The translations under genes were made by a program, and so were the position numbers. A DNA stretch of 64,000 nucleotides from Rathayibacter agropyri (GTDB lineage: Bacteria > Actinomycetota > Actinomycetes > Actinomycetales > Microbacteriaceae): assembly GCF_013249015.1 (NCBI RefSeq), contig NZ_JABRPL010000001.1, forward strand, positions 248,001-312,000, in the 5' to 3' direction. Positions 1 through 64,000 of the stretch are shown here, in pieces (position 1 is the stretch's first letter; the number at the start of each line of letters is the position of its first letter). Under the pieces are notes generated by a model that had not been told where the DNA came from, made no database searches, and worked only from the letters and a program-made list of their open reading frames with translations.

Positions 1-1052
1 TCGTCATCGACGAGTCGCATGTCACCGTTCCGCAGATTGGCGCGATGTACGAGGGCGACGCCTCCCGCAAGCGGACGCTCGTCGAGCACGGCTTCCGCCT
101 GCCCTCGGCGATGGACAACCGCCCGCTGAAGTGGGAGGAGTTCAAGGCCCGCGTCGGTCAGACCGTCTACCTCTCGGCGACGCCGGGTCGTTACGAAATG
201 GGGATCGCCGATGGCATCGTCGAGCAGATCATCCGGCCCACGGGCCTCATTGACCCGGAGATTGTGGTCAAGCCGACCAAGGGCCAGATTGACGACCTGC
301 TCGAGGAGATCACGCGCCGAACCGAGCGCGACGAGCGCGTCCTCGTCACCACGCTCACCAAGCGCATGGCGGAGGAACTCACCGACTTCCTCACCGAGGC
401 CGGCGTCCGCGTGCGCTACCTCCACTCCGACGTCGACACCCTCCGCCGGGTCGAATTGCTCTCCGAGCTGCGCGCCGGCGTCTATGACGTCCTCGTGGGC
501 ATCAACCTGCTCCGGGAGGGACTCGACCTGCCCGAAGTCTCGCTCGTCGCGATCCTCGACGCCGACAAGGAGGGCTTCCTCCGCTCGTCCACGTCGCTCA
601 TCCAGACCATCGGCCGCGCGGCCCGCAACGTGTCGGGTGAGGTGCACATGTACGCCGACCGGGTCACCGACTCGATGCGCCTCGCAATTGACGAGACCGA
701 TCGCCGGCGCGAGAAGCAGGTCGCCTACAATCTCGATCACGGCATTGATCCGACGCCGCTGCGCAAGAAGATCGCCGACATCACCGATGCCCTCGCTCGC
801 GAGGGGGCCGATACCGCGAAGCTCCTCGCGGGGCGCGACTCGAAGAAGAAGAGCCCCACGCCCAACCTGCGCCGACAGGGTCTGGCGGCCAACGGCGGCA
901 ACGATCTCGAGGCGATCATCGCCGACCTCAACGGGCAGATGCTCCAGGCCGCAGGAGAACTCAAGTTCGAACTGGCGGCGCGGCTGCGCGACGAGGTCCA
1001 GGAACTCAAGCGCGAACTCAGGCAGATGGAGAAGGCGGGCCACCTCTCGTGA
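1..1052 (+). CDS. uvrB: UvrABC system protein B, 3' part (5' end outside window)
   Basis: Damage-recognition helicase subunit of nucleotide excision repair. Only the C-terminal half is present; the reading frame is open from base 3 and starts with an [18 protein letters not shown] block, the UvrB segment that carries the DEAD-like motif. Downstream come the second helicase domain, with the [13 protein letters not shown] and QTIGRAARN motifs, and at the very C-terminus a UVR motif (roughly the last 45 residues, [13 protein letters not shown]) that contacts UvrC. uvrA follows after 79 bases and uvrC after that, so all three subunits are adjacent. The identification is secure; only the start is missing. 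Confidence 0.97.
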
Positions 1053-1119
1053 TTCACAGGGATAGGGGCTTCGCGATCAGCGGCCAGCGAACGCTCCGAG
1101 CGATGTCGGTGGTGCCGCA

Positions 1120-1125
1120 TACACT
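1120..1125 (+). promoter_or_regulatory. -10 box of uvrA, leaderless transcript predicted
   Basis: TACACT ends six bases before the GTG start of uvrA and no Shine-Dalgarno sequence lies between, so transcription should begin at or next to the start codon. No convincing -35 hexamer and no LexA-type palindrome was seen in the 79-base gap. Confidence 0.55.
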
Positions 1126-1131
1126 TTCGGA

Positions 1132-4053
1132 GTGTCGATCCTGAACGCCGTTACGGACCCTTCCTCCACCCCCTCTCCCTCCTTCCACCGTTTCGTCTCC
1201 TCACTTGACGAGTCGGTATCGAAGCTGGTGGTGAGTGGCGCGCGGGTACACAACCTGCAAAACGTCGACCTCGAGATCCCGCGTGACTCGATGGTGGTCT
1301 TCACCGGCCTCTCGGGCTCCGGCAAGTCGTCCCTCGCGTTCGACACGATTTTCGCCGAGGGACAGCGGCGTTACGTCGAGTCCCTTTCCGCCTATGCCCG
1401 CCAGTTCCTCGGGCAGGTGGACCGGCCCGATGTCGACTTCATCGAGGGCCTCAGCCCCGCAGTCTCGATCGACCAGAAGTCAACAAACCGCAACCCGCGC
1501 TCCACCGTCGGCACGATCACCGAGATCTTCGACTACATGCGCCTGCTCTGGGCGCGCATTGGCGTGCCGCACTGCCCCATCTGCAGCGAGCGGATCTCGG
1601 CGCAGACGGTCCAGCAGATTGCCGACCAGCTGATGGAACTCGAGTCCGGCACCCGCTACCAGATCCTCAGTCCCGTCGTTTCACAAAAAAAGGGCGAGTT
1701 CGTCGACCTTTTCAAGGAGCTGACCGCCGGCGGCTACTCCCGTGCGATGGTCGACGGGACCCTCGTCCAGCTGAGCGACCCGCCCACGCTCAAAAAGCAG
1801 TACAAGCACGACATCTCGGTCGTGGTCGATCGCCTCGTCGCCGGCCCCGACATCCTCGGCCGCCTCACCGATTCCCTCGAGACCGCCCTGCGCCTCACCG
1901 ACGGGATCGTGCAGATCAACTTCGTCGACGGCGAGGGCGAGGGCGCCTGGACCACCTACTCCGAGAAGCTGTCCTGCCCGAACAACCACCCCATCTCCTT
2001 GACCGAGATCGAGCCGCGCACATTCTCCTTCAATGCCCCGTTCGGCGCCTGCCCGGAATGCTCCGGTCTGGGCACCCGGATGTCCGTCGATGACGAGTTG
2101 CTGTTGGGCGACCCCGACCTCAGCATCGCGGAGGGCGTCATCATCCCCTGGACCACGCAGGGCAAGGGCCTCTTCCAGTACTACGAGAAGCTGCTCGACG
2201 GCCTCTCCCGTGACCTCGGCTTCTCGCTCGCGACACCCTGGAAGCGCCTCAGCACCGAGGTGCAGCAGGCCGTCCTCCACGGCGACAACTTCGAAGTCAA
2301 AGTCAAATGGAAGAACCGCTATGGCCGCGAGATGAGCTACACCTCCGGCTTCGAGGGCGTCGTGCCCTATATCGAACGCCAGTTCGTTCAGGCCGAGACC
2401 GATGTCCAGCGCACCCGCTGGTCCGAGTTCCTCCGCGAGGTCCCCTGTCCGGTCTGCAAGGGCTCCCGGCTCAAGCCCGAGGTTCTCGCCGTCCTGGTGC
2501 ACGGCGCAAGCATCGCGGATGTCGCCGACCTCAGCCTCGGCGACGCACAGGACTTCATGAGCCGGCTCGAGCTGACCGACCGCGAGGCCCACATCGCGGC
2601 GCAGGTGCTCCGCGAGATCCGCGCCCGCATCGACTTCCTCATCGAGGTCGGCCTCAACTATCTGAACCTTTCGCGCGCCGCCGCTTCCCTCTCGGGCGGT
2701 GAGGCACAGCGCATCCGGCTGGCGACGCAGATCGGCTCCGGGCTCACCGGCGTGCTCTACGTCCTCGACGAGCCCAGCATCGGCCTGCACCAGCGAGACA
2801 ACCGCCGCCTGATCGACACCCTGATCAAGCTGCGCGATCTCGGCAACACACTGATCGTCGTCGAGCACGACGAGGACACCATTCGCACGGCCGACTGGAT
2901 CGTCGACATCGGCCCGGGTGCAGGCGTCAACGGCGGCAAGGTCGTGCACTCGGGCTCCTATGCGTCGCTGCTCGAGAACACGCACTCCCTCACCGGCGAC
3001 TACGTCTCCGGCCGCAGGGCGATCGACGTGCCGAAGAAGCGCCGCACCATCGACCGCAAGCGGATGATCAAGGTCGTCGGCGCGAACGCCAACAATCTGC
3101 AGAAGGTCGACGCGGAGTTCCCGCTCGGCACGTTCGTCGCAGTTACCGGAGTGTCCGGATCGGGCAAGAGCACGCTTGTCAACGACATCCTTTACCGGGT
3201 GCTCGCCAACCAGCTCAACGGCGCTCGCAAGGTGCCGGGCAAGCACACCCGCGTCACCGGTCTCGAGAACCTCGACAAAATCGTCCATGTCGATCAGAAT
3301 CCGATCGGCCGCACCCCCCGCTCCAACCCCGCCACCTACACCGGCGTCTTCGACCGCATCCGCACCCTCTTCGCCGAGACGACGGAGGCGAAGGCGCGCG
3401 GCTACCTGCCCGGCCGTTTCAGCTTCAACGTCAAGGGGGGCCGCTGCGAGGCGTGCTCGGGCGACGGCACCATCAAGATCGAGATGAACTTCTTGCCCGA
3501 CGTCTACGTCGCGTGCGAGGTCTGCGGGGGAGCGCGCTACAACCGAGACACCCTGACCGTGCACTACAAGGGCAAGAACGTCGCCGAGGTGCTCGACATG
3601 CCGATCGCCGAGGCGGCCGACTTCTTCGAGCCGATCACCGCGATTCACCGGTTCCTGAAGACGCTGGTCGAGGTCGGCCTCGGCTACGTGCGCCTCGGTC
3701 AGAGCGCGACGACCCTCTCCGGCGGCGAGGCCCAGCGGGTCAAGCTCGCGACCGAGCTCCAGCGCCGCTCGAATGGACGCAGTGTCTACGTGCTCGACGA
3801 GCCGACCACGGGTCTGCACTTCGAGGATGTCCGCAAGCTGCTTCTCGTGCTGAACAGTCTGGTCGACAAGGGCAACACGGTGATCACCATTGAGCACAAC
3901 CTCGACGTGATCAAGTCAGCCGACTGGCTGATCGACATGGGCCCTGAGGGCGGCGCGGGTGGTGGCCAGGTTGTTGCGGTCGGCACCCCCGAGCGCGTCG
4001 CCAAGGTCAAGGGCAGCCACACCGGCATGTTCCTCTCCGAGATCCTTCGCTGA
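1132..4053 (+). CDS. uvrA: UvrABC system protein A, excinuclease ATPase
   Basis: Damage-sensing ATPase that loads UvrB on DNA. The 973-residue protein has two ABC modules: Walker [10 protein letters not shown] near residue 59 and GVSGSGKST near residue 673, each later followed by an LSGGEAQR signature and a VLDEP Walker B. CxxC pairs for zinc are present in the first half (CPIC, CPEC, CPVC) and in the second module (CEAC, CEVC). The GTG start is chosen because it lies six bases after a TACACT box; it gives an N-terminal extension of about 30 Ser/Pro-rich residues before the conserved [19 protein letters not shown]. Length is normal for the family. Confidence 0.97.
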
Positions 4054-4078
4054 CCTCGGTGACAGGCGAGCGAGAGGC

Positions 4079-5962
4079 ATGACGCAGACAGTCGACTTCC
4101 GACCGAAGCCGGGCGAAATCCCGACCCTTCCTGGCGTGTACCGCTTCAGGGATGCCCGGGGCCGGGTGCTCTATGTGGGCAAGGCGAAGAACCTCCGCGC
4201 ACGGCTGAGCAACTACTTCGCTCCGCTGCCGAGCCTGCACGAGCGCACCCGGCGGATGGTCACGTCGGCGTCCGGTGTCGAGTGGACCGTCGTCGGCACT
4301 GACGTCGAGGCGCTCCAGCTTGAGTTCACGTGGATCAACGAGTTCGACCCGCCCTTCAACGTCAAGTTCCGCGACGACAAGTCGTACCCGTACATGGCGG
4401 TGACGCTCGGCGACGAGGCGCCGCGGGTGATGGTCACCCGCAACGCCAAGATCGGAAAGGCCCGCTACTTCGGCCCGTACCCGAAGATCTGGGCGATTCA
4501 CGAGACGATCGACCTGATGATCAAGGCGTTCCCCATCAGGACCTGCAACGACTCCAACTACAAGCGCGCGATGCAGAGCGGCAAGCCCTGCTTCGCCTCC
4601 CAGATCGGGCGCTGCGGCGGGCCCTGCTCCCACCGCGTCACTTTCGCGGAGCACCGCGAGATGGTCGACCGCTTCGTCGCCTTCATGGGCAGCCACGACC
4701 GGCGCATGATCGGCGAACTCGACAAGGAGATGCGCGAGGCCGCGGCGGCGATGGAGTATGAGCGCGCGGGCAAGCTGCGCGATCAGATCGCCGCTCTCGA
4801 TGCGGTGCTGGCCAAGAGCGCGGTCGTGCTCAAGGACAACGTCGATGTCGACCTCTACGCGATCGTGCACGACGAGCTCGCTGCCTCTGTGCAGCAGTTC
4901 CGCGTGCGTGGGGGCCGCATCCGCGGCGAGCGCGGCTGGGTCGTCGACAAGGAACTCGACATGAGCACCGCCGAGCTCGTCGACACCGCCCTTCAGGCGG
5001 CGTACGAGACCGGCGACATCCCGCCCCGCGAGGTCGTGGTGCCGGAGCTCCCGGAGGACACGGAGGCTCTCGAGGAGTGGTTGGGCGGGATTCGCGGGGC
5101 GAATGTGCGCTTGCGGGCCGCGCAGCGCGGTGACAAGGCGGCGCTGCTCGAGACGGCGACGCAGAACGCTCAGCACTCGCTCATGCTCTACAAGACCCGC
5201 CGCTCCGCTGACTTCACCGCGCGCACCCAGGCTCTGGAAGACATCCGCGACGCCCTCGGGATGAGCGAGGCGCCACTGCGGATGGAGTGCTACGACGTGT
5301 CGCATCTCAGCGGCACGAACATTGTCGCGTCGATGGTGGTCTTCGAGGACGGTCTCCCTCGAAAGGACCAGTACCGGCGGTTCTCGATCGCGGAGTCGAC
5401 CGACGACACCGAGTCGCTGCACCAGGTCTTGACGCGGCGGCTCGCCTACCTGCGTGAGCCCGTCGAGCCGGCAGCGATCGACCCTGAGACCGGCGAGGCG
5501 AGGCGCCGCAAGTTTTCCTACCCGCCGCAGCTGCTCATCGTCGACGGCGGTCAACCGCAGGTCGCGGCGGCGCAGCGGGCGCTAGACGAGTCCGGTGTGA
5601 CGGGCATTACGCTGTGCGGCATCGCCAAGCGGCTCGAAGAGATCTGGCTGCCCGACTCCGACTTCCCCGTGATCCTGCCGCGCAACAGCGACGCACTGTT
5701 CCTCTTCCAGCGGATCCGCGACGAGGCGCACCGGTTCGCCATCACGCATCAGCGACAGCGGCGCAAGCGCGACATCTCGTCGCAGCTGGCCGAGGTGCCG
5801 GGACTCGGTGGCACGCGCGTGCGCGACCTGCTCAAGCACTTCGGCTCGGTCACGCGGCTGCGCGAGGCCAGCGAGACCGAGATCGCCGAGGTCAAGGGGA
5901 TCGGCCCGGCGCTAGCCGGAGCGATCCACGCCTACCTCCACGCCGACCGGTCGAGCGTCTGA
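4079..5962 (+). CDS. uvrC: UvrABC system protein C, dual-incision nuclease
   Basis: Makes both incisions in nucleotide excision repair. The 627-residue protein has the N-terminal GIY-YIG domain ([21 protein letters not shown]), a UVR motif near residue 215-250 ([17 protein letters not shown]), the RNase H-like domain ([21 protein letters not shown]) and C-terminal helix-hairpin-helix repeats ([28 protein letters not shown]). The ATG at 4079 is preceded by a purine-rich GCGAGAGG and begins the conserved MTQTVDFRP; the open frame extends upstream but only into the uvrA 3' end. It lies 25 bases after uvrA. Confidence 0.97.
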
Positions 5963-6088
5963 GCCACGCTCTAGGCTGGAGGCCGTCCTCCCGGGAGGCC
6001 GGCGAGCGCCCGGCACCCATCGCGGACGACCTTGATCACCTACGTCACAAGCCAGACGCTTCGCACAGCAGACGAGCACGGAGAGCAC

Positions 6089-6964
6089 ATGAGCACGGAG
6101 AGCGAGCAGCAGGATGTGCTGATCGTCACGGGTATGTCCGGTGCGGGCCGGTCCACGGCCGCCAACGCGCTGGAGGATCTCGGCTGGTACGTGGTGGACA
6201 ACCTGCCGCCGCAGATGCTGCGGCCGCTTGTCGACCTCGCGAAGCGCGCGGGCGACACACTGCCCAAGATCGCGGCGGTCGTCGACGTCCGCGGACGCGA
6301 CTTCTTCGAGGACCTCGGCGAGATCGTCCGCGAACTCCGCGCCGGAGTCGACCTTCGGATGGTCTTCCTCGAGGCAACGGACGCGGTGCTCGTACGCCGC
6401 TTCGAGCAGGTGCGGCGGCCGCATCCGTTGCAGGGGCACGGCACCCTGCTCGACGGCATCACGGCGGAGCGCACGCGACTCGCGCAACTGCGCGAGTCCG
6501 CCGATATCGTGATCGACACCTCCGACCTCAACATTCACCAGCTGGCCACGAGCATCACCGACCGCTTTGCTGAAGCCGGCCGCGCCGGGCTTCAGGTCAC
6601 CGTGATGAGCTTTGGCTTCAAGTACGGACTCCCGACCGATGTCGACATGGTCGCTGATGCGCGCTTTTTGCCCAACCCATACTGGATCCCGGAGTTGCGC
6701 CCGCACACGGGCCTCGACGAAGAGGTGAGAGACTACGTGCTGGCCCAGCAGGGCGCCGAGGAGTTCATCGACTTGTACTCGCACGCTCTGCGCCCCGTGC
6801 TCGACGGTTACCAGCGCGAGAACAAGCGCCACGCGACCATCGCCGTCGGCTGCACGGGAGGCAAGCACCGCTCCGTCGCGGTCGCCGGCCGCATCGCCGC
6901 CCGGCTCGCTGAGCTGCCGGGAGTTGCCATCAGCGTGGCGCACCGCGACCTCGGCCGAGAATGA
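6089..6964 (+). CDS. rapZ: RapZ/YvcJ family nucleotide-binding adapter protein
   Basis: P-loop protein of the RapZ (YvcJ) family, 291 residues. Walker A GMSGAGRST is near the N-terminus and the C-terminal domain carries MSFGFKYGLP, DARFLPNPYW and the GCTGGKHRSV signature. In Enterobacteria RapZ controls glucosamine-6-phosphate synthase through small RNAs; in Gram-positives the role is less clear, so only the family assignment is firm. The ATG at 6089 with GGAG five bases upstream is preferred over a TTG 19 codons earlier. It lies between uvrC and whiA as in other actinobacteria, but the gluconeogenesis-factor gene yvcK that usually sits between rapZ and whiA is not here (only 42 bases separate them). 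Confidence 0.93.
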   Translation: MSTESEQQDVLIVTGMSGAGRSTAANALEDLGWYVVDNLPPQMLRPLVDLAKRAGDTLPKIAAVVDVRGRDFFEDLGEIVRELRAGVDLRMVFLEATDAVLVRRFEQVRRPHPLQGHGTLLDGITAERTRLAQLRESADIVIDTSDLNIHQLATSITDRFAEAGRAGLQVTVMSFGFKYGLPTDVDMVADARFLPNPYWIPELRPHTGLDEEVRDYVLAQQGAEEFIDLYSHALRPVLDGYQRENKRHATIAVGCTGGKHRSVAVAGRIAARLAELPGVAISVAHRDLGRE

Positions 6965-7006
6965 TCCCCGCGCGCTCCGCCGCGCACCCGACGTAAGGAA
7001 GACTCC

Positions 7007-7987
7007 GTGGCCCTCACCGCAGACGTCAAGGGCGAACTGGTCGCGATCGTCTCGCGCAAGAACACCGTCCGTGCCGCCGAATTGGCGACCATCCTCCGGT
7101 TCTCCGGCGGACTGCACATCATCTCCAATCGCCTCGCGGTCGAGGTCGAACTGGACTCCGCCCCGCTGGCGACGCGCGTCCGCCGCGACCTCGCCGAGCT
7201 CTATGGCGTCCGGAGCGACGGCAGCGTCGTCTCGGCCGGCGGCTCGCGTCGCACAACGAGCTGGCTCGTCCGGGTCGTCGAAGGCGGCGATACGCTCGCC
7301 CGCCAGACCGGCCTGCTCGATCAGCGAGGCCGCCCGGTGCGCGGCCTGCCCAACCGGCTCACGACGGGGTCGCGGGAGGAGTTGGCTGCTCTCTGGCGCG
7401 GTGCCTTCCTCGCTCAGGGTTCTCTGACTGACCCCGGGCGTTCCGCCGCGCTCGAGATCGTCTGCCCCGGCATCGAGGCGGCGATGGCGATCGTCGGAGC
7501 GGCCGGCCGCCTCGGTGTGCAGGCCAAGTCGCGGGAAGTACGTGGCGTGCACCGTGTCGTCATCCGCGACGGTGAGAGCATTAGCGCGATGCTCACGCTC
7601 ATGGGAGCAACCGCGACGGTGGCAAGCTGGGAAGAGTTGCGCCAGCGCCGGGAGGTGCGGGCAACGGCGAACCGTCTCGTCAATTTCGACGACGCGAATC
7701 TCCGCCGGTCGGCGCAGGCCGCGGTCGCCGCCTGCGCTCGGGTCGAGCGGGCAATGGAGATCCTCGGCGACGACATTCCCGAGCACCTCCGCTACGCCGG
7801 GCGCCTGCGCCTGGCCCACCGCGACGCGAGCCTCGACGAGCTCGGCCACCACGCGGACCCGCCGATGACGAAGGACGCGGTCGCCGGTCGCATCCGCCGC
7901 CTCCTCGCCATGGCCGATAAGCGGGCCTCGGACCTTGACATCCCGGGCACCGACGCGAACCTGCCCGCTGAACTCCGCGACCTCTAG
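7007..7987 (+). CDS. whiA: WhiA, DNA-binding regulator (LAGLIDADG-like/HTH)
   Basis: Transcription factor of the WhiA family, known for developmental gene control in Streptomyces together with WhiB and present in non-sporulating Gram-positives too. The 326-residue protein starts at GTG after an AAGGAAG ribosome-binding site and has the N-terminal homing-endonuclease-like fold ([44 protein letters not shown]) and a C-terminal HTH ([20 protein letters not shown]). Length matches the family. Co-directional with rapZ and probably co-transcribed. Confidence 0.96.
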
Positions 7988-8071
7988 GGCCGGAGAGGAG
8001 GCATCCGACGAACGCTGAGCGTCGGCTGCGTGAAGAGGGCAAGCCCTCCGAACGCGCGAGGGGCCGCTCGC

Positions 8072-8077
8072 TAGACT
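8072..8077 (+). promoter_or_regulatory. Candidate -10 box for sodA
   Basis: TAGACT about 104 bases upstream of the sodA ATG in a 193-base intergenic region. No clear -35 element. It would give a leader of roughly 97 bases ending in the AGGAG ribosome-binding site. Confidence 0.35.
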
Positions 8078-8180
8078 GAACGGGTTGCTCAGGACACTCC
8101 CGGCCCTCCTCCGCCTCGCAGCGGACGCCGAGACGCCGGCGGGTCGCACGGGAACGACGACCACGAATAGGAGATCGCAC

Positions 8181-8807
8181 ATGGCTGACTACACGCTCGC
8201 CGAACTGCCCTACGACTACTCGGCCCTCGAGCCGAACATCAGTGGACGGATCATGGAGCTCCACCACGACAAGCACCACGCGACGTACGTAGCGGGGGCA
8301 AACACTGCCCTCACCGCGCTGCAGGAGGCTCGCGACGGCAACACCCTCGCGAACGTCAACAAGCTCCAGAAGGACCTGGCATTCAACCTCGCCGGTCACG
8401 TGAATCACACCGTGTTCTGGAACAACCTCTCGCCGGACGGCGGCGACAAGCCCGTCGGCGAGCTTGCCGCGGCCATCGACGACAATTTCGGGTCGTTCGA
8501 CAAATTCCGCGCCCACTTCACCGCCTCCGCCCTCGGCATCCAGGGTTCAGGCTGGTCGATCCTCGCCTGGGATTCGCTCGGCGAGAAGCTCATCATCGAG
8601 CAGCTGTACGACCACCAGGGCAACCTCGCTGCGGCGACGGTCCCGGTCCTCCTGCTCGACATGTGGGAGCACGCCTTCTACCTCGACTACGTCAACGTGA
8701 AGGCCGACTACGTCACGGCATTCTGGAACATCGTGAACTGGGCCGACGTCTCCGCGCGCTTTGAAAAGGCCCGCGAGAGGACCTCGGGCCTACTGCTACT
8801 GTCGTAG
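8181..8807 (+). CDS. sodA: Superoxide dismutase (Mn/Fe type)
   Basis: Converts superoxide to hydrogen peroxide and oxygen in the cytoplasm. 208 residues; the metal ligands of the Mn/Fe family are visible as His28 (ELHHDKHH), His76 (HVNHTVFW), and Asp160 and His164 in [11 protein letters not shown]. The sequence does not settle Mn against Fe. The start ATG has AGGAG eight bases upstream; the open frame reaches back to a TTG at 8085 but those residues have no family match. The C-terminal tail [11 protein letters not shown] corresponds to the tail of other actinobacterial enzymes. Confidence 0.96.
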
Positions 8808-9914
<1,107 letters not shown>

Positions 9915-9925
9915 GGCTCGGCGCA

Positions 9926-11137
9926 GTGACGCTCCGCACCCTGGACTCGCTGGGCTCACTCGCCGGCACGCGCGTCGTCGTCCGCTGCGATCTGAACGTC
10001 CCTCTGAAGGACGGAACGATCACGGACGACGGCCGCGTGCGCGCGTCGGTGCCCACGCTCCAGCGTCTCGTCGCCGAGGGCGCCCGAGTTGTGGTCATCA
10101 GCCACCTCGGCCGTCCTGACGGGAAGCCTGAGGCGAAGTACAGCCTGGCTCCGATCGCAGCCCGCCTCGGCGAGCTTCTCGACGCCCCCGTCTCGTTCGC
10201 GGAGGAGACCGTCGGTGACTCCGCGTCCGAGGCCGTCGCGGCCCTCCAGGACGGCCAGGTCGTCGTGCTCGAGAATCTCCGCTTCAACGCCGGCGAGACG
10301 AGTAAGGACGAGGCCGAGCGCCGCGCCTTCGCCGAGAAACTGGCCGCCTTCGGTGAAGCCTTCGTCTCAGACGGCTTCGGTGTCGTGCACCGCAAGCAGG
10401 CAAGCGTCTACGAGCTAGCCCAGCTGCTCCCGAGCGCTGCCGGCACGCTGATCGCGGCCGAGCTTGAGGTGCTCGAGCGGCTGACCGAGAAGCCCGAGCG
10501 CCCCTACACGGTGGTCCTCGGCGGTTCGAAGGTCTCGGACAAGCTCGGCGTCATCGAGCACCTGCTGCCCAAGGTCGATTCGATCCTCATCGGCGGCGGC
10601 ATGCTCTTCACCTTCCTCAAGGCTCAGGGCCACGAGGTTGGCGCGAGCCTTCTCGAGGCCGACCAGGTCGGCACTGTCCTCGGCTACCTGGCGAAGGCGG
10701 AGGAGCTCGGGGTCGAGATCGTCCTGCCGACGGACGTGGTCGTCGCCTCGTCGTTCGGCCCCGACGCCGAGCATCACATCGCCGCTGCCGACGCCATCGA
10801 GAGCACGCCATTCGCGGAGAAGGGGCTCGGCCTCGATATTGGACCGGACACCGCGAGGCGCTTCGCCGAGATCGTCGCGGCGTCGAAGACGGTGTTCTGG
10901 AACGGCCCCATGGGTGTCTTCGAGCTCGAGCCGTTCGCGGCCGGCACGAAGACTGTCGCCCAGGCGCTCACCGAGGTCGACGGGCTGAGCGTCGTCGGCG
11001 GAGGAGACTCCGCCGCCGCCGTGCGCGCCCTGGGCTTCGAGGACGACCAGTTCGGCCACATCTCAACGGGAGGCGGAGCGAGCCTCGAATTCCTCGAGGG
11101 CAAACGTCTCCCCGGACTGGAGGTCCTCGGATGGTAG
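9926..11137 (+). CDS. pgk: Phosphoglycerate kinase
   Basis: Substrate-level phosphorylation step of glycolysis. 403 residues; N-terminal VVVRCDLNVPLKDG substrate motif, YTVVLGGSKVSDKLGV in the middle, and the C-terminal ATP-binding GGGDSAAAV plus ISTGGGASLEFLEG. GTG start at the beginning of the conserved TLRTLDSLGSLAGTRV. Its stop codon lies inside tpiA (7-base overlap), which implies translational coupling. Confidence 0.97.
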   Translation: MTLRTLDSLGSLAGTRVVVRCDLNVPLKDGTITDDGRVRASVPTLQRLVAEGARVVVISHLGRPDGKPEAKYSLAPIAARLGELLDAPVSFAEETVGDSASEAVAALQDGQVVVLENLRFNAGETSKDEAERRAFAEKLAAFGEAFVSDGFGVVHRKQASVYELAQLLPSAAGTLIAAELEVLERLTEKPERPYTVVLGGSKVSDKLGVIEHLLPKVDSILIGGGMLFTFLKAQGHEVGASLLEADQVGTVLGYLAKAEELGVEIVLPTDVVVASSFGPDAEHHIAAADAIESTPFAEKGLGLDIGPDTARRFAEIVAASKTVFWNGPMGVFELEPFAAGTKTVAQALTEVDGLSVVGGGDSAAAVRALGFEDDQFGHISTGGGASLEFLEGKRLPGLEVLGW

Positions 11138-11928
11138 AAAGCACCCCCGCCCGCATCCCGCTCATCGCGGGCAACTGGAAGATGAACCTGGACCACCTCC
11201 AGGCCATCGCGTTCGTCCAGAAGCTCGCATGGAGCCTGAAGGATGCCGACCACGACTTCGACTCGGTCGAGGTTGCGGTGTTTCCGCCGTTTACCGACCT
11301 CCGGCCGGTGCAGATCCTCGTTGACTCGGACAAGCTGCCGCTGAAATACGGAGCCCAGGACCTCTCCAAGTTTGACAGCGGTGCCTACACCGGTGAGATC
11401 TCCGGGCAGTTCCTGAAGCAGCTCGACTGCGACTACGTGATCGTCGGCCACTCGGAGCGTCGGACGCTCCACGGTGAGACGGACGCGGACATCGCTGCCA
11501 AGTCGGCCGCTGCGGTCAAGCACGGCGTCGCTCCGATCATCTGCGTCGGAGAGACGGCGGAGGACCTTGAGAAGCACGGTCCCTCTGCGGTGCCGGTCGC
11601 GCAGTTGAAGGAGGCCCTCACCGGCCTCCCGGCGGACGCCGACCTCGTGGTGGCGTACGAGCCGGTCTGGGCCATCGGCTCCGGCCAAGCGGCGACGCCA
11701 GACCAGGCCCAGCAGGTCTGCAAGGCGTTGCGCGACGTGATCGCCGACGTCCTCGGGGCCGAGACCGCGGCGAAGACGCGCGTGCTCTACGGCGGGTCGG
11801 TGAAGTCCGGCAATATCGCCGGTTTCATGCGTGAGCCCGACGTCGACGGTGCGCTCGTCGGAGGCGCGAGCCTCCAGGTCGACGAGTTCGCGGCAATCGC
11901 TCGATTCCGCAACCACGTCGGGGTCTGA
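11131..11928 (+). CDS. tpiA: Triosephosphate isomerase
   Basis: Interconverts dihydroxyacetone phosphate and glyceraldehyde-3-phosphate. 265 residues; active-site Asn/Lys in IAGNWKMN, His in VGHSERR, Glu in AYEPVWAIG, and the phosphate loop YGGSVKSGN. The ATG overlaps the pgk stop by seven bases. A strong terminator follows, so the operon ends here rather than running into secG as in many relatives. Confidence 0.97.
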   Translation: MVESTPARIPLIAGNWKMNLDHLQAIAFVQKLAWSLKDADHDFDSVEVAVFPPFTDLRPVQILVDSDKLPLKYGAQDLSKFDSGAYTGEISGQFLKQLDCDYVIVGHSERRTLHGETDADIAAKSAAAVKHGVAPIICVGETAEDLEKHGPSAVPVAQLKEALTGLPADADLVVAYEPVWAIGSGQAATPDQAQQVCKALRDVIADVLGAETAAKTRVLYGGSVKSGNIAGFMREPDVDGALVGGASLQVDEFAAIARFRNHVGV

Positions 11929-11939
11929 GTTTCTGCGAC

Positions 11940-11971
11940 GAAGGGGCGGGCACATCCGGGCCCGCCCCTTC
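11940..11971 (+). terminator. Terminator of gap-pgk-tpiA
   Basis: Perfect 11-base-pair stem (11940-11950 with 11961-11971) around a 10-base loop, 11 bases after the tpiA stop. It lacks a T-run. The remainder of the 237-base gap to the convergent gene holds no recognisable feature. Confidence 0.7.
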
Positions 11972-12165
11972 GTCGTCCCCGCCGCTCCCTGCGCGGCGGG
12001 GCGCGGTTGGCTTTGCGACGGGGAGCGTTGTGCAGAGCGGGGTGCGGTCGGCTACGACGATCCGCTGGAACGCGGATCTCCTCCAAGGGGGCCGCAATTG
12101 CGCCGTCTAGGGTGGGACGACGGTCTCTCCACTGGCCGATCTAAGGTGGGGCTCTGTTCTATCGC

Positions 12166-15100
12166 TCAGGCAGGAGAGTAGCTTCCCGTCGGAGTCAGCT
12201 TCTCGCAGGATGCATGCCGGAGAGCGGACCCGGTGCCGCCAGCAGCGAACGCGGCCGCACTCCGTGCTACGTCGATGCACAGAGGTCGGTCCCGCCCCGT
12301 GTCCCAGGCTGCGCGGAGATCCGAGTCGACGACGTTGGACTGATTGATTTCGTGCCGGCTGCACAGGTAGAGGACGAAGTCCTGGATCCGTGCCCGACTC
12401 ATGCTGCCGTCAAAGCGGAGGATCTCAGCGATGTCGACCGCGCTGGTTAGGACCTCTCCTGAGCCCGTGGAGGCGCTCCCGATCAGCATTTGCGTGGACA
12501 TCGGCTCGTCAACACCGGAGAGACGGCGACCTGCATCAGCCGGAAGCTCGACTTGAGAACTTGCACAGCGGTTGATCTGTCCGGAGACTCGGAGCTTTGA
12601 GTCTGGGTCGATCCGCCACTGCGACACGTAGACCTTCCACACGCCGATGCCGGTCTCGGTCGCGACGGCATGAGTGATCTCTTGTGTCGTGTCGGGACTG
12701 GTGAGCTCGAACGTTCCGTTCGCTCCCGGTCCGGCACTACGGGTCTCATGCGCTGAGTGCGAGGTGCGCGAGAACGGGCCTCTGGTCACCAGTGCTCCGG
12801 AGGCGTCCGCCGTCGCCGCCAGCATCGAGTAGGACTCGTCGCGGACTCGGGCGACGGTGAAGACCGTCGTCGTGCGCTGGAAGCGGAGAGCCGACGCGAG
12901 GGTCAGCTGGTCCTTCCGCCCGCGTGAGAAACGGATCGCCGGTGCACCGGCCGGTCCGTTCGCGAGGAAGGCTGGCCGTCGAGACGCGTTCGTCTGGACG
13001 AGTGTCAGGGGCGATGTCGCTCCCGGCGTCACGGGCACCTCCGCGACGGGATCACCGTCGTTCAGGTCGAGATCGCTGGCGCGGAACCAGTGCGTCGGGT
13101 TGAAGTTCCTCGGCGCAGCGACCACCTTTGGGTGGCCACTGGTCATCGTGACCGAGTTTGACGCCCAGGACGTGCCGAAGTTGTTCCGCGCGAAGATCAC
13201 ATAGGAGCGGCCCGTCGTCGTGTGGGAGTTCCTGTCTACGAATCCCACGATCCCCGGCGTGAAGACCGCGATGTCCGGAGAGATGCTGGTTGCCTTCTCC
13301 GGCGAATCCGCGGAGTGCAGCACGTACTGCCAGATGGCGGAGCCGGCGTCGGAGGGCGGAGCATCCCAGGTGATGTTGTTCCCGGTGGAGAGGGATTCGG
13401 CCCTGAGGACCGGTCGGCCAAGATGCTTGTCGCGTATCGCGACGGTGGTTGCAGGGACGGGTATCTCCCAGACCTCCGCCCTGCTTGGCGCGTTAGGAAA
13501 AACGGGATAGATCCGCACGACGTTGTCGCGGTCGAGGCATTCTGCGTCGGTATAGGCCCCCGAGGTACCCGTGACCGTCGCGGCAGTCAGCAGCGTGCCG
13601 GGTCCGACTGTCGAATCGGTCCAGTCTCGTCCGTCCTTCGTGACGTATATATGGAGTGCGGCGTCGGCGGAGAAGGAGGTGGATCGGCCGTCGTCCGAGA
13701 TCAGACCGTAGTTCTCCCTGCCGGCTCGGTGGTCGTGGTCGTCGTGCGTCGATGCCACGATGACGAGCGTTCCATCGAGAGCGGTGACGATGGACGGCAG
13801 CCCGGCGTGGTGATCGGACGACCAGGTGCCGGCGGCATCCTTGCTGCCCGGGTTGTAGAGGCACGTCCGAGTCGTTGTCTTCGTGGCAGGATCCCACACC
13901 GCGCGCCACAGAGAGCGGTAGTCGGCCCGCTCTGGTGCTCCAAGCGCGCGACCGGTGTCGGATGCGTCCGCCGGTCGACGCGCCCAAGTGGCGACCACCA
14001 CTACACGGCCTTCCCCGGTGACTCCAATCCTCGCGCCGACGCTGTCGTGGTTCGCGTCGTCTCCGGCGGTCTCGTAGGCGGGCCCCTCGAAGATCGGGAG
14101 GACGTTGGTGGCCCTGCCGTCCGCCGTGGTCGGCCGGAAGAGTTCGGTGATCTCGCTGTCGTCCTGCGGGTTGCGCCAAGTCGTCCCGCCGTCGGTGCTG
14201 CGCGCAAAGCCGATGTCGCGGCGCGGGAAGCCGGACTGCTCGACATCTTTATTGACCCGGAACTCGGTTGCGCAGTACATGATCGACGACCCCGCAATCG
14301 CACCCGCGCTGAAGGCGATCTCGTGGCCGTACGCACCGACCTGCTGACCGTCCGAGGGGTGACTGCTCAGGCCGTCGTTGAGTCCGTAGCTGCCGGCCTT
14401 CGACGTGTCGTAACGTGTCGTCGCGCGATGCACGGGCTGGAAGATGCGGCGGCTCTCATCCCAGGTGTAGAGGAGGGCCTGGTAGTCGGTGCCGCGCACC
14501 AGCAGATAGGTGGTCCCCGTAATGGGATCGCGGAAAAACCGACGGTAGGACGATGCGGTTCGGCCTCCCGCCGGTGACGGAACCGGCGTGAACGGAGCCG
14601 ATCCGTGCTGCTCGAGTGAGGAGAAGCACGACAGTGGCGTGTTCGCCCAAGTTGACGACTTCGACACGTTGGCCAGCATGTGGAGTGGAGGATGCACGAG
14701 CACCGTTCCCTGGTCGCTGATGGTCACGCTCGCGCCCCGGTGTCCGGGGTTCGCGCCGTCGAACTCCCACCCGTTCGATCCGTCGGCGGGCTGAATCACG
14801 CGATAGCTCGCCGTCGATCCGTTCTTGGGGAGGCGCCAGAGCCCGAGTTCGGTGCGCGGGTGTTTCAACTTCGCGTCCCGGACCGCCATCCACGACCTGT
14901 CGGGGATCGAATCGGCGATGAAAATTGAATCCGCGTCGGACCAGATAGGTGTATAGAGAGCGACGCTCTGGGGCAGTCGCATCCCATCGAGCGTTCGCTC
15001 GCTCGCGGCGACAGAGATGACCTTGGTCACTTCAACGGTGCTCGGCGTGGGAGCACCACCCGTCACCTCCTGCCGAAGAGGTTGCGCGGAGGCCGCAGAT

Positions 15101-15174
15101 AATTGGCCGAACGCGCCGACGGCACCGAGCGCAGTAGCGGTGACGACTGAGCGTCGCGAGATTGAGCAGTCCAT
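12166..15174 (-). CDS. Tat-exported sialidase-like multidomain protein (BNR / FnIII-like / LamG-like)
   Basis: Large secreted protein, 1002 residues from the ATG at 15174 (AAAGG ribosome-binding site eight bases upstream; the frame is open further but without support). The N-terminus is a twin-arginine signal (SRRSVVTATALGAVGAFG ... ASA/QP, cleavage near residue 30). Residues about 60-570 look like a sialidase/BNR beta-propeller: one clear Asp-box STDGGTTW near 326-333 and a weaker VTKDGRDWTD near 512. Residues about 587-680 resemble a fibronectin type III domain (ITWDAPPSDAGSAIWQYVLH), and from about 695 there is a concanavalin/LamG-like lectin domain (HWFRASDLDLNDGD ... APAIRFSRG). A carbohydrate target is plausible but unproven; the catalytic arginine triad of true sialidases was not identified. 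The gene sits antisense between tpiA and secG and uses more A/T-ending codons than its neighbours, which suggests acquisition. Confidence 0.82.
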   Translation of the reverse strand: MDCSISRRSVVTATALGAVGAFGQLSAASAQPLRQEVTGGAPTPSTVEVTKVISVAASERTLDGMRLPQSVALYTPIWSDADSIFIADSIPDRSWMAVRDAKLKHPRTELGLWRLPKNGSTASYRVIQPADGSNGWEFDGANPGHRGASVTISDQGTVLVHPPLHMLANVSKSSTWANTPLSCFSSLEQHGSAPFTPVPSPAGGRTASSYRRFFRDPITGTTYLLVRGTDYQALLYTWDESRRIFQPVHRATTRYDTSKAGSYGLNDGLSSHPSDGQQVGAYGHEIAFSAGAIAGSSIMYCATEFRVNKDVEQSGFPRRDIGFARSTDGGTTWRNPQDDSEITELFRPTTADGRATNVLPIFEGPAYETAGDDANHDSVGARIGVTGEGRVVVVATWARRPADASDTGRALGAPERADYRSLWRAVWDPATKTTTRTCLYNPGSKDAAGTWSSDHHAGLPSIVTALDGTLVIVASTHDDHDHRAGRENYGLISDDGRSTSFSADAALHIYVTKDGRDWTDSTVGPGTLLTAATVTGTSGAYTDAECLDRDNVVRIYPVFPNAPSRAEVWEIPVPATTVAIRDKHLGRPVLRAESLSTGNNITWDAPPSDAGSAIWQYVLHSADSPEKATSISPDIAVFTPGIVGFVDRNSHTTTGRSYVIFARNNFGTSWASNSVTMTSGHPKVVAAPRNFNPTHWFRASDLDLNDGDPVAEVPVTPGATSPLTLVQTNASRRPAFLANGPAGAPAIRFSRGRKDQLTLASALRFQRTTTVFTVARVRDESYSMLAATADASGALVTRGPFSRTSHSAHETRSAGPGANGTFELTSPDTTQEITHAVATETGIGVWKVYVSQWRIDPDSKLRVSGQINRCASSQVELPADAGRRLSGVDEPMSTQMLIGSASTGSGEVLTSAVDIAEILRFDGSMSRARIQDFVLYLCSRHEINQSNVVDSDLRAAWDTGRDRPLCIDVARSAAAFAAGGTGSALRHASCEKLTPTGSYSPA

Positions 15175-15346
15175 GAGTGAGACCTTTCCGGCTCGGACGT
15201 TAGCGTCCGCCTCAGGATCGACCAAGGGTGGCGCGATCTTCCGTCGTGAAGGGCTGTCTTTCCGGGTAACTGCGGCCGGGTCGGCCGAGCCCATACAGCG
15301 GCCCGGACATGGGACGACGGATTCCTCGGGGATTCGCAGCCGCCGT

Positions 15347-15352
15347 TATACT
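15347..15352 (+). promoter_or_regulatory. Candidate -10 box for secG-rbpA
   Basis: TATACT 41 bases before the secG GTG; the -35 region is weak. A six-pair hairpin (GGCGCG/CGCGCC) lies between box and gene. Having its own promoter fits the separation of secG from the glycolysis operon by the inserted antisense gene. Confidence 0.45.
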
Positions 15353-15393
15353 CGTCGGGGCGCGCAACGCGCCGGAACTTCGAAAGGTACCGC

Positions 15394-15645
15394 GTGGACA
15401 TCCTCCAGGTCGTGCTCCAGGTCATCCTGGGCATCACGAGCCTCCTGCTCACCATGCTGATCCTGCTCCATAAGGGGCGCGGCGGCGGTCTGTCCGACAT
15501 GTTCGGGGGCGGAGTCACCTCTAACCTCGGCGCCTCGGGCGTCGCGGAGCGCAACCTCAACCGCATCACCGTGATCCTCGGCCTCGTCTGGCTCGCCTGC
15601 ATCGTGGTGCTCGGCCTCATCACCAAATTCACTACCGGAGCATAG
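15394..15645 (+). CDS. secG: Protein translocase subunit SecG
   Basis: Small inner-membrane subunit of the SecYEG channel. 83 residues with two hydrophobic helices (about 4-25 and 58-78) flanking the conserved loop HKGRGGGLSDMFGGGVTSNLGASGVAERNLNR. GTG start with GAAAGG upstream. Followed after 11 bases by rbpA, the usual actinobacterial neighbour. Confidence 0.95.
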   Translation: MDILQVVLQVILGITSLLLTMLILLHKGRGGGLSDMFGGGVTSNLGASGVAERNLNRITVILGLVWLACIVVLGLITKFTTGA

Positions 15646-15656
15646 GGGTACTCGCA

Positions 15657-16022
15657 ATGGCATCAGGCGGCAGTGCAATCCGCGGTTCGCGCGTCGGCGC
15701 AGGACCCATGGGCGAGCAAGACCGAGGCTTTCACGCGGAGCGGGTCGCGGTCTCCTACTGGGACGCGCTCGGCAACGAGACGGTTCGCCACTTCTCGGCG
15801 GCCCTCCCCGAGGACGAGATCCCCGAGGTGATCGACTCCCCGCAGTCCGGTCTTCCGGCCGGACGCGACCGGGCGAACCCGCCGCAGGTTGCCAAGGCCG
15901 AGCCGTACAAGACGCACCTCGCGTACGTGAAGGAGCGGCGCACCGAGGCCGAGGCGGCTCAGCTCCTCGAAGAGGCGCTGCAGCAGTTGCGTGCCCGTCG
16001 GGGCACCGCGACCCCCTCGTGA
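15657..16022 (+). CDS. rbpA: RNA polymerase-binding protein RbpA, zinc-ligand-free variant
   Basis: RbpA binds the principal sigma factor and RNA polymerase and stabilises open complexes in actinobacteria. The 121-residue protein keeps the basic N-terminal arm (MASGGSAIRGSRVGAGPMGE) and the C-terminal sigma-interacting region (NPPQVAKAEPYKTHLAYVKERRTEAEA). In the central core the positions that carry Cys/His zinc ligands in Streptomyces RbpA are replaced: YWDALGNET where YWCxNGHET is usual, and SPQSGLPAG where CPxCGxPAG is usual. The fold must therefore be stabilised without zinc. Co-transcribed with secG; a strong hairpin follows. Confidence 0.92.
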   Translation: MASGGSAIRGSRVGAGPMGEQDRGFHAERVAVSYWDALGNETVRHFSAALPEDEIPEVIDSPQSGLPAGRDRANPPQVAKAEPYKTHLAYVKERRTEAEAAQLLEEALQQLRARRGTATPS

Positions 16023-16041
16023 TCCGCAGCGATAGCGAAAT

Positions 16042-16079
16042 GCCGGAAGGCCCGCCCCGTGGGGGACGGGCCTTCCGGC
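16042..16079. terminator. Bidirectional terminator between rbpA and pgl
   Basis: Perfect 13-base-pair stem (16042-16054 with 16067-16079), followed by TTT on the plus strand. It separates the convergent rbpA and pgl genes and can serve both strands. Confidence 0.75.
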
Positions 16080-16095
16080 GTTTCTGAGCCGAACC

Positions 16096-16863
16096 TCAGT
16101 AACTCGGCGCGATGAGCGACTCAGGAACCTCTGCCGCCGCCTCCTGGTCGACGAAGAACACGGTGCGCTTGCGCCCGAAGGCGCCCGAGGCCGGGACCTC
16201 GTTGGTGTTGGCGCCCGCAAGCGCGAGGCCGAGTGCCGACGCCTTGTCAGCGCCCGCGAGCACCATCCAAACCCGGTCCGACTGGTTGATCAGCGGCAGC
16301 GTGAGGGTGAGCCGCTCGGGCGGCGGCTTGGGCGAGTTCCGCACGGCGAGGACTCCGGGGACCGTCGAGCGGATGGCGGAACGCTCGGGGAACAGGGAGG
16401 CGATGTGCCCGTCCGGTCCCACCCCGAGGAAGGTGATGTCAAATCGCGGATAGTCCCGACCCTCGCCTGCATGTGCGCGAAGCTCTGCGTCGTAGGCGGC
16501 CGCCGCGGCGTCGAGGTCGAGGCCCTCGTCGGACGCCGGGTAGCGGTGCACGTTCTCGTCGGGCACGCCGAGGACGGTGAAGAGGTCGCCGGCCTGGACG
16601 TCGTTGCGGTCTTCGTGGCCGCGGGGAGCCCAGCGTTCGTCACCCCACCAGAAGTGCACGCGCGACCAGTCGACGTTCCCGGCCGCCGACGAGGAGGCGA
16701 TCTCGTGGAGGGTCGCCGCGCCCATCGTGCCGCCGGTGAGCACGACGTTCACCGAGCCGAGGTCGTCGAGGACATCGATCGTCTTCGTGAGGAACCGGGC
16801 GGCGACGGATCCGGCGAGCGTCTGCTTGTCGCGGTGGACCAGGACGCGGCGTTCGGTGGTCAT
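16096..16863 (-). CDS. pgl: 6-phosphogluconolactonase
   Basis: Hydrolyses 6-phosphogluconolactone, second step of the oxidative pentose phosphate pathway. 255 residues; NVVLTGGTMGAATLHEI near the N-terminus, VHFWWGDERWAP, and FDITFLGVGPDGHIASLFPE are the family blocks. ATG with AAGGAG nine bases upstream. Last gene of the tkt-tal-pgi-zwf-opcA-pgl cluster, 111 bases after opcA. Confidence 0.96.
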   Translation of the reverse strand: MTTERRVLVHRDKQTLAGSVAARFLTKTIDVLDDLGSVNVVLTGGTMGAATLHEIASSSAAGNVDWSRVHFWWGDERWAPRGHEDRNDVQAGDLFTVLGVPDENVHRYPASDEGLDLDAAAAAYDAELRAHAGEGRDYPRFDITFLGVGPDGHIASLFPERSAIRSTVPGVLAVRNSPKPPPERLTLTLPLINQSDRVWMVLAGADKASALGLALAGANTNEVPASGAFGRKRTVFFVDQEAAAEVPESLIAPSY

Positions 16864-16974
16864 CTGAAATCTCCTTCGGGTTCGGGGCCAATCGGCGGAT
16901 CGGCGCCGTATCGGGAAGCGCTGGGCGGTGTGTCCGTCTCCGGGTGCCCCGCCCCTCGGGAGGCATCCGGTACC

Positions 16975-17943
16975 TCAGGAGGCGCTGCGGGCCTCGGACT
17001 TCTCGGTGAGCATGTCGACCCCGCGAGAGATCACTTCACCGTACAGGTCATCCGGGTCGAGTCGGCGCAGTTCCTCCGCCAGGCAGTCCCGGAGGCTACG
17101 GCGGGGGAGCGAGATGTCGTGCACCGGCTGATCGGGCTGGGTGAGCGTCGCGACATTGGGCACGGAACGCTCAAGCTCGATGACTCCGGAGTCACGGATC
17201 ATCCGTACGCCGTGGATCCCACTCGAGCCCGTCGCGCTGATCGTCAACTCGTGGTCGACGGGGATGTCGAGCTCGAGTTGCAACCAGGCGGCGAGGAGGA
17301 TCGTCGAGGGCGAGTCGGGTGCGCCCGAGACCTCGACGGCTGTGATCGGCTCGTACGGCGGCTGGTCGAGTACCGCGGCGAGCTGAGCACGCCAGAGCGT
17401 GAGCCGCGTCCAGGCGAAATCGGTGTCGCCGGGAGCGTAGGTGGAGGCGAGATGATGCAGCGCCTCCGCCGGGTTCGACTGTGCTGACGCGTCGGTGATG
17501 CGGCGGGTAGCGATGCGACCGATCGGCGAGCGGGAGGCGTTCTCGGGCGCGCTGGTGGGCCACCAGGCGACGACCGGGGCGTCGGGAAGCAAGAGCCCGG
17601 TGACCAGGCTCTCCTCATCCTCGGCGGCATCCCCGTAGGGGCGCAGGACGACGACTTCGCTTGCCCCGGCATCGCCGCCCACCCTGATCTGGGCATCCAC
17701 TCGGGCGGTCGCGTCGACCGGGACCGTCGTGGTTCCGTCGTCCTTCGAGACGACGATGACGCGCATCGGGTGCTCTCGAGAAGCGTGGTTCGCAGCCTCG
17801 ATCGCCTCCTCCTCGTGGCCACGGGAGGTCGCGATAATGAGGGTCAACACGCGGCCGAGGGCGACAGCTCCACCCTCCTCGCGGATTTTGACCAGGGTCT
17901 TCGAGACCTCGCTGGTCGTGGTGTCAGGCAGATCGACGATCAC
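16975..17943 (-). CDS. opcA: Glucose-6-phosphate dehydrogenase assembly protein OpcA
   Basis: OpcA is required for full activity of glucose-6-phosphate dehydrogenase in cyanobacteria and actinobacteria. 322 residues from a GTG start at 17943 (VIVDLPDTTTSEVSKTLVKIREEGG), which overlaps the zwf stop codon as GTGA, so translation is coupled to zwf. Conserved blocks include VLTLIIATS, SLVTGLLLPDAPVVAWWP and the C-terminal DCLAEELRRLDPDDLYGEVI. Its place directly after zwf supports the assignment. Confidence 0.94.
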   Translation of the reverse strand: MIVDLPDTTTSEVSKTLVKIREEGGAVALGRVLTLIIATSRGHEEEAIEAANHASREHPMRVIVVSKDDGTTTVPVDATARVDAQIRVGGDAGASEVVVLRPYGDAAEDEESLVTGLLLPDAPVVAWWPTSAPENASRSPIGRIATRRITDASAQSNPAEALHHLASTYAPGDTDFAWTRLTLWRAQLAAVLDQPPYEPITAVEVSGAPDSPSTILLAAWLQLELDIPVDHELTISATGSSGIHGVRMIRDSGVIELERSVPNVATLTQPDQPVHDISLPRRSLRDCLAEELRRLDPDDLYGEVISRGVDMLTEKSEARSAS

Positions 17944-19478
17944 GGGCGCCTCCAGGTGCGGCCGTCGCGAGCGAGGAGCTCGTCGGCGGAATCGGGGCCC
18001 CAGGTTCCGGGGCGGTACTGCTCGGGCTGACCCTGAGTGGCCCAATACTCCTCGATCGGATCGAGGATCTTCCAGGACAGCTCAACCTCTTCGTGCCGCG
18101 GGAACAGCGGCGGCTCGCCGAGGAGGACGTCGAGGATGAGGCGCTCGTACGCCTCGGGGCTCGCCTCCGTGAAGGCGTGGCCGTAGCCGAAGTCCATCGT
18201 CACGTCGCGCACCTGCATGCCTGCGCCGGGAACCTTCGAGCCGAAACGCATGGTCACTCCCTCGTCGGGTTGCACGCGGATGACGAGTGCGTTGTGACCG
18301 AGCGATGTGGTCTGACTCTCGGCAAAGAGCTGCTTCGGCGCGCGCTTGAACACGACCGCGATCTCGGTGACCCGTCGGCCGAGCCGCTTGCCGGCGCGCA
18401 GGTAAAACGGCACACCCGCCCACCGGCGTGTGCCGATGTCGAGTCGCATCGCCGCGTAGGTCTCGGTCGTCGAGATCGGGCTCATGCCGTCCTCCTCGAG
18501 GAAGCCGGGAACCTTCTCGCCGCCCTGCCAGCCGCCGGCGTACTGACCCCGCGCGGTGGCCTTCGACAGATCGGCAGGGAGGCGGACGGCGGCGAGAACC
18601 TTCTCCTTCTCCGCGCGCAGGTCGGCAGCGTTGAACGAGATTGGCTCCTCCATCGCGGTGAGGGCGAGCAGCTGTAGGAGGTGGTTCTGAATGACGTCGC
18701 GCGCCGCTCCGATGCCGTCGTAGTACCCCGCACGACCGCCGACGCCAATGTCCTCGGCCATGGTGATCTGCACGTGGTCGACGTAGTTCGAGTTCCACAG
18801 GGGCTCATACATCATGTTGGCGAAGCGCAGCGCCAGAATGTTCTGGACCGTCTCCTTACCCAGGTAGTGGTCGATCCGAAAGACGGAGTCGGGCGGGAAA
18901 ACCGATTCGACCACATCGTTGAGCTCTCGGGCGGTTGTGAGGTCGCTGCCGAAGGGCTTCTCGATGACGACGCGGCGCCACTGGCCGTCCTTCTGCTCGG
19001 CGAGGCCGGAGTTACGCAGCTGCTCGGTGACCTGCGGGAAGGACTTCGGCGGGATGGAGAGGTAGAACGCGAAGTTGCCATTGGTCCCACGCTCGCGGTC
19101 GAGGTCGTCGACCGTCGTCTTGAGGCGGGCGAACGCGTCCGGGTCGTCGAACTCGCCCTGCACGAAGCGGATGCCCTGCGCGAGCTGTGCCCAGACCTCC
19201 TCGTGGAACTCGGTTCGAGCGTGCTTTTTCACGGAGTCGTGGACGACCTGTTCGAAGTCCTGGTCATCCCAGTCACGCCGGGCGAAGCCGACGAGGGCGA
19301 AGCCGGGGGGCAGGAGGCCGCGGTTGGCGAGGTCGTACACCGCCGGCATGAGCTTCTTGCGGGAGAGATCACCGGTGACGCCAAAGATCACGAGCCCGCT
19401 GGGTCCGGCGATCCGGTTCAACCGGCGATCGAAGCTCAGCCTCAGCGGGTTGAACTCGGGGGAGATGTCCACAGACAT
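17940..19478 (-). CDS. zwf: Glucose-6-phosphate 1-dehydrogenase
   Basis: Oxidises glucose-6-phosphate with NADP, the entry to the pentose phosphate pathway. 512 residues; nucleotide motif VIFGVTGDLSRKKLMPA near residue 30 and the active-site RIDHYLGKETVQN. The ATG at 19478 has AGAAGGA upstream; a longer frame without family similarity was rejected. Preceded by pgi with a 168-base gap and overlapping opcA by four bases. Confidence 0.97.
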   Translation of the reverse strand: MSVDISPEFNPLRLSFDRRLNRIAGPSGLVIFGVTGDLSRKKLMPAVYDLANRGLLPPGFALVGFARRDWDDQDFEQVVHDSVKKHARTEFHEEVWAQLAQGIRFVQGEFDDPDAFARLKTTVDDLDRERGTNGNFAFYLSIPPKSFPQVTEQLRNSGLAEQKDGQWRRVVIEKPFGSDLTTARELNDVVESVFPPDSVFRIDHYLGKETVQNILALRFANMMYEPLWNSNYVDHVQITMAEDIGVGGRAGYYDGIGAARDVIQNHLLQLLALTAMEEPISFNAADLRAEKEKVLAAVRLPADLSKATARGQYAGGWQGGEKVPGFLEEDGMSPISTTETYAAMRLDIGTRRWAGVPFYLRAGKRLGRRVTEIAVVFKRAPKQLFAESQTTSLGHNALVIRVQPDEGVTMRFGSKVPGAGMQVRDVTMDFGYGHAFTEASPEAYERLILDVLLGEPPLFPRHEEVELSWKILDPIEEYWATQGQPEQYRPGTWGPDSADELLARDGRTWRRP

Positions 19479-19646
19479 GTGCAGTGTCCTTCTGTGTGCC
19501 GGGAGGACCGGCGCACTGCTCTCGAGGAGGGAGGGGGAGGAGGGGACCCGCCGGGACGTGGTCGGCTCCGCATCCGGGAGACGATGCGGGCGTGACCGCG
19601 TGCTCGCCGCTGCGTGTCGGAGACCGGGAGCGGCGAGCACGGCGGC

Positions 19647-21260
19647 TCAGGTGTTGAGAGCCTCGAAGAGCATCTCGAGGTCCGTGTCCGGATCCGTCAG
19701 CGTCAGAGTCAGCACCGGGCGGCCATGCTCGGCGAGCACGCTCGCGTCGCCCGCGGCCTGCGCGAGGATCAGCTGGCCGAAAGTGAAGGGACTCTCCGGG
19801 ATCTCGAGATCGACGTCGGCGCGTTCGGTGATCTGGAGGAACACGCCCGTCGGCGCGCCACCCTTGTGATACTGGCCGGTCGAGTGGAGGAAGCGCGGGC
19901 CCCAGCCGAAGGTGACGGGGCGCTGCGCCTGTGCGGCGAGCAGGTCGCGGACGCCCTCGAGCTGCGGGAGCGCGAGGCGGTCGACGTAGGCCTGGATCGA
20001 GACGTAGCCGCCGTCGCTCAGCTGGGCGAGGAGGCGATCGACGGCTGCGGAGACGGTGGAGACACCCTCGGTCACGCTGGCGGTGCCGGTGACCTCGATG
20101 CCCGCGTCCGTGAACGCCGGGGCCTCGGGCGCGGGCCGCTTCTCGAGCAGGGCACGGGTCGCGATTTTGGCCGACTCGACGTCGGGCTGGTCGAAGGGGT
20201 TGATACCCAGCAGGCGGCCCGCGACCGCGACCGCGTATTCCCAGGTCAGCATCTGCGCGCCCAGCGAGCCCGAGAGGAGGATCTCGCCCTCGTGGCGGTC
20301 CCGCGGGAACAGGTGCAGCGCGGTGGCGTCCTCGACCAGACGGACGACCTGCACGTCAGGCAGGTTCTCCGAGAGTTCCGGAGCGAGGGTGCCAAGGACG
20401 ACGGGGAGGATGCCCGTGCCGTCCTTGCCGGTCGACTCGGCGATGAGCTGCTCCGCCCAATCGGCGAAGCCGACGATGTCGGTCCCGTCGGCGACGATCG
20501 CGAGCTTGTCGCGGCGCGGGCTCGTTGCGGCGATCGCCGCTCCGAGGACCAGGCCCGGGTTCTCCGGGCTGTCGACGGCGAGCCCGAGCGAGGCCTCGGC
20601 GGCCTCGTCGAGGAGAGCCTCGATGTCGGCGCCGGCCAGCCCGGAGGGCACCAGTCCGAATGCTGAGAGCGCCGAGAAGCGCCCGCCGATGTTCGGGTCG
20701 GCGTTGAACACGCGGTATCCCGCGTCGCGGGAGGAGGAGTCCAGCGGCGACCCCGGGTCGGTCACGATGACGATGCGCTCGAGCGGGTCGATGCCTGCCT
20801 CGGTGAATGCCCTCTCGTAGGCCTTCTTTTGACTCGCGGTCTCGACGGTGGAGCCGGACTTCGACGAGATCACGACCACGGTCGAGGCGAGACGGTCGTT
20901 CAGGGCCGCGAGCACCTGCCCGGGAGCGGTGGAGTCGAGGACCGTGAGCTCGACGCCTGCGGTCCGGGTGATGACCTCGGGGGCGAGCGAGGAGCCGCCC
21001 ATCCCGCCCAGCACGACGTGGTCGACGCCCTTGGCCTGAAGCTCCTTCCGGAGGGCGAGGATCTCGGGCACCAGCGGACGGGAGACCGTGGTCGACTCGG
21101 TCCATCCGAGGCGCTTCGCCGCCTCGTCCTCCGCAGCGGCGCCCCACAGCGTGGGCACCTGGGCGGTGATACCGGAGGCGACCTCGTCGGCGACGAGTTC
21201 AGGAACGATGCGATCGACGGCCTTCTCGGCGTCTCCGCTGACGTGGATCTGGATCGACAT
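19647..21260 (-). CDS. pgi: Glucose-6-phosphate isomerase
   Basis: Interconverts glucose-6-phosphate and fructose-6-phosphate, linking glycolysis to the adjacent pentose phosphate enzymes. 537 residues of the actinobacterial type; blocks VVLGGMGGSSLAPEVI, VVISSKSGSTVET (SIS sugar-phosphate site) and IGGRFSALSAFGLVP are visible. The start lies two bases after the tal stop, so the pair is co-transcribed. Confidence 0.94.
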   Translation of the reverse strand: MSIQIHVSGDAEKAVDRIVPELVADEVASGITAQVPTLWGAAAEDEAAKRLGWTESTTVSRPLVPEILALRKELQAKGVDHVVLGGMGGSSLAPEVITRTAGVELTVLDSTAPGQVLAALNDRLASTVVVISSKSGSTVETASQKKAYERAFTEAGIDPLERIVIVTDPGSPLDSSSRDAGYRVFNADPNIGGRFSALSAFGLVPSGLAGADIEALLDEAAEASLGLAVDSPENPGLVLGAAIAATSPRRDKLAIVADGTDIVGFADWAEQLIAESTGKDGTGILPVVLGTLAPELSENLPDVQVVRLVEDATALHLFPRDRHEGEILLSGSLGAQMLTWEYAVAVAGRLLGINPFDQPDVESAKIATRALLEKRPAPEAPAFTDAGIEVTGTASVTEGVSTVSAAVDRLLAQLSDGGYVSIQAYVDRLALPQLEGVRDLLAAQAQRPVTFGWGPRFLHSTGQYHKGGAPTGVFLQITERADVDLEIPESPFTFGQLILAQAAGDASVLAEHGRPVLTLTLTDPDTDLEMLFEALNT

Positions 21261-21262
21261 GA

Positions 21263-22384
21263 TTAGGCCTGCTCCTTCGCGCCCTCGAGAGCCGCGGTGA
21301 CGGTGTCGAGCAGCTCGTTCCAGGACACGACGAACTTCTCGACGCCCTCCTTTTCGAGCAGCTCCGTGACGTCGGCGTACGACACGCCCTGCGCCGCGAC
21401 GGCGTCGAGGACGGCGTTTGCGTCGGCGTAGGAGCCGGTCACGGTGTCGCCGGTGATCGTGCCGTGGTCGAAGGTCGCCTCCAGGGTCTTCTCGGGCATC
21501 GTGTTGACGACGCCGGCTGCGACGAGCTCGGTCACGTAGAGGGTGTCGGGAAGATCCGCCGACTTCACGCCGGTCGAGGCCCAGAGCGGACGCTGGCGGT
21601 TGGCGCCGGACTCCTGCAGCAGCAGTGCGCGCTCGGTGGCGAACGCCTCCACGAACACCTCGTAGGCGAGCTGCGCGTTGGCCACACCCGCCTTGCTCTT
21701 CAGCGCACGGGCCTCGTCGGTGCCGACGGCGTCGAGCTGCTTGTCGATCTCGGTGTCGACGCGCGAGACGAAGAACGAGGCGACGGAGTGAATGGTCGAC
21801 AGGTCGATGCCCGCCTCCTTGGCCTTTTCGAGGCCGGCCAGGTACGCGTTGATGACGGCGCGGTAGCGGGCGAGCGAGAAGATCAGGGTCACGTTGACCG
21901 AGATACCGGAGCCAATGACCTCGGTAATGGCCTCGAGCCCCTCGACGGTCGCCGGGATCTTGATCATCGCATTAGGGCGGTTGACCTTGGTCCAGAGCGC
22001 TCTAGCCTCTTCGATCGTGCCTTGCGCGTCGTGCGCGAGACCGGGCTCGACCTCGATCGAGACGCGGCCGTCGTAGCCGTTGGTGGCGTCGTAGATCGGG
22101 CGGAAGATATCGGCTGCCGCCGCGACGTCGTCGGTCGTGATCTCGAAGACGGCGTCGGTGACCGACGTGTCGGCAGCGGCCAGCTGGCGAACCTGCTCGT
22201 CGTACGACTCCCCGTTGGTCAGGGCCGCCGCGAAGATCGTGGGGTTGGTGGTGACTCCGACGACGTTCTTCTCGTCGATGAGCTTCTGCAGCCCGCCGGA
22301 GGAGATCCGGGAGCGCGAGAGGTCGTCGAGCCAGATGCTGACGCCGGCGGCGGAGAGGTCTGCGGTGGGGGTGTTCTCGGTCAT
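21263..22384 (-). CDS. tal: Transaldolase
   Basis: Transfers a dihydroxyacetone unit in the non-oxidative pentose phosphate pathway. 373 residues, the long actinobacterial form; [15 protein letters not shown] near the N-terminus, the Schiff-base lysine in [12 protein letters not shown], and [15 protein letters not shown] at 22384 with AGAAGAAGAG upstream; the frame is open further but runs antisense-like through the gap and tkt. Between tkt and pgi. Confidence 0.96.
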
Positions 22385-22443
22385 GTCTCTTCTTCTTCTG
22401 GGTAGGTGGTGCGTGGCGTGGGAGGGAGCCGGGGCTCCGACGG

Positions 22444-22476
22444 CGAGGGCCGCGTCCGTGACGGACGCGGCCCTCG
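22444..22476 (-). terminator. Intra-operon hairpin between tkt and tal
   Basis: Perfect 14-base-pair GC-rich stem (22444-22457 with 22463-22476) and five-base loop, three bases beyond the tkt stop on the minus strand and 60 bases before the tal start. Without a T-run it may terminate partially or protect the upstream mRNA, uncoupling tkt from the downstream genes. Confidence 0.6.
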
Positions 22477-22479
22477 GGG

Positions 22480-24573
22480 TCAGGAAGCTGCGAGCGACTC
22501 CCGAGCGGCGGCCAGTGCCGCCTCGGTGGTAATCCCGAACTCGCGGAACAGGGTCTTGTAGTCGGCCGACGCGCCAAAGTGCTCGATCGAGACCGAGCGA
22601 CCGGCGTCTCCGACATACCTCTCCCAGCCGAGGCTGAGGCCGGCCTCGATGGAGACGCGGGCCTTCACGGAGGAGGGCAGCACCTTCTCGCGGTACTCGG
22701 CGTCCTGCTCCTGGAACCATTCGAGCGAGGGGGCCGAGACGACGCGGGCGTTGATGCCCTCGCCCTTCAGGGTCTCGCGTGCCTCGACGGCGATCTGGAC
22801 CTCCGAGCCGGTTGCAATGAAGATCACGTCCGGGGTGCCGTTCGGCGCCTCGGCCAGGATGTAGGCCCCGCGTGCGACGTTCGAGGCGGACGCGAACGTC
22901 TCGCCCTCGGCATCTCCCTCGCCGCGCTCGAACACCGGAATGTTCTGACGGGTGAGCGCCAGGCCGGCCGGGCCCTCGCGGCGCTCGAGAATGGTCTTCC
23001 AGGCGTAGGCCACCTCGTTGGCATCGCCGGGGCGGACGATGTCCAGGCCCGGAATCGCGCGGAGGGTCGACAGCTGCTCGATCGGCTGGTGTGTCGGGCC
23101 GTCCTCGCCGAGGGCCACGGAGTCGTGCGTCCAGACGTAGATCGTCGGCGCCTTCATCAGCGCGGCGAGACGGACCGCCGGGCGCATGTAGTCCGAGAAG
23201 ATCAGGAACGTGCCGCCGAAGGGACGGGTGTTGCCGTGCAGGACGATGCCGTTCAGGATCGCGCCCATGGCGTGCTCGCGGATGCCGAAGTGCAGCACCC
23301 GGCCGCCCTTCGTGCCGGTCCACTCGTGCGTCGAGAACTCCGACGGGACGAACGAGCCCGCTCCCTCGATCGTCGTGTTGTTCGACTCCGCGAGGTCCGC
23401 CGAGCCGCCCCAGAGCTCGGGCACGACGCCGGCGAGAGCGTTGACGACCTTGCCGGACGCGGCGCGGGTCGACACCTCCTTGCCGGGTTCGAAGACGGGA
23501 AGCGCCTCCTGGACTCCCTCGGGCAGCCCACCCGAGAGCACCCGGTCGAGCAGCTGCTTCTTTTCCGGGTTCGCCGACGCCCACGCGTCGAACTGCTTGG
23601 TCCACGCAGTGTGCTGCGCCTGGCCGCGCTCGACAGCCTTGCGTGTGTGCTCGAGGACCTCGTCTGCCACGTCGAAGGTCTTCTCCGGGTCGAATCCGAG
23701 CACCTCCTTGAGGCCGCGGAGCTCGTCGGCGCCGAGTGCCGAACCGTGGATCTTGCCGGTGTTCTGCTTCTTTGGCGAGGGCCAGCCGATGATCGTGCGC
23801 AGGATGATGAGCGAGGGCTTGTCGGTCTCGCCCTTCGCGGCCTCGATCGCGGTGTACAGCTCCGCCACGTCCTCGTGGTACTCGCCGGTCTTCTTCCAGT
23901 CGACGACCTGGACGTGCCAGTCGTAGGCCTCATAGCGTGCCTTGACGTCCTCGGTGAAGGCGATGTTGGTGTCGTCCTCGATCGAGATCTGGTTGGAGTC
24001 GTAGAGAACGACCAGGTTGCCGAGCTGTTGGTGGCCCGCGAGCGAGGACGCCTCGCTGGTCACGCCCTCCTGCAGGTCGCCGTCACCGGCGATGACGTAC
24101 ACGAAGTGGTCGAAGGGTGAGGTGCCAGCGGCCGCCTCCGGGTCGAACAGGTCGCGCTCGAAGCGGGAGGCATAGGCGAAGCCGACGGCGGAGGCGAGGC
24201 CTTGGCCGAGCGGTCCGGTGGTGATCTCGACGCCGTCGGTATGGCCGTACTCAGGGTGTCCGGGGGTCTTCGAGCCCCAGGTGCGTAGCGCCTTGAGGTC
24301 GTCGAGCTCGAGGCCGTAGCCGCCCAGGTAGAACTGGACGTACTGGGTGAGCGACGAGTGGCCAACCGAGAGGATGAAGCGGTCGCGCCCGATCCAGGTC
24401 GCGTCCGAGGGGTCGCGGCGCATCACCTTCTGGAACAGGAGGTAGGCGGCCGGCGCGAGGCTCATGGCCGTTCCGGGGTGGCCGTTTCCGACCTTCTCGA
24501 CCGCATCCGCGGCGAGAACCCTCGCCGTGTCGACTGCCTTCTCGTCAATGGATTCCCATTGCAGTTCTGACAC
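22480..24573 (-). CDS. tkt: Transketolase
   Basis: Thiamine diphosphate enzyme moving two-carbon units between sugar phosphates. 697 residues; [18 protein letters not shown] near the N-terminus, the cofactor motif [13 protein letters not shown] through LYDSNQIS, and the transketolase signature [22 protein letters not shown] start at 24573 with AGAAGGG about ten bases upstream. First gene of the pentose phosphate cluster and divergent from ctaB. Confidence 0.97.
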
Positions 24574-24888
24574 TTGGTACTGACCCTTCTCGAGACGTGG
24601 GGCGTACGGGGACCGTCCGCCCTCTCGCATGGTGGAGCACGCCGCATGACGACGTCGACACGATGCTCCGGCGACGACCCTCTCGGCCTCGTGCCGATGA
24701 TCATCGGGCGGACTCGGGCGCGTGCCGTGTGCTCTGGCGAGCGATGTCGAGTATACGGAGGGGGTACCCCACCGACCGGGGGTTGCGTGGTCGCATATGT
24801 CCGCTCCTGTTTGGACAAGCGTGCACGCGGGCCCTCCTCGCCAGCCCTCGCATTACACTCGTTCGGGATCGTGGATGTTAGAGGAGCA
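24574..24888. other. Intergenic region between divergent tkt and ctaB
   Basis: 315 bases without a supported gene. Minus-strand TATACT (plus 24750-24755) can serve tkt with a leader of about 170 bases; plus-strand TACACT (24854-24859) can serve ctaB about 30 bases before its ATG. A ten-base palindrome GGGGTACCCC lies at 24761-24770, adjoining the tkt box. No -35 element is convincing for either. Confidence 0.45.
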
Positions 24889-25821
24889 ATGGACGTAGCC
24901 GTAGAGACCACCGCCGTCGAACGAGGCGGGCCGTCGCGGACGGTGCTCTCACGCAAGCTGAAGGCCTTCGTTGCCCTGACGAAGCCCCGGGTGATCGAGC
25001 TGCTCCTCGTCGTGACCGCTCCGACGATGATTCTGGCGCAGGGCGGTATCCCGGACCTGCTTCTCGTTGTCAACGTTCTGATCGGTGGAGCGTTGAGCGC
25101 GGGTTCCGCAGGAGCGTTCAACTGCTACTTCGACCGCGACATCGACCGGATCATGAAGCGGACGAAGAACCGTCCGCTCGTGACCGGCGAGATCTCGGAC
25201 CGCTCGGCTCTCGTTTTCGCCAGCGCGATCGGCGTCTTGTCGATCCTCTGGCTCGGTCTCACCGCGAATTGGCTGTCGGCAGGCCTCTCTCTCGCAGCGA
25301 TCCTGATTTACGTCGTCTTCTACACGCTCTTTCTCAAGCGCCGCACCCCGCAGAACATCGTGTGGGGCGGCATCGCCGGTTGCATGCCGGTCTTGATCGG
25401 CTGGGCGGCGGTCACGAACTCGCTCGACTGGGCGCCCGTCATCCTCTTCTCGGTGATCTTTCTGTGGACTCCGCCGCACTACTGGCCCCTCTCGATGAAG
25501 TATCGCGACGACTACCAGGCGGCCGGCGTGCCCATGCTCGCCGTCGTTCGAGGGCGCACCATCGTCGGTCTCCAGGTGATCCTTTACGCGTGGGCCACTG
25601 TTGCCTGCTCGCTCCTGCTGATCCCGGTCGCCGAGATGGGCATCCTGTACACGGTCGTCGCGCTGGCCGGGGGAGTGTGGTTCGTCGCCGAGACTCACCG
25701 GCTGTACAGCCTCGCGATTCGTCACGAGCACGTCTCGCCGATGCGCGTGTTCCACGGGTCGATCGGATATCTCACGTTGCTGTTCCTCGCCGTCGGCATC
25801 GATCCGCTGCTGCCCTTGTGA
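24889..25821 (+). CDS. ctaB: Heme O synthase (protoheme IX farnesyltransferase)
   Basis: Integral membrane prenyltransferase that farnesylates heme B for cytochrome oxidase. 310 residues with about eight to nine hydrophobic helices; the UbiA-family prenyl-diphosphate motif [19 protein letters not shown] is near residue 80 and a second acidic loop with [14 protein letters not shown] near 205. ATG preceded by GAGGAG. It overlaps ctaA by one base (TGATG), so the two heme A synthesis genes are coupled. Confidence 0.95.
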
Positions 25822-26780
25822 TGGTGACGCCCTTCTCGCTCTTGGCCGAGCGCATCACCCTCGGGCCGCGCGCCCTGCGCTGGGGTTCGACCGCGGCGCT
25901 GGTGGCGAGCATCCTCATCATCTTTTTCGGCGGAGTCGTGCGACTCACCGGCTCGGGGCTCGGTTGCCCGACCTGGCCTGCGTGCGACGCGGGGTCGCTC
26001 ACCTCGACGCCCGAGCTCGGGATTCACGGATTTATCGAGTTCACCAACAGAGCCTTCACCGGCGTCCTCATCGTCGCCGTCGGCTGGGCGATCACCGCCG
26101 CTCGCCTGCAGAAGCCGCGCGACCGCACCATGACGCGCCTCGCCTGGTCGCAGTTCTGGCTCGTCGTCGCGAACGCCCTCGCGGGCGGCGCGACCGTGCA
26201 CTCCGGACTCAATCCGTACATCGTCGCCGGCCATTTCGTTCTCGCCATCGCGCTGCTCACGACCACGGCGCTGACATGGCACCGGGCGCACCGCTCGCAG
26301 TCGACCTCGTTTGAGCCGGGCGGGGTGACGCGTGGGACGAGCATCGTTCTGGTCGCGGTCACCCTGCTGGTGATCCTCGTCGGGACCCTTGTGACCGGGA
26401 CGGGACCGCACGCGGGCGACTCGGCCGAGGTGCCGAGAATGCACTTTCACTGGGAGAGCGTGACCGTGGTTCACGGTGTGCTCGGCTCGGCCCTGGTGGT
26501 CCTCGGTGCGGTACTGCTGGCGCTGCTGACCCGCGCCGAGCAGTCCGAGCTCGCCCGCCGCAGGGTCGTGACCTTCCTCGTTGTGGTGCTTTTGCAGGCG
26601 GTCGTCGGCGTCGTGCAGTCGCTGACGGCGCTTCCGGAGACGCTGGTCGCCGTGCACCTGCTGGGCTCTGCGCTTGTCTGGGTCGGAGCCGTTCGCGTGC
26701 TGCTCGATGTCAACCCGGGGCTCTTCACCGTTCGCGCTCAGCGACGAGAGGCGGCGCGGGAGCTCCAGCCCGTCCGGTGA
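25821..26780 (+). CDS. ctaA: Heme A synthase (CtaA/COX15 family)
   Basis: Membrane enzyme oxidising heme O to heme A for aa3-type cytochrome oxidase. 319 residues with about eight transmembrane helices. Conserved elements: GGVVRLTGSGLGCPTWPAC, the candidate heme-ligand histidines in HGFIEFTNRAFTG, HSGLNPYIVAGHF, HFHWESVTVVHGVLG and HLLGSALVWVG. The ATG at 25821 shares its A with the ctaB stop. SURF1 at 38.8 kb is another oxidase factor in the window. Confidence 0.94.
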   Translation: MVTPFSLLAERITLGPRALRWGSTAALVASILIIFFGGVVRLTGSGLGCPTWPACDAGSLTSTPELGIHGFIEFTNRAFTGVLIVAVGWAITAARLQKPRDRTMTRLAWSQFWLVVANALAGGATVHSGLNPYIVAGHFVLAIALLTTTALTWHRAHRSQSTSFEPGGVTRGTSIVLVAVTLLVILVGTLVTGTGPHAGDSAEVPRMHFHWESVTVVHGVLGSALVVLGAVLLALLTRAEQSELARRRVVTFLVVVLLQAVVGVVQSLTALPETLVAVHLLGSALVWVGAVRVLLDVNPGLFTVRAQRREAARELQPVR

Positions 26781-26977
26781 TCGGCCGCGCGGCGCTCGGA
26801 GGAGCGCAGATGCTGGCGCAGCCGTAGCAGCGCACCGGGGAGTGCTCGCGCGGGGAGCCCGCGGTACAGCGCCGTGGCGAGCGGGCCGAAGCAGAGAGCG
26901 GTCTGTGGCGCGAGGCCGAGCGTGAGCAGAGCGGTCAGGAGGCGGAGGGGGAGCGGAGTCCAGTCGTCGTTCGTCAT
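26738..26977 (-). CDS. Small hypothetical protein convergent with ctaA
   Basis: 79-residue frame with strongly GC-ending, native-looking codons, overlapping the last 43 bases of ctaA tail-to-tail. One hydrophobic stretch (LLTALLTLGLAPQTALCFGPLATALY, roughly residues 13-39 with small interruptions) could be a membrane helix or hairpin; the C-terminus is Arg/Ser-rich. No family recognised and no good ribosome-binding site. It may be a real small membrane protein or a chance frame. Confidence 0.4.
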   Translation of the reverse strand: MTNDDWTPLPLRLLTALLTLGLAPQTALCFGPLATALYRGLPARALPGALLRLRQHLRSSERRAADHRTGWSSRAASRR

Positions 26978-27334
26978 GATCCGATCCCATCACGGACCAC
27001 CGACACTCGTATGGCCATGCGAGTCTGGCAGTGCATTAGCCACCTCTCCGGGCGACACCCAGCTGCAGAGGTTCCGCTGGGAGCTGCGGGACCGTAGAAT
27101 GAGAAGCTGGTTCAGATCCAGCGTGTGGCGCGCTCGACCGCGCAGAGGGCGCGGGGATCGACTCCGATGGCCCGACGAAGCGCCGCAGCACACCTCCGGA
27201 ATCCCAGGGACACTCATCACCCCTCCGCACATCACATCGATCGTGCGACCGGCCGGAGAGCACCCGCGGGTCATCCCCCGGGGGAATGACTCCGGGACCC
27301 GACCGGTTAGCAGTGGGTAGGAAACGAGGTACAC
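26978..27334. other. Leader/promoter region of the suf operon
   Basis: 357 bases without a supported gene. A TAGAAT box at 27095-27100 with TTCCGC 17 bases upstream is a possible promoter, giving a leader of more than 200 bases. The SufR regulator often found upstream of actinobacterial sufB is absent. The region includes the dyad at 27270-27290, listed separately. Confidence 0.4.
27270..27290. promoter_or_regulatory. Near-perfect dyad upstream of sufB (candidate operator or leader hairpin)
   Basis: GTCATCCCCC followed by GGGGG, one unpaired A, then ATGAC: ten pairs of dyad symmetry centred at 27279/27280 and ending 44 bases before the sufB ATG. It could bind a dimeric regulator or, because it has no loop, act as DNA rather than RNA. 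Confidence 0.4.
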
Positions 27335-28753
27335 ATGTCAGACATCCTGATCGACCGCCCCGAGCTCGAGAGCCTGGGCGTCTACGAGTTCGGCTGGTCC
27401 GACTCGGACTCCGCCGGGGCCTCCGCACGACGCGGGATCTCGCCCGAGGTCGTCTCCGACATCTCAGCGCTCAAGAACGAGCCTGCTTGGATGCGTGACC
27501 GTCGCATGAAGGCGCTGAAGCTGTTCGAGCGCAAGCCGATGCCGACCTGGGGCGCCGACCTCTCGGACATCGACTTCGACAACATTAAGTACTTCGTCCG
27601 CTCGACCGAGAAGCAGGCCCAGACCTGGGACGACCTTCCGGATGACATCAAGAACACGTACGAGAAGCTCGGTATCCCCGAGGCGGAGCGCCAGCGCCTC
27701 GTCGGCGGCGTTGCGGCCCAGTACGAGTCCGAAGTCGTCTACCACCAGATCCGCGAGGACCTGGAGGAGCAGGGCGTCATTTTCATGGACACCGACACTG
27801 CGTTGCGCGAGCACCCCGAGATCTTCGAGGAGTATTTCGGCACCGTCATCCCCGCGGGCGACAACAAGTTCGCGGCGCTGAACACCGCGGTCTGGTCCGG
27901 CGGCTCGTTCGTCTACGTTCCCAAGGGCGTCCATGTCGACATCCCACTTCAGGCGTACTTCCGTATCAACACCGAGAACATGGGCCAGTTCGAGCGAACC
28001 CTGATCATCGCCGACGAGGACAGCTACGTCCACTACATCGAGGGTTGCACGGCGCCGATCTACAAGTCGGACTCGCTGCACTCGGCGGTCGTCGAGATCA
28101 TCGTGAAGAAGAACGCCCGCGTGCGGTACACGACGATCCAAAACTGGTCGAACAACGTGTACAACCTCGTCACCAAGCGCGCGATCGCGCACGAGGGAGC
28201 GACGATGGAGTGGATCGACGGCAACATTGGCTCGAAGGTCACGATGAAATACCCGTCGATCTTCCTGGTCGGTGAGCACGCCAAGGGCGAGACTCTCTCG
28301 GTCGCGTTCGCGGGCCCCGGCCAGCACCAGGACGCCGGCGCGAAGATGGTGCACATGGCGCCGTACACGCAATCGTCTATCGTCTCGAAGTCGATCGCGC
28401 GCGGAGGCGGCCGGGCTGGCTACCGCGGCGAGGTCCGGGTGGATGCGAATGCGCACCACTCAGCCAACACCGTGCGCTGTGACGCGCTCCTGGTCGACAC
28501 GATCTCGCGCTCCGATACCTACCCGGCGATCGATATTCGTGTCGACGACGTGCAACTCGGACACGAGGCCACCGTCTCGAAGGTCAGCGAGGAGCAGCTC
28601 TTTTACCTGATGTCGCGCGGCATGCCGGAGGACGAGGCCATGGCCATGATCGTCCGCGGCTTCATTGAGCCGATCGCGCGTGAACTGCCCATGGAGTACG
28701 CCCTCGAGCTGAACAAGCTCATCGAGATGGGGATGGAGGGCAGCGTCGGTTGA
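27335..28753 (+). CDS. sufB: Fe-S cluster assembly protein SufB
   Basis: Scaffold subunit of the SufBCD complex on which Fe-S clusters are built. 472 residues; [54 protein letters not shown], and the [20 protein letters not shown] block with its conserved Cys are diagnostic. The C-terminal [23 protein letters not shown] is shared with SufD. ATG with GAGG upstream. First gene of the suf operon. Confidence 0.97.
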
Positions 28754-28823
28754 CGTCTGCCTCCCCCCTCGAAGGGGCGTCCGGACGGGGCGCCCCGCAC
28801 CCATCGAAAGGAACCACCGCCTG

Positions 28824-30059
28824 ATGACGGTCCCCACGAGCGCCGCGACGACCCCCACGATCGACGGCGCGGCCGCCGCCGAGCGTCTGGGCATCAGCGC
28901 CCACTCCGACGGGGCGTTCACGCCTGTGCAGACACGCTCTGAGCGCTTCGCGTCGGCCGACGTCGCGGCCTTCGAGGCGGTCACCGGTCGTGAGATCGCC
29001 TGGAAACTGACGCCCGTCGCGCGTCTGGGCGACCTGATTGACGGCCCGCTCGACGGCTCGCCGACTCCGATAGAGCACACCGCCGTCGAGGGCATCGATG
29101 TCTCCTGGGTCGGCCGCGACGACGAGAGGATTGGCACGGCCGGTCTGCCCGAGGATCGCGCGGCAGCGAACGCGTGGTCGAGCTTTGAGCAGGCACTCGC
29201 CGTGCGCGTCACGGGCGAGGGGGAGAAGGTGGTGACCCTGGTTCGCTCCGATCTCGGTTCCGCTCCCCGCGCCGCGCACACGATCATCGAGGCAACCCCC
29301 TACGCGCGCGCCGTGGTCGTGCTGCAGAACGAGGGCGAGGCCACACTCGCTGAGAACGTCGAGATCCTCGTCGGCGAAGGTGCCCAGCTCACCGTTGTCA
29401 CCGTGCAGGAGTGGGCGGACGACGCCCGACACCTGGCGAACCACTTCGTCCGAGTAGGGCGCGACGCGAAGGTGAAGCACATCGTGGTCACCCTCGGCGG
29501 CTCCATCGTGCGCGTGAATCCTTCCGCTCACCTCGTTGAGCGAGGTGCCGATGGCGAACTGTTCGGTCTGTACTTCGCCGACGGCGGCCAGCACCTCGAG
29601 CAGCAGGTCTACGTCGATCACGACGCCCCCGACACCCGTAGCCGCGTCACCTACAAGGGTGCACTGCAAGGCGAGGGCGCGCGCACCGTCTGGATTGGCG
29701 ATGTGCTGATCCGCAACAGCGCAACCGGCACCGACAGCTACGAGCAGAACCGCAACCTGGTTCTCTCCGACGGCACGCGAGCAGACTCCATCCCGAACCT
29801 CGAGATCGAGACCGGAGACATCGCCGGGGCGGGCCACGCCTCGGCGACCGGCCGCTTTGACGACGAGCAGCTCTTCTACCTGCAGTCGCGCGGCATCCGC
29901 GAAGACGAGGCGCGTCGACTCGTCGTCCGCGGCTTCCTCAGCGAGATTGTGCAGCAGATCAAGATCACCGAGCTGGAGGACCGGCTGCAGCGTGCGATCG
30001 AGGCCGAGCTCGCCGGCAGCGCCGGCCAGACCGGGTCCGCGCGGAGGATTCCCGCATGA
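28824..30059 (+). CDS. sufD: Fe-S cluster assembly protein SufD
   Basis: Partner of SufB in the SufBCD scaffold. 411 residues; beta-helix core with HLVERGADGELFGLYFADGGQHLEQQVYVDHDAPDTRS and the C-terminal QLFYLQSRGIREDEARRLVVRGF. ATG with AAAGGAA nine bases upstream, 70 bases after sufB. Its stop overlaps the next start as ATGA. Confidence 0.96.
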   Translation: MTVPTSAATTPTIDGAAAAERLGISAHSDGAFTPVQTRSERFASADVAAFEAVTGREIAWKLTPVARLGDLIDGPLDGSPTPIEHTAVEGIDVSWVGRDDERIGTAGLPEDRAAANAWSSFEQALAVRVTGEGEKVVTLVRSDLGSAPRAAHTIIEATPYARAVVVLQNEGEATLAENVEILVGEGAQLTVVTVQEWADDARHLANHFVRVGRDAKVKHIVVTLGGSIVRVNPSAHLVERGADGELFGLYFADGGQHLEQQVYVDHDAPDTRSRVTYKGALQGEGARTVWIGDVLIRNSATGTDSYEQNRNLVLSDGTRADSIPNLEIETGDIAGAGHASATGRFDDEQLFYLQSRGIREDEARRLVVRGFLSEIVQQIKITELEDRLQRAIEAELAGSAGQTGSARRIPA

Positions 30060-30385
30060 GCAACGCTGCGATGATCTGCTCGGTGTCCGAACTGATCCCC
30101 AACCAGGCCATCCGCGTCGAGGTTGATGGAGTAGCGATCGCGGTCGTACAGGACTCCGCCGGCGACATCCACGCGATCGGCGATACCTGCACGCACGGCG
30201 AAATTTCCCTGTCCGAGGGCTTTGTCGAGGGCGAGAGCCTCGAGTGCTGGGCGCACGGCTCCCAGTTCTCACTCCGCACCGGGGCCCCGCTGAACCTGCC
30301 GGCCTACGAGCCGGTTCCCGTCTTCGTTGTCGAGATCATCGACGGCGACGTCTACATCGACCCGACCGTCACAAAGGAAGTCTGA
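30056..30385 (+). CDS. Rieske-type [2Fe-2S] ferredoxin of the suf operon
   Basis: 109-residue soluble Rieske protein. The cluster ligands are Cys45-x-His47 (CTHG) and Cys64-xx-His67 (CWAHGSQF), the bis-Cys/bis-His pattern of dioxygenase-type ferredoxins. Located between sufD (four-base overlap) and sufC (start directly abuts its stop), the standard actinobacterial position. Annotated elsewhere as a non-heme iron oxygenase ferredoxin subunit; here an electron-transfer role in Fe-S assembly or repair is more likely, by context. Confidence 0.93.
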   Translation: MSNAAMICSVSELIPNQAIRVEVDGVAIAVVQDSAGDIHAIGDTCTHGEISLSEGFVEGESLECWAHGSQFSLRTGAPLNLPAYEPVPVFVVEIIDGDVYIDPTVTKEV

Positions 30386-31147
<762 letters not shown>

Positions 31148-31149
31148 CC

Positions 31150-31482
31150 GTGGCCGTCACCACACTCGATCCCAAGCTTTTCGACCAGGTCGAGGAGGCG
31201 CTCAAGGACGTCATGGATCCGGAGCTCGGCGTGAACGTCGTCGACCTGGGCCTCATTTACGACCTGGGCTGGGACGACGAGAACGACGCCCTCGTCATCC
31301 ACATGACGCTCACTTCTGCGGGTTGCCCTCTGACCGACGTGCTTGAGGAGCAGACTGCGGAGTCGCTCGACGGCATTGTCGAAGCTTTTCGGATTAATTG
31401 GGTGTGGATGCCTCCGTGGGGTCCCGACCGGATCACGGAGGACGGCCGCGACATGATGCGTGCCCTCGGCTTCTCCATCTGA
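31150..31482 (+). CDS. sufT: SufT-like MIP18 (DUF59) family Fe-S maturation factor
   Basis: 110-residue MIP18/DUF59 protein; GTG start. Conserved DVMDPELGVNVVDLGLIYDL and the MTLTSAGCPL motif with Cys59. Homologues help mature Fe-S proteins. It ends the operon, where other actinobacteria first have sufS (cysteine desulfurase) and sufU; those two are not in this window, so sulfur supply must be encoded elsewhere. Confidence 0.92.
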   Translation: MAVTTLDPKLFDQVEEALKDVMDPELGVNVVDLGLIYDLGWDDENDALVIHMTLTSAGCPLTDVLEEQTAESLDGIVEAFRINWVWMPPWGPDRITEDGRDMMRALGFSI

Positions 31483-31492
31483 GCACGACCCG

Positions 31493-31544
31493 ACGAACGT
31501 CGAAGGGCCGGGAGGAATCGTCCTCCCGGCCCTTCGACGTTCGT
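31493..31544. terminator. Very long perfect hairpin terminator between sufT and bioY
   Basis: 24-base-pair uninterrupted stem (31493-31516 with 31521-31544) and a four-base loop ATCG, between two convergent genes. Symmetric enough to terminate both strands. No T-run. Confidence 0.8.
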
Positions 31545-31555
31545 GAGGTGGCTGC

Positions 31556-32185
31556 TCAGCGGCGTCGCTCAGCGAGCGCGTCGGCCCCACGCCATGCGAC
31601 AGGAAGGAGGACCGCGGCGATGACCGCTTTGACCGCCCCACCGAGGAGGAACGGGTAGAACCCGCCGACGAGGGTCGCCTCGATATCGCTCGGGTAACCG
31701 AGGGCGTGCAGGCTCACGGCGAGCCAGGGCAGGCCGACGGCGAACACGACCAGCGAGCCCCCCGCGAAGGTTGCCAGCGCCTTCGGGAACCGGCGCTCCC
31801 ACGACCGCTCGGACAGCCAGCCGACGACTCCGGCGGCGACCACAAAGCCCACGATATAGCCGAAGCTCGGCGATGCGGCGGCTGCGAAGCCAGTGAGATG
31901 CCCGCCGTCGCTCTGCGGAGCGTAGACGGGAAGGCCGACGAGGCCGAGGACGAGGTAGAGAGCGAGGGACGATGCACCGCGCATCGCGCCGAGCGCAGAG
32001 CCAACGAGCAGCACCGCGAGTGTCTGCCCAGTAATCGGCACCGGCCACATGGGCACCGTGACTTGCGCCAGGCCCGCGGTCAACGCGGCACCCCCGAGCA
32101 CGAGAGCCAGGTCGGTCGTGAGGGAGCGTGCGACGATCCGGTCGGCGAGGACCGGCCGGGACAGACCGAGCGTGAGTGTGGACAT
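31556..32185 (-). CDS. bioY: Biotin transporter BioY (ECF S-component)
   Basis: Membrane biotin-binding S-component, 209 residues and about six helices. Conserved VTVPMWPVPITGQTLAVLLVGSALGAMRG and the glycine-rich LYLVLGLVGLPVYA segment. ATG at 32185 with GGAGG seven bases upstream. No ECF ATPase (EcfA) or EcfT gene is adjacent, so it either works with a shared energising module encoded elsewhere or alone. Confidence 0.94.
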   Translation of the reverse strand: MSTLTLGLSRPVLADRIVARSLTTDLALVLGGAALTAGLAQVTVPMWPVPITGQTLAVLLVGSALGAMRGASSLALYLVLGLVGLPVYAPQSDGGHLTGFAAAASPSFGYIVGFVVAAGVVGWLSERSWERRFPKALATFAGGSLVVFAVGLPWLAVSLHALGYPSDIEATLVGGFYPFLLGGAVKAVIAAVLLPVAWRGADALAERRR

Positions 32186-32273
32186 GGGTCCTCCAGAGAC
32201 CGGGCCGCCGGGGCGACGAGGAGCGAGAGCGTCGAGCGGGACCGGAACTCTGTCTGCCCGGCGGCGCAGCATT

Positions 32274-32279
32274 TATACT
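32274..32279 (+). promoter_or_regulatory. Candidate -10 box for the ABC-F gene
   Basis: TATACT 78 bases before the ABC-F GTG, in the region divergent from bioY. The -35 region (TGTCTG) is poor. Confidence 0.4.
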
Positions 32280-32357
32280 ATGGGGCTGCTGTCTCGCAGC
32301 CCCTTCCCTCACTCCTCCCGAACCGAACGCCATTTCTTGGCGGGAACGGACAGAACT

Positions 32358-33956
32358 GTGCTCAGCGTGCACGACCTCGAACTCCGAGTCGGCGCCCGAC
32401 TCCTGATGGAGAATGTCTCCTTCCGGGTCAGCGACGGCGACAAGGTCGGCCTCGTCGGCCGCAACGGAGCAGGGAAGACGACGCTGACGAAGGTGCTCGC
32501 GGGCGACGTCATCGCCTCGAAGGGCACGGTCGACCGCGGCGGCGAGATCGGCTACCTGCCGCAGGATCCGCGCTCGGGCGACCCGGAGGAGCTCGCGCGG
32601 ACGCGCATTCTGGACGCGCGGGGGCTCGGCCAGCTCGTCCTCGGCATGCAGGAGGCGACGATTGCCATGTCGAGCAGCGACACCGCCGTCAGCGAGGCCG
32701 GGATGAAGAAGTACGGCAACCTCACCGACCGCTTCCTCGCCCTGGGCGGGTATGCGGCGGAGGCGGAGGCTGCGTCAATCGCGAGCAACCTCAATTTGCC
32801 GGACCGTATCCTCGACCAGCCGCTGAAGACGCTCTCCGGTGGTCAGCGTCGCCGGATCGAGCTGGCCCGGATCCTGTTCTCGGACGCGAGCACACTCATC
32901 CTCGATGAGCCGACGAACCACCTGGACGCCGACTCCGTTGTGTGGCTCCGCGAGTTTTTGAAGAACTACCGCGGCGGCTTCATTGTGATTAGTCACGACA
33001 TCGAGCTCGTCGGCGAGACCGTGAACCGCGTGTTCTACCTCGACGCCAACCGCCAAGTCATCGACGTCTACAACATGAACTGGAAGAACTACCAGCGACA
33101 GCGCGCCGCTGACGAGGAGCGCCGTAAGAAGGAGCGCGCCAACGTGGAGAAAAAGGCCGGGGCCCTGCAGCTCCAGGCCGCCCGCTTCGGTGCCAAGGCC
33201 TCGAAGGCCGCCGCCGCGCACCAGATGGTGGCGCGTGCCGAGAAGATGCTCAGCGGCCTTGAGGAGGTGCGCGCGGTCGACCGCGTCGCCAAGCTACGCT
33301 TCCCGACTCCGATGGCCTGCGGCCGCACGCCATTGCACGCCGAGAACCTCTCGAAGAGCTACGGCTCCCTCGAGATCTTCACCGCTGTCGATCTCGCGAT
33401 TGACCGGGGCTCGAAGGTCGTCATCCTCGGGCTCAACGGTGCGGGAAAGACGACGCTGTTACGCATCCTCGGTGGAGTCGATCAGCCGGATACCGGCGTG
33501 ATCGAGGCGGGCCACGGCCTCCGCATCGGCTATTACGCGCAGGAGCACGAGACCATCGACGTCAAGCGCTCGGTGCTCGAGAACATGGTCTCGGCCAGCC
33601 CGAACCTCACCGAGACCGAGGCGCGCCGCGTGCTGGGCTCGTTCCTGTTCACGGGAGATGACTCCCACAAGCCGGCGGGCGTGCTCTCGGGCGGCGAGAA
33701 GACGCGGCTCGCTCTGGCGATGATCGTCGTCTCGGGCGCGAATGTGCTGCTGCTCGACGAGCCCACCAACAACCTCGACCCGGCGAGCCGCGAAGAGATC
33801 CTCGACGCTCTTGCACACTACGAGGGAGCGGTCGTCCTGGTTAGTCACGACGAAGGTGCCGTCGAGGCGCTGAACCCGGAGCGCGTCCTGATCATGCCCG
33901 AGGGCACTGAGGACCACTGGGCGGCCGACTACCTGGACCTCATCACGTTGGCCTAG
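32358..33956 (+). CDS. ABC-F family ATPase (ribosome-associated type)
   Basis: Soluble tandem ATPase, 532 residues, no membrane segments. First module: Walker A GRNGAGKTT near residue 37, signature LSGGQRRRIELAR, Walker B LILDEPTNHLD. Second module: GLNGAGKTT, LSGGEKTRLALAM, VLLLDEPTNNLD. Between them is a charged arm (residues about 235-310, RQRAADEERRKKERANVEKK) corresponding to the P-site tRNA interaction motif. ABC-F proteins act on ribosomes as translation factors or antibiotic-protection factors; sequence alone does not tell which. GTG start at MLSVHDLELRVGARLLMENV with a weak purine-rich site upstream. Confidence 0.92.
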   Translation: MLSVHDLELRVGARLLMENVSFRVSDGDKVGLVGRNGAGKTTLTKVLAGDVIASKGTVDRGGEIGYLPQDPRSGDPEELARTRILDARGLGQLVLGMQEATIAMSSSDTAVSEAGMKKYGNLTDRFLALGGYAAEAEAASIASNLNLPDRILDQPLKTLSGGQRRRIELARILFSDASTLILDEPTNHLDADSVVWLREFLKNYRGGFIVISHDIELVGETVNRVFYLDANRQVIDVYNMNWKNYQRQRAADEERRKKERANVEKKAGALQLQAARFGAKASKAAAAHQMVARAEKMLSGLEEVRAVDRVAKLRFPTPMACGRTPLHAENLSKSYGSLEIFTAVDLAIDRGSKVVILGLNGAGKTTLLRILGGVDQPDTGVIEAGHGLRIGYYAQEHETIDVKRSVLENMVSASPNLTETEARRVLGSFLFTGDDSHKPAGVLSGGEKTRLALAMIVVSGANVLLLDEPTNNLDPASREEILDALAHYEGAVVLVSHDEGAVEALNPERVLIMPEGTEDHWAADYLDLITLA

Positions 33957-34425
33957 CAGTACTGCCCTGCGGTGAATCGCGGTGGCCGCGCGGGCGCGGA
34001 GTGAGGGTAGTGGCCGATCCGCGGGGAGCGCTGGCCCGCTGACTCCGATGCGTCGCGCAGGGAAGATGGCGCTCTGCCGATGAGGTTCGGGCAGGCGCCG
34101 TCGCGGCGCCGCGCTGCCGTCGCCGCGTCCGGTGAGGACGCGAGGGACTCTCGGTCAGTGCCGGAGCGACACCGAGCGCGACATGGGCATGATCGGCCCC
34201 GACGGCGCTGCAGCACGTGCGGGGATCGGCTCATGACGGGGAAGTTCACGGCTTTCGCGCCCGAGCGCGCCCGCCGTCCTAGGTGAAGACGCCTCTGTCG
34301 CCCCTCAGCATCGGCGTGCCAACTCGATACGTATACATCTTAACTTGACTCACTCTGTGGTCTGGGTACGCTCTCGTCGTTCGATAGTTAGACGCACATG
34401 AAAATTAGCGAGAGGCGGCAGCGTC
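33957..34425. other. Gene-poor region before the decarboxylase cluster
   Basis: 469 bases without a supported gene; frames on both strands here have no conserved motif and Arg-rich compositions typical of out-of-frame GC-rich DNA. The last 110 bases turn locally A/T-rich and contain an ATACGTAT palindrome (34327-34334) just upstream of a good promoter. It marks the left edge of the accessory block. Confidence 0.5.
34345..34372 (+). promoter_or_regulatory. Promoter of the decarboxylase-adenylase-exporter operon
   Basis: TTGACT (34345-34350), 16-base spacer, TACGCT (34367-34372), the best -35/-10 pair seen in the window, giving a leader of about 47 bases. The ATACGTAT palindrome lies ten bases upstream of the -35 and could be an operator. 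Confidence 0.55.
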
Positions 34426-35877
34426 ATGAGTCGAGATCCCCGTGCAGGCCGCCCGCAACGAACCGCTCCACTCGCAGACCGGCTCAGAACTCTGACGTCG
34501 GGACGGCGCACCATCAACTTCCATGCGCTCCCACTACGCGGCGTTCGACGGTCACTGCCGCCGGAACTGGATGATCGCTACGCCGCGCTGCTCGACGGGG
34601 GCACGAGTGATGTGAGCTTCTCTGGTCGTGCTCTCGATTCGTTCTTCGCTCCGGTCGGCCCGCTCGCGGCTGCTCAGGAGGCGGCGGCCGTCGCCTTCGG
34701 CGCAGACTCCACCTACTTCGTCACCGGAGGCACGACCCAGTCGAACCGCATCGCGCTGGATGCACTCGGCGGGCCGGGATCCCGGCTGTTGCTCGATGGC
34801 TCCTCCCATCAATCGATGACCTTCGCCTCGACGGCTCTCGGAATGGAGGTGACGACGGTGAACGAGGTTCAGCGTGGCTCCGTCATGAGCCCGGATCTGG
34901 ACAGCATCGCCGAGCAGCTGCGATCCGCTTATCGCGCGGGGCGCCCGTTCACCATCGTTGCCATCACTGCCTCGTCCTACGACGGTCGCATCCTGCGGTT
35001 CGATCATGTTCTGCCCCGACTCATGGAAGCGTCCCCGGGGACGGCGATCCTCATCGATTCTGCCTGGACAGCCATCCATTCGTTCCACAAGGACGTCGTC
35101 CAGTACACAGCGTTACGCGCGGCGCGGGATCTCCGACTGCGGGGAGCCACACTTCCTCGGATCATCGTCACCATGTCCGCGCACAAGTCCATGTGCGCTC
35201 TGCGGCAGGGCTCCTATCTCCACGCTCTCGGTACCGAGGTCGACCCGAGCATCCGACGGGCGGTCTTCACGAATCACACCACCTCGCCCTCCTGGACAAT
35301 GCTCGCGTCTCTTGATCTGGCACGCCTGCATGCGGAGATGGTGGGGCAGGCCGCCGTGTCGTCCGCCATTCGGCTCCGCGAAGATTTCGCGTCCTCGATC
35401 CGGACGGATCCCCTTCTCCAGCAGGTGATCCGCAATGCCAACACGGTCGATGAATCGTCCGGCGTCTTCTTCACCGATCCGATGCGGATGACTCTGGACG
35501 TCAGTGATCTGGGCGAGTCCGGTCGAATTCGACAGCGGCTCTTCGACGAGTTCGGGATCTACATCGCGCGCTGCAGCCCCGCCGGTCTCACCCTCCACTT
35601 TCACATCGGAGTGGACGCGTCCGATGTCGCTGCTCTGCTCGGGGCGTTGCATTCGCTGGCTCGCGAGCGACGGATGGCGGCACAAAGCGAGATCAGCCGC
35701 TTCGCGATCGGATCCCTCGTCGACTGCCATGTCATCCCTTACCCGCCCGGCGTTCCTATCGCGGGCCCGGGTGATGTCTGGACCAGCGCGCACGATCGGA
35801 CGCTGCGCGAGGAAGGCAGCGCCGGAGCCGAGATCTTCTACATCCCCACCCGTGATGTCAGGGGAAATATCGAATGA
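34426..35877 (+). CDS. PLP-dependent Orn/Lys/Arg decarboxylase family protein
   Basis: Fold-type I PLP enzyme related to bacterial arginine, lysine and ornithine decarboxylases, 483 residues. Visible active-site elements: YFVTGGTTQSNRIAL near residue 97 (phosphate cup), His128 in DGSSHQS (ring-stacking His), Asp211 in ILIDSAWTAIHSFH (pyridine-N contact) and the Schiff-base Lys254 in MSAHKSMCALRQGS. The C-terminal domain has IPYPPGVP, the substrate-side motif of the family. There is no N-terminal response-regulator-like wing domain, so it is the short Gram-positive form. Substrate not predictable. Likely makes an amine for the coupled adenylating enzyme (ATGA overlap). GAGAGG precedes the ATG. 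Confidence 0.85.
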   Translation: MSRDPRAGRPQRTAPLADRLRTLTSGRRTINFHALPLRGVRRSLPPELDDRYAALLDGGTSDVSFSGRALDSFFAPVGPLAAAQEAAAVAFGADSTYFVTGGTTQSNRIALDALGGPGSRLLLDGSSHQSMTFASTALGMEVTTVNEVQRGSVMSPDLDSIAEQLRSAYRAGRPFTIVAITASSYDGRILRFDHVLPRLMEASPGTAILIDSAWTAIHSFHKDVVQYTALRAARDLRLRGATLPRIIVTMSAHKSMCALRQGSYLHALGTEVDPSIRRAVFTNHTTSPSWTMLASLDLARLHAEMVGQAAVSSAIRLREDFASSIRTDPLLQQVIRNANTVDESSGVFFTDPMRMTLDVSDLGESGRIRQRLFDEFGIYIARCSPAGLTLHFHIGVDASDVAALLGALHSLARERRMAAQSEISRFAIGSLVDCHVIPYPPGVPIAGPGDVWTSAHDRTLREEGSAGAEIFYIPTRDVRGNIE

Positions 35878-37346
35878 TCACTCTCGACGTCATCCGCCGC
35901 CATGCCCGCGCCATGCCGACTGCCATCGCCCTGGAGCATGCGGACACTCGGCTTACCTGGCGGGATTACGCCGCAGAGGTCGAACGGATCCTCCCGTGGG
36001 TCGACGCTCAGCTGCACTCCGACCTCGACGTTGTCGCTGTCGAATCCGACGTCAGTGCCGCCGTCTTCGTTTGTACGAGTGCGGTGGCCACTCTGGGGGT
36101 CCCCTGGGTCGCGCTCGACCCCGCTCAGTCGCCGGCAGTCAGGGAGGAGCAGCTGCGGGCGGTCGAACCGACGATGCTCCTCCGTACCCTTGACGAGCGG
36201 CTGGTCATCACGACCAGCGCCGGAGCGGTGAAGTACGCGGACATCCCGACTCTGACGGGGACGCCGATATCGCGCCAGCGAGATTTCCGAGCCATCGGGT
36301 TCACCTCGGGCACGACCGGCACGCCCAAGCTGGTACTTCGCGACACACCCAGCGAGAAGCGACGCACTGCGATGTTCATCGCGCGATTCGGCTTCAACAG
36401 GACCGACCGGTTCCTTCTCTGCCTTCCGCTCTCGCACGCTTCTAGTCACGGCTGGGCCAGAACCTTTCTCACGGCCGGGTCCTCGGTCGTCATCGAGCAG
36501 CCGGATTCGACCGCGGTGGCGACTCAGATCACGGAGAACGCGATCACCGCCACGCTCCTCGTGCCGCCGATGCTCACGCAGGTCCTGGCGGAACTGGCGA
36601 GTCGCAGTCACGGCCAGCGCCTGCGCTCCAGCCTGCGTTTCCTCCTGACCGGAGGGCGACATGTTCCAGCCACGCTCGTTGGACAGGTGCACAGCGCCCT
36701 CGGCCCCGTCCTGCACTCCTACTACGGCACGACCGAGACCGGCGTGAACGTCATGGCCGATCCCACCGACCTGCTCATAGACCCGCGCACGTCTGGTCGA
36801 GTCCTTGACGGCTCTCACGTCGCGGTTCTCGACGACGACGATCAGCCGCTCGCTGAGCCGGGCGACGTCGGCCGAATCGCTATCGCGAGCTATATGAGCG
36901 CCCAACGCTATGCGAATGCGGCGATCCCGTCGGTCGACATCGACGACCGGCACTACGTCCTCACGACTGATGTCGGTCGATTTGAGCAGAACGGCACCCT
37001 CCGCATCCTCGGCCGATCCAGTCGGTGCGCCAGCGCCACGGCATGCGGCGACCTCCTCGGGCTCGAAGACGATGTTCGCCTACTCCCCGATGTCACCGAC
37101 GTCGCCGCCCAGGTGGCCGCTGACGGGACCTCGCTGTCGGTCGTCCTCGCGCTCCGCCGCCAGCCGACCACGGAGCCCGCACTGCTGAAGTACCTCGCCG
37201 CCCGAATCGCGGTCCAACGCCGGGTGCAACTGCCCGTCAGCGTCCACACGGTCGAGCGACTCGTTTTTTCCTCCACCGGCAAGTTCGATCTGACCACAAC
37301 CCTCGCACCAACCAGCCTCGTCACTGAGTCACTCCCGAAGAACTAA
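35874..37346 (+). CDS. Stand-alone AMP-forming adenylating enzyme (ANL superfamily)
   Basis: 490-residue adenylate-forming enzyme. P-loop FTSGTTGTPKLVLRD near residue 142, LPLSHASSHGW, the A5 motif HSYYGTTETGVNV, A7 as TTDVGRFEQNG, and a C-terminal catalytic Lys in STGKFDLTT near residue 465. The hinge region that normally reads GRxDDxIKxxG is strongly altered (LGRSSRCASATACGDLLG). No carrier-protein, condensation or thioesterase domain is attached or adjacent. Start overlaps the decarboxylase stop by four bases. It could activate a carboxylate for transfer to CoA, to an external carrier, or directly to an amine; the substrate is unknown. Confidence 0.85.
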   Translation: MITLDVIRRHARAMPTAIALEHADTRLTWRDYAAEVERILPWVDAQLHSDLDVVAVESDVSAAVFVCTSAVATLGVPWVALDPAQSPAVREEQLRAVEPTMLLRTLDERLVITTSAGAVKYADIPTLTGTPISRQRDFRAIGFTSGTTGTPKLVLRDTPSEKRRTAMFIARFGFNRTDRFLLCLPLSHASSHGWARTFLTAGSSVVIEQPDSTAVATQITENAITATLLVPPMLTQVLAELASRSHGQRLRSSLRFLLTGGRHVPATLVGQVHSALGPVLHSYYGTTETGVNVMADPTDLLIDPRTSGRVLDGSHVAVLDDDDQPLAEPGDVGRIAIASYMSAQRYANAAIPSVDIDDRHYVLTTDVGRFEQNGTLRILGRSSRCASATACGDLLGLEDDVRLLPDVTDVAAQVAADGTSLSVVLALRRQPTTEPALLKYLAARIAVQRRVQLPVSVHTVERLVFSSTGKFDLTTTLAPTSLVTESLPKN

Positions 37347-37354
37347 GGAGCACC

Positions 37355-38320
37355 GTGAAAAACACATCGTTCGCAGCAGTCGTCTACTGCCTCATTCCAC
37401 CGCTGATCTGGGGCGGCATGTTCCCGATCGCAAACAGCCTTTCCCCGACGGTCAATGCTTTTTACATGACGCTCATTCGGTATGGCCTCGCCGCCGCGAT
37501 CCTTATCCTGATGCTCCTGCGCGCCGAAGGCCGCCCTGCCTTCGGCACCGAAGGTAAGACCGTTCGACTCTTTCTTCTCGGCGCTTCCGGATTCGCCGGA
37601 TTCGGCCTTCTTGCTTTCACCGCGCTGAGTTACACGAGCGCTCCGAATGTCAGCCTCATCATGGCGATGATGCCTGCCATCGGGGCCATTGTCGGGGCCG
37701 TCGCCACGCGGAAGGTTCCCCCGCTCTACACCGTCGGCAGTATCGTGCTCGCCTTCATTGGAGTCGCGCTCGTAATCACTCAGGGCGACGTCGGCAAGCT
37801 GGCCAGCGGACAGCTCGGACTGGGTGAATTCCTCGCGCTCCTCGGCGCGATCTGCTGGGTCAGCTACACCCGAGGTGCCGGGGCATTCCCCGGATGGTCC
37901 GCTCTCCGGTACACCACCCTGACCACGGCGCTCGGATGCATCTCCATCGCCGCCGCGGTCATCGTCGCGACGGCCGTCGGCTACGTGTCTGTGCCCACCG
38001 TCGAGCATGTCCTCGCGGGCTGGCCGCAGTTGGCCTACCTCATCATCTTCGCTGGAGTCGTCGCCGTCCTGTCGTGGAACAAGGGCATCGGCATGCTCGG
38101 TGCGCTCAACGGCACGCTCTTCATGAACCTGGTCCCCGTCACGACGTTCACCATCAGCATGATCGGCGGCTTCCGCCCCGGTCCGGTCGCTCTCCTCGGC
38201 GCTGCGATCGTCCTCACTGCGCTCCTTCTCAACAACTGGCTGAGCCGTCGAGCAGCGGCGCGAGTCACCCCCTCGGCCGTCGTTCCGGCACCCCGCGAGC
38301 CTCTCAGCCAGTCGAGGTAA
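37355..38320 (+). CDS. EamA/DMT family exporter
   Basis: 321-residue membrane protein with ten predicted helices in two EamA repeats (LIPPLIWGGMFPIANSL ... and, after the loop near residue 150, FLALLGAICWVSYTRGAGAF ...). DMT proteins of this kind export amino acids, amines or other small metabolites. GTG start eight bases after the adenylase stop, with AAGGAG overlapping that stop, so it is translated from the same transcript; export of the pathway product is the natural reading. Confidence 0.9.
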   Translation: MKNTSFAAVVYCLIPPLIWGGMFPIANSLSPTVNAFYMTLIRYGLAAAILILMLLRAEGRPAFGTEGKTVRLFLLGASGFAGFGLLAFTALSYTSAPNVSLIMAMMPAIGAIVGAVATRKVPPLYTVGSIVLAFIGVALVITQGDVGKLASGQLGLGEFLALLGAICWVSYTRGAGAFPGWSALRYTTLTTALGCISIAAAVIVATAVGYVSVPTVEHVLAGWPQLAYLIIFAGVVAVLSWNKGIGMLGALNGTLFMNLVPVTTFTISMIGGFRPGPVALLGAAIVLTALLLNNWLSRRAAARVTPSAVVPAPREPLSQSR

Positions 38321-38354
38321 TTGTCGTCGTCTCGAGAGAGTCGAAGTAGTGTGA

Positions 38355-38386
38355 GGGGGCGAATACGACCAGTATTGGCCCCCTTT
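38355..38386 (+). promoter_or_regulatory. Dyad between exporter and arsR: operator and/or terminator
   Basis: GGGGGCGAATAC, five-base loop, GTATTGGCCCCC: 11 of 12 pairs, followed by TTT. It lies 35 bases after the exporter stop and 14 bases before the ArsR start. It fits a terminator, but the inner AATAC-N5-GTATT also has the size of an ArsR-family operator half-site pair. Confidence 0.5.
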
Positions 38387-38400
38387 CATGAGAGGACGTC

Positions 38401-38730
38401 ATGGCGCCCCGGACCTTCCACCCAGAACTCGGCTCCGTCGATGTCATTAACCTTCTCCGCGCCGTTGCCGATCCCGTCCGTCTCCGCGTCTTTGACATTC
38501 TCGATGACGGCAATGAATACACGTGCTCCGCGCTCGCTCAACGGCTTGACATCCCTCTGCCAACGATGAGCTACCACCTCAAGACTCTCCGTGAAGCCGG
38601 ATACACGCGGAGCCGCAAAGACGGCACCACGCGGTGGACTTCTCTTCGATCAGACGATCTCGACGGCGCCTTCCCGGGACTGCGTTCCACTCTCTCGACT
38701 CTCGCCGAGGCGAGCGCGCGTCAACGCTGA
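38401..38730 (+). CDS. ArsR-family winged-helix transcriptional regulator
   Basis: 109-residue DNA-binding protein. ArsR HTH: VINLLRAVADPVRLRVFDIL, then YTCSALAQRLDIPLPTMSYHLKTLREAGYTRSRKDGTTRW. The usual metal-binding ELCVCD motif in helix alpha-3 is absent and only one Cys remains, so a metal sensor is unlikely; an organic ligand is possible. GAGAGGA precedes the ATG. Downstream of the exporter and in the same direction; probable local regulator of the cluster. Confidence 0.88.
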   Translation: MAPRTFHPELGSVDVINLLRAVADPVRLRVFDILDDGNEYTCSALAQRLDIPLPTMSYHLKTLREAGYTRSRKDGTTRWTSLRSDDLDGAFPGLRSTLSTLAEASARQR

Positions 38731-38818
38731 CTCCGTCAACGGCAGTGTCTGTGTGACCTCTCGCGTTCCCTCGTTAGAGGCTGAGTCCAGGCAGAAGGGC
38801 TACTCACGCCTCGTCCAC

Positions 38819-39679
38819 CTAGCGGGCGTCGAGCAGTTCGTCCTCAACCTCGGCGTCGCTGCGTCCCCGACGGCGGCGCCGTGCTTCGCGGCGCTCCTCT
38901 GCCGCGACCACCTCGGGGTCGTCGGCGTTGCGGAGGCGGTACTCGTGCCGAATCGCCCAGCCGAGCCCCCCAAACCCCATGACAGCGAAGAGCACCCACT
39001 GAATCGCGTAGCTGATATGCAGGCCCTCGTCGGCGACAGGTTTCATCGCCGCCAGCGGGGGAGCATCGAGGGGAGCCGGCGCCTCGGCGACAAGCAGACC
39101 GTATGCGGCGGTGCGCAGCGGCTCCTCGAGCTGCGCCGAGAGGTCGTCCAGCTGGATCGTGGCGATCTGACCGGCCGGAGCGGAGCGGCCCTCGATGCGG
39201 CCTTCCGCCGGCTTCAGCCGGGCGATGACCGTGACCTGGTCCTCGGGCGGAGCGGGGACCGTATCGGGGGAGTCCTGGTTCGAGCCAACAGGCACCCAGC
39301 CGCGGTCCACGATGAACACGCTGCCGTCGCCGAGACGGAGCGGCGTCAGGACCTCGAACCCCGGATTGCCGTTGTAGGGGCGGTTGCGCACGAGCGTCTG
39401 GCCGTCGACCTCGTACACGCCGCTGACCTCGACGGGACGGTACTCGAGCGAGTCGTCCCAGGCCGCGGCAGCGGGCAGCAGTCCGTCAAGCGCGACCGGA
39501 TCGGCGGTCCAGTTGGCCGTCACCAACCGGTTGGTGGAGGCCGCCTGGTCCAGGCGAGCGACCTGCCACCGCGAGAGCAGCACACATGCGACGGCGAAGA
39601 CGACGGCCAGTGCGAGGTAGCCGAACCACCGCCGTGAAAAGACGAAGCGCCAGGACGGGTGAGGCGCGTCCTCACTCAT
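38819..39679 (-). CDS. SURF1 family cytochrome oxidase biogenesis protein
   Basis: 286-residue protein with one helix near each end (about 19-36 and 219-239) and a periplasmic-side domain between, the SURF1 layout. Motifs: RWQVARLDQ, YRPVEVSGVY, LVRNRPYNGNPGFEVLTPLRL, VFIVDRGWVP and the C-terminal HISYAIQWVLFAVMGFGG. It assists heme A insertion into aa3-type oxidase, matching ctaA and ctaB in the window. The ATG overlaps the stop of the upstream 77-residue gene (ATGA). Confidence 0.93.
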   Translation of the reverse strand: MSEDAPHPSWRFVFSRRWFGYLALAVVFAVACVLLSRWQVARLDQAASTNRLVTANWTADPVALDGLLPAAAAWDDSLEYRPVEVSGVYEVDGQTLVRNRPYNGNPGFEVLTPLRLGDGSVFIVDRGWVPVGSNQDSPDTVPAPPEDQVTVIARLKPAEGRIEGRSAPAGQIATIQLDDLSAQLEEPLRTAAYGLLVAEAPAPLDAPPLAAMKPVADEGLHISYAIQWVLFAVMGFGGLGWAIRHEYRLRNADDPEVVAAEERREARRRRRGRSDAEVEDELLDAR

Positions 39680-39909
39680 TGCGCGGCCCCGCGATCGACG
39701 GTGTAGAGCGGCTTTACCTCGAGCGGAAACTCCCGTGCAAGGAGGAATTCGCGCAAGAACTCAAGGTGCTCGCCACAGGCGAGCCAGGTCTTCCGGCGAT
39801 CCTCCGCGTGAAGACGGGGATTGCGCCACTCGATGGCCCAGGTCGCGGTGTTCGGACAGCCGGCCCGAGAGCAGGCGTGAACGTCCGGTACCCGACCCAG
39901 CGGGATCAC
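39676..39909 (-). CDS. Small Cys/His-motif protein in the SURF1 operon
   Basis: 77 residues from a GTG at 39909 that overlaps the stop of the upstream DUF3099 gene as GTGA; its own stop overlaps SURF1 as ATGA. It contains C-x4-C (CSRAGC) near residue 13 and C-xx-H (CGEH) near residue 45, separated by WAIEWRNPRLHAEDRRKTW: a plausible zinc knuckle. Similar short proteins are common beside SURF1 in actinobacteria as far as I recall, but no function is known to me. Confidence 0.75.
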   Translation of the reverse strand: MIPLGRVPDVHACSRAGCPNTATWAIEWRNPRLHAEDRRKTWLACGEHLEFLREFLLAREFPLEVKPLYTVDRGAAQ

Positions 39910-40262
39910 GAGTGCTGTCCCGCGGGGTCGCCGCCCTCGGGCACGTCGGTGCCGACACCGCTGTTCGTGGCAGCCGGGGCGTCGGCAGCCGGCCGCGGAG
40001 CGGGCCGGGACAGCACAATCGCTCCCGGTCGTTCGACGTTGCCCCTCTCGCCCGCACTCCCGACATTGGCGAGCACGACGGCGAAGTACGGAAGGACGAC
40101 GGCTCCGATCGCGAAGAAGAGCAGCCACCAGCCGTGCGCGAAGAGGAGGCAGATCACGCACAGCAGGCGGATGCTCATCGCGATCGAATATTTGATCGCA
40201 CGGGAGCGCCGCTCGGCGCTCGGCGACGGCGGGAGGGAGGTGAGTGTCTCGCGTGATTTCAC
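39906..40262 (-). CDS. DUF3099-type small membrane protein
   Basis: 118 residues, GTG start, two adjacent hydrophobic helices (about 25-43 and 46-66, RLLCVICLLFAHGWW and LLFFAIGAVVLPYFAVVLA) with charged N-terminus and a Pro/Ala-rich tail. This matches the DUF3099 pattern. First of three overlapping genes with SURF1. A TAGGCT box lies nine bases before the start, so the mRNA may be nearly leaderless. Confidence 0.8.
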   Translation of the reverse strand: MKSRETLTSLPPSPSAERRSRAIKYSIAMSIRLLCVICLLFAHGWWLLFFAIGAVVLPYFAVVLANVGSAGERGNVERPGAIVLSRPAPRPAADAPAATNSGVGTDVPEGGDPAGQHS

Positions 40263-40392
40263 AGCCCTGTAAGCCTACGTCCCACGGGGTGGGGGCAGGC
40301 CGGGTGGCCCGCATCCTCGGATCTGTTGCGCTGGGCGCCTCTAGGATGTACGGGTTGTCCGGCGCCGCCCGCGTGCCGGCAGGAGGGACACC

Positions 40393-41103
40393 ATGACCAC
40401 GCCGCGCACCGTCCTCGTCACCGGGGGCAACCGGGGGATTGGGTACTCCATTGCCCAGGAGTTCGTGGCCGCCGGTCACCGGGTCGCCGTCACGGCGCGC
40501 TCGGGCTCGGGTCCGGAGGGGTCGCTCACCGTGGTCGCCGACGTGACCGATGCCGCCTCCATCGACGCCGCTTTCACGCAGATCGAGGCCGAACTCGGTC
40601 CTGTCGAAATCCTGGTAGCCAACGCCGGCATCACCCGCGACACTCTGCTGCTGCGCATGACGGAGGAGGATTTCACCTCCGTCATCGACACGAACCTCAC
40701 CGGCGCCTTCCGCGTGGTCAAGCGCGCATCCAAGGGCATGCTCAAGCAGCGATTCGGCCGCGTCGTGCTTATCTCGAGTGTGGTCGGCCTGTACGGCTCG
40801 CCCGGTCAGATCAACTACTCGTCGTCGAAGGCCGCCCTGGTCGGCTTCGCTCGCTCGCTCACGCGGGAGTTGGGCGCCCGCAATATCACCGCCAACGTTG
40901 TCGCCCCGGGCTTCATCGAGACCGATATGACGGCCGCGCTCCCGGCCGAACAGCAGGCCGAGTACCGCAAGAGCATTCCTCTCGCGCGCTATGGCACGGC
41001 GGCAGAAGTCGCGAAGGTCACCCGCTGGCTCACCAGCGACGAGGCGGCCTACATCTCCGGCGCTGTGATCCCTGTCGACGGCGGCCTCGGGATGGGGCAC
41101 TGA
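40393..41103 (+). CDS. fabG: 3-oxoacyl-[acyl-carrier-protein] reductase family SDR
   Basis: NAD(P)-dependent short-chain dehydrogenase, 236 residues. Cofactor motif VTGGNRGIG at the N-terminus, NAGIT, catalytic Ser in VVLISSVVG and the YxxxK pair in INYSSSKAAL, then VAPGFIETDM and the C-terminal SGAVIPVDGGLGMGH. This is the FabG pattern of fatty acid synthesis; the isolated location leaves the precise substrate open. AGGAGGG precedes the ATG. Confidence 0.9.
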   Translation: MTTPRTVLVTGGNRGIGYSIAQEFVAAGHRVAVTARSGSGPEGSLTVVADVTDAASIDAAFTQIEAELGPVEILVANAGITRDTLLLRMTEEDFTSVIDTNLTGAFRVVKRASKGMLKQRFGRVVLISSVVGLYGSPGQINYSSSKAALVGFARSLTRELGARNITANVVAPGFIETDMTAALPAEQQAEYRKSIPLARYGTAAEVAKVTRWLTSDEAAYISGAVIPVDGGLGMGH

Positions 41104-41209
41104 TTCGATAACCCTCTTGGGCTGAGACAGACGAAGATAAGCTGCGCTCGTCAGCTGAGCGCTGGCCCTCGGCTTCCCGGGGCTGGTCGCGATCGCCGGC
41201 CGTGAGAGC

Positions 41210-41881
41210 TCAGCCGCGGAGGCCGAGGACCGGCAGGAGCTGCGCGAGGTCGAGGCCGCCGACGACGAGGTCGGCGCGCTCGCGCACGAGAGGCTTGGCG
41301 TTGAAGGCGACGGCCAGGGCAGCGACGGCCATCATCTGGAGATCGTTGGCCCCGTCGCCCACAGCGATCGTGCGCTGCGGAGGGACGCCGGTCTCGGTTG
41401 CCCACTCACGCAGTGCCTTCGCCTTCGCCGCCGCGTCGATGACCGGGCCGTCGACGGCTCCTGTCAGGAGGTCGTCAGAGCAGCAGAGCCGGTTTGCGCG
41501 GACGAAGTCGAGGCCGAGGGCATCGGCGACCGGGTCGAGGATCTCGTGGAAGCCCCCGGAGACGACTCCGACCCGACCGCCAGCGACATGAACCGCGGCG
41601 ACCAGTTCCGCCGCCCCGGGGGTAACTCGGACGCCTGCGCTCACCCCGGCGAAGACCGCCTGCGGGACACCCGCGAGTGTCGCGACCCGCTCGCGCAGGC
41701 TCTCGCCGAAGTCGAGCTCGCCGCGCATCGCCCGCTCGGTGATGGCGGCAACTCGCTCCTTGGAGCCAGCATGCACCGCGAGGAGTTCGATGACCTCGTC
41801 TTGCAGGAGGGTGGAGTCCGCGTCGAGGACGACGAGGAAGCGGGAAGGCGTCGCGGAACGCTCACTCAAGGGCCGGGCCAA
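41210..41881 (-). CDS. serB: Phosphoserine phosphatase SerB
   Basis: HAD-family phosphatase, last step of serine synthesis. 223 residues from the TTG at 41881; another TTG four codons later is equally possible since neither has a good ribosome-binding site. HAD motifs: DADSTLLQDEVIELLA (nucleophile Asp20), VVSGGFHEIL, and GDGANDLQMM with a preceding Lys. MRGELDFGESLRERV is typical of SerB. Downstream of glgC with a 39-base gap. Confidence 0.92.
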   Translation of the reverse strand: MARPLSERSATPSRFLVVLDADSTLLQDEVIELLAVHAGSKERVAAITERAMRGELDFGESLRERVATLAGVPQAVFAGVSAGVRVTPGAAELVAAVHVAGGRVGVVSGGFHEILDPVADALGLDFVRANRLCCSDDLLTGAVDGPVIDAAAKAKALREWATETGVPPQRTIAVGDGANDLQMMAVAALAVAFNAKPLVRERADLVVGGLDLAQLLPVLGLRG

Positions 41882-41920
41882 TCGGTTGGGTGGGCGTGCT
41901 GATGAGCACCCGCGGGGATG

Positions 41921-43180
41921 CTACGGGTGGACGACGACCCCCTTGCCGACAACGGTGATGCCCGACTCGGTGACGGTGAACCCGCGCTCGCGATCGTGAC
42001 CGTGGTCCACACCGACCCGAGCGCCGGGCTCGACGACGACGTCTTTGTCGAGGATAGCGCGCACGACGAGCGCGTCCGGGCCGATCCGTACCTTGTCGAA
42101 GACGACGGAGTCGGTGACCGTGGCGTTCGACTCGATGACAGTCCACGGGCCGACGACGCTGCGCTCGATGTGCGCACCCGAGATCACCGTGCCCAGCGAC
42201 ACCACCGAGTCGATCGTCGAGCCCATGTTGCCCTTACCGTCGCGCACGATCTTGGCGGGCGGCGAGTTGAGCTGTGAGGAGAAGATCGGCCACTGCTGGT
42301 TGTACAGGTTGAACACCGGCAGAGCCGAGATGAGGTCTTGGTGCGCCTCGAAGAACGAGTCGATGGTGCCCACGTCGCGCCAGTAGTAGCGGTCGCGATC
42401 GGTCGAGCCGGGGACCTCGTTGAGCTTGAGGTCGTAGACGCCGGCTTCTCCGCGGGCGACGAAGTCCGGAATGATGTCGCCGCCCATGTCGTGATCGGAG
42501 GTGGAGAGTTCGCCGTCGCGGATGACCGCGTCGATCAGCGCGTCGGCATCGAAGACGTAGTTGCCCATCGAGGCGAGGACCTCATGGGGTGCGTCAGCGA
42601 GCCCCACCGCGTCCTTCGGCTTCTCGAGGAACTCCGAGATCATCGTGGGGACGATTCCGTCGCCCGCCTCGTCGCCCGCGAGCTGGATCACGCCGAACTG
42701 GTCGGCGAGTTCGATCGGTTGGCGGATAGCCGCGACCGTGGCTTTGGCGCCCGACGCGACGTGCGCGTCGATCATCTGCGAGAAGTCCATCCGGTAGACG
42801 TGGTCGGCGCCGACCACGACGACGATGTCGGGCTTCTCGTCGCGGATCAGGTTGAGGCTCTGCAGGATGGCGTCGGCCGAGCCGCTGAACCAGCGCTTGC
42901 CGAGGCGTTGTTGCGCGGGCACCGAGGCGACGTAGGAATTGAGTAGTCCGGAGAGGCGCCAGGTCTGCGAGACGTGGCGGTCGAGCGAGTGCGACTTGTA
43001 CTGGGTCAGCACAACGATCTGGGTGAGACCGGAATTGATCAGGTTGGACAGCGCGAAGTCGATAAGCCGGTACTGGCCGCCGAACGGCACCGCGGGCTTC
43101 GCTCGGTCGGCCGTCAGGGGCATGAGTCGCTTTCCCTCGCCGCCGGCGAGGACGATGCCGAAAATCTTCTTTGACTGCAT
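41921..43180 (-). CDS. glgC: Glucose-1-phosphate adenylyltransferase
   Basis: Makes ADP-glucose, the committed step of bacterial glycogen synthesis. 419 residues; nucleotidyltransferase motif [26 protein letters not shown] at the N-terminus, [20 protein letters not shown] and the C-terminal left-handed beta-helix ([20 protein letters not shown]). ATG six bases after a minus-strand TACTGT box. Divergent from glgA with 76 bases between starts. Confidence 0.96.
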
Positions 43181-43186
43181 GGCCTA

Positions 43187-43192
43187 ACAGTA
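43187..43192 (-). promoter_or_regulatory. -10 box of glgC, leaderless transcript predicted
   Basis: TACTGT on the minus strand, six bases before the glgC ATG with no ribosome-binding site between. Confidence 0.5.
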
Positions 43193-43244
43193 GGGGCTGG
43201 GGCTGGTGAGCGGACCCGTCTGTCGCCGGACCAGTGCGCTGTAC

Positions 43245-43250
43245 TACGGT
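43245..43250 (+). promoter_or_regulatory. -10 box of glgA, leaderless transcript predicted
   Basis: TACGGT six bases before the glgA GTG. The two divergent boxes are about 52 bases apart, so any regulator bound between them would affect both genes. Confidence 0.5.
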
Positions 43251-43256
43251 TCGGGG

Positions 43257-44438
43257 GTGCGAGTCGATTTGCTGACCAAGGAATATCCGCCCGAGGTGTA
43301 CGGGGGCGCCGGTGTGCACGTCGCCGAGCTGACGAAGGCGCTGCGCAGCGATCTGGAGGTCGTGGTGCGCTGCTTCGGGGCGCCACGGGAGGAGGAGGGG
43401 ACGTTCGCGTACCCCGTCCCCGCAGAGCTGGCGCAGGCGAACGGCGCGTTGCAGACGCTCGGGGTCGACCTGCAGATCGCGCAGGACGCGTCAGGAGCCG
43501 ATCTGGTTCACTCCCATACCTGGTACGCGAACGCGGCGGGACGCCTGGCTCAACTGCTGCACGGCATTCCGCATGTGGTCTCGGCGCACAGCCTCGAGCC
43601 GCTGCGGCCGTGGAAGGCCGAGCAACTCGGCGGCGGCTATCGCGTGTCGAGCTGGATCGAGCGCGAGGCGTACGAGAACGCCGACGCCGTGATCGCGGTG
43701 TCCGGCGGCATGCGCACGGACATCCTCCGTTCCTACCCGGCGCTGGACCCGGCGAAGGTGCACGTCGTCTACAACGGCATCGACCTCGATGCATGGCACC
43801 CGATCGAGGACGAGGCCGTCCTGGCGGAACTCGGCATCGACCCGTCGCGGCCGTCCGTGGTTTTCGTCGGTCGCATCACCCGGCAGAAGGGCCTGCCCTA
43901 CCTCCTGCGCGCCGCGGCGACCCTGCCGCCCGACGTGCAGCTTGTGCTCTGTGCAGGTGCGCCTGACACTCCCGAGATCATGGCCGAGGTGACGGCGCTT
44001 GTTCGCGGTCTCCAGGAGGAGCGCACCGGCGTCGTCTGGATCGACCGGCATCTGCCGCGACACCAGCTCTCCGCCGTGCTGACCGCCGCGACCACGTTCG
44101 TCTGCCCGTCGATCTATGAGCCGCTCGGAATTGTCAACCTCGAGGCGATGGCCTGCGGTGCGGCCGTGGTCGGCACGGCGACCGGCGGCATCCCTGAGGT
44201 CGTGGTCGATGGGGTGACGGGTCGGCTCGTGCCGATCGAGCAGGTGACCGACGGAACCGGCACTCCCGTGGATCCCGAACGCTATGTCGCGGATCTGGCC
44301 GCGGCACTCGCTGAGGTCGTCGCCGATCCCGAGGCGGCGAAGCGGATGGGCAGGGCCGGCCGCGAGCGCGCGCAGAGCCACTTCAGCTGGACCCAGATCG
44401 CACGGGATACCCGAGCCATCTACGAGTCGCTCGTCTGA
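43257..44438 (+). CDS. glgA: Glycogen synthase / ADP-glucose glucosyltransferase (GT4, actinobacterial type)
   Basis: Transfers glucose from ADP-glucose. 393 residues, the short actinobacterial GlgA. N-terminal LLTKEYPPEVYGGAGVHVAELTKAL, VSAHSLEPLRPWK, VFVGRITRQKGLPYLL and the E-x7-E motif YEPLGIVNLEAMACG. Mycobacterial relatives (also called GlgM) make maltose-1-phosphate rather than elongating glycogen, and the sequence alone does not distinguish. GTG chosen because it follows a TACGGT box by six bases and opens the conserved block. Confidence 0.94.
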   Translation: MRVDLLTKEYPPEVYGGAGVHVAELTKALRSDLEVVVRCFGAPREEEGTFAYPVPAELAQANGALQTLGVDLQIAQDASGADLVHSHTWYANAAGRLAQLLHGIPHVVSAHSLEPLRPWKAEQLGGGYRVSSWIEREAYENADAVIAVSGGMRTDILRSYPALDPAKVHVVYNGIDLDAWHPIEDEAVLAELGIDPSRPSVVFVGRITRQKGLPYLLRAAATLPPDVQLVLCAGAPDTPEIMAEVTALVRGLQEERTGVVWIDRHLPRHQLSAVLTAATTFVCPSIYEPLGIVNLEAMACGAAVVGTATGGIPEVVVDGVTGRLVPIEQVTDGTGTPVDPERYVADLAAALAEVVADPEAAKRMGRAGRERAQSHFSWTQIARDTRAIYESLV

Positions 44439-44458
44439 GCTGCTCAACTCCCTCCCTT

Positions 44459-44464
44459 TAGAAT
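44459..44464 (+). promoter_or_regulatory. -10 box of the ABC ATPase gene, leaderless transcript predicted
   Basis: TAGAAT seven bases before the ATG at 44472. It overlaps an earlier in-frame ATG at 44463, which argues against that start. Confidence 0.5.
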
Positions 44465-44471
44465 GGCTGCC

Positions 44472-45257
44472 ATGCCCAGCGTTATCTCGTTCGTTGATGT
44501 CTCCTTTATCCGGAATGGCAAGCGGATCCTCGATCACGTGTCCTGGGACGTGGCCGAGGACGAGCGCTGGGTGATCCTCGGTCCCAATGGCGCCGGTAAG
44601 ACGTCGATCTTGCAGATCGCCGCCGCGCAGAACTACCCCTCGACCGGGGCCGCGCACCTGCTCGAGGAGACCCTCGGCCGAGTCGACGTGTTCGAGCTGC
44701 GGCCGCGCATCGGCTACGCGTCTACCGCGATGGCCCGTCGTCTACCGGCCGGCGAGACGGTGCTCGATGTTGTCATGACAGCGGCGTATGCCGTGACCGG
44801 GCGCTGGAACGAGGGCTACGACGCGATCGATGAGCGCCGTGCCCGCCGTGTCCTGGCCGAGTGGAGGCTCGAGCACCTCGCTGAGCGCACCTTCGGCACC
44901 CTCTCGGACGGCGAGCAGAAGCGCGTCCAAATTGCCCGCGCGATCATGACCGACCCTGAGCTGCTCCTGCTCGACGAGCCGGCGGCCAGCCTCGACCTCG
45001 GTGCCCGCGAGGAACTCGTGCGACTGCTGGGCGGCTTCGCGAAAGACCCAGCCTCGCCCGCGATCATCATGGTCACGCACCACGTCGAGGAGATTCCCGA
45101 CGGATTCACGCACGCGCTGCTCCTGCGCGAGGGCGCGGTCGTGGCGGCTGGCCCGCTCGAGGAGTCGCTGACCGAGGCGACCCTGGGCGAGACCTTTGGG
45201 CTCGACATCGCACTCGCGCGCGAGAACGGGCGCTTCTCGGCCCGCGGTCGCGGCTGA
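44472..45257 (+). CDS. ABC transporter ATP-binding protein
   Basis: Single ABC ATPase, 261 residues: Walker A LGPNGAGKTSIL near residue 38, Q-loop region IGYASTAMARRLP, signature LSDGEQKRVQIARAIM (D replaces the second G), Walker B LLLLDEPAASLDL and VTHHVEEIPDGFTHALLL. No permease or binding protein is adjacent. It resembles the YlmA/ModF-like solitary ATPases; a role outside transport is possible. The start at 44472 is chosen from the TAGAAT box position. Confidence 0.88.
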   Translation: MPSVISFVDVSFIRNGKRILDHVSWDVAEDERWVILGPNGAGKTSILQIAAAQNYPSTGAAHLLEETLGRVDVFELRPRIGYASTAMARRLPAGETVLDVVMTAAYAVTGRWNEGYDAIDERRARRVLAEWRLEHLAERTFGTLSDGEQKRVQIARAIMTDPELLLLDEPAASLDLGAREELVRLLGGFAKDPASPAIIMVTHHVEEIPDGFTHALLLREGAVVAAGPLEESLTEATLGETFGLDIALARENGRFSARGRG

Positions 45258-45305
45258 GGATTCATGACGCGCGCGGTGCGCCTTCTCCGTCCGTTCCCCG
45301 TCTGG

Positions 45306-45311
45306 TATTCT
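45306..45311 (+). promoter_or_regulatory. Candidate -10 box for rpmE2
   Basis: TATTCT 91 bases before the L31 ATG; no good -35. The leader of about 85 bases is long for this window and could hold ribosomal-protein control. Confidence 0.35.
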
Positions 45312-45402
45312 CGATAGCTGGTTCGGGCCCGTGCCCACCTCCTTCCACCCGTTCCCGTCAACGACAGGTGCGGTTCAGGACTATCGACGACAGGACACGA
45401 CC

Positions 45403-45651
45403 ATGAAGACCGACATTCACCCCGAGTACTCCGCGATCGTCTTTCGCGACCTCGCGTCCGGTGAGACCTTCCTCACCCGTTCGACCGCGAAGAGCAGCAA
45501 GACGATTGAGCTCGACGGCGTGACCTACCCCGTCATCGACGTCGAGATCTCCTCCGCCTCGCACCCGTTCTACACGGGCAAGCAGCGCATCATGGACTCG
45601 GCCGGCCGCGTCGAGAAGTTCAACCTGCGCTTCAAGAATTTCGGCAAGTAG
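45403..45651 (+). CDS. rpmE2: 50S ribosomal protein L31 type B (zinc-independent)
   Basis: 82 residues. It lacks the CxxC zinc knuckle of the type-A protein and has the type-B features [27 protein letters not shown] and the C-terminal [28 protein letters not shown]. In many actinobacteria the type-B paralogue is under zinc control (Zur); no Zur-like palindrome was found here, and a type-A copy is not in the window. Followed by a strong terminator. Confidence 0.95.
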
Positions 45652-45660
45652 CACGTCCTC

Positions 45661-45694
45661 GAAGGGCCCTCGACCTCGCGGTCGGGGGCCCTTC
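45661..45694 (+). terminator. Terminator after rpmE2
   Basis: 15-pair stem (45661-45675 with 45680-45694, one G-T pair) and tetraloop TCGC, nine bases after the stop. Confidence 0.75.
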
Positions 45695-45865
45695 GTCGTT
45701 CTCGGGGCTGGTTCTGTCAGCAGCGGCTTCGAGTCGACGGATGCGCACGTCGGTCGGTGCAGCACGACGTAGCCGCCAGCGGCGGTGGTCGGGGCTGGAG
45801 ACTCGCGGGGACTCGGGAGGAGCGGTACTTCGGGTATCCCTAGCGCGATGGGGGAGCGGACGCGG

Positions 45866-45871
45866 TAGCGT
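45866..45871 (+). promoter_or_regulatory. -10 box of the YdeI-family gene, leaderless transcript predicted
   Basis: TAGCGT six bases before the ATG at 45878. Confidence 0.45.
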
Positions 45872-45877
45872 CCCGGC

Positions 45878-46450
45878 ATGGTGTCTTTCGCGGACAAGCC
45901 GATCTTGCCGTTTAGCACAGCCGACGAGTGGGACGAGTACCTGCGCGGGGAGCCCGACCGGGGAGGTGTCCGGCTCAAGCTGCGAAAGAAGGCGGCCACG
46001 GATCCGGGAATTACCTATGCCGACGCGCTGGACGTCGCGCTCTGCCACGGCTGGATCGATGGGCAAGCGGGTGCCTTCGATGAGCAGTTCAAGCTCCAGG
46101 CGTTCACTCCAAGGCGTCGGGCGAGCCCGTGGTCGAAGGTCAACCGTGACCATGTGGCTCGGCTGCTTGTGGAGGGGCGAATGCTGCCCGCGGGGCTCGC
46201 GGAGGTCGAGCGGGCCCGGGCAGACGGGCGCTGGGACGCGGCGTACCGCCAGCGCGACGCAGAGGTGCCGGCCGACTTCCAGGCGGCGCTCGACGGCGAT
46301 CCGGTGGCGCAGACTTTTTTCGCGACGGTGGGCGGGCAGAAGCGGTTCGCGTTCCTGTTCCGGCTCTCGCAGCTCAAGCGGCCTGAGACGCGAGAGCGGC
46401 GGATCGCGGAGTACGTGGCGTTGCTGCGGGAGGGGCGCACCCTCACCTAG
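45878..46450 (+). CDS. YdeI/OmpD-associated family protein
   Basis: 190-residue soluble protein. Family features: DEWDEYLRG, VRLKLRKKAATDPGITYADALDVALCHGWIDGQ, FTPRRRASPWSKVNRDHVARL, and C-terminal LSQLKRPETRERRIAEYVALLREG. The family is labelled bacteriocin-protection or OmpD-associated in databases, but the biochemical role is unknown, and a Gram-positive has no OmpD. Convergent with the downstream exonuclease gene. Confidence 0.9.
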   Translation: MVSFADKPILPFSTADEWDEYLRGEPDRGGVRLKLRKKAATDPGITYADALDVALCHGWIDGQAGAFDEQFKLQAFTPRRRASPWSKVNRDHVARLLVEGRMLPAGLAEVERARADGRWDAAYRQRDAEVPADFQAALDGDPVAQTFFATVGGQKRFAFLFRLSQLKRPETRERRIAEYVALLREGRTLT

Positions 46451-46456
46451 GGAGCG

Positions 46457-47245
46457 TCAGTGGCGGACGGGCCAGGTGCCATCAGCGACGAACGAACCGT
46501 CGCGCGCTCGGCGCATGTACTCCTGGAACGACTCGGCCTGGGTGCGGCACCAGTCGATTTGCAGGTTATGCAGGGCCTCGGCGTCGACGCCGAGTTCGTC
46601 GGTATAGGCGCGGCCGAGGGCTTGGGCGACGCGGCCAGCGGCGATCGCATCGGACCCGGCGTCGTGGGCGTCGGTGAGCGCGACTCCATAGTGCTCGGCA
46701 GCGACGGTCAGAGTCCGTTTGCCCTTGCGGAAGCGGTCGACCGCCTTGTCGATGACGAGCGGATCGATCACCGGGCTCGGATCGAGTAGCACGGGCACGC
46801 CCCAGCGGCGCGCTTCATGTGCCAGGAGCGAGAGATCGTAGGGAGCGTTGTAGACGACGACCGGGATGCCGCGGGCGAGAAGTGAGCGCAGCGACTCCGA
46901 AATCTCGGCGACGACCTCGCCGGGAGGGCGACCGTGCTCGCGGGCGTGGTCGGTGGTGATGCCATGCACGGCACTCGCACCAGGCGGAATCTCGACCCCG
47001 GGATTGGCCAGCCAGGTCGTCCCCTCGAGGGGCTCGCCCGCAGCGTCGAGCACGCCGACGTACGCAGTGACAATGCGGCTCGTGCGGACGTCGATGCCGG
47101 TTGTCTCGAGATCGAACACGGCGAGGAGATCGAACCAGCACGCCCCCGCGGCCGGGGCGATTTCGCCCGGCCTGTCAAGCTCGGGATCACTCTCGAACTC
47201 GGCATCGTCGAACAGGGTGGGCTCGGTCTGCGCGGTGGTGCTCAC
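46457..47245 (-). CDS. DEDD 3'-5' exonuclease (DNA polymerase III epsilon-like)
   Basis: 262 residues. DnaQ-type motifs: ExoI FDLETTGID near residue 44 (Asp and Glu ligands), ExoII VVVYNAPYDLSLL, and ExoIII with His/Asp in LTDAHDAGSDAIAAGRV. As a stand-alone exonuclease it may take part in proofreading, repair or RNA processing. The GTG start at 47245 is chosen because a minus-strand TATGCT box ends six bases upstream; no ribosome-binding site is present. Confidence 0.9.
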   Translation of the reverse strand: MSTTAQTEPTLFDDAEFESDPELDRPGEIAPAAGACWFDLLAVFDLETTGIDVRTSRIVTAYVGVLDAAGEPLEGTTWLANPGVEIPPGASAVHGITTDHAREHGRPPGEVVAEISESLRSLLARGIPVVVYNAPYDLSLLAHEARRWGVPVLLDPSPVIDPLVIDKAVDRFRKGKRTLTVAAEHYGVALTDAHDAGSDAIAAGRVAQALGRAYTDELGVDAEALHNLQIDWCRTQAESFQEYMRRARDGSFVADGTWPVRH

Positions 47246-47251
47246 GCGGAC

Positions 47252-47257
47252 AGCATA
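47252..47257 (-). promoter_or_regulatory. -10 box of the exonuclease gene, leaderless transcript predicted
   Basis: TATGCT on the minus strand, six bases before the GTG start. Confidence 0.45.
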
Positions 47258-47261
47258 AACG

Positions 47262-47287
47262 GGGCCTCTGACATCGGCCCGAGGCCC
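47262..47287 (-). terminator. Possible terminator after treS
   Basis: Seven-pair GC-rich stem (47262-47268 with 47281-47287) and 12-base loop, 17 bases beyond the treS stop on the minus strand and just before the exonuclease promoter. Confidence 0.4.
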
Positions 47288-47303
47288 GTTCCGTGCTGCC
47301 GGC

Positions 47304-49019
47304 TCAGCGCGCCACGGGCGCCTTCGCAACGTGCAGCCAGAAAAAGCCCTGAGTGCCGAGGGTCATCGTGAGCGTGCCGTCCTCGGAGAAGCCGGGGAAG
47401 CGTCCACCGCCGAAGAGGTCGTTCAGAGTCGATCCGGGGTTCTCGGGGTCGGTGATCGTCACCGAGACCGGGTTGTGGTTGAAGCTGAAGACGCAGAGCA
47501 CCTCCTCGGGCTGGTCGCCCATCTCGCTGCCCGAACCGGCGTAGTCGCGCACGAAGGCGAGCACCGACTCGTGGTCGGTCTCGAGCACACGCATCGAGCC
47601 GAGGCCGAACGCCGGGTGTCCGCGACGCACGTGCAAGACGTTTCGCATCCAGTGCAGGAGCGAGCGGGACTGCGCGAGCTGCGCCTCCACGTTGACCTGG
47701 TTGTAGTGGTAGACGAGTGACTGCACGATCGGCTGCACGAGCTTGCCCGGATCGGCGGCGGAGAAGCCGGCGTTCCGGTCGGGCGTCCACTGCATGGGCG
47801 TGCGTGAGGCATCGCGGTCGTTGAGCCAGATGTTGTCGCCCATCCCGATCTCGTCGCCGTAGTAGAGGAAGGGGCTGCCGGCGAGGGAGAAGAGGAGCGC
47901 GTTGATGAGCTCGAGCTCCGCGCGCGAATTATCGAGCAGTGGCGCAAGGCGGCGCCGGATGCCGATGTTGGAGCGCATCCGCGGGTCGTAGGCGTACCAG
48001 CCGTACATCGCCTGGCGGTACTCCTCCGACACCATCTCGAGAGTCAACTCGTCGTGATTGCGAAGGAACACGCCCCAGGCGGCTCCGCTGGGGATATCGA
48101 AGGTCTCGGAGAGCACTTTCTTTAGCTCATTCGCTGTCTGCGCGCGGAGGGAGTAGAAGACGCGCGGCATCACCGGGAAATCGAACGCCATGTGGCATTC
48201 GGGCTCCTCCTCGGTGCCAAAGAACGCGGCGACCTCGCGCGGCCACTGGTTCGCCTCCGCGATCAGAATGCGGCCCGGGTAATCGCGGTCGACCATTGTG
48301 CGCAGGTTCTTGATGAAGTCGTGCGTCGGAGGCTCGCCCTCACCGTTGCCCTCGTCGGATTCGTAGAGGTAGGGGATTGCATCGAGGCGGATGCCGTCGA
48401 CGCCGAGGTCGAGCCAGAACTTAACCACGTCGTGGATCGCCTCGTGCACCGCCGGGTTCTCGAAGTTGAGGTCGGGCTGGTGCGAGAAGAAGCGGTGGAA
48501 GTAAAACTGGCGGCGTTCAGCGTCGAATGCCCAGTTCGAATCCTCGGTGTCGACGAAGATGATGCGGATATCGGGCCACTTGTCGTCCGTGTCGTTCCAG
48601 ACGTAGAAGTCGCCGTACGGGCCCTCCGGGTCCGAGCGCGACTGCTGGAACCACTCATGCTGGTCGCTGGTGTGATTGAGCGGGAAGTCCATCACAATGC
48701 GCATATTGCGCTCGTGGGCCTTCCGCACCAGGTCGCGGAAGTCCTCCATCGTGCCGAACTCGGGGAGGATCGCAGTGAAGTCGGAGACGTCGTAGCCGCC
48801 GTCGCGCAAAGGAGACATGTAGAAGGGCGGGAGCCACAGGGCGTCGATTCCGAGCCACTGCAGATAGTCGAGCTTGGACGCGAGTCCGTTGATGTCGCCG
48901 GCGCCGTCCCCGTTGGAGTCGTAGTACGACCGGATCATCACCTCGTAGAACACCGCCCGGCGGTACCACTGGGGGTCGAGGGCGAGTCCGGGGAGTTGGA
49001 TCGGCGACGTGAAGCTCAC
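47304..49019 (-). CDS. treS: Trehalose synthase (maltose alpha-D-glucosyltransferase)
   Basis: GH13 enzyme interconverting maltose and trehalose. 571 residues; catalytic nucleophile Asp in GVDGIRLDAIPYL, acid/base Glu in ILIAEANQWP, and Asp in FLRNHDELTLE; the TreS-type YEVMIRSYYDSNGDGAGD follows the N-terminus. GTG start at 49019 with AGAAGGAG five bases upstream; the frame upstream is unrelated. No fused or adjacent maltokinase (pep2) is seen. Not linked to treXYZ but only 10 kb away. Confidence 0.95.
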   Translation of the reverse strand: MSFTSPIQLPGLALDPQWYRRAVFYEVMIRSYYDSNGDGAGDINGLASKLDYLQWLGIDALWLPPFYMSPLRDGGYDVSDFTAILPEFGTMEDFRDLVRKAHERNMRIVMDFPLNHTSDQHEWFQQSRSDPEGPYGDFYVWNDTDDKWPDIRIIFVDTEDSNWAFDAERRQFYFHRFFSHQPDLNFENPAVHEAIHDVVKFWLDLGVDGIRLDAIPYLYESDEGNGEGEPPTHDFIKNLRTMVDRDYPGRILIAEANQWPREVAAFFGTEEEPECHMAFDFPVMPRVFYSLRAQTANELKKVLSETFDIPSGAAWGVFLRNHDELTLEMVSEEYRQAMYGWYAYDPRMRSNIGIRRRLAPLLDNSRAELELINALLFSLAGSPFLYYGDEIGMGDNIWLNDRDASRTPMQWTPDRNAGFSAADPGKLVQPIVQSLVYHYNQVNVEAQLAQSRSLLHWMRNVLHVRRGHPAFGLGSMRVLETDHESVLAFVRDYAGSGSEMGDQPEEVLCVFSFNHNPVSVTITDPENPGSTLNDLFGGGRFPGFSEDGTLTMTLGTQGFFWLHVAKAPVAR

Positions 49020-49177
49020 GGTGCTCCTTCTGCTGCTGCCTGAGCGGATGACCGTCTCGCGAGACGGGGGCGGTACGCCGCGATGCGAGCGCGTGCTCAT
49101 GGTTGCGGCTTGGATCAGGGCCACGCAAGGCGTTGCGGCGAGAAGTTCCACGGGCTTTCCCTACGATGGGGAGCGTC

Positions 49178-50089
49178 ATGACGTCACCCTCCCCCTACGC
49201 CGCCGACCTCGGCCGTCTCCTGATCGAGGAGGCCTCGGTGGACGTCGCGGGAGCGCCGACCGCGTACTGGACCTACGGATCGTCGACCGCGTCGACCGTG
49301 CTGGTTCTGGTGCACGGGTTCCGCGGTGAGCACCACGGCCTCGAGCCGGTGATCGCTCGCCTCCTGGGTGGGGGAGCGGACGTCCGGGTTGTGGCGCCCG
49401 ACCTGCCGGGTTTCGGCGCTTCTCCGCCAATGACCGCGGAGCCACATGACGTTGACGGGTACGCCTCCTGGCTGAACGGGTTCCTCGACGCGCTCGGGTT
49501 GCGCGGTCTGGCTGTCGTGCTCGGCCACTCCTTTGGCTCCATCATCGCGGCGGCGGCGGTTGCAGACGGGCTGCCGACGCCGCTCCTGGTGCTGGTGAAC
49601 CCCATTGGGGCGCCGGCGCTGGCGGGACCTCGCGGCGTTCTGACGCGCCTCGCCGTCCTCTACTACAGGCTTGGTGCGGTGCTGCCGCGCCCGCTCGGCG
49701 ACCGCCTGCTCAGCGCCCCACCGATCGTGCGGGTGATGAGCCTGGCGATGGTGAAGACACAGGATCCGTCGCTGCGTCGGTTCGTGCACGACCAGCACGA
49801 TCGCTACTTCAGCGCGTTCGCCTCGCGGGACACCGTGCTGGAGGCGTTTCGTGCCTCGGTCTCGCACGACGTTGGCGAGTACGCCTCTCGCATCGCCGTC
49901 CCGACGCAGCTGATCGCGGCGGCGCAGGACGACATCACTCCGCTCTCTGCGCAGTACCGTCTGCTCGAGCAGTTGCCCCACGGTCGACTGCACGTGATCG
50001 ATGGTGTCGGTCATCTGATTCACTACGAGACGCCGGACGAGGCCGCCGCAGTCCTCCGCGCAGCCCTCGAGGAGGGGATCGACCGATGA
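49178..50089 (+). CDS. Alpha/beta-hydrolase
   Basis: 303-residue alpha/beta-hydrolase fold protein. Oxyanion region LVLVHGFRGEHHG, nucleophile elbow GHSFGS, and catalytic Asp/His candidates in AAQDDITPL and GVGHLIHYE. No lid or signal peptide is obvious. ATG at 49178 with GGGGAG upstream; a TACGAT box ends ten bases before, so the leader is very short. It overlaps the next gene by four bases (ATGA), so the hydrolase and glycosyltransferase form a two-gene operon. Confidence 0.88.
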   Translation: MTSPSPYAADLGRLLIEEASVDVAGAPTAYWTYGSSTASTVLVLVHGFRGEHHGLEPVIARLLGGGADVRVVAPDLPGFGASPPMTAEPHDVDGYASWLNGFLDALGLRGLAVVLGHSFGSIIAAAAVADGLPTPLLVLVNPIGAPALAGPRGVLTRLAVLYYRLGAVLPRPLGDRLLSAPPIVRVMSLAMVKTQDPSLRRFVHDQHDRYFSAFASRDTVLEAFRASVSHDVGEYASRIAVPTQLIAAAQDDITPLSAQYRLLEQLPHGRLHVIDGVGHLIHYETPDEAAAVLRAALEEGIDR

Positions 50090-51168
50090 GAATCGTCGTC
50101 GACTGCCGGTATACCCGGCTCGAGCGCCACGACGGCATCAGTAGATATACGGCCGAGCTGGTCCGTGAACTCGCGCTGCTGCACGACGTGATCATGTTGA
50201 TCAGCGACCGCCGCCAGCTCACGATGCTGCCCGCGCTGCCGTGGGAGCGGGTGACCGGTCCGAGCAGCCCCTTCGAGCCGTTCGTCGCGCTGCTGGTCAA
50301 CCGACTACGGCCAGATGTGGTGTTCTCGCCGATGCAGACGATGGGGTCGCTCGGCCGCCGCTACCGTCTCGTTCTCACCGTGCACGACCTCATCTACTAC
50401 CGCCACCGCACGCCGCCGCGCGATCTGTCGGCGCCCGTGCGCGGACTCTGGCGCCTCTACCACCTGGCCTGGTGGCCGCAGCGCAGACTGCTCGAGCGGG
50501 CGGATGCCGTGGTGACCGTGTCGGAAACCACGCGAGATCTGATCCGCGAACACCGCCTCACGACGCGGCCCGTGGTCGTCGTGCCGAATGCGGCGACCGA
50601 GCCGGACGAGGCGAGCGCCGCACTCGCCGCGTCGCTGCCCGACCGGTCGGAGGCGCGCTCCCTGGTCTACATGGGCTCGTTCATGCCGTACAAGAACGTC
50701 GAGTCGCTGGCGCGGGCGATGCGCCTCCTGCCCGACTACGAGCTGCACCTGATGAGCCGGGCGAGCGACGAGACGGTCGAGACGCTGCGTGCGCTGGCAC
50801 CGACTGCGAAGCTGGTGTTTCACCAGGGGGCTCCGGATGCGGAGTACCGTGCGGTCCTGGCACGGGCGACGGCGCTCGTCACGGCGAGCCACGACGAGGG
50901 ATTCGGAATCCCGCTGGTCGAGGCGATGGCCCTCGGGACGCCGGTCGTCGTGAGCGATATCCCGATCTTCCGCGAGATCGCGCAGGATGCGGCGGTCTAC
51001 GTCGATCCGTCAAGCGCCAAGGCCATTGCCGACGGCGTGCGCTTGCTCGAGGACGGCGCGGTGTGGCGCAGGCAGTCGGACCTAGCGCGCGAGCGGGCGG
51101 CGGCGTACTCGTGGCGCGACTCCGCCCGGGTGCTCTTCGGGCTGCTCGGCGATCTCAGCGGCCGCTGA
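50086..51168 (+). CDS. GT4-family glycosyltransferase (mannosyltransferase-like)
   Basis: 360-residue GT-B glycosyltransferase. N-terminal MRIVVDCRYTRLERHDGISRYTAEL, LTVHDLIYYRHR, VTVSETTRDLI, SLVYMGSFMPYKNVESL and the donor-site E-x7-E motif HDEGFGIPLVEAMALG. No signal peptide or membrane helix. Substrate unknown; coupled to the upstream hydrolase and convergent with the phosphatase gene three bases away. Confidence 0.9.
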   Translation: MRIVVDCRYTRLERHDGISRYTAELVRELALLHDVIMLISDRRQLTMLPALPWERVTGPSSPFEPFVALLVNRLRPDVVFSPMQTMGSLGRRYRLVLTVHDLIYYRHRTPPRDLSAPVRGLWRLYHLAWWPQRRLLERADAVVTVSETTRDLIREHRLTTRPVVVVPNAATEPDEASAALAASLPDRSEARSLVYMGSFMPYKNVESLARAMRLLPDYELHLMSRASDETVETLRALAPTAKLVFHQGAPDAEYRAVLARATALVTASHDEGFGIPLVEAMALGTPVVVSDIPIFREIAQDAAVYVDPSSAKAIADGVRLLEDGAVWRRQSDLARERAAAYSWRDSARVLFGLLGDLSGR

Positions 51169-51171
51169 GTC

Positions 51172-51804
51172 TTAGGTGCCCGCGGTCGGGCTGAGAACGT
51201 CATCGAGGTCGACGTCGGCGACCACGACGTCACCGGAGTCGTCACAGCCGACGACGCGCAGTGCACCGTCGACCATCGCGAAGTCGTGCCGCGAGCCGTT
51301 GCCCACCGAGATGCCGTGCGACGGCAGGTCGTCGCTGCTCAGAGCGCGGAGGAGGCTGCCGATCACGGCGCCGTGGGTGGCGACGACGACGGAGGAGCCA
51401 GGGAAGCGCTCGGCGAGTTCGAGCAGCGCTGCGGTGGCGCGCTCGACGACCTCGGCCCGAGTCTCGCAGCCGGGGACCCGCCCGCCCTCGATGCCACCGG
51501 GGAACCGCTCAGTGAGTTCGGGTCCGGTCATCCCCTCAGCGTCGCCGTAGGAGCGCTCGGCGAGACCGGGCACGGCCAGCGGCTCGTCAAGGCCGAGGCC
51601 GCGGGCGATGATCCCGCCCGTGTCGTAGGCGCGCTGGAGAGGGCTTGCGACCACGGCGTGCCAGTGCCGGTCTCCGAGGAGGCGGGCGGCTGCGCGGGCC
51701 TGCGAGCGGCCGACCGGGTTGAGGGGGATGTCGCTCCTGCCCTGGATGCGGCGGGCAGCGTTCCAGTCGGTCTGGCCGTGTCGGACGAGGGTGAACTGGG
51801 TCAC
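51172..51804 (-). CDS. Histidine phosphatase family protein (phosphoglycerate mutase-like)
   Basis: 210 residues. Catalytic phospho-His motif LVRHGQTDWNAARRIQGRSD at the N-terminus, SPLQRAYDT, and the second His in VVVATHGAVIGSLLRAL. Such proteins include sugar-phosphate phosphatases and ribonuclease H-linked alpha-ribazole phosphatases; the role here is open. GTG start with GAGAGG upstream. Follows the sirtuin gene on the same strand with a 52-base gap. Confidence 0.9.
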   Translation of the reverse strand: MTQFTLVRHGQTDWNAARRIQGRSDIPLNPVGRSQARAAARLLGDRHWHAVVASPLQRAYDTGGIIARGLGLDEPLAVPGLAERSYGDAEGMTGPELTERFPGGIEGGRVPGCETRAEVVERATAALLELAERFPGSSVVVATHGAVIGSLLRALSSDDLPSHGISVGNGSRHDFAMVDGALRVVGCDDSGDVVVADVDLDDVLSPTAGT

Positions 51805-51856
51805 GGGGGCCTCTCGGGAGGTCGGGGTCGGGCGGGTCGGAGCGGCCGTAGCGGAG

Positions 51857-52726
51857 TCAGAGTGCCGCGGAGTGCGGTGCGGGCAGGCGTTGGGCGAACT
51901 CCTGGAGCACTTCGCTGGTGCCGCCGTCGATCTTGATCGAGGCGCGAGAGTCACCCTTGGTGGCGCCTCTGTTGACGATGACGATCGGCATCTTCGCCCG
52001 GCGTGCGATCTCGAGGAATCGGATGCCCGAGTTCACGACCAGGGAGGATCCCGCCACGAGGAGAGCGTCGGCGCCCGCGACGATGGCGCGCGCCTCCTGA
52101 AACCGCTCGGTGGGGATGAACTCGCCGAAGAAAACGATGTCGGGCTTGAGGATTCCGCCGCACACCGTGCACGCGGGCACGGACATCGCCGAGACGTCGT
52201 GCACCTCCGCGTCGCCGTCGGGGTTGAGAGAGGAGACGCCCGGATCGTCCAGCCAGGGGTTGAGGTCCTCGATTCGCTCGGCGACCGCGTCGCGGGCGAA
52301 GTACTGGCCACAGGTCATGCAGCGCACGCGGTCGGCGGAGCCGTGCAGGTCAACGACGCGGCGGGAACCGGCCCGCACGTGCAGTCCGTCTACGTTCTGG
52401 GTGACGACGCCCGCGAGCAGGCCGCGTTCCTCCAGGCGTGCAAGCGCGCGATGCCCGGCGTTCGGGACGGTGCTCGTGAAGCGGCGCCATCCGAGCTGAC
52501 TGCCCGCCCAATAGCGGCGGCGGTAGTTCGGGTCGGCGACGAACTGCGAGTACGTCATCGGGCTGCGCACCGGGGCGCCCGCACCACGGTAGTCGGGGAT
52601 GCCCGAGTCGGTGCTCATGCCCGCACCGGTCACGGCGGCGATGCGTCGCCCGCTGAGGAGTTCAACGGCCTGCTCGATCGCCAGAGCCGCGGGGCCCGTG
52701 GCGACCGATGTCGGACTCGACTCCAT
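51857..52726 (-). CDS. Sir2 family NAD-dependent protein deacylase
   Basis: 289-residue sirtuin. NAD motifs AAVTGAGMSTDSGIPDYRG and TQNVDGLHVRAGS, catalytic His in VVDLHGSADRVRC, and the zinc Cys pairs CMTC and CTVC. GILKPDIVFFGEFIP and AGSSLVVNSG complete the core. Class not assignable beyond bacterial Sir2. ATG with AAGGAGG upstream. Divergent from the RNA methyltransferase. Confidence 0.93.
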   Translation of the reverse strand: MESSPTSVATGPAALAIEQAVELLSGRRIAAVTGAGMSTDSGIPDYRGAGAPVRSPMTYSQFVADPNYRRRYWAGSQLGWRRFTSTVPNAGHRALARLEERGLLAGVVTQNVDGLHVRAGSRRVVDLHGSADRVRCMTCGQYFARDAVAERIEDLNPWLDDPGVSSLNPDGDAEVHDVSAMSVPACTVCGGILKPDIVFFGEFIPTERFQEARAIVAGADALLVAGSSLVVNSGIRFLEIARRAKMPIVIVNRGATKGDSRASIKIDGGTSEVLQEFAQRLPAPHSAAL

Positions 52727-52786
52727 CCGCGCCTCCTTCGACAGCCGTTCGGGCGGCCCCTGGCGAGTTTAGTCCGCGGCGTGCCC

Positions 52787-52792
52787 TAGATT
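52787..52792 (+). promoter_or_regulatory. -10 box of the RNA methyltransferase gene, leaderless transcript predicted
   Basis: TAGATT six bases before the ATG at 52799 without a ribosome-binding site. Confidence 0.5.
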
Positions 52793-52798
52793 GCCGGG

Positions 52799-53608
52799 AT
52801 GCCGATCGTGCCCATCGACAACCTCGACCACCCCCTCCTCGCCGACTACCATCGCCTGACCGATGTGGCGCTGCGGCGGGTGCTGGAGCCGGAGGGTGGC
52901 CTCTACATCGCCGAATCGGCGAAGGTCATTGGCCGTGCGCTCGACGCAGGGCACAGGCCGAGGTCTGTCCTGGTGCAGCACAAGCGGCTACCGGACGCGG
53001 CCGCCGTGCTGGAGCGCTTTCCCGAGGTACCAGTATTCGTGGGGCCTGATCCGCTGATCGAGGAGTTGACCGGCTTCCACCTGCACCGCGGTGCGCTCGC
53101 CTCGATGCATCGTCCGCCGCTGCGACCGATGGCCGAGCTGCTCAAGGGTGCCTCGCTCGTGGTGATCCTCGAAGACCTCGTTGACCACACGAACGTCGGG
53201 GCTGTCTTCCGCGCGGCAGCCGGGATGGGCGCGGATGCCGTGCTGGTCACGCCGCGATGCGCTGATCCGCTCTACCGACGCAGCGTCCGCGTCAGCATGG
53301 GTACGGTTCTGCAGGTGCCGTGGACCCGCACACCGGAGTGGGCGCCCGCGCGGGAGACGCTGCTCGCGGCGGGCTTCTCGGTTGCCGCGCTGGCGCTCGC
53401 CCCCGACGCGGTGCCGCTCGATGAGTACGCGGCGGCGCGGCCGGAGCGCGTCGCCGTCGTGCTCGGAGCAGAGGGGGACGGGCTGAGCCGTGCAGCGCTC
53501 GACGCTTCGGACACGGTGGTGACGATCCCGATGCTGCACGGTGTCGACTCGTTGAACGTGGCCTCGGCCGGGGCCGTGGCGCTGTGGGCACTGACGCGCG
53601 GGCACTGA
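52799..53608 (+). CDS. TrmH-family (SPOUT) RNA methyltransferase
   Basis: 269 residues; an N-terminal substrate-binding part (LYIAESAKVIGRALDAGHRPRSVLV) and a SPOUT knot domain with VVILEDLVDHTNVGAVFRAA, VVLGAEGDGLS and VTIPMLHGVDSLNVASAGAVALW, the three SpoU motifs. It probably 2'-O-methylates tRNA or rRNA; the exact site is not readable. Confidence 0.93.
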   Translation: MPIVPIDNLDHPLLADYHRLTDVALRRVLEPEGGLYIAESAKVIGRALDAGHRPRSVLVQHKRLPDAAAVLERFPEVPVFVGPDPLIEELTGFHLHRGALASMHRPPLRPMAELLKGASLVVILEDLVDHTNVGAVFRAAAGMGADAVLVTPRCADPLYRRSVRVSMGTVLQVPWTRTPEWAPARETLLAAGFSVAALALAPDAVPLDEYAAARPERVAVVLGAEGDGLSRAALDASDTVVTIPMLHGVDSLNVASAGAVALWALTRGH

Positions 53609-53662
53609 GGCGGCGCACCGTCAGCCGAGACCGCGACCAGATACCGCCCGTTTCGTGCCGGA

Positions 53663-53682
53663 TCCGCAGGAAGTCCTGCGGA
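53663..53682 (+). terminator. Short hairpin after the RNA methyltransferase
   Basis: Perfect eight-pair stem TCCGCAGG/CCTGCGGA with an AAGT tetraloop, 54 bases past the stop. No T-run. Confidence 0.4.
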
Positions 53683-53699
53683 CGGGAAGAGCCTTGATA

Positions 53700-53705
53700 T
53701 ATGTT
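53700..53705 (+). promoter_or_regulatory. Candidate -10 box for the abi-associated RNA/abi gene
   Basis: TATGTT in a local A/T-rich patch (GATATATGTTTG), placing a start near 53712, just before the hairpin RNA candidate. Confidence 0.35.
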
Positions 53706-53711
53706 TGCGCT

Positions 53712-53768
53712 AATCGACCCCCTCCCAAGCCTCTCGCAGACGCTCACATGGGAGGGGCCTTTCTCTTT
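53712..53768 (+). ncRNA. Candidate small structured RNA upstream of the Abi_2 gene
   Basis: A nine-pair stem (53719-53727 with 53749-53757, CCCCTCCCA/TGGGAGGGG) encloses 21 bases and is followed by the pyrimidine run CCTTTCTCTTT, the only clear T-rich tail behind a hairpin in this window. It starts about seven bases after a -10-like box and ends 12 bases before the abi GTG. It may be a small RNA with its own terminator, an attenuator, or an RNA of the structured class reported upstream of abiF genes. Boundaries are estimates. Confidence 0.4.
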
Positions 53769-53780
53769 CCTGGATGACCC

Positions 53781-54677
53781 GTGAAGCCGTGCCTGTCCGT
53801 CGCCCAGCAGGTCGACCTGCTGATCAGACGCGGGCTTATCGTCGATGACGAGTCGGACTGTGCCGCCTTTCTCACGGCGACGAACTATTACCGATTCTCC
53901 GGCTACGCCCGGTACTTCCAAAAAGCGCCGCATCTCGGCGACGACTCCTTCCGAGCGGGCACCTCGTTCCTGGAGGTCCGAGCGATCCAGGAGGCCGACG
54001 AAGCGCTCCGTTCACGATTGGCCGGACCACTCGCCCAGGTCGAGCTTGTGCTCCGCACTCATGTCGCTCGCTGCATCGCGGACCACCACGGCGCCTACGG
54101 TCGCTTCCTCCAGGCGACCTTCTACACCGACATCGGTGATCGTGAACCGACCGTCGATTCTTGCCTGCGGGATATCGACCGCAGCAAGGACCACCACATC
54201 CTGCGCTTCAGAGCCACCGTGGATAAGGGCCTCGATTACAGCGCCCTGCCCGTCTGGTCGGCGGTCGAAGCGTGGTCCTTCGGAACCCTCTCCAAGACGA
54301 TCGAACGGGGAGCGCACGGTACCCTCGGCGACGTGGTCGCCTCAGGTCTCGGAGTTGGCAAGACAGGATTTTCCTACCGTGTCCGGGCACTGGTCTATCT
54401 TCGCAATCGCTGCGCTCACCACGGCCGCCTCTGGCATCACTCGGTGCTCGACGCCGGCCCCACGCCGAACAACGTGCGAGGAAAAGCGAAGAAAGCCGTC
54501 GGGCAGTTCGACCCGCGATCGGTCGTCGATATCCTCGCGTCGCTCGACGACATTATGACGCGTGCAGGGGTGTCCGCTCCTGTGCTCCCTGCACTCGCAC
54601 GTCACTACGGAGTGACATCCCCATTTTGGGAAGGACTGCGACGACCACAGAGTCCGCAGGACCACACCGCTGCGTGA
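53781..54677 (+). CDS. Abi_2 family (AbiD/AbiF-type) HEPN protein
   Basis: 298-residue protein of the Abi_2 abortive-infection family. N-terminal SVAQQVDLLIRRGLIVDD and NYYRFSGYARYF are characteristic; R208-x4-H213 in LRNRCAHHGRLW is the HEPN ribonuclease motif. Family members block phage growth, and the HEPN fold suggests RNA cleavage. GTG start without a clear ribosome-binding site, directly behind a hairpin with U-rich tail, so expression may depend on read-through. It stands alone between housekeeping genes, which suggests horizontal acquisition. Confidence 0.85.
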   Translation: MKPCLSVAQQVDLLIRRGLIVDDESDCAAFLTATNYYRFSGYARYFQKAPHLGDDSFRAGTSFLEVRAIQEADEALRSRLAGPLAQVELVLRTHVARCIADHHGAYGRFLQATFYTDIGDREPTVDSCLRDIDRSKDHHILRFRATVDKGLDYSALPVWSAVEAWSFGTLSKTIERGAHGTLGDVVASGLGVGKTGFSYRVRALVYLRNRCAHHGRLWHHSVLDAGPTPNNVRGKAKKAVGQFDPRSVVDILASLDDIMTRAGVSAPVLPALARHYGVTSPFWEGLRRPQSPQDHTAA

Positions 54678-54764
54678 TGACGGGTTCCGGCTGAAAGCCT
54701 TGTCGGTGAAGTGAGGCAGGAGGCGCCAGGGCTCGGCCTCAAGGAGCGTGCGGCAACGCCGCCT

Positions 54765-54770
54765 TACGAT
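54765..54770 (+). promoter_or_regulatory. -10 box of the carboxypeptidase gene, leaderless transcript predicted
   Basis: TACGAT six bases before the ATG at 54777. Confidence 0.45.
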
Positions 54771-54776
54771 GACGGG

Positions 54777-56075
54777 ATGACCTCCGTGACCCGGCCCGAC
54801 GATGCGCATGAGCTGCCCGGGCACGCTGCGAGCCGGGTGGGGCGTCCGCGTCGTCGTGGGCCGCTCGTCGTGGGCGTGGTGCTCGCCACCGTTCTGGTCG
54901 GCGCAGGCGGCGCCTACGCGACGAATGCAGCGACCGCGGAGCTCCCCGCGGCGACCGCCGTTGTCGTCGAACCCGTCCCGAGCACCCTCGATACACCGGC
55001 CGTGGCCTGGCCTGCCTACGGCTCCGGCGCGGTGGCGGCCGTCGGCATCGAGGGCGCGGAGGAGGACGGGCTTCTCGCGCGCTACGGCTCCCAGGAGGTG
55101 TTGCCCACCGGGAGCATCGCCAAGGTGGTGACGGCACTGATGATCCTGGCCGCGAAACCTCTTGCCGACGGCACCGACGGTGCGACCATCACCTTCACCA
55201 GCGCCGACGTGCAGTACTACAACGAGACCCTCGCTGAGAACGGTTCGAGCGCGCCGGTGACGGACGGCCTGCGCCTGACCGAGCGGCAGGCCCTGACCGC
55301 CATGATGCTCCCCTCCGCCAACAACTATGCGAAGTCGCTCGCGATCTGGGCCTACGGCTCCGAGGCGGCGTTCCTCTCCGCCTCGCGGGCCTGGCTCGAC
55401 GGGCAGGGGCTCGAGCACACCTCACTCGCTGACACGAGCGGATTGTCGCCGGCGACGGTCAGCACGACCGCCGAGATGGTGCGGCTCGGCGAGCTGCTGG
55501 TCACCGATCCCGTGTTGGCGCCGATCGTCGCGATGCCCGCCGCGACCCTCCCGGGTGTCGGGACGCTCGAGAACACGAATTCGCTCCTGGGTCGCTCCGG
55601 CATCGACGGGATCAAGACCGGCACGACCGACGAGGCCGGCTCCTGCCTGCTCTTCTCGCTGGATGCCACCGTCGAGGGGCAAGCGGTGACCCTGGTCGGC
55701 GTTGTGGTCGGGGCTCAGACGCATCCGCAGCTCGCGGCCGACGTGCTGACACTGATCCCGAGCATCGAGGCCGGGTTCCGCACCGTCCCGCTGAGCGCCG
55801 AGGGGCAGGACTACGGCAGTCTGACCAGCGCCTGGGGAGAGACGGTGACGGCGGAGACTGCCGAAGCGCGGTCGGTGCTGGTCTGGGGTGGCGTCTCCAC
55901 GACCACCACCATCGCCCTGGATCCCGTCGAGATCGTCGCCGACGGCGAGCGTGTCGGAACGGCGACGATGCAGGTGAACGGCACGCCCTATGAGCTGCCG
56001 CTCGTCGCGGACGGCGCGATCGAGGATCCCGGCTTCGGCTGGCGGATCACTCACCCGGGTGAACTCTTCCGCTAG
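54777..56075 (+). CDS. D-alanyl-D-alanine carboxypeptidase (S11 family)
   Basis: Cell-wall enzyme trimming the stem-peptide D-Ala. 432 residues: cytoplasmic Arg-rich N-terminus, one signal-anchor helix (about 29-48, LVVGVVLATVLVGAGGAYAT), then the penicilloyl-serine transferase motifs SxxK in TGSIAKVV, SxN in LPSANNYAKS and KTG in IDGIKTGTTDEAG. The C-terminal 100 residues form the beta-rich tail of PBP5-like proteins. Start chosen from the TACGAT box. Its TAG stop shares a CTAG with the stop of the convergent next gene. Confidence 0.92.
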   Translation: MTSVTRPDDAHELPGHAASRVGRPRRRGPLVVGVVLATVLVGAGGAYATNAATAELPAATAVVVEPVPSTLDTPAVAWPAYGSGAVAAVGIEGAEEDGLLARYGSQEVLPTGSIAKVVTALMILAAKPLADGTDGATITFTSADVQYYNETLAENGSSAPVTDGLRLTERQALTAMMLPSANNYAKSLAIWAYGSEAAFLSASRAWLDGQGLEHTSLADTSGLSPATVSTTAEMVRLGELLVTDPVLAPIVAMPAATLPGVGTLENTNSLLGRSGIDGIKTGTTDEAGSCLLFSLDATVEGQAVTLVGVVVGAQTHPQLAADVLTLIPSIEAGFRTVPLSAEGQDYGSLTSAWGETVTAETAEARSVLVWGGVSTTTTIALDPVEIVADGERVGTATMQVNGTPYELPLVADGAIEDPGFGWRITHPGELFR

Positions 56076-56953
56076 TCGCCGGGGACCTCGATCCGGACTC
56101 CGGCCGTGGCGATATCGGCGGCGACCTGCTCCGGAGTGGCGTTGCCTGGCGCCTCGCCGCCGGGAGGGGTGGCGCCGACATGCCAGAGCTGCGCCGACGG
56201 GCGTTTCGCCGTGATGAAGTCGCCGGAGGACTGGTGCCGCACTCGGCGCAGCACCCACGGCACGAGGTATTCACGGGCCCACTGCAGATCCTCCGTGCGT
56301 GCCGCGCGCCACGTACGAGCAGGTAGCGGCGCGGGAGCGAGGGGTCGCAGGTCGTTCTCGACGTTCAGAGCCTCGAGCACCATGCGAGCCACCTCGTGGT
56401 GCCCGTGCGGGTTGAGGTGCAGGCGATCGGGCGCCCACATCCGCACATCCTGAATCTCGTGGAGTGACCACTGGTCGGCGACGATGCAGTCGTACTGCCG
56501 GGCCAGCGCCCGCAGATTCTCGTTGTAAATGGCGACCTTCCCGCGGATGCGGCTGAACACGGGGGAGAAGCCGACGTCCACACCGGTGAAGAGCACCACC
56601 GTCGCTCCGTTCGAGCGCAGCCGTGCCAAGCCCGACTCGAAACGTGCCGCGATGTCGTCGGGGTCGGTGCCTGGGCGGATGACATCGTTGCCGCCGGCGG
56701 AGATCGTGATGAGGTCGGGCCGCAACTCCAGGGCCGGCTCGACCTGCTCATCGACGATTTGCTGCAGGAGGCGCCCACGAACGGCGAGGTTCGCGTAGGC
56801 GAAGTCGTCGTTTTGGCTGGCCAGAACCTCGGCCACCCGGTCGGCCCAGCCGCGGTGCCCGCCGGGGCTGGCGGGCTCGGGATCGCCGATGCCCTCGGTG
56901 AAGGAGTCGCCCAGGGCGACGTAGCGGGACCACGGATGACGCTGCTCGACCAT
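56072..56953 (-). CDS. SGNH/GDSL hydrolase
   Basis: 293-residue esterase/lipase-type hydrolase. Block I YVALGDSFTEGIGD (nucleophile Ser), block III ITISAGGNDVI, block V DRLHLNPHGH with the Asp-His pair. No signal peptide, so probably cytoplasmic. After residue 220 a tail with DLQWAREYLVPWVLRRVRHQSSGD follows, outside the catalytic core. The ATG lies very close to a GGAGG, so the exact start is slightly uncertain. Confidence 0.9.
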   Translation of the reverse strand: MVEQRHPWSRYVALGDSFTEGIGDPEPASPGGHRGWADRVAEVLASQNDDFAYANLAVRGRLLQQIVDEQVEPALELRPDLITISAGGNDVIRPGTDPDDIAARFESGLARLRSNGATVVLFTGVDVGFSPVFSRIRGKVAIYNENLRALARQYDCIVADQWSLHEIQDVRMWAPDRLHLNPHGHHEVARMVLEALNVENDLRPLAPAPLPARTWRAARTEDLQWAREYLVPWVLRRVRHQSSGDFITAKRPSAQLWHVGATPPGGEAPGNATPEQVAADIATAGVRIEVPGD

Positions 56954-57067
56954 TCCTCCATTGTGCTCCGACGTCACTTGGGGCGCCGCGGGAGGCGCGG
57001 TATGGAGCGACACGCCGGGCCTGCCGAAAGGCGCCGCGGAGGACCGTCCGCTGTCGGAGGGGTCGGC

Positions 57068-57073
57068 TAGATT
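57068..57073 (+). promoter_or_regulatory. -10 box of the helicase gene, leaderless transcript predicted
   Basis: TAGATT eight bases before the GTG at 57082, no ribosome-binding site. Confidence 0.4.
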
Positions 57074-57081
57074 CGATCCAC

Positions 57082-58884
57082 GTGAGCATTCCCACGAGCT
57101 TCGGTCATCAGGTCGGCACGTCCGCCGCTGAGCACCTGTCCCCGTCGTTCCCGGGGCGGGCCCCGTGGGGTACCGCCAACAAGCTCCGGGCGTGGCAGGC
57201 CGAGGCGCTCGAGGCCTACTTCCAGCACGAGCCGCGCGACTTCCTCGCTGCAGCGACCCCGGGGGCGGGAAAGACCACATTTGCTCTGCGCCTGGCCGCG
57301 GAGCTGTTGCACAACCGTACGGTCGACCGCATCACGGTCGTCGCCCCGACAGAACACCTCAAGCGCCAGTGGGCCGAGGCCGCGCACCGCGTCGGGATCC
57401 GCCTCGACCCCACCTTCACGAACCGCATGGGCCGGCATGCCCGGCACTACCACGGGGTCGCCGTCACCTATGCGCAGGTGGCGGTTCGCGCCGAGTTGCA
57501 CCGCGAGCTCACCCTGTCGGGTCGCACCCTGGTGATCCTCGACGAAGTGCACCACGCAGGTGACGCGCTCAGTTGGGGGGACGCGGTCCGCGAGGCCTTC
57601 GAGCCCGCCGTGCGTCGGCTCTCGCTGACCGGGACGCCGTTCCGTTCGGACACGGCGCCTATTCCGTTCGTCAGCTACTTGCCGGACGACGAAGGCATCC
57701 GCACCTCTCTGACGGACTACGCGTACGGCTACGGCCGTGCGCTCGCCGACGGCGTCGTGCGCCCCGTTCTCTTCATGGTGTACGCCGGCCAGATGCGCTG
57801 GAAGTCAAAGGCCGGCGACGAAATGGAGGCGCGACTCGGCGAGGGCAACACGAAAGACATCACCTCGCAGGCGTGGCGGACCGCGCTCGACCCGAAAGGC
57901 GAGTGGATCCCCTCGGTGCTGCGTGCAGCCAACACGCGTTTGACCGAGGTGCGGCGCGCAGTTCCCGACGCGGGCGGCCTCGTTATCGCGACCGACCACT
58001 ACTCCGCCCGGGCTTACGCCGCGATGCTCCGCGAGATCAGTGGCGAACCGGTCACCGTCGTCCTCTCGGACGAGAAGGAGGCGAGCGAGCGGATCGAAGA
58101 GTTCGCACAGGACACCGGGCGCTGGATGGTCGCCGTGCGGATGGTGTCGGAGGGTGTCGACGTGCCGCGGCTCGCCGTGGGGGTCTATGCGACCTCGGCG
58201 TCGACTCCGCTGTACTTCGCGCAGGCGATCGGTCGGTTTGTGCGCGCCCGGCGACGCGGCGAGACCGCCTCGGTGTTCCTTCCGAACGTGCCCGGCCTGC
58301 TCGCCTTGGCCGGGTCGATGGAGGTGCAGCGCGACCACGCACTCGATTGCCGATCGTCGGAGGACGAGGAGTACCCCGAGGCCGACCTGATGGCCGACGC
58401 CGAGCGCAGCGAGAAGGCCTCGTCCGAGTTGCTCGAGGAAGGACGGTTCGAGTCGCTTGGCTCTGCCGCGACCTTCGATCGCGTCGTTTACGAGGGTTCC
58501 GAGTTCGGGATGGAGGTCGAGGTCGAGAGCGAGGAGGAGCTCGACTTCATCGGATTGCCGGGCCTGCTCGAGCCCGACCAGGTGCGCGAACTCCTGCAGA
58601 ACCGGCAGCAGCGTCAGGCGAAGCGGGCAGGTGCCCGTACGGGTGCGGCGGCCCCGGCGGAGACGGCGAGCGAGATCCCGGCGCCGCTCTACCGCACCCT
58701 CAAAGAGCAACGGAGCCTGTTGAACTCGCTGGTCGGGCTGTGGGCCCGCGGGAGCGGTGAGTCGCACGGGCAGGTTCACACCGAACTGCGACGGCTGTGC
58801 GGCGGTCCGGCGGTGGCGCAAGCGAGCGTCACGCAGCTGCAGGCTCGGATCGACCTCCTGCGCCGCAGGCTCGGCTCCCACTGA
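57082..58884 (+). CDS. Superfamily 2 DEAD/DEAH-box helicase
   Basis: 600-residue helicase. Motif I ATPGAGKTT near residue 58, Ia VVAPTEHLKRQW, II VILDEVHHAGD, III LSLTGTPFRS, then the second RecA domain with GLVIATDHYSA, MVSEGVDVPRL and motif VI QAIGRFVRARR. The last 200 residues are acidic then basic and end with a helical segment (VTQLQARIDLLRRRLG). It is of the XPB/RadD-like type seen in repair and in some defence loci; no partner gene is adjacent. Role unknown. Confidence 0.9.
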   Translation: MSIPTSFGHQVGTSAAEHLSPSFPGRAPWGTANKLRAWQAEALEAYFQHEPRDFLAAATPGAGKTTFALRLAAELLHNRTVDRITVVAPTEHLKRQWAEAAHRVGIRLDPTFTNRMGRHARHYHGVAVTYAQVAVRAELHRELTLSGRTLVILDEVHHAGDALSWGDAVREAFEPAVRRLSLTGTPFRSDTAPIPFVSYLPDDEGIRTSLTDYAYGYGRALADGVVRPVLFMVYAGQMRWKSKAGDEMEARLGEGNTKDITSQAWRTALDPKGEWIPSVLRAANTRLTEVRRAVPDAGGLVIATDHYSARAYAAMLREISGEPVTVVLSDEKEASERIEEFAQDTGRWMVAVRMVSEGVDVPRLAVGVYATSASTPLYFAQAIGRFVRARRRGETASVFLPNVPGLLALAGSMEVQRDHALDCRSSEDEEYPEADLMADAERSEKASSELLEEGRFESLGSAATFDRVVYEGSEFGMEVEVESEEELDFIGLPGLLEPDQVRELLQNRQQRQAKRAGARTGAAAPAETASEIPAPLYRTLKEQRSLLNSLVGLWARGSGESHGQVHTELRRLCGGPAVAQASVTQLQARIDLLRRRLGSH

Positions 58885-59055
58885 CGTCGGCGTAGCCGAT
58901 GCACCGGGCGCGGCGCCAGCCCTCCCGGGGGGCATCGGGCCGCCCGTACTGTTCCATCGTGACCCACCGGAACGTCCTCCTCGCCCTCGCGCATTCAGGA
59001 CATGCCGGACGGCTGCTCCGGCCCTCGGTCGAGACCGCCGAAGGAGGAACGTGCG

Positions 59056-61467
59056 ATGAGCGCTGACCAGCAGGGGAATGCACGACAGCCGCTCGCTACA
59101 GTGGGCAGTCGGTCCGATGCGGAAGTGCCGGACCACCACCCCCGACGTCGGGCATCCGCAGACCGCACCTCGGCCTCTCCTGGATTGCCCGAGCATGATC
59201 CCCTGAGGAGTCTCGTGGAGACCTGGCCCGGAACCGCTTACCCGCTCGGCGCGACTTTCGATGGAAGCGGCACGAACTTCGCTCTGTTCAGCGAGATCGC
59301 CGACCGTGTCGAACTCTGCCTGTTTGATGACGACGGCATCGAAACGCGGGTGGAGATCCTGGAGTCTGATGCGTACGTCTGGCACTGCTACCTCCCGCAG
59401 GTGCAGCCCGGCCAGCGCTATGGGTTCCGGATCCACGGCCCGTACGACCCCGCGGCAGGCCATCGCTGCAACCCGAACAAGTTGCTGCTCGACCCCTATG
59501 CCAAGGCCGTAGCGGGCGAGATCGACTGGGATCAGTCGCTCTTCTCGTACACATTTGGTGACCCGGACTCCAGGAACGACGAGGATTCCGCCGCCCACAT
59601 GATGATGGGCGTCGTCATCAACCCGTTCTTCGATTGGGCGGGAGATCGCCGACCGCGCACGTCGTACGACAGCACGGTGATTTACGAGGCCCATGTGAAG
59701 GGGCTGACCCGGAGCCACCCCGAGGTCCCGGAGGATCTGCGCGGCACGTATGCGGGCGTCGCCCATCCTGCGGTCATCGACCACCTCAAGCACCTCGGTA
59801 TCACGGCGATCGAGCTCATGCCGGTGCACCAGTTCGTGAACGATTCGACGCTGATGGAGAAGGGCCTCTCGAACTATTGGGGCTATAACACCATCGGATT
59901 CTTCGCTCCGCAGAACACCTACGCCTCGATGGCCGGCCAAGGCCAGCAGGTGCAGGAGTTCAAGAGCATGATGAAGGCCCTCCACGCCGCCGGAATCGAG
60001 GTCATTCTCGACGTGGTCTACAACCACACGGCCGAGGGTAACCATCTCGGTCCGACCCTCTCCTTTCGCGGCATCGACAACGAGGCCTATTACCGCCTGG
60101 TCGACGACGACAAGCGTTACTACATGGATTACACGGGGACGGGCAACACCCTGAACGTCCGTCACCCGCACTCGCTCCAGCTGATCATGGACTCGTTGCG
60201 CTACTGGGTGACAGAGATGCGCGTCGATGGCTTCCGCTTCGACCTCGCTTCGGCTCTCGCACGAGAGTTCTACGACGTCGACCGGCTGTCGACCTTCTTC
60301 GAGCTGGTGCAGCAGGACCCGGTGGTCTCGCAGGTGAAGCTGATCGCGGAGCCGTGGGATGTTGGCCCAGGCGGCTACCAGGTCGGCAACTTCCCGCCGC
60401 AGTGGACTGAGTGGAACGGCAAGTACCGCGACACTGTGCGGGACTTCTGGCGCGGCGAGCCGTCGACGCTCGGCGAATTTGCCTCCCGGCTGACCGGCTC
60501 GGCGGACCTCTATGCGCGCTCGGGCCGCTATCCCGTCGCCTCCATCAACTTCGTCACGGCCCACGACGGCTTCACGTTGCGCGACCTGGTCTCGTACAAC
60601 GAGAAGCACAACGACGCGAACGGCGAGAACGGCAACGACGGCGAGTCGCACAATCGCTCGTGGAACCACGGCGCCGAGGGGCCGACGGACGACCCGCACG
60701 TGCTCGCGCTGCGGGCGCGGCAGCAGCGGAACTTCCTCGCGACGATGCTGATCTCGCAGGGCGTGCCGATGATTCTGCACGGCGACGAGCTGGGCCGCAC
60801 GCAGGACGGCAATAACAACACCTATGCCCAGGACAGCGAGCTGACCTGGATCGATTGGACGCATGCCGACCGGCCTCTGCTCGAGTTCACGGCGGCGCTT
60901 ATTCGCCTCCGCGCCGAGCACCCGACCTTCCGTCGGATGCGCTTCTTCGACGGGCGTCCCGTGCTGCGAGGGACGGGCGAGCCGCTGCCGGACATCGTGT
61001 GGTTCACGCCGGCCGGAACCGAGATGACGCCGTCCGACTGGGATTCTGGTCTTGGCCGCTCGGTGGGCATGTATTTGAACGGAGACGGAATCCGTGAGCG
61101 CGACGAGCGTGGCCGTCCGGTGACCGACGACAGCTTCCTGCTCTACTTCAATGCCGACGACGTGGACGTGGAGTTCGCTATCCCGAGCGACGAGTACGCG
61201 CTCCAGTGGAGCGTTCTGGTCGATACGGCCGGCGCTGAGGCGGATTCGATCCCGCGCCCGGCCGGGGCGATGCTCACCGTTCAGGCGAAGTCGCTGGTCA
61301 TCCTGCAGGAGCACAGCGCCCCCGAACCCGAGGTCGACCACTCGGTGGCCGCATCGCTGGCGTCGCTCGCGGCGACCTCGGCGATCCCGATCGTGACTTC
61401 GACCGGCCCCACGAGCCCCCATGCCGAGTCGACCGACTCCGCGACCGCCCCTTCGACAGGAGTGTGA
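59056..61467 (+). CDS. glgX: Glycogen debranching enzyme GlgX/TreX
   Basis: GH13 isoamylase-type debranching enzyme that cleaves alpha-1,6 branches and feeds treY. 803 residues from the ATG at 59056, which has a perfect AAGGAGG eight bases upstream. That start adds 53 Arg/Ser/Pro-rich residues before the usual beginning [18 protein letters not shown]; a GTG at 59215 with GAGGAG four bases upstream would give the standard 750-residue form. CBM48-like N-domain, then catalytic Asp in [12 protein letters not shown], Glu in LIAEPWD and Asp in [10 protein letters not shown]. The last 55 residues are a Ser/Thr/Ala-rich tail. One base before treY. Confidence 0.93.
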
Positions 61468-61468
61468 C

Positions 61469-63781
61469 GTGCGTCTGCCCGCCTCCACCTACCGCCTCCA
61501 GATCCGCTCCGCGTTCGGCCTCGATGAGGCCGCGCGCGTGGCCGACTACGTGCGGGCCCTCGGTGCCGACTGGCTGTACTTCTCGCCGCTGCTGCGGGCG
61601 GAGCCGGGCTCGGACCACGGCTACGACGTGGTCGACCACACGCAGGTCGATCCTGAGCGCGGTGGAGCGGCGGGCCTCGCACACGCCTCCCGTGCGGCAC
61701 GCGCCGAGGGCCTTGGCGTGTTGATCGATATCGTGCCGAATCACATGGGAGTCGCCACGCCGAGTGAAAACTCGTGGTGGTGGGACCTGCTGAAGAACGG
61801 GCGCGCCTCGCGCTACGCCTCCGCGTTCGACGTCGATTGGGAGGCGGGCGGAGGCAGACTGCGCGTCCCGATCCTCGGCGACGGGGCGAGTGAGGGCGAC
61901 AGTGACAGCGAACTCGATGCGCTCGAGGTCGTGGGCGACGAGTTGCACTATTACGAGAACCGCCTGCCGATCGCGCCGGGGACGGCTGAACCCGTCGACT
62001 CGGGTCGGGCCGTGCACGCACGGCAGAACTATGAGCTCGTCAACTGGCGTCGCGCCGACGCCGAGCTGAATTACCGCCGCTTCTTCGCAGTGAACACCCT
62101 CGCCGCCATCACGGTGGAGCGCCCCGAGGTGTTCGACGCATCGCATCGCGAGATCATCCGCTGGTTTACCGAGGGGCTCGCAGACGGTCTCCGGGTTGAC
62201 CACCCGGACGGTTTGGCCGATCCGGGCGGCTATCTCGACGATCTTGCGCGTGCCATCGGTGGCGCACCGGTCTGGGTCGAGAAGATCCTCGAGGGCGACG
62301 AAGAGCTGCCGCCGCACTGGGCGACGGTTGGCACGACGGGCTATGACGCCCTCGCAGACATTGATCGCATCCTGGTCGATCCCGATGCGCGCCCCGTGCT
62401 CGAGGGGCTCGACGCGGAGATGAGCGGCGGAGGCTCTCCCGTCGCTTGGGCCGATCTGATCCACGACACTAAGCGGGGCATCGCCGATGGCATCCTCCGC
62501 TCCGAGGTGCTCCGCCTCGCGCGTCTCCTGCCCAGCATCGAGGGTGCCGATGACGCACTGGCCGAGCTTCTGGCCACCTACCCCGTCTACCGCAGCTACT
62601 TGCCCTACGGCGCGGAGCATCTCGAGCACGCCAGGATCGACGCGATCCGCCGCCGGCCCGAAATGGCCGCAACCATCGACGAGGTCGCCGCTGCGCTGGG
62701 CGAGACCGGCACTCCCGTGTCGATGCGGTTCCAGCAAACGTCGGGCATGGTCATGGCGAAGGGAGTCGAGGACACGGCGTTCTACCGCTTCAGCCGCCTC
62801 ACTTCGCTGAACGAGGTCGGAGCCGACCCGGACGAGTTCGCGATCGACCTCGTCGAGTTCCACCGCCGTCAGGGCGTGCGGCAAGCGTCGTTCCCGGCGT
62901 CCCTCACGACACTCTCGACTCACGACACCAAGCGGGGCGAGGACACTCGGGCCCGGATCACGGCGCTGGCCGAGGATCCGGAGGCCTGGGCAGCGGCGCT
63001 GCGGGAGCTGCACGGTCTGGTCGGCTTCGGCGACGGTCCCGTCGAGCACCTGCTGTGGGAGGCCGTGGTCGGCACGTGGCCGGCGAGTCGTGAGCGTCTG
63101 CACGCCTACGCCGAGAAGGCGTCGCGCGAGGCCGACAGCTCGACGCACTGGACGGCTCCGAACGAGGCGTTCGAGGAGCGGATGCATGCGGCAATCGACG
63201 CCGCCTTCGACCAGCCTGCCGTGCGTCGTTTGGTGGAGGAGACAGTCGAGCGTGTCTCGGCCGCCGGCTGGTCGAACGGACTCGCGGCCAAGCTCGTGCA
63301 GATCACGGCACCCGGAATTCCCGATGTCTACCAGGGCAGCGAGCTCTGGGAGACGTCCCTCGTGGATCCGGATAATCGCCGCGAGGTCGACTTCGACCGG
63401 CGCCGTGCACTGCTCGAGCGGATCGACGGAGGCTGGAAGCCGGCGATTGACGCCGAGGGTGCGGTGAAGCTGCTCGTCACCTCCCGTGCCTTGCGGCTGC
63501 GCCGCGACCACCCGGAGTTGTTCACCCGCTACGTGGCCGTGCCGGCGATTGGCCCCGCGGCCGAGCACGCGATCGCGTTCGATCGTGGTGGGGCACTCAT
63601 CGTGGCGACTCGTCTGCCCGGGGGTCTCGCCGCTCGGGGCGGCTGGGACGACACCGTCATCGTGCTCCCCGGTCACCCCGTTGAGGACGTCCTCACTGGT
63701 CGCACCTTCGCCGGCGGAGTGACGCCGGTCGCCGCGCTGCTCGTCGACTACCCGGTGGCGCTGCTCGCTCCGATCGCCTGA
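61469..63781 (+). CDS. treY: Malto-oligosyltrehalose synthase
   Basis: Converts the reducing-end maltose unit of a maltodextrin to a trehalosyl end. 770 residues, standard length. [21 protein letters not shown] at the start, VDIVPNHMG-like [13 protein letters not shown], catalytic Asp in [14 protein letters not shown], Glu in [14 protein letters not shown] and Asp in [17 protein letters not shown] start with AGGAG upstream, one base after glgX. Confidence 0.96.
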
Positions 63782-63832
63782 CCGGCCGACCCGCCCTTCC
63801 GTCGTCCATCCCGACCCCTTCAGGAGACCGCC

Positions 63833-64000
63833 GTGACCCGCACGACTTCCTACCGCTACGCCCTGCCCTCGTCCGGGGCGACCCGCTTCGATGTGTGGGC
63901 TCCCGAAGCGTCGACCGTCGAGCTCGTGCTGGGCGCCGACTTCTCTGTCACGATGACCCGTTCCGGCGACGAGGGCTGGTGGCGTGCTCCGTCGTCGGCG
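63833..64000 (+). CDS. treZ: Malto-oligosyltrehalose trehalohydrolase, 5' part (runs off window)
   Basis: First 56 codons only: MTRTTSYRYALPSSGATRF, then DVWAPEASTVELVL and GDEGWWRAP, the N-terminal CBM48-like domain of TreZ. GTG start with AGGAG eight bases upstream, 51 bases after treY. By position and N-terminal pattern it releases trehalose from the treY product and completes the glgX-treY-treZ pathway. Confidence 0.88.
   Translation, partial: MTRTTSYRYALPSSGATRFDVWAPEASTVELVLGADFSVTMTRSGDEGWWRAPSSA

What the first reader, a model, noticed from the sequence alone, without database searches (positions are those of the whole stretch)
34345..38730. Uncharacterised decarboxylase-adenylase-exporter-ArsR cluster
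Seen: a PLP decarboxylase, a carrier-free ANL adenylating enzyme (ATGA overlap) and an EamA exporter (8-base gap) behind one good promoter, followed by an ArsR regulator. Known: Orn/Lys/Arg decarboxylases make diamines or agmatine; ANL enzymes activate carboxylates; EamA proteins export small metabolites. Inference: a minimal pathway that decarboxylates an amino acid, joins the amine to or activates an acyl/amino-acid group, and exports the product, without NRPS carrier domains. I do not recognise a described pathway with this gene set.
Basis: partly seen in the sequence, partly recalled or inferred. Interest (0 to 1): 0.72.

Follow-up and report, generated by a model that had tools for sequence, protein, structure and literature searches.

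The report
Mobile three-gene small-molecule pathway
A small block of genes in a Rathayibacter bacterium encodes a decarboxylating enzyme, an activating enzyme and an exporter; the same trio recurs in unrelated bacteria, in one genus with two of the genes fused, so it is probably a real, undescribed minimal pathway that makes and exports a small molecule still to be identified.

Summary
At 34426-38320 a PLP decarboxylase (dec), a carrier-free adenylating enzyme (ade) and an EamA exporter (eam) form a tight operon, followed by an ArsR gene. The window is from a Rathayibacter close to R. iranicus, which shares the block; in 14 other Rathayibacter genomes the flanking genes are neighbours, so it looks like an insertion.

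The trio recurs in the same order in another actinobacterium (G291), in two genomes reached through a Pseudomonadota search (G703, G914) and in four Azospirillum replicons, where ade and eam are one fused protein.

Ade keeps the adenylation motifs but not a recognisable A8 motif, so it is no ordinary acyl-CoA ligase. Dec is a separate clade of the Orn/Lys/Arg decarboxylase fold, without the Glu526 of CadA and SpeF and with a clade-specific histidine; relatives lie beside aspartate antiporter genes or in a siderophore cluster. I favour an acidic amino acid (Asp or Glu) as substrate, not a diamine pathway. Favoured product: a decarboxylated amino acid activated as its adenylate, turned into an amide or lactam, and exported. 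The chemistry is inferred; no product is known.

The parts
34345..34372 (+). promoter-like site TTGACT-16-TACGCT
   Evidence: read from sequence; 8 of 12, not found by scan; conserved in R. iranicus as TTGACT/TATGCT
34426..35877 (+). dec: short PLP decarboxylase of the Orn/Lys/Arg fold, without the N-terminal extension of CadA-type enzymes
35874..37346 (+). ade: carrier-free class I adenylate-forming enzyme without a recognisable A8 motif
37355..38320 (+). eam: EamA/DMT-family exporter
38353..38385 (+). hairpin between eam and arsR (terminator and/or operator)
   Evidence: z -5.56; conserved in R. iranicus, differing by one-sided changes that keep or add pairs
38401..38730 (+). arsR: ArsR/SmtB-type winged-helix regulator with a single Cys
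   Evidence: no hit at the syntenic site of 14 other Rathayibacter

Best explanation
A horizontally moved, self-contained pathway. Step 1: dec, a PLP enzyme, removes the alpha-carboxylate of an amino acid; I favour an acidic one (Asp to beta-alanine or Glu to GABA). Step 2: ade adenylates a carboxylate and, instead of passing it to CoA or a carrier protein, lets an amine attack the adenylate directly, giving an amide or, if both groups are on the same molecule, a lactam. Step 3: the EamA protein exports the product; in Azospirillum adenylase and exporter are one polypeptide. Shown by sequence: the recurring association of the three genes, the fusion, conserved catalytic residues, the unrecognisable A8 motif, the distinct decarboxylase clade, the insertion in Rathayibacter. 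Inferred: direction of transport, substrate class, amide or lactam product. Unknown: the molecule and its biological role.
For: Trio in the same order in Rathayibacter (window and R. iranicus L001), G291, G703, G914 and four Azospirillum replicons; the Azospirillum Az39 gene of 845 aa holds both AMP-binding and EamA domains. Trio decs, the G1510 dec and two Rhizobium NRPS-cluster decs form one clade of 12, 100/100; the nine trio ades form one clade with a Streptomyces homologue, 98/97. Dec keeps Lys367, His245, Asp330, Ser364, His366 and Trp333 (CadA numbering) in 11 of 11 trio or Rhizobium NRPS-cluster decs aligned. Ade keeps TSGT.(G/S).PK, YYGTTETG and the A10 Lys in 9 of 9; I recognise the A8 consensus in 0 of 9. 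The A8 glycine contacts pantetheine in related enzymes (PMC4667280, passage). Position 235 is S/G/T in the 6 trio ades aligned, not the Asp that holds the alpha-ammonium in NRPS A-domains (role recalled; the EntF control gave the code I recall for it). Acid-substrate clues: position 526 A/N/T and position 538 His in 11 of 11; sister long decarboxylases adjoin aspT in 4 of the 6 neighbourhoods examined; a same-clade dec sits in a salicylate siderophore NRPS cluster, and aspartate-derived beta-alanine is the proposed monomer in the related madurastatins (PMC10951976, passages).
Against: No substrate or product has been measured. AdiA, a true arginine decarboxylase, has Thr at position 526, so loss of Glu does not by itself exclude a basic substrate. 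Two of the six sister long decarboxylases examined have other neighbours. In the Rhizobium cluster the N-monooxygenase matches lysine N6-monooxygenase MbtG best among solved structures (4.4e-124), but its only strong NCBIfam row is histamine N-monooxygenase, far below cut-off (169 against 700), so the dec there might instead supply an amine to be hydroxylated; and the A-domain next to that dec has a code I cannot read, with Asp235. EamA is not exclusive to the trio: stand-alone EamA genes 54.7-58.8% identical to that of G703 exist in Burkholderia, Paraburkholderia and Pantoea, with no dec or ade hit in the 15 kb fetched around them, so the exporter may have been recruited more than once. In G1510 only eam looks whole; dec is shortened at its end and ade is a 24-25 residue remnant. 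The AF2 models were unusable (mean pLDDT 39.1 and 36.2), so no pocket could be modelled.
Confidence: 0.45

Rival explanations
1. Polyamine-conjugate pathway: dec makes putrescine, cadaverine or agmatine; ade joins it to an acid; EamA exports the conjugate.
For: OKR fold and catalytic residues kept; AdiA also lacks Glu526; the Rhizobium cluster with a same-clade dec has an N-monooxygenase of the Lys/Orn/amine family; carrier-free amide ligases exist (recalled).
Against: Outside the basic decarboxylase clades; His at 538 and Asn/His/Arg at 536 in 11 of 11; aspT next to 4 of 6 sister long decs.
Confidence: 0.2
2. Amino-acid decarboxylation and amine-export pair for pH or nitrogen balance, with ade as an accessory or regulatory enzyme.
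For: Sister long decs sit beside antiporter genes.
Against: Ade motifs are intact in 9 of 9 and ade is fused to the exporter in Azospirillum; EamA is not an aspT-type antiporter. On checking, G1510, which I first counted for this reading, has a shortened dec as well as a decayed ade, so it counts for little; I lowered this rival from 0.12 to 0.10 for that reason.
Confidence: 0.1
3. Adenylation comes first: ade activates the amino acid and dec acts on the activated or conjugated form, like aspartyl-carrier decarboxylation by FlvN/FlvO in fluvirucin biosynthesis, but without a carrier.
For: Pairing of adenylation enzyme and PLP decarboxylase in fluvirucin (PMC10951976, passage).
Against: No carrier domain reported in the operon; ade lacks Asp235 and a recognisable A8.
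Confidence: 0.1
4. Conjugation of a host or hormone acid for export, in the manner of iaaL-matE in Pseudomonas (ligase plus MATE exporter; PMC4544800, abstract).
For: Some carriers are plant-associated (Azospirillum Az39 from wheat rhizosphere; R. iranicus recalled as a wheat pathogen).
Against: G914, a 1.8 Mb genome of unknown habitat, also has the trio; no host link was tested.
Confidence: 0.13

Closest known systems
Orn/Lys/Arg decarboxylases (AAT-fold; CadA, AdiA, SpeF; short 'ancestral' forms, PMC8503589, passages)
   Same: PF01276 match, PLP lysine and catalytic residues
   Different: trio decs 19-26% identical to CadA, AdiA and SpeF, own clade, PGH loop replaced by HALP/HTLP type, Glu526 absent, His538 present, no N-terminal extension
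Rv2531c-type long decarboxylases (9n0o/9n0n); the review seen says activity not clarified (PMC12910592, passages)
   Same: best PDB match of dec (1.7e-30); shared FHALP and ALRQ stretches
   Different: trio dec is about half as long; His538 where the three long decs aligned have T/N
Acyl-CoA ligases and NRPS A-domains (class I adenylate-forming enzymes)
   Same: A3, A5 and A10 motifs
   Different: no recognisable A8, no carrier, no Asp235; NCBIfam cut-offs far from met in the rows shown
Carrier-free amide ligases (e.g. McbA, CfaL; recalled)
   Same: single adenylase assumed to pass the acid straight to an amine
   Different: no sequence comparison made; here paired with a decarboxylase and, in Azospirillum, fused to an exporter
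iaaL-matE (Pseudomonas syringae; PMC4544800, abstract)
   Same: conjugating ligase next to a small-molecule exporter
   Different: no decarboxylase mentioned in the abstract; MATE rather than EamA

Membership tests
Orn/Lys/Arg decarboxylase superfamily | PF01276 above gathering score | tested here: met
   118.2 bits against 27
Orn/Lys/Arg decarboxylase superfamily | PLP Lys and catalytic His/Asp/Ser/Trp | tested here: met
   all present (roles recalled)
Basic amino acid decarboxylase (CadA/SpeF type) | Glu526 and PGH loop | tested here: not met
   Ala and FHALP in the window protein; AdiA also lacks the Glu
Basic amino acid decarboxylase | activity on Lys, Orn or Arg | not testable with these tools
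   needs enzyme assay
Fatty acyl-CoA ligase | family score above NCBIfam cut-off | tested here: not met
   best row 130.5 against 476; menE 126.8 against 330.15; 25 of 79 rows shown
Class I adenylate-forming enzyme | A3, A5 motifs and A10 Lys | tested here: met
Thioester-forming adenylase | A8 motif | tested here: not met
   not recognisable in 9 of 9; in this alignment the glycine column holds G only in G703
NRPS adenylation domain for alpha-amino acids | Asp235 and a carrier domain | tested here: not met
EamA/DMT exporter | EamA repeats | tested here: met
   2 stretches, 90.7 bits
EamA/DMT exporter | export of a small metabolite | not testable with these tools
   needs transport assay
ArsR/SmtB regulator | NF033788 subfamily score | tested here: met
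   60.6 against 55
ArsR/SmtB metal sensor | paired metal-binding Cys | tested here: not met
   single Cys in the translation

The most novel reading that the evidence does not exclude
A new class of minimal natural-product pathway: a decarboxylase clade that converts acidic amino acids into omega-amino acids, and an adenylase clade that has dropped thioester chemistry and hands its adenylate straight to an amine, coupled to (and in Azospirillum fused with) the exporter, spread between phyla as a two- or three-gene cassette.
Probability: 0.3. Interest if true: 0.75.

Novelty: new variant of a known kind. Interest (0 to 1): 0.55.

Why it matters
Every protein belongs to a known superfamily, but I found no paper describing the set. 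If right, it is a very small, transferable route to an exported small molecule, present in Azospirillum (recalled as a crop inoculant), and it offers a testable substrate for a decarboxylase branch related to the uncharacterised Rv2531c.

Tried and rejected
AF2 models of ade (A3) and dec (A4), two sequences each, were unusable (mean pLDDT 36.2 and 39.1); no fold search was run on them.

An ordinary fatty-acid CoA ligase was rejected on family scores and A8. An association limited to this strain was rejected. EamA as proof of one shared product was rejected, since close stand-alone EamA genes exist elsewhere; the EamA tree has only 4 starred forks of 11 and does not group the trio EamA proteins together with support.

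An isochorismatase-family gene beside the trio in G914 and in Azospirillum was considered as a fourth member; the two are only about 31% identical and the family is common (recalled), so it was left open. Four of the 6 adenylase hits among 394 Actinomycetes genomes and four of the 5 among 398 genomes of the phylum of G409 had neither dec nor eam in the 9-15 kb fetched around them (for G523 the contig start leaves 1.7 kb on one side). In the family of R. iranicus 8 of 299 genomes had a dec hit at 1e-25; seven of them are 28-33% identical, four of these seven were put in the tree and grouped with a Peribacillus decarboxylase, away from the trio (the tool warns that long branches meet there); their surroundings were not fetched beyond 1.5 kb on each side. 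Of the 8 Rhizobium plasmid records with dec at about 42% over 95% only 2 were opened. The ORF 39676-41100 (-), used as a flank marker, is probably not a gene: no Pfam hit, and a short-chain dehydrogenase ORF lies on the other strand. PHROGs, phage records and promoter scan gave nothing useful.
Full report
What is there. The window carries dec (34426-35877), ade (35874-37346), eam (37355-38320) and arsR (38401-38730) on the plus strand. Dec and ade overlap by ATGA; eam starts 8 bases after ade. Pfam places them in OKR_DC_1, AMP-binding, EamA and ArsR-type HTH. The best PDB match of dec is 9n0o/9n0n (1.7e-30); PMC12910592 (passages) lists 9N0O as Rv2531c of Mycobacterium tuberculosis and says its activity was not clarified.

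Where it comes from. A pattern scan of the species-level genome collection with ade found one close relative, in Rathayibacter iranicus NCPPB 2253. The window aligns to it at 88.2% over 12.9 kb (block included) and 88.6% over the next 8.6 kb; the four-gene block alone is 85.3% identical. I infer a Rathayibacter other than R. iranicus; the species is not established.

Insertion. A dec search in 15 genomes of the genus found it in 1, R. iranicus. The ABC-F-like gene upstream of dec is found in 15 of 15. In the 14 others the ends of the ABC-F-like gene and of SURF1 are 3-310 bases apart and no arsR hit lies there; in the window they are 4.86 kb apart. The block has lower GC (64.5%; 0.7% of the overlapping 4.3-kb stretches of this window are as low) and lower third-position GC (0.67-0.80 against 0.85-0.90 in four flanking genes). 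This fits acquisition by transfer.

The trio elsewhere. An adenylase search of 394 Actinomycetes genomes gave 6 hits at 1e-30; two (R. iranicus and G291) have the trio, the other four have neither dec nor eam in the 14-15 kb fetched. In 398 genomes of the phylum of G409 (the genome behind an uncultured Marinobacterium contig, so Pseudomonadota) there were 5 hits at 1e-35; one (G703) has the trio, four do not. In 369 genomes of the class of G703 there were 2 hits at 1e-50, G703 and G914, both trios. In 195 genomes of G703's family dec gave 2 hits at 1e-40, G703 and G1510. G1510 is a damaged copy: eam looks whole, dec ends about 55 residues early and ade is a 24-25 residue remnant, in the order eam-dec-remnant. 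Among 35 genomes of the order of G291 only G291 itself hit. In plasmids, four Azospirillum replicons have dec followed by one gene of 845-853 aa; the one scanned with Pfam carries AMP-binding and EamA domains together, and the other three match both halves. All intact trios examined have the order dec-ade-eam; in G291 dec and ade are about 440 bases apart. The association is rare but recurrent in unrelated lineages.

Adenylase. The nine trio enzymes form a clade with a Streptomyces plasmid homologue (98/97), apart from the fatty-acid ligases and NRPS domain used as references. A3, an A4 of the P.(Y/S)H type, A5 (YYGTTETG) and the A10 lysine are kept in 9 of 9; I cannot recognise the A8 consensus in any, and its glycine column holds Gly only in G703. 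In FadD32 the A8 glycine is described as the residue that contacts pantetheine in other adenylating enzymes (PMC4667280, passage). Position 235 is not Asp in the 6 aligned. PF13193 (AMP-binding_C) was not reported for the 5 trio ades scanned. Inference: the enzyme adenylates a carboxylate that lacks a neighbouring alpha-amine and does not make a normal thioester.

Decarboxylase. The trio decs, the G1510 dec and two Rhizobium NRPS-cluster decs form a clade with 100/100 support, separate from long Rv2531c-like decs, from CadA/AdiA/SpeF and from a Peribacillus/Microbacteriaceae group (the tool warns about long branches, G914 among them). Catalytic residues are kept; the Glu526 and PGH loop of CadA and SpeF are not. 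AdiA has Thr at 526, a caution against reading this alone. Two contexts bear on the substrate. First, four of six long sister decs examined lie beside an aspartate-alanine antiporter gene, one of them also beside aspartate 4-decarboxylase; the other two do not. Second, the Rhizobium K1/93 dec lies in a cluster with salicylate synthase (406 bits against a cut-off of 325), an N-monooxygenase closest to MbtG among solved structures (4.4e-124), an A-domain whose code I recall as Thr, and a terminal reductase domain. In madurastatins, related phenolate-hydroxamate siderophores, an aspartate 1-decarboxylase is proposed to supply beta-alanine (PMC10951976, passages). Against this, the monooxygenase's only strong NCBIfam row is histamine N-monooxygenase, well below its cut-off (169 against 700), so an amine-supplying role of that dec is open, and the neighbouring A-domain code is unreadable. 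The balance points to Asp or Glu, without proving it.

Exporter and regulators. EamA in trios is not exclusive: stand-alone relatives at 54.7-58.8% occur in Burkholderia, Paraburkholderia and Pantoea without dec or ade hits around them. Regulators differ: ArsR in Rathayibacter, LysR genes beside the Azospirillum copies, and a LysR-like ORF after eam in G703 (by eye). The ArsR here has one Cys, so classical metal sensing is unlikely. The hairpin before arsR may end the operon or be an operator.

Verdict. The set appears undescribed in the papers searched (open-licence papers only, listings seen). The product is unknown. Best reading: a mobile, carrier-free amide- or lactam-forming pathway fed by a decarboxylated, probably acidic, amino acid and coupled to export.

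Noticed in passing
L068, L083, L084, L085: Long Rv2531c-type decarboxylases beside aspT antiporter genes in Rhodobacter, Rhizobium, Ensifer and Phyllobacterium (4 of 6 long decs examined); suggests an acidic amino acid substrate for an uncharacterised branch.
   Followed up: partly
L007, L091, L092 (Rhizobium sp. K1/93 plasmid): Mycobactin-like salicylate siderophore NRPS cluster with a trio-type decarboxylase inside; the one paper search made for Rhizobium tumorigenes NRPS clusters found none.
   Followed up: partly
window 38353-38385: Strong hairpin between eam and arsR, conserved in R. iranicus.
   Followed up: partly
L082 9477-12040 (G1510): Damaged trio: eam looks whole, dec is shortened at its end, and ade is a short remnant.
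   Followed up: partly
L062 12878-13477 and 16084-16794 (G914): By eye, a LuxR-like autoinducer-domain protein and a LuxI-like protein a few kb from the trio, on the other strand; not tested.
   Followed up: no
L050 7001-8614 (Streptomyces plasmid): Adenylase homologue of the trio clade with a degenerate P-loop and no A10 lysine, near ScbR/ScbA-type genes; may be a non-catalytic relative.
   Followed up: no
L010, L067 (Rhizobium leguminosarum): Long decarboxylase followed by a biotin-carboxylase-like gene and a C45 peptidase, in one strain next to nifHDK.
   Followed up: no
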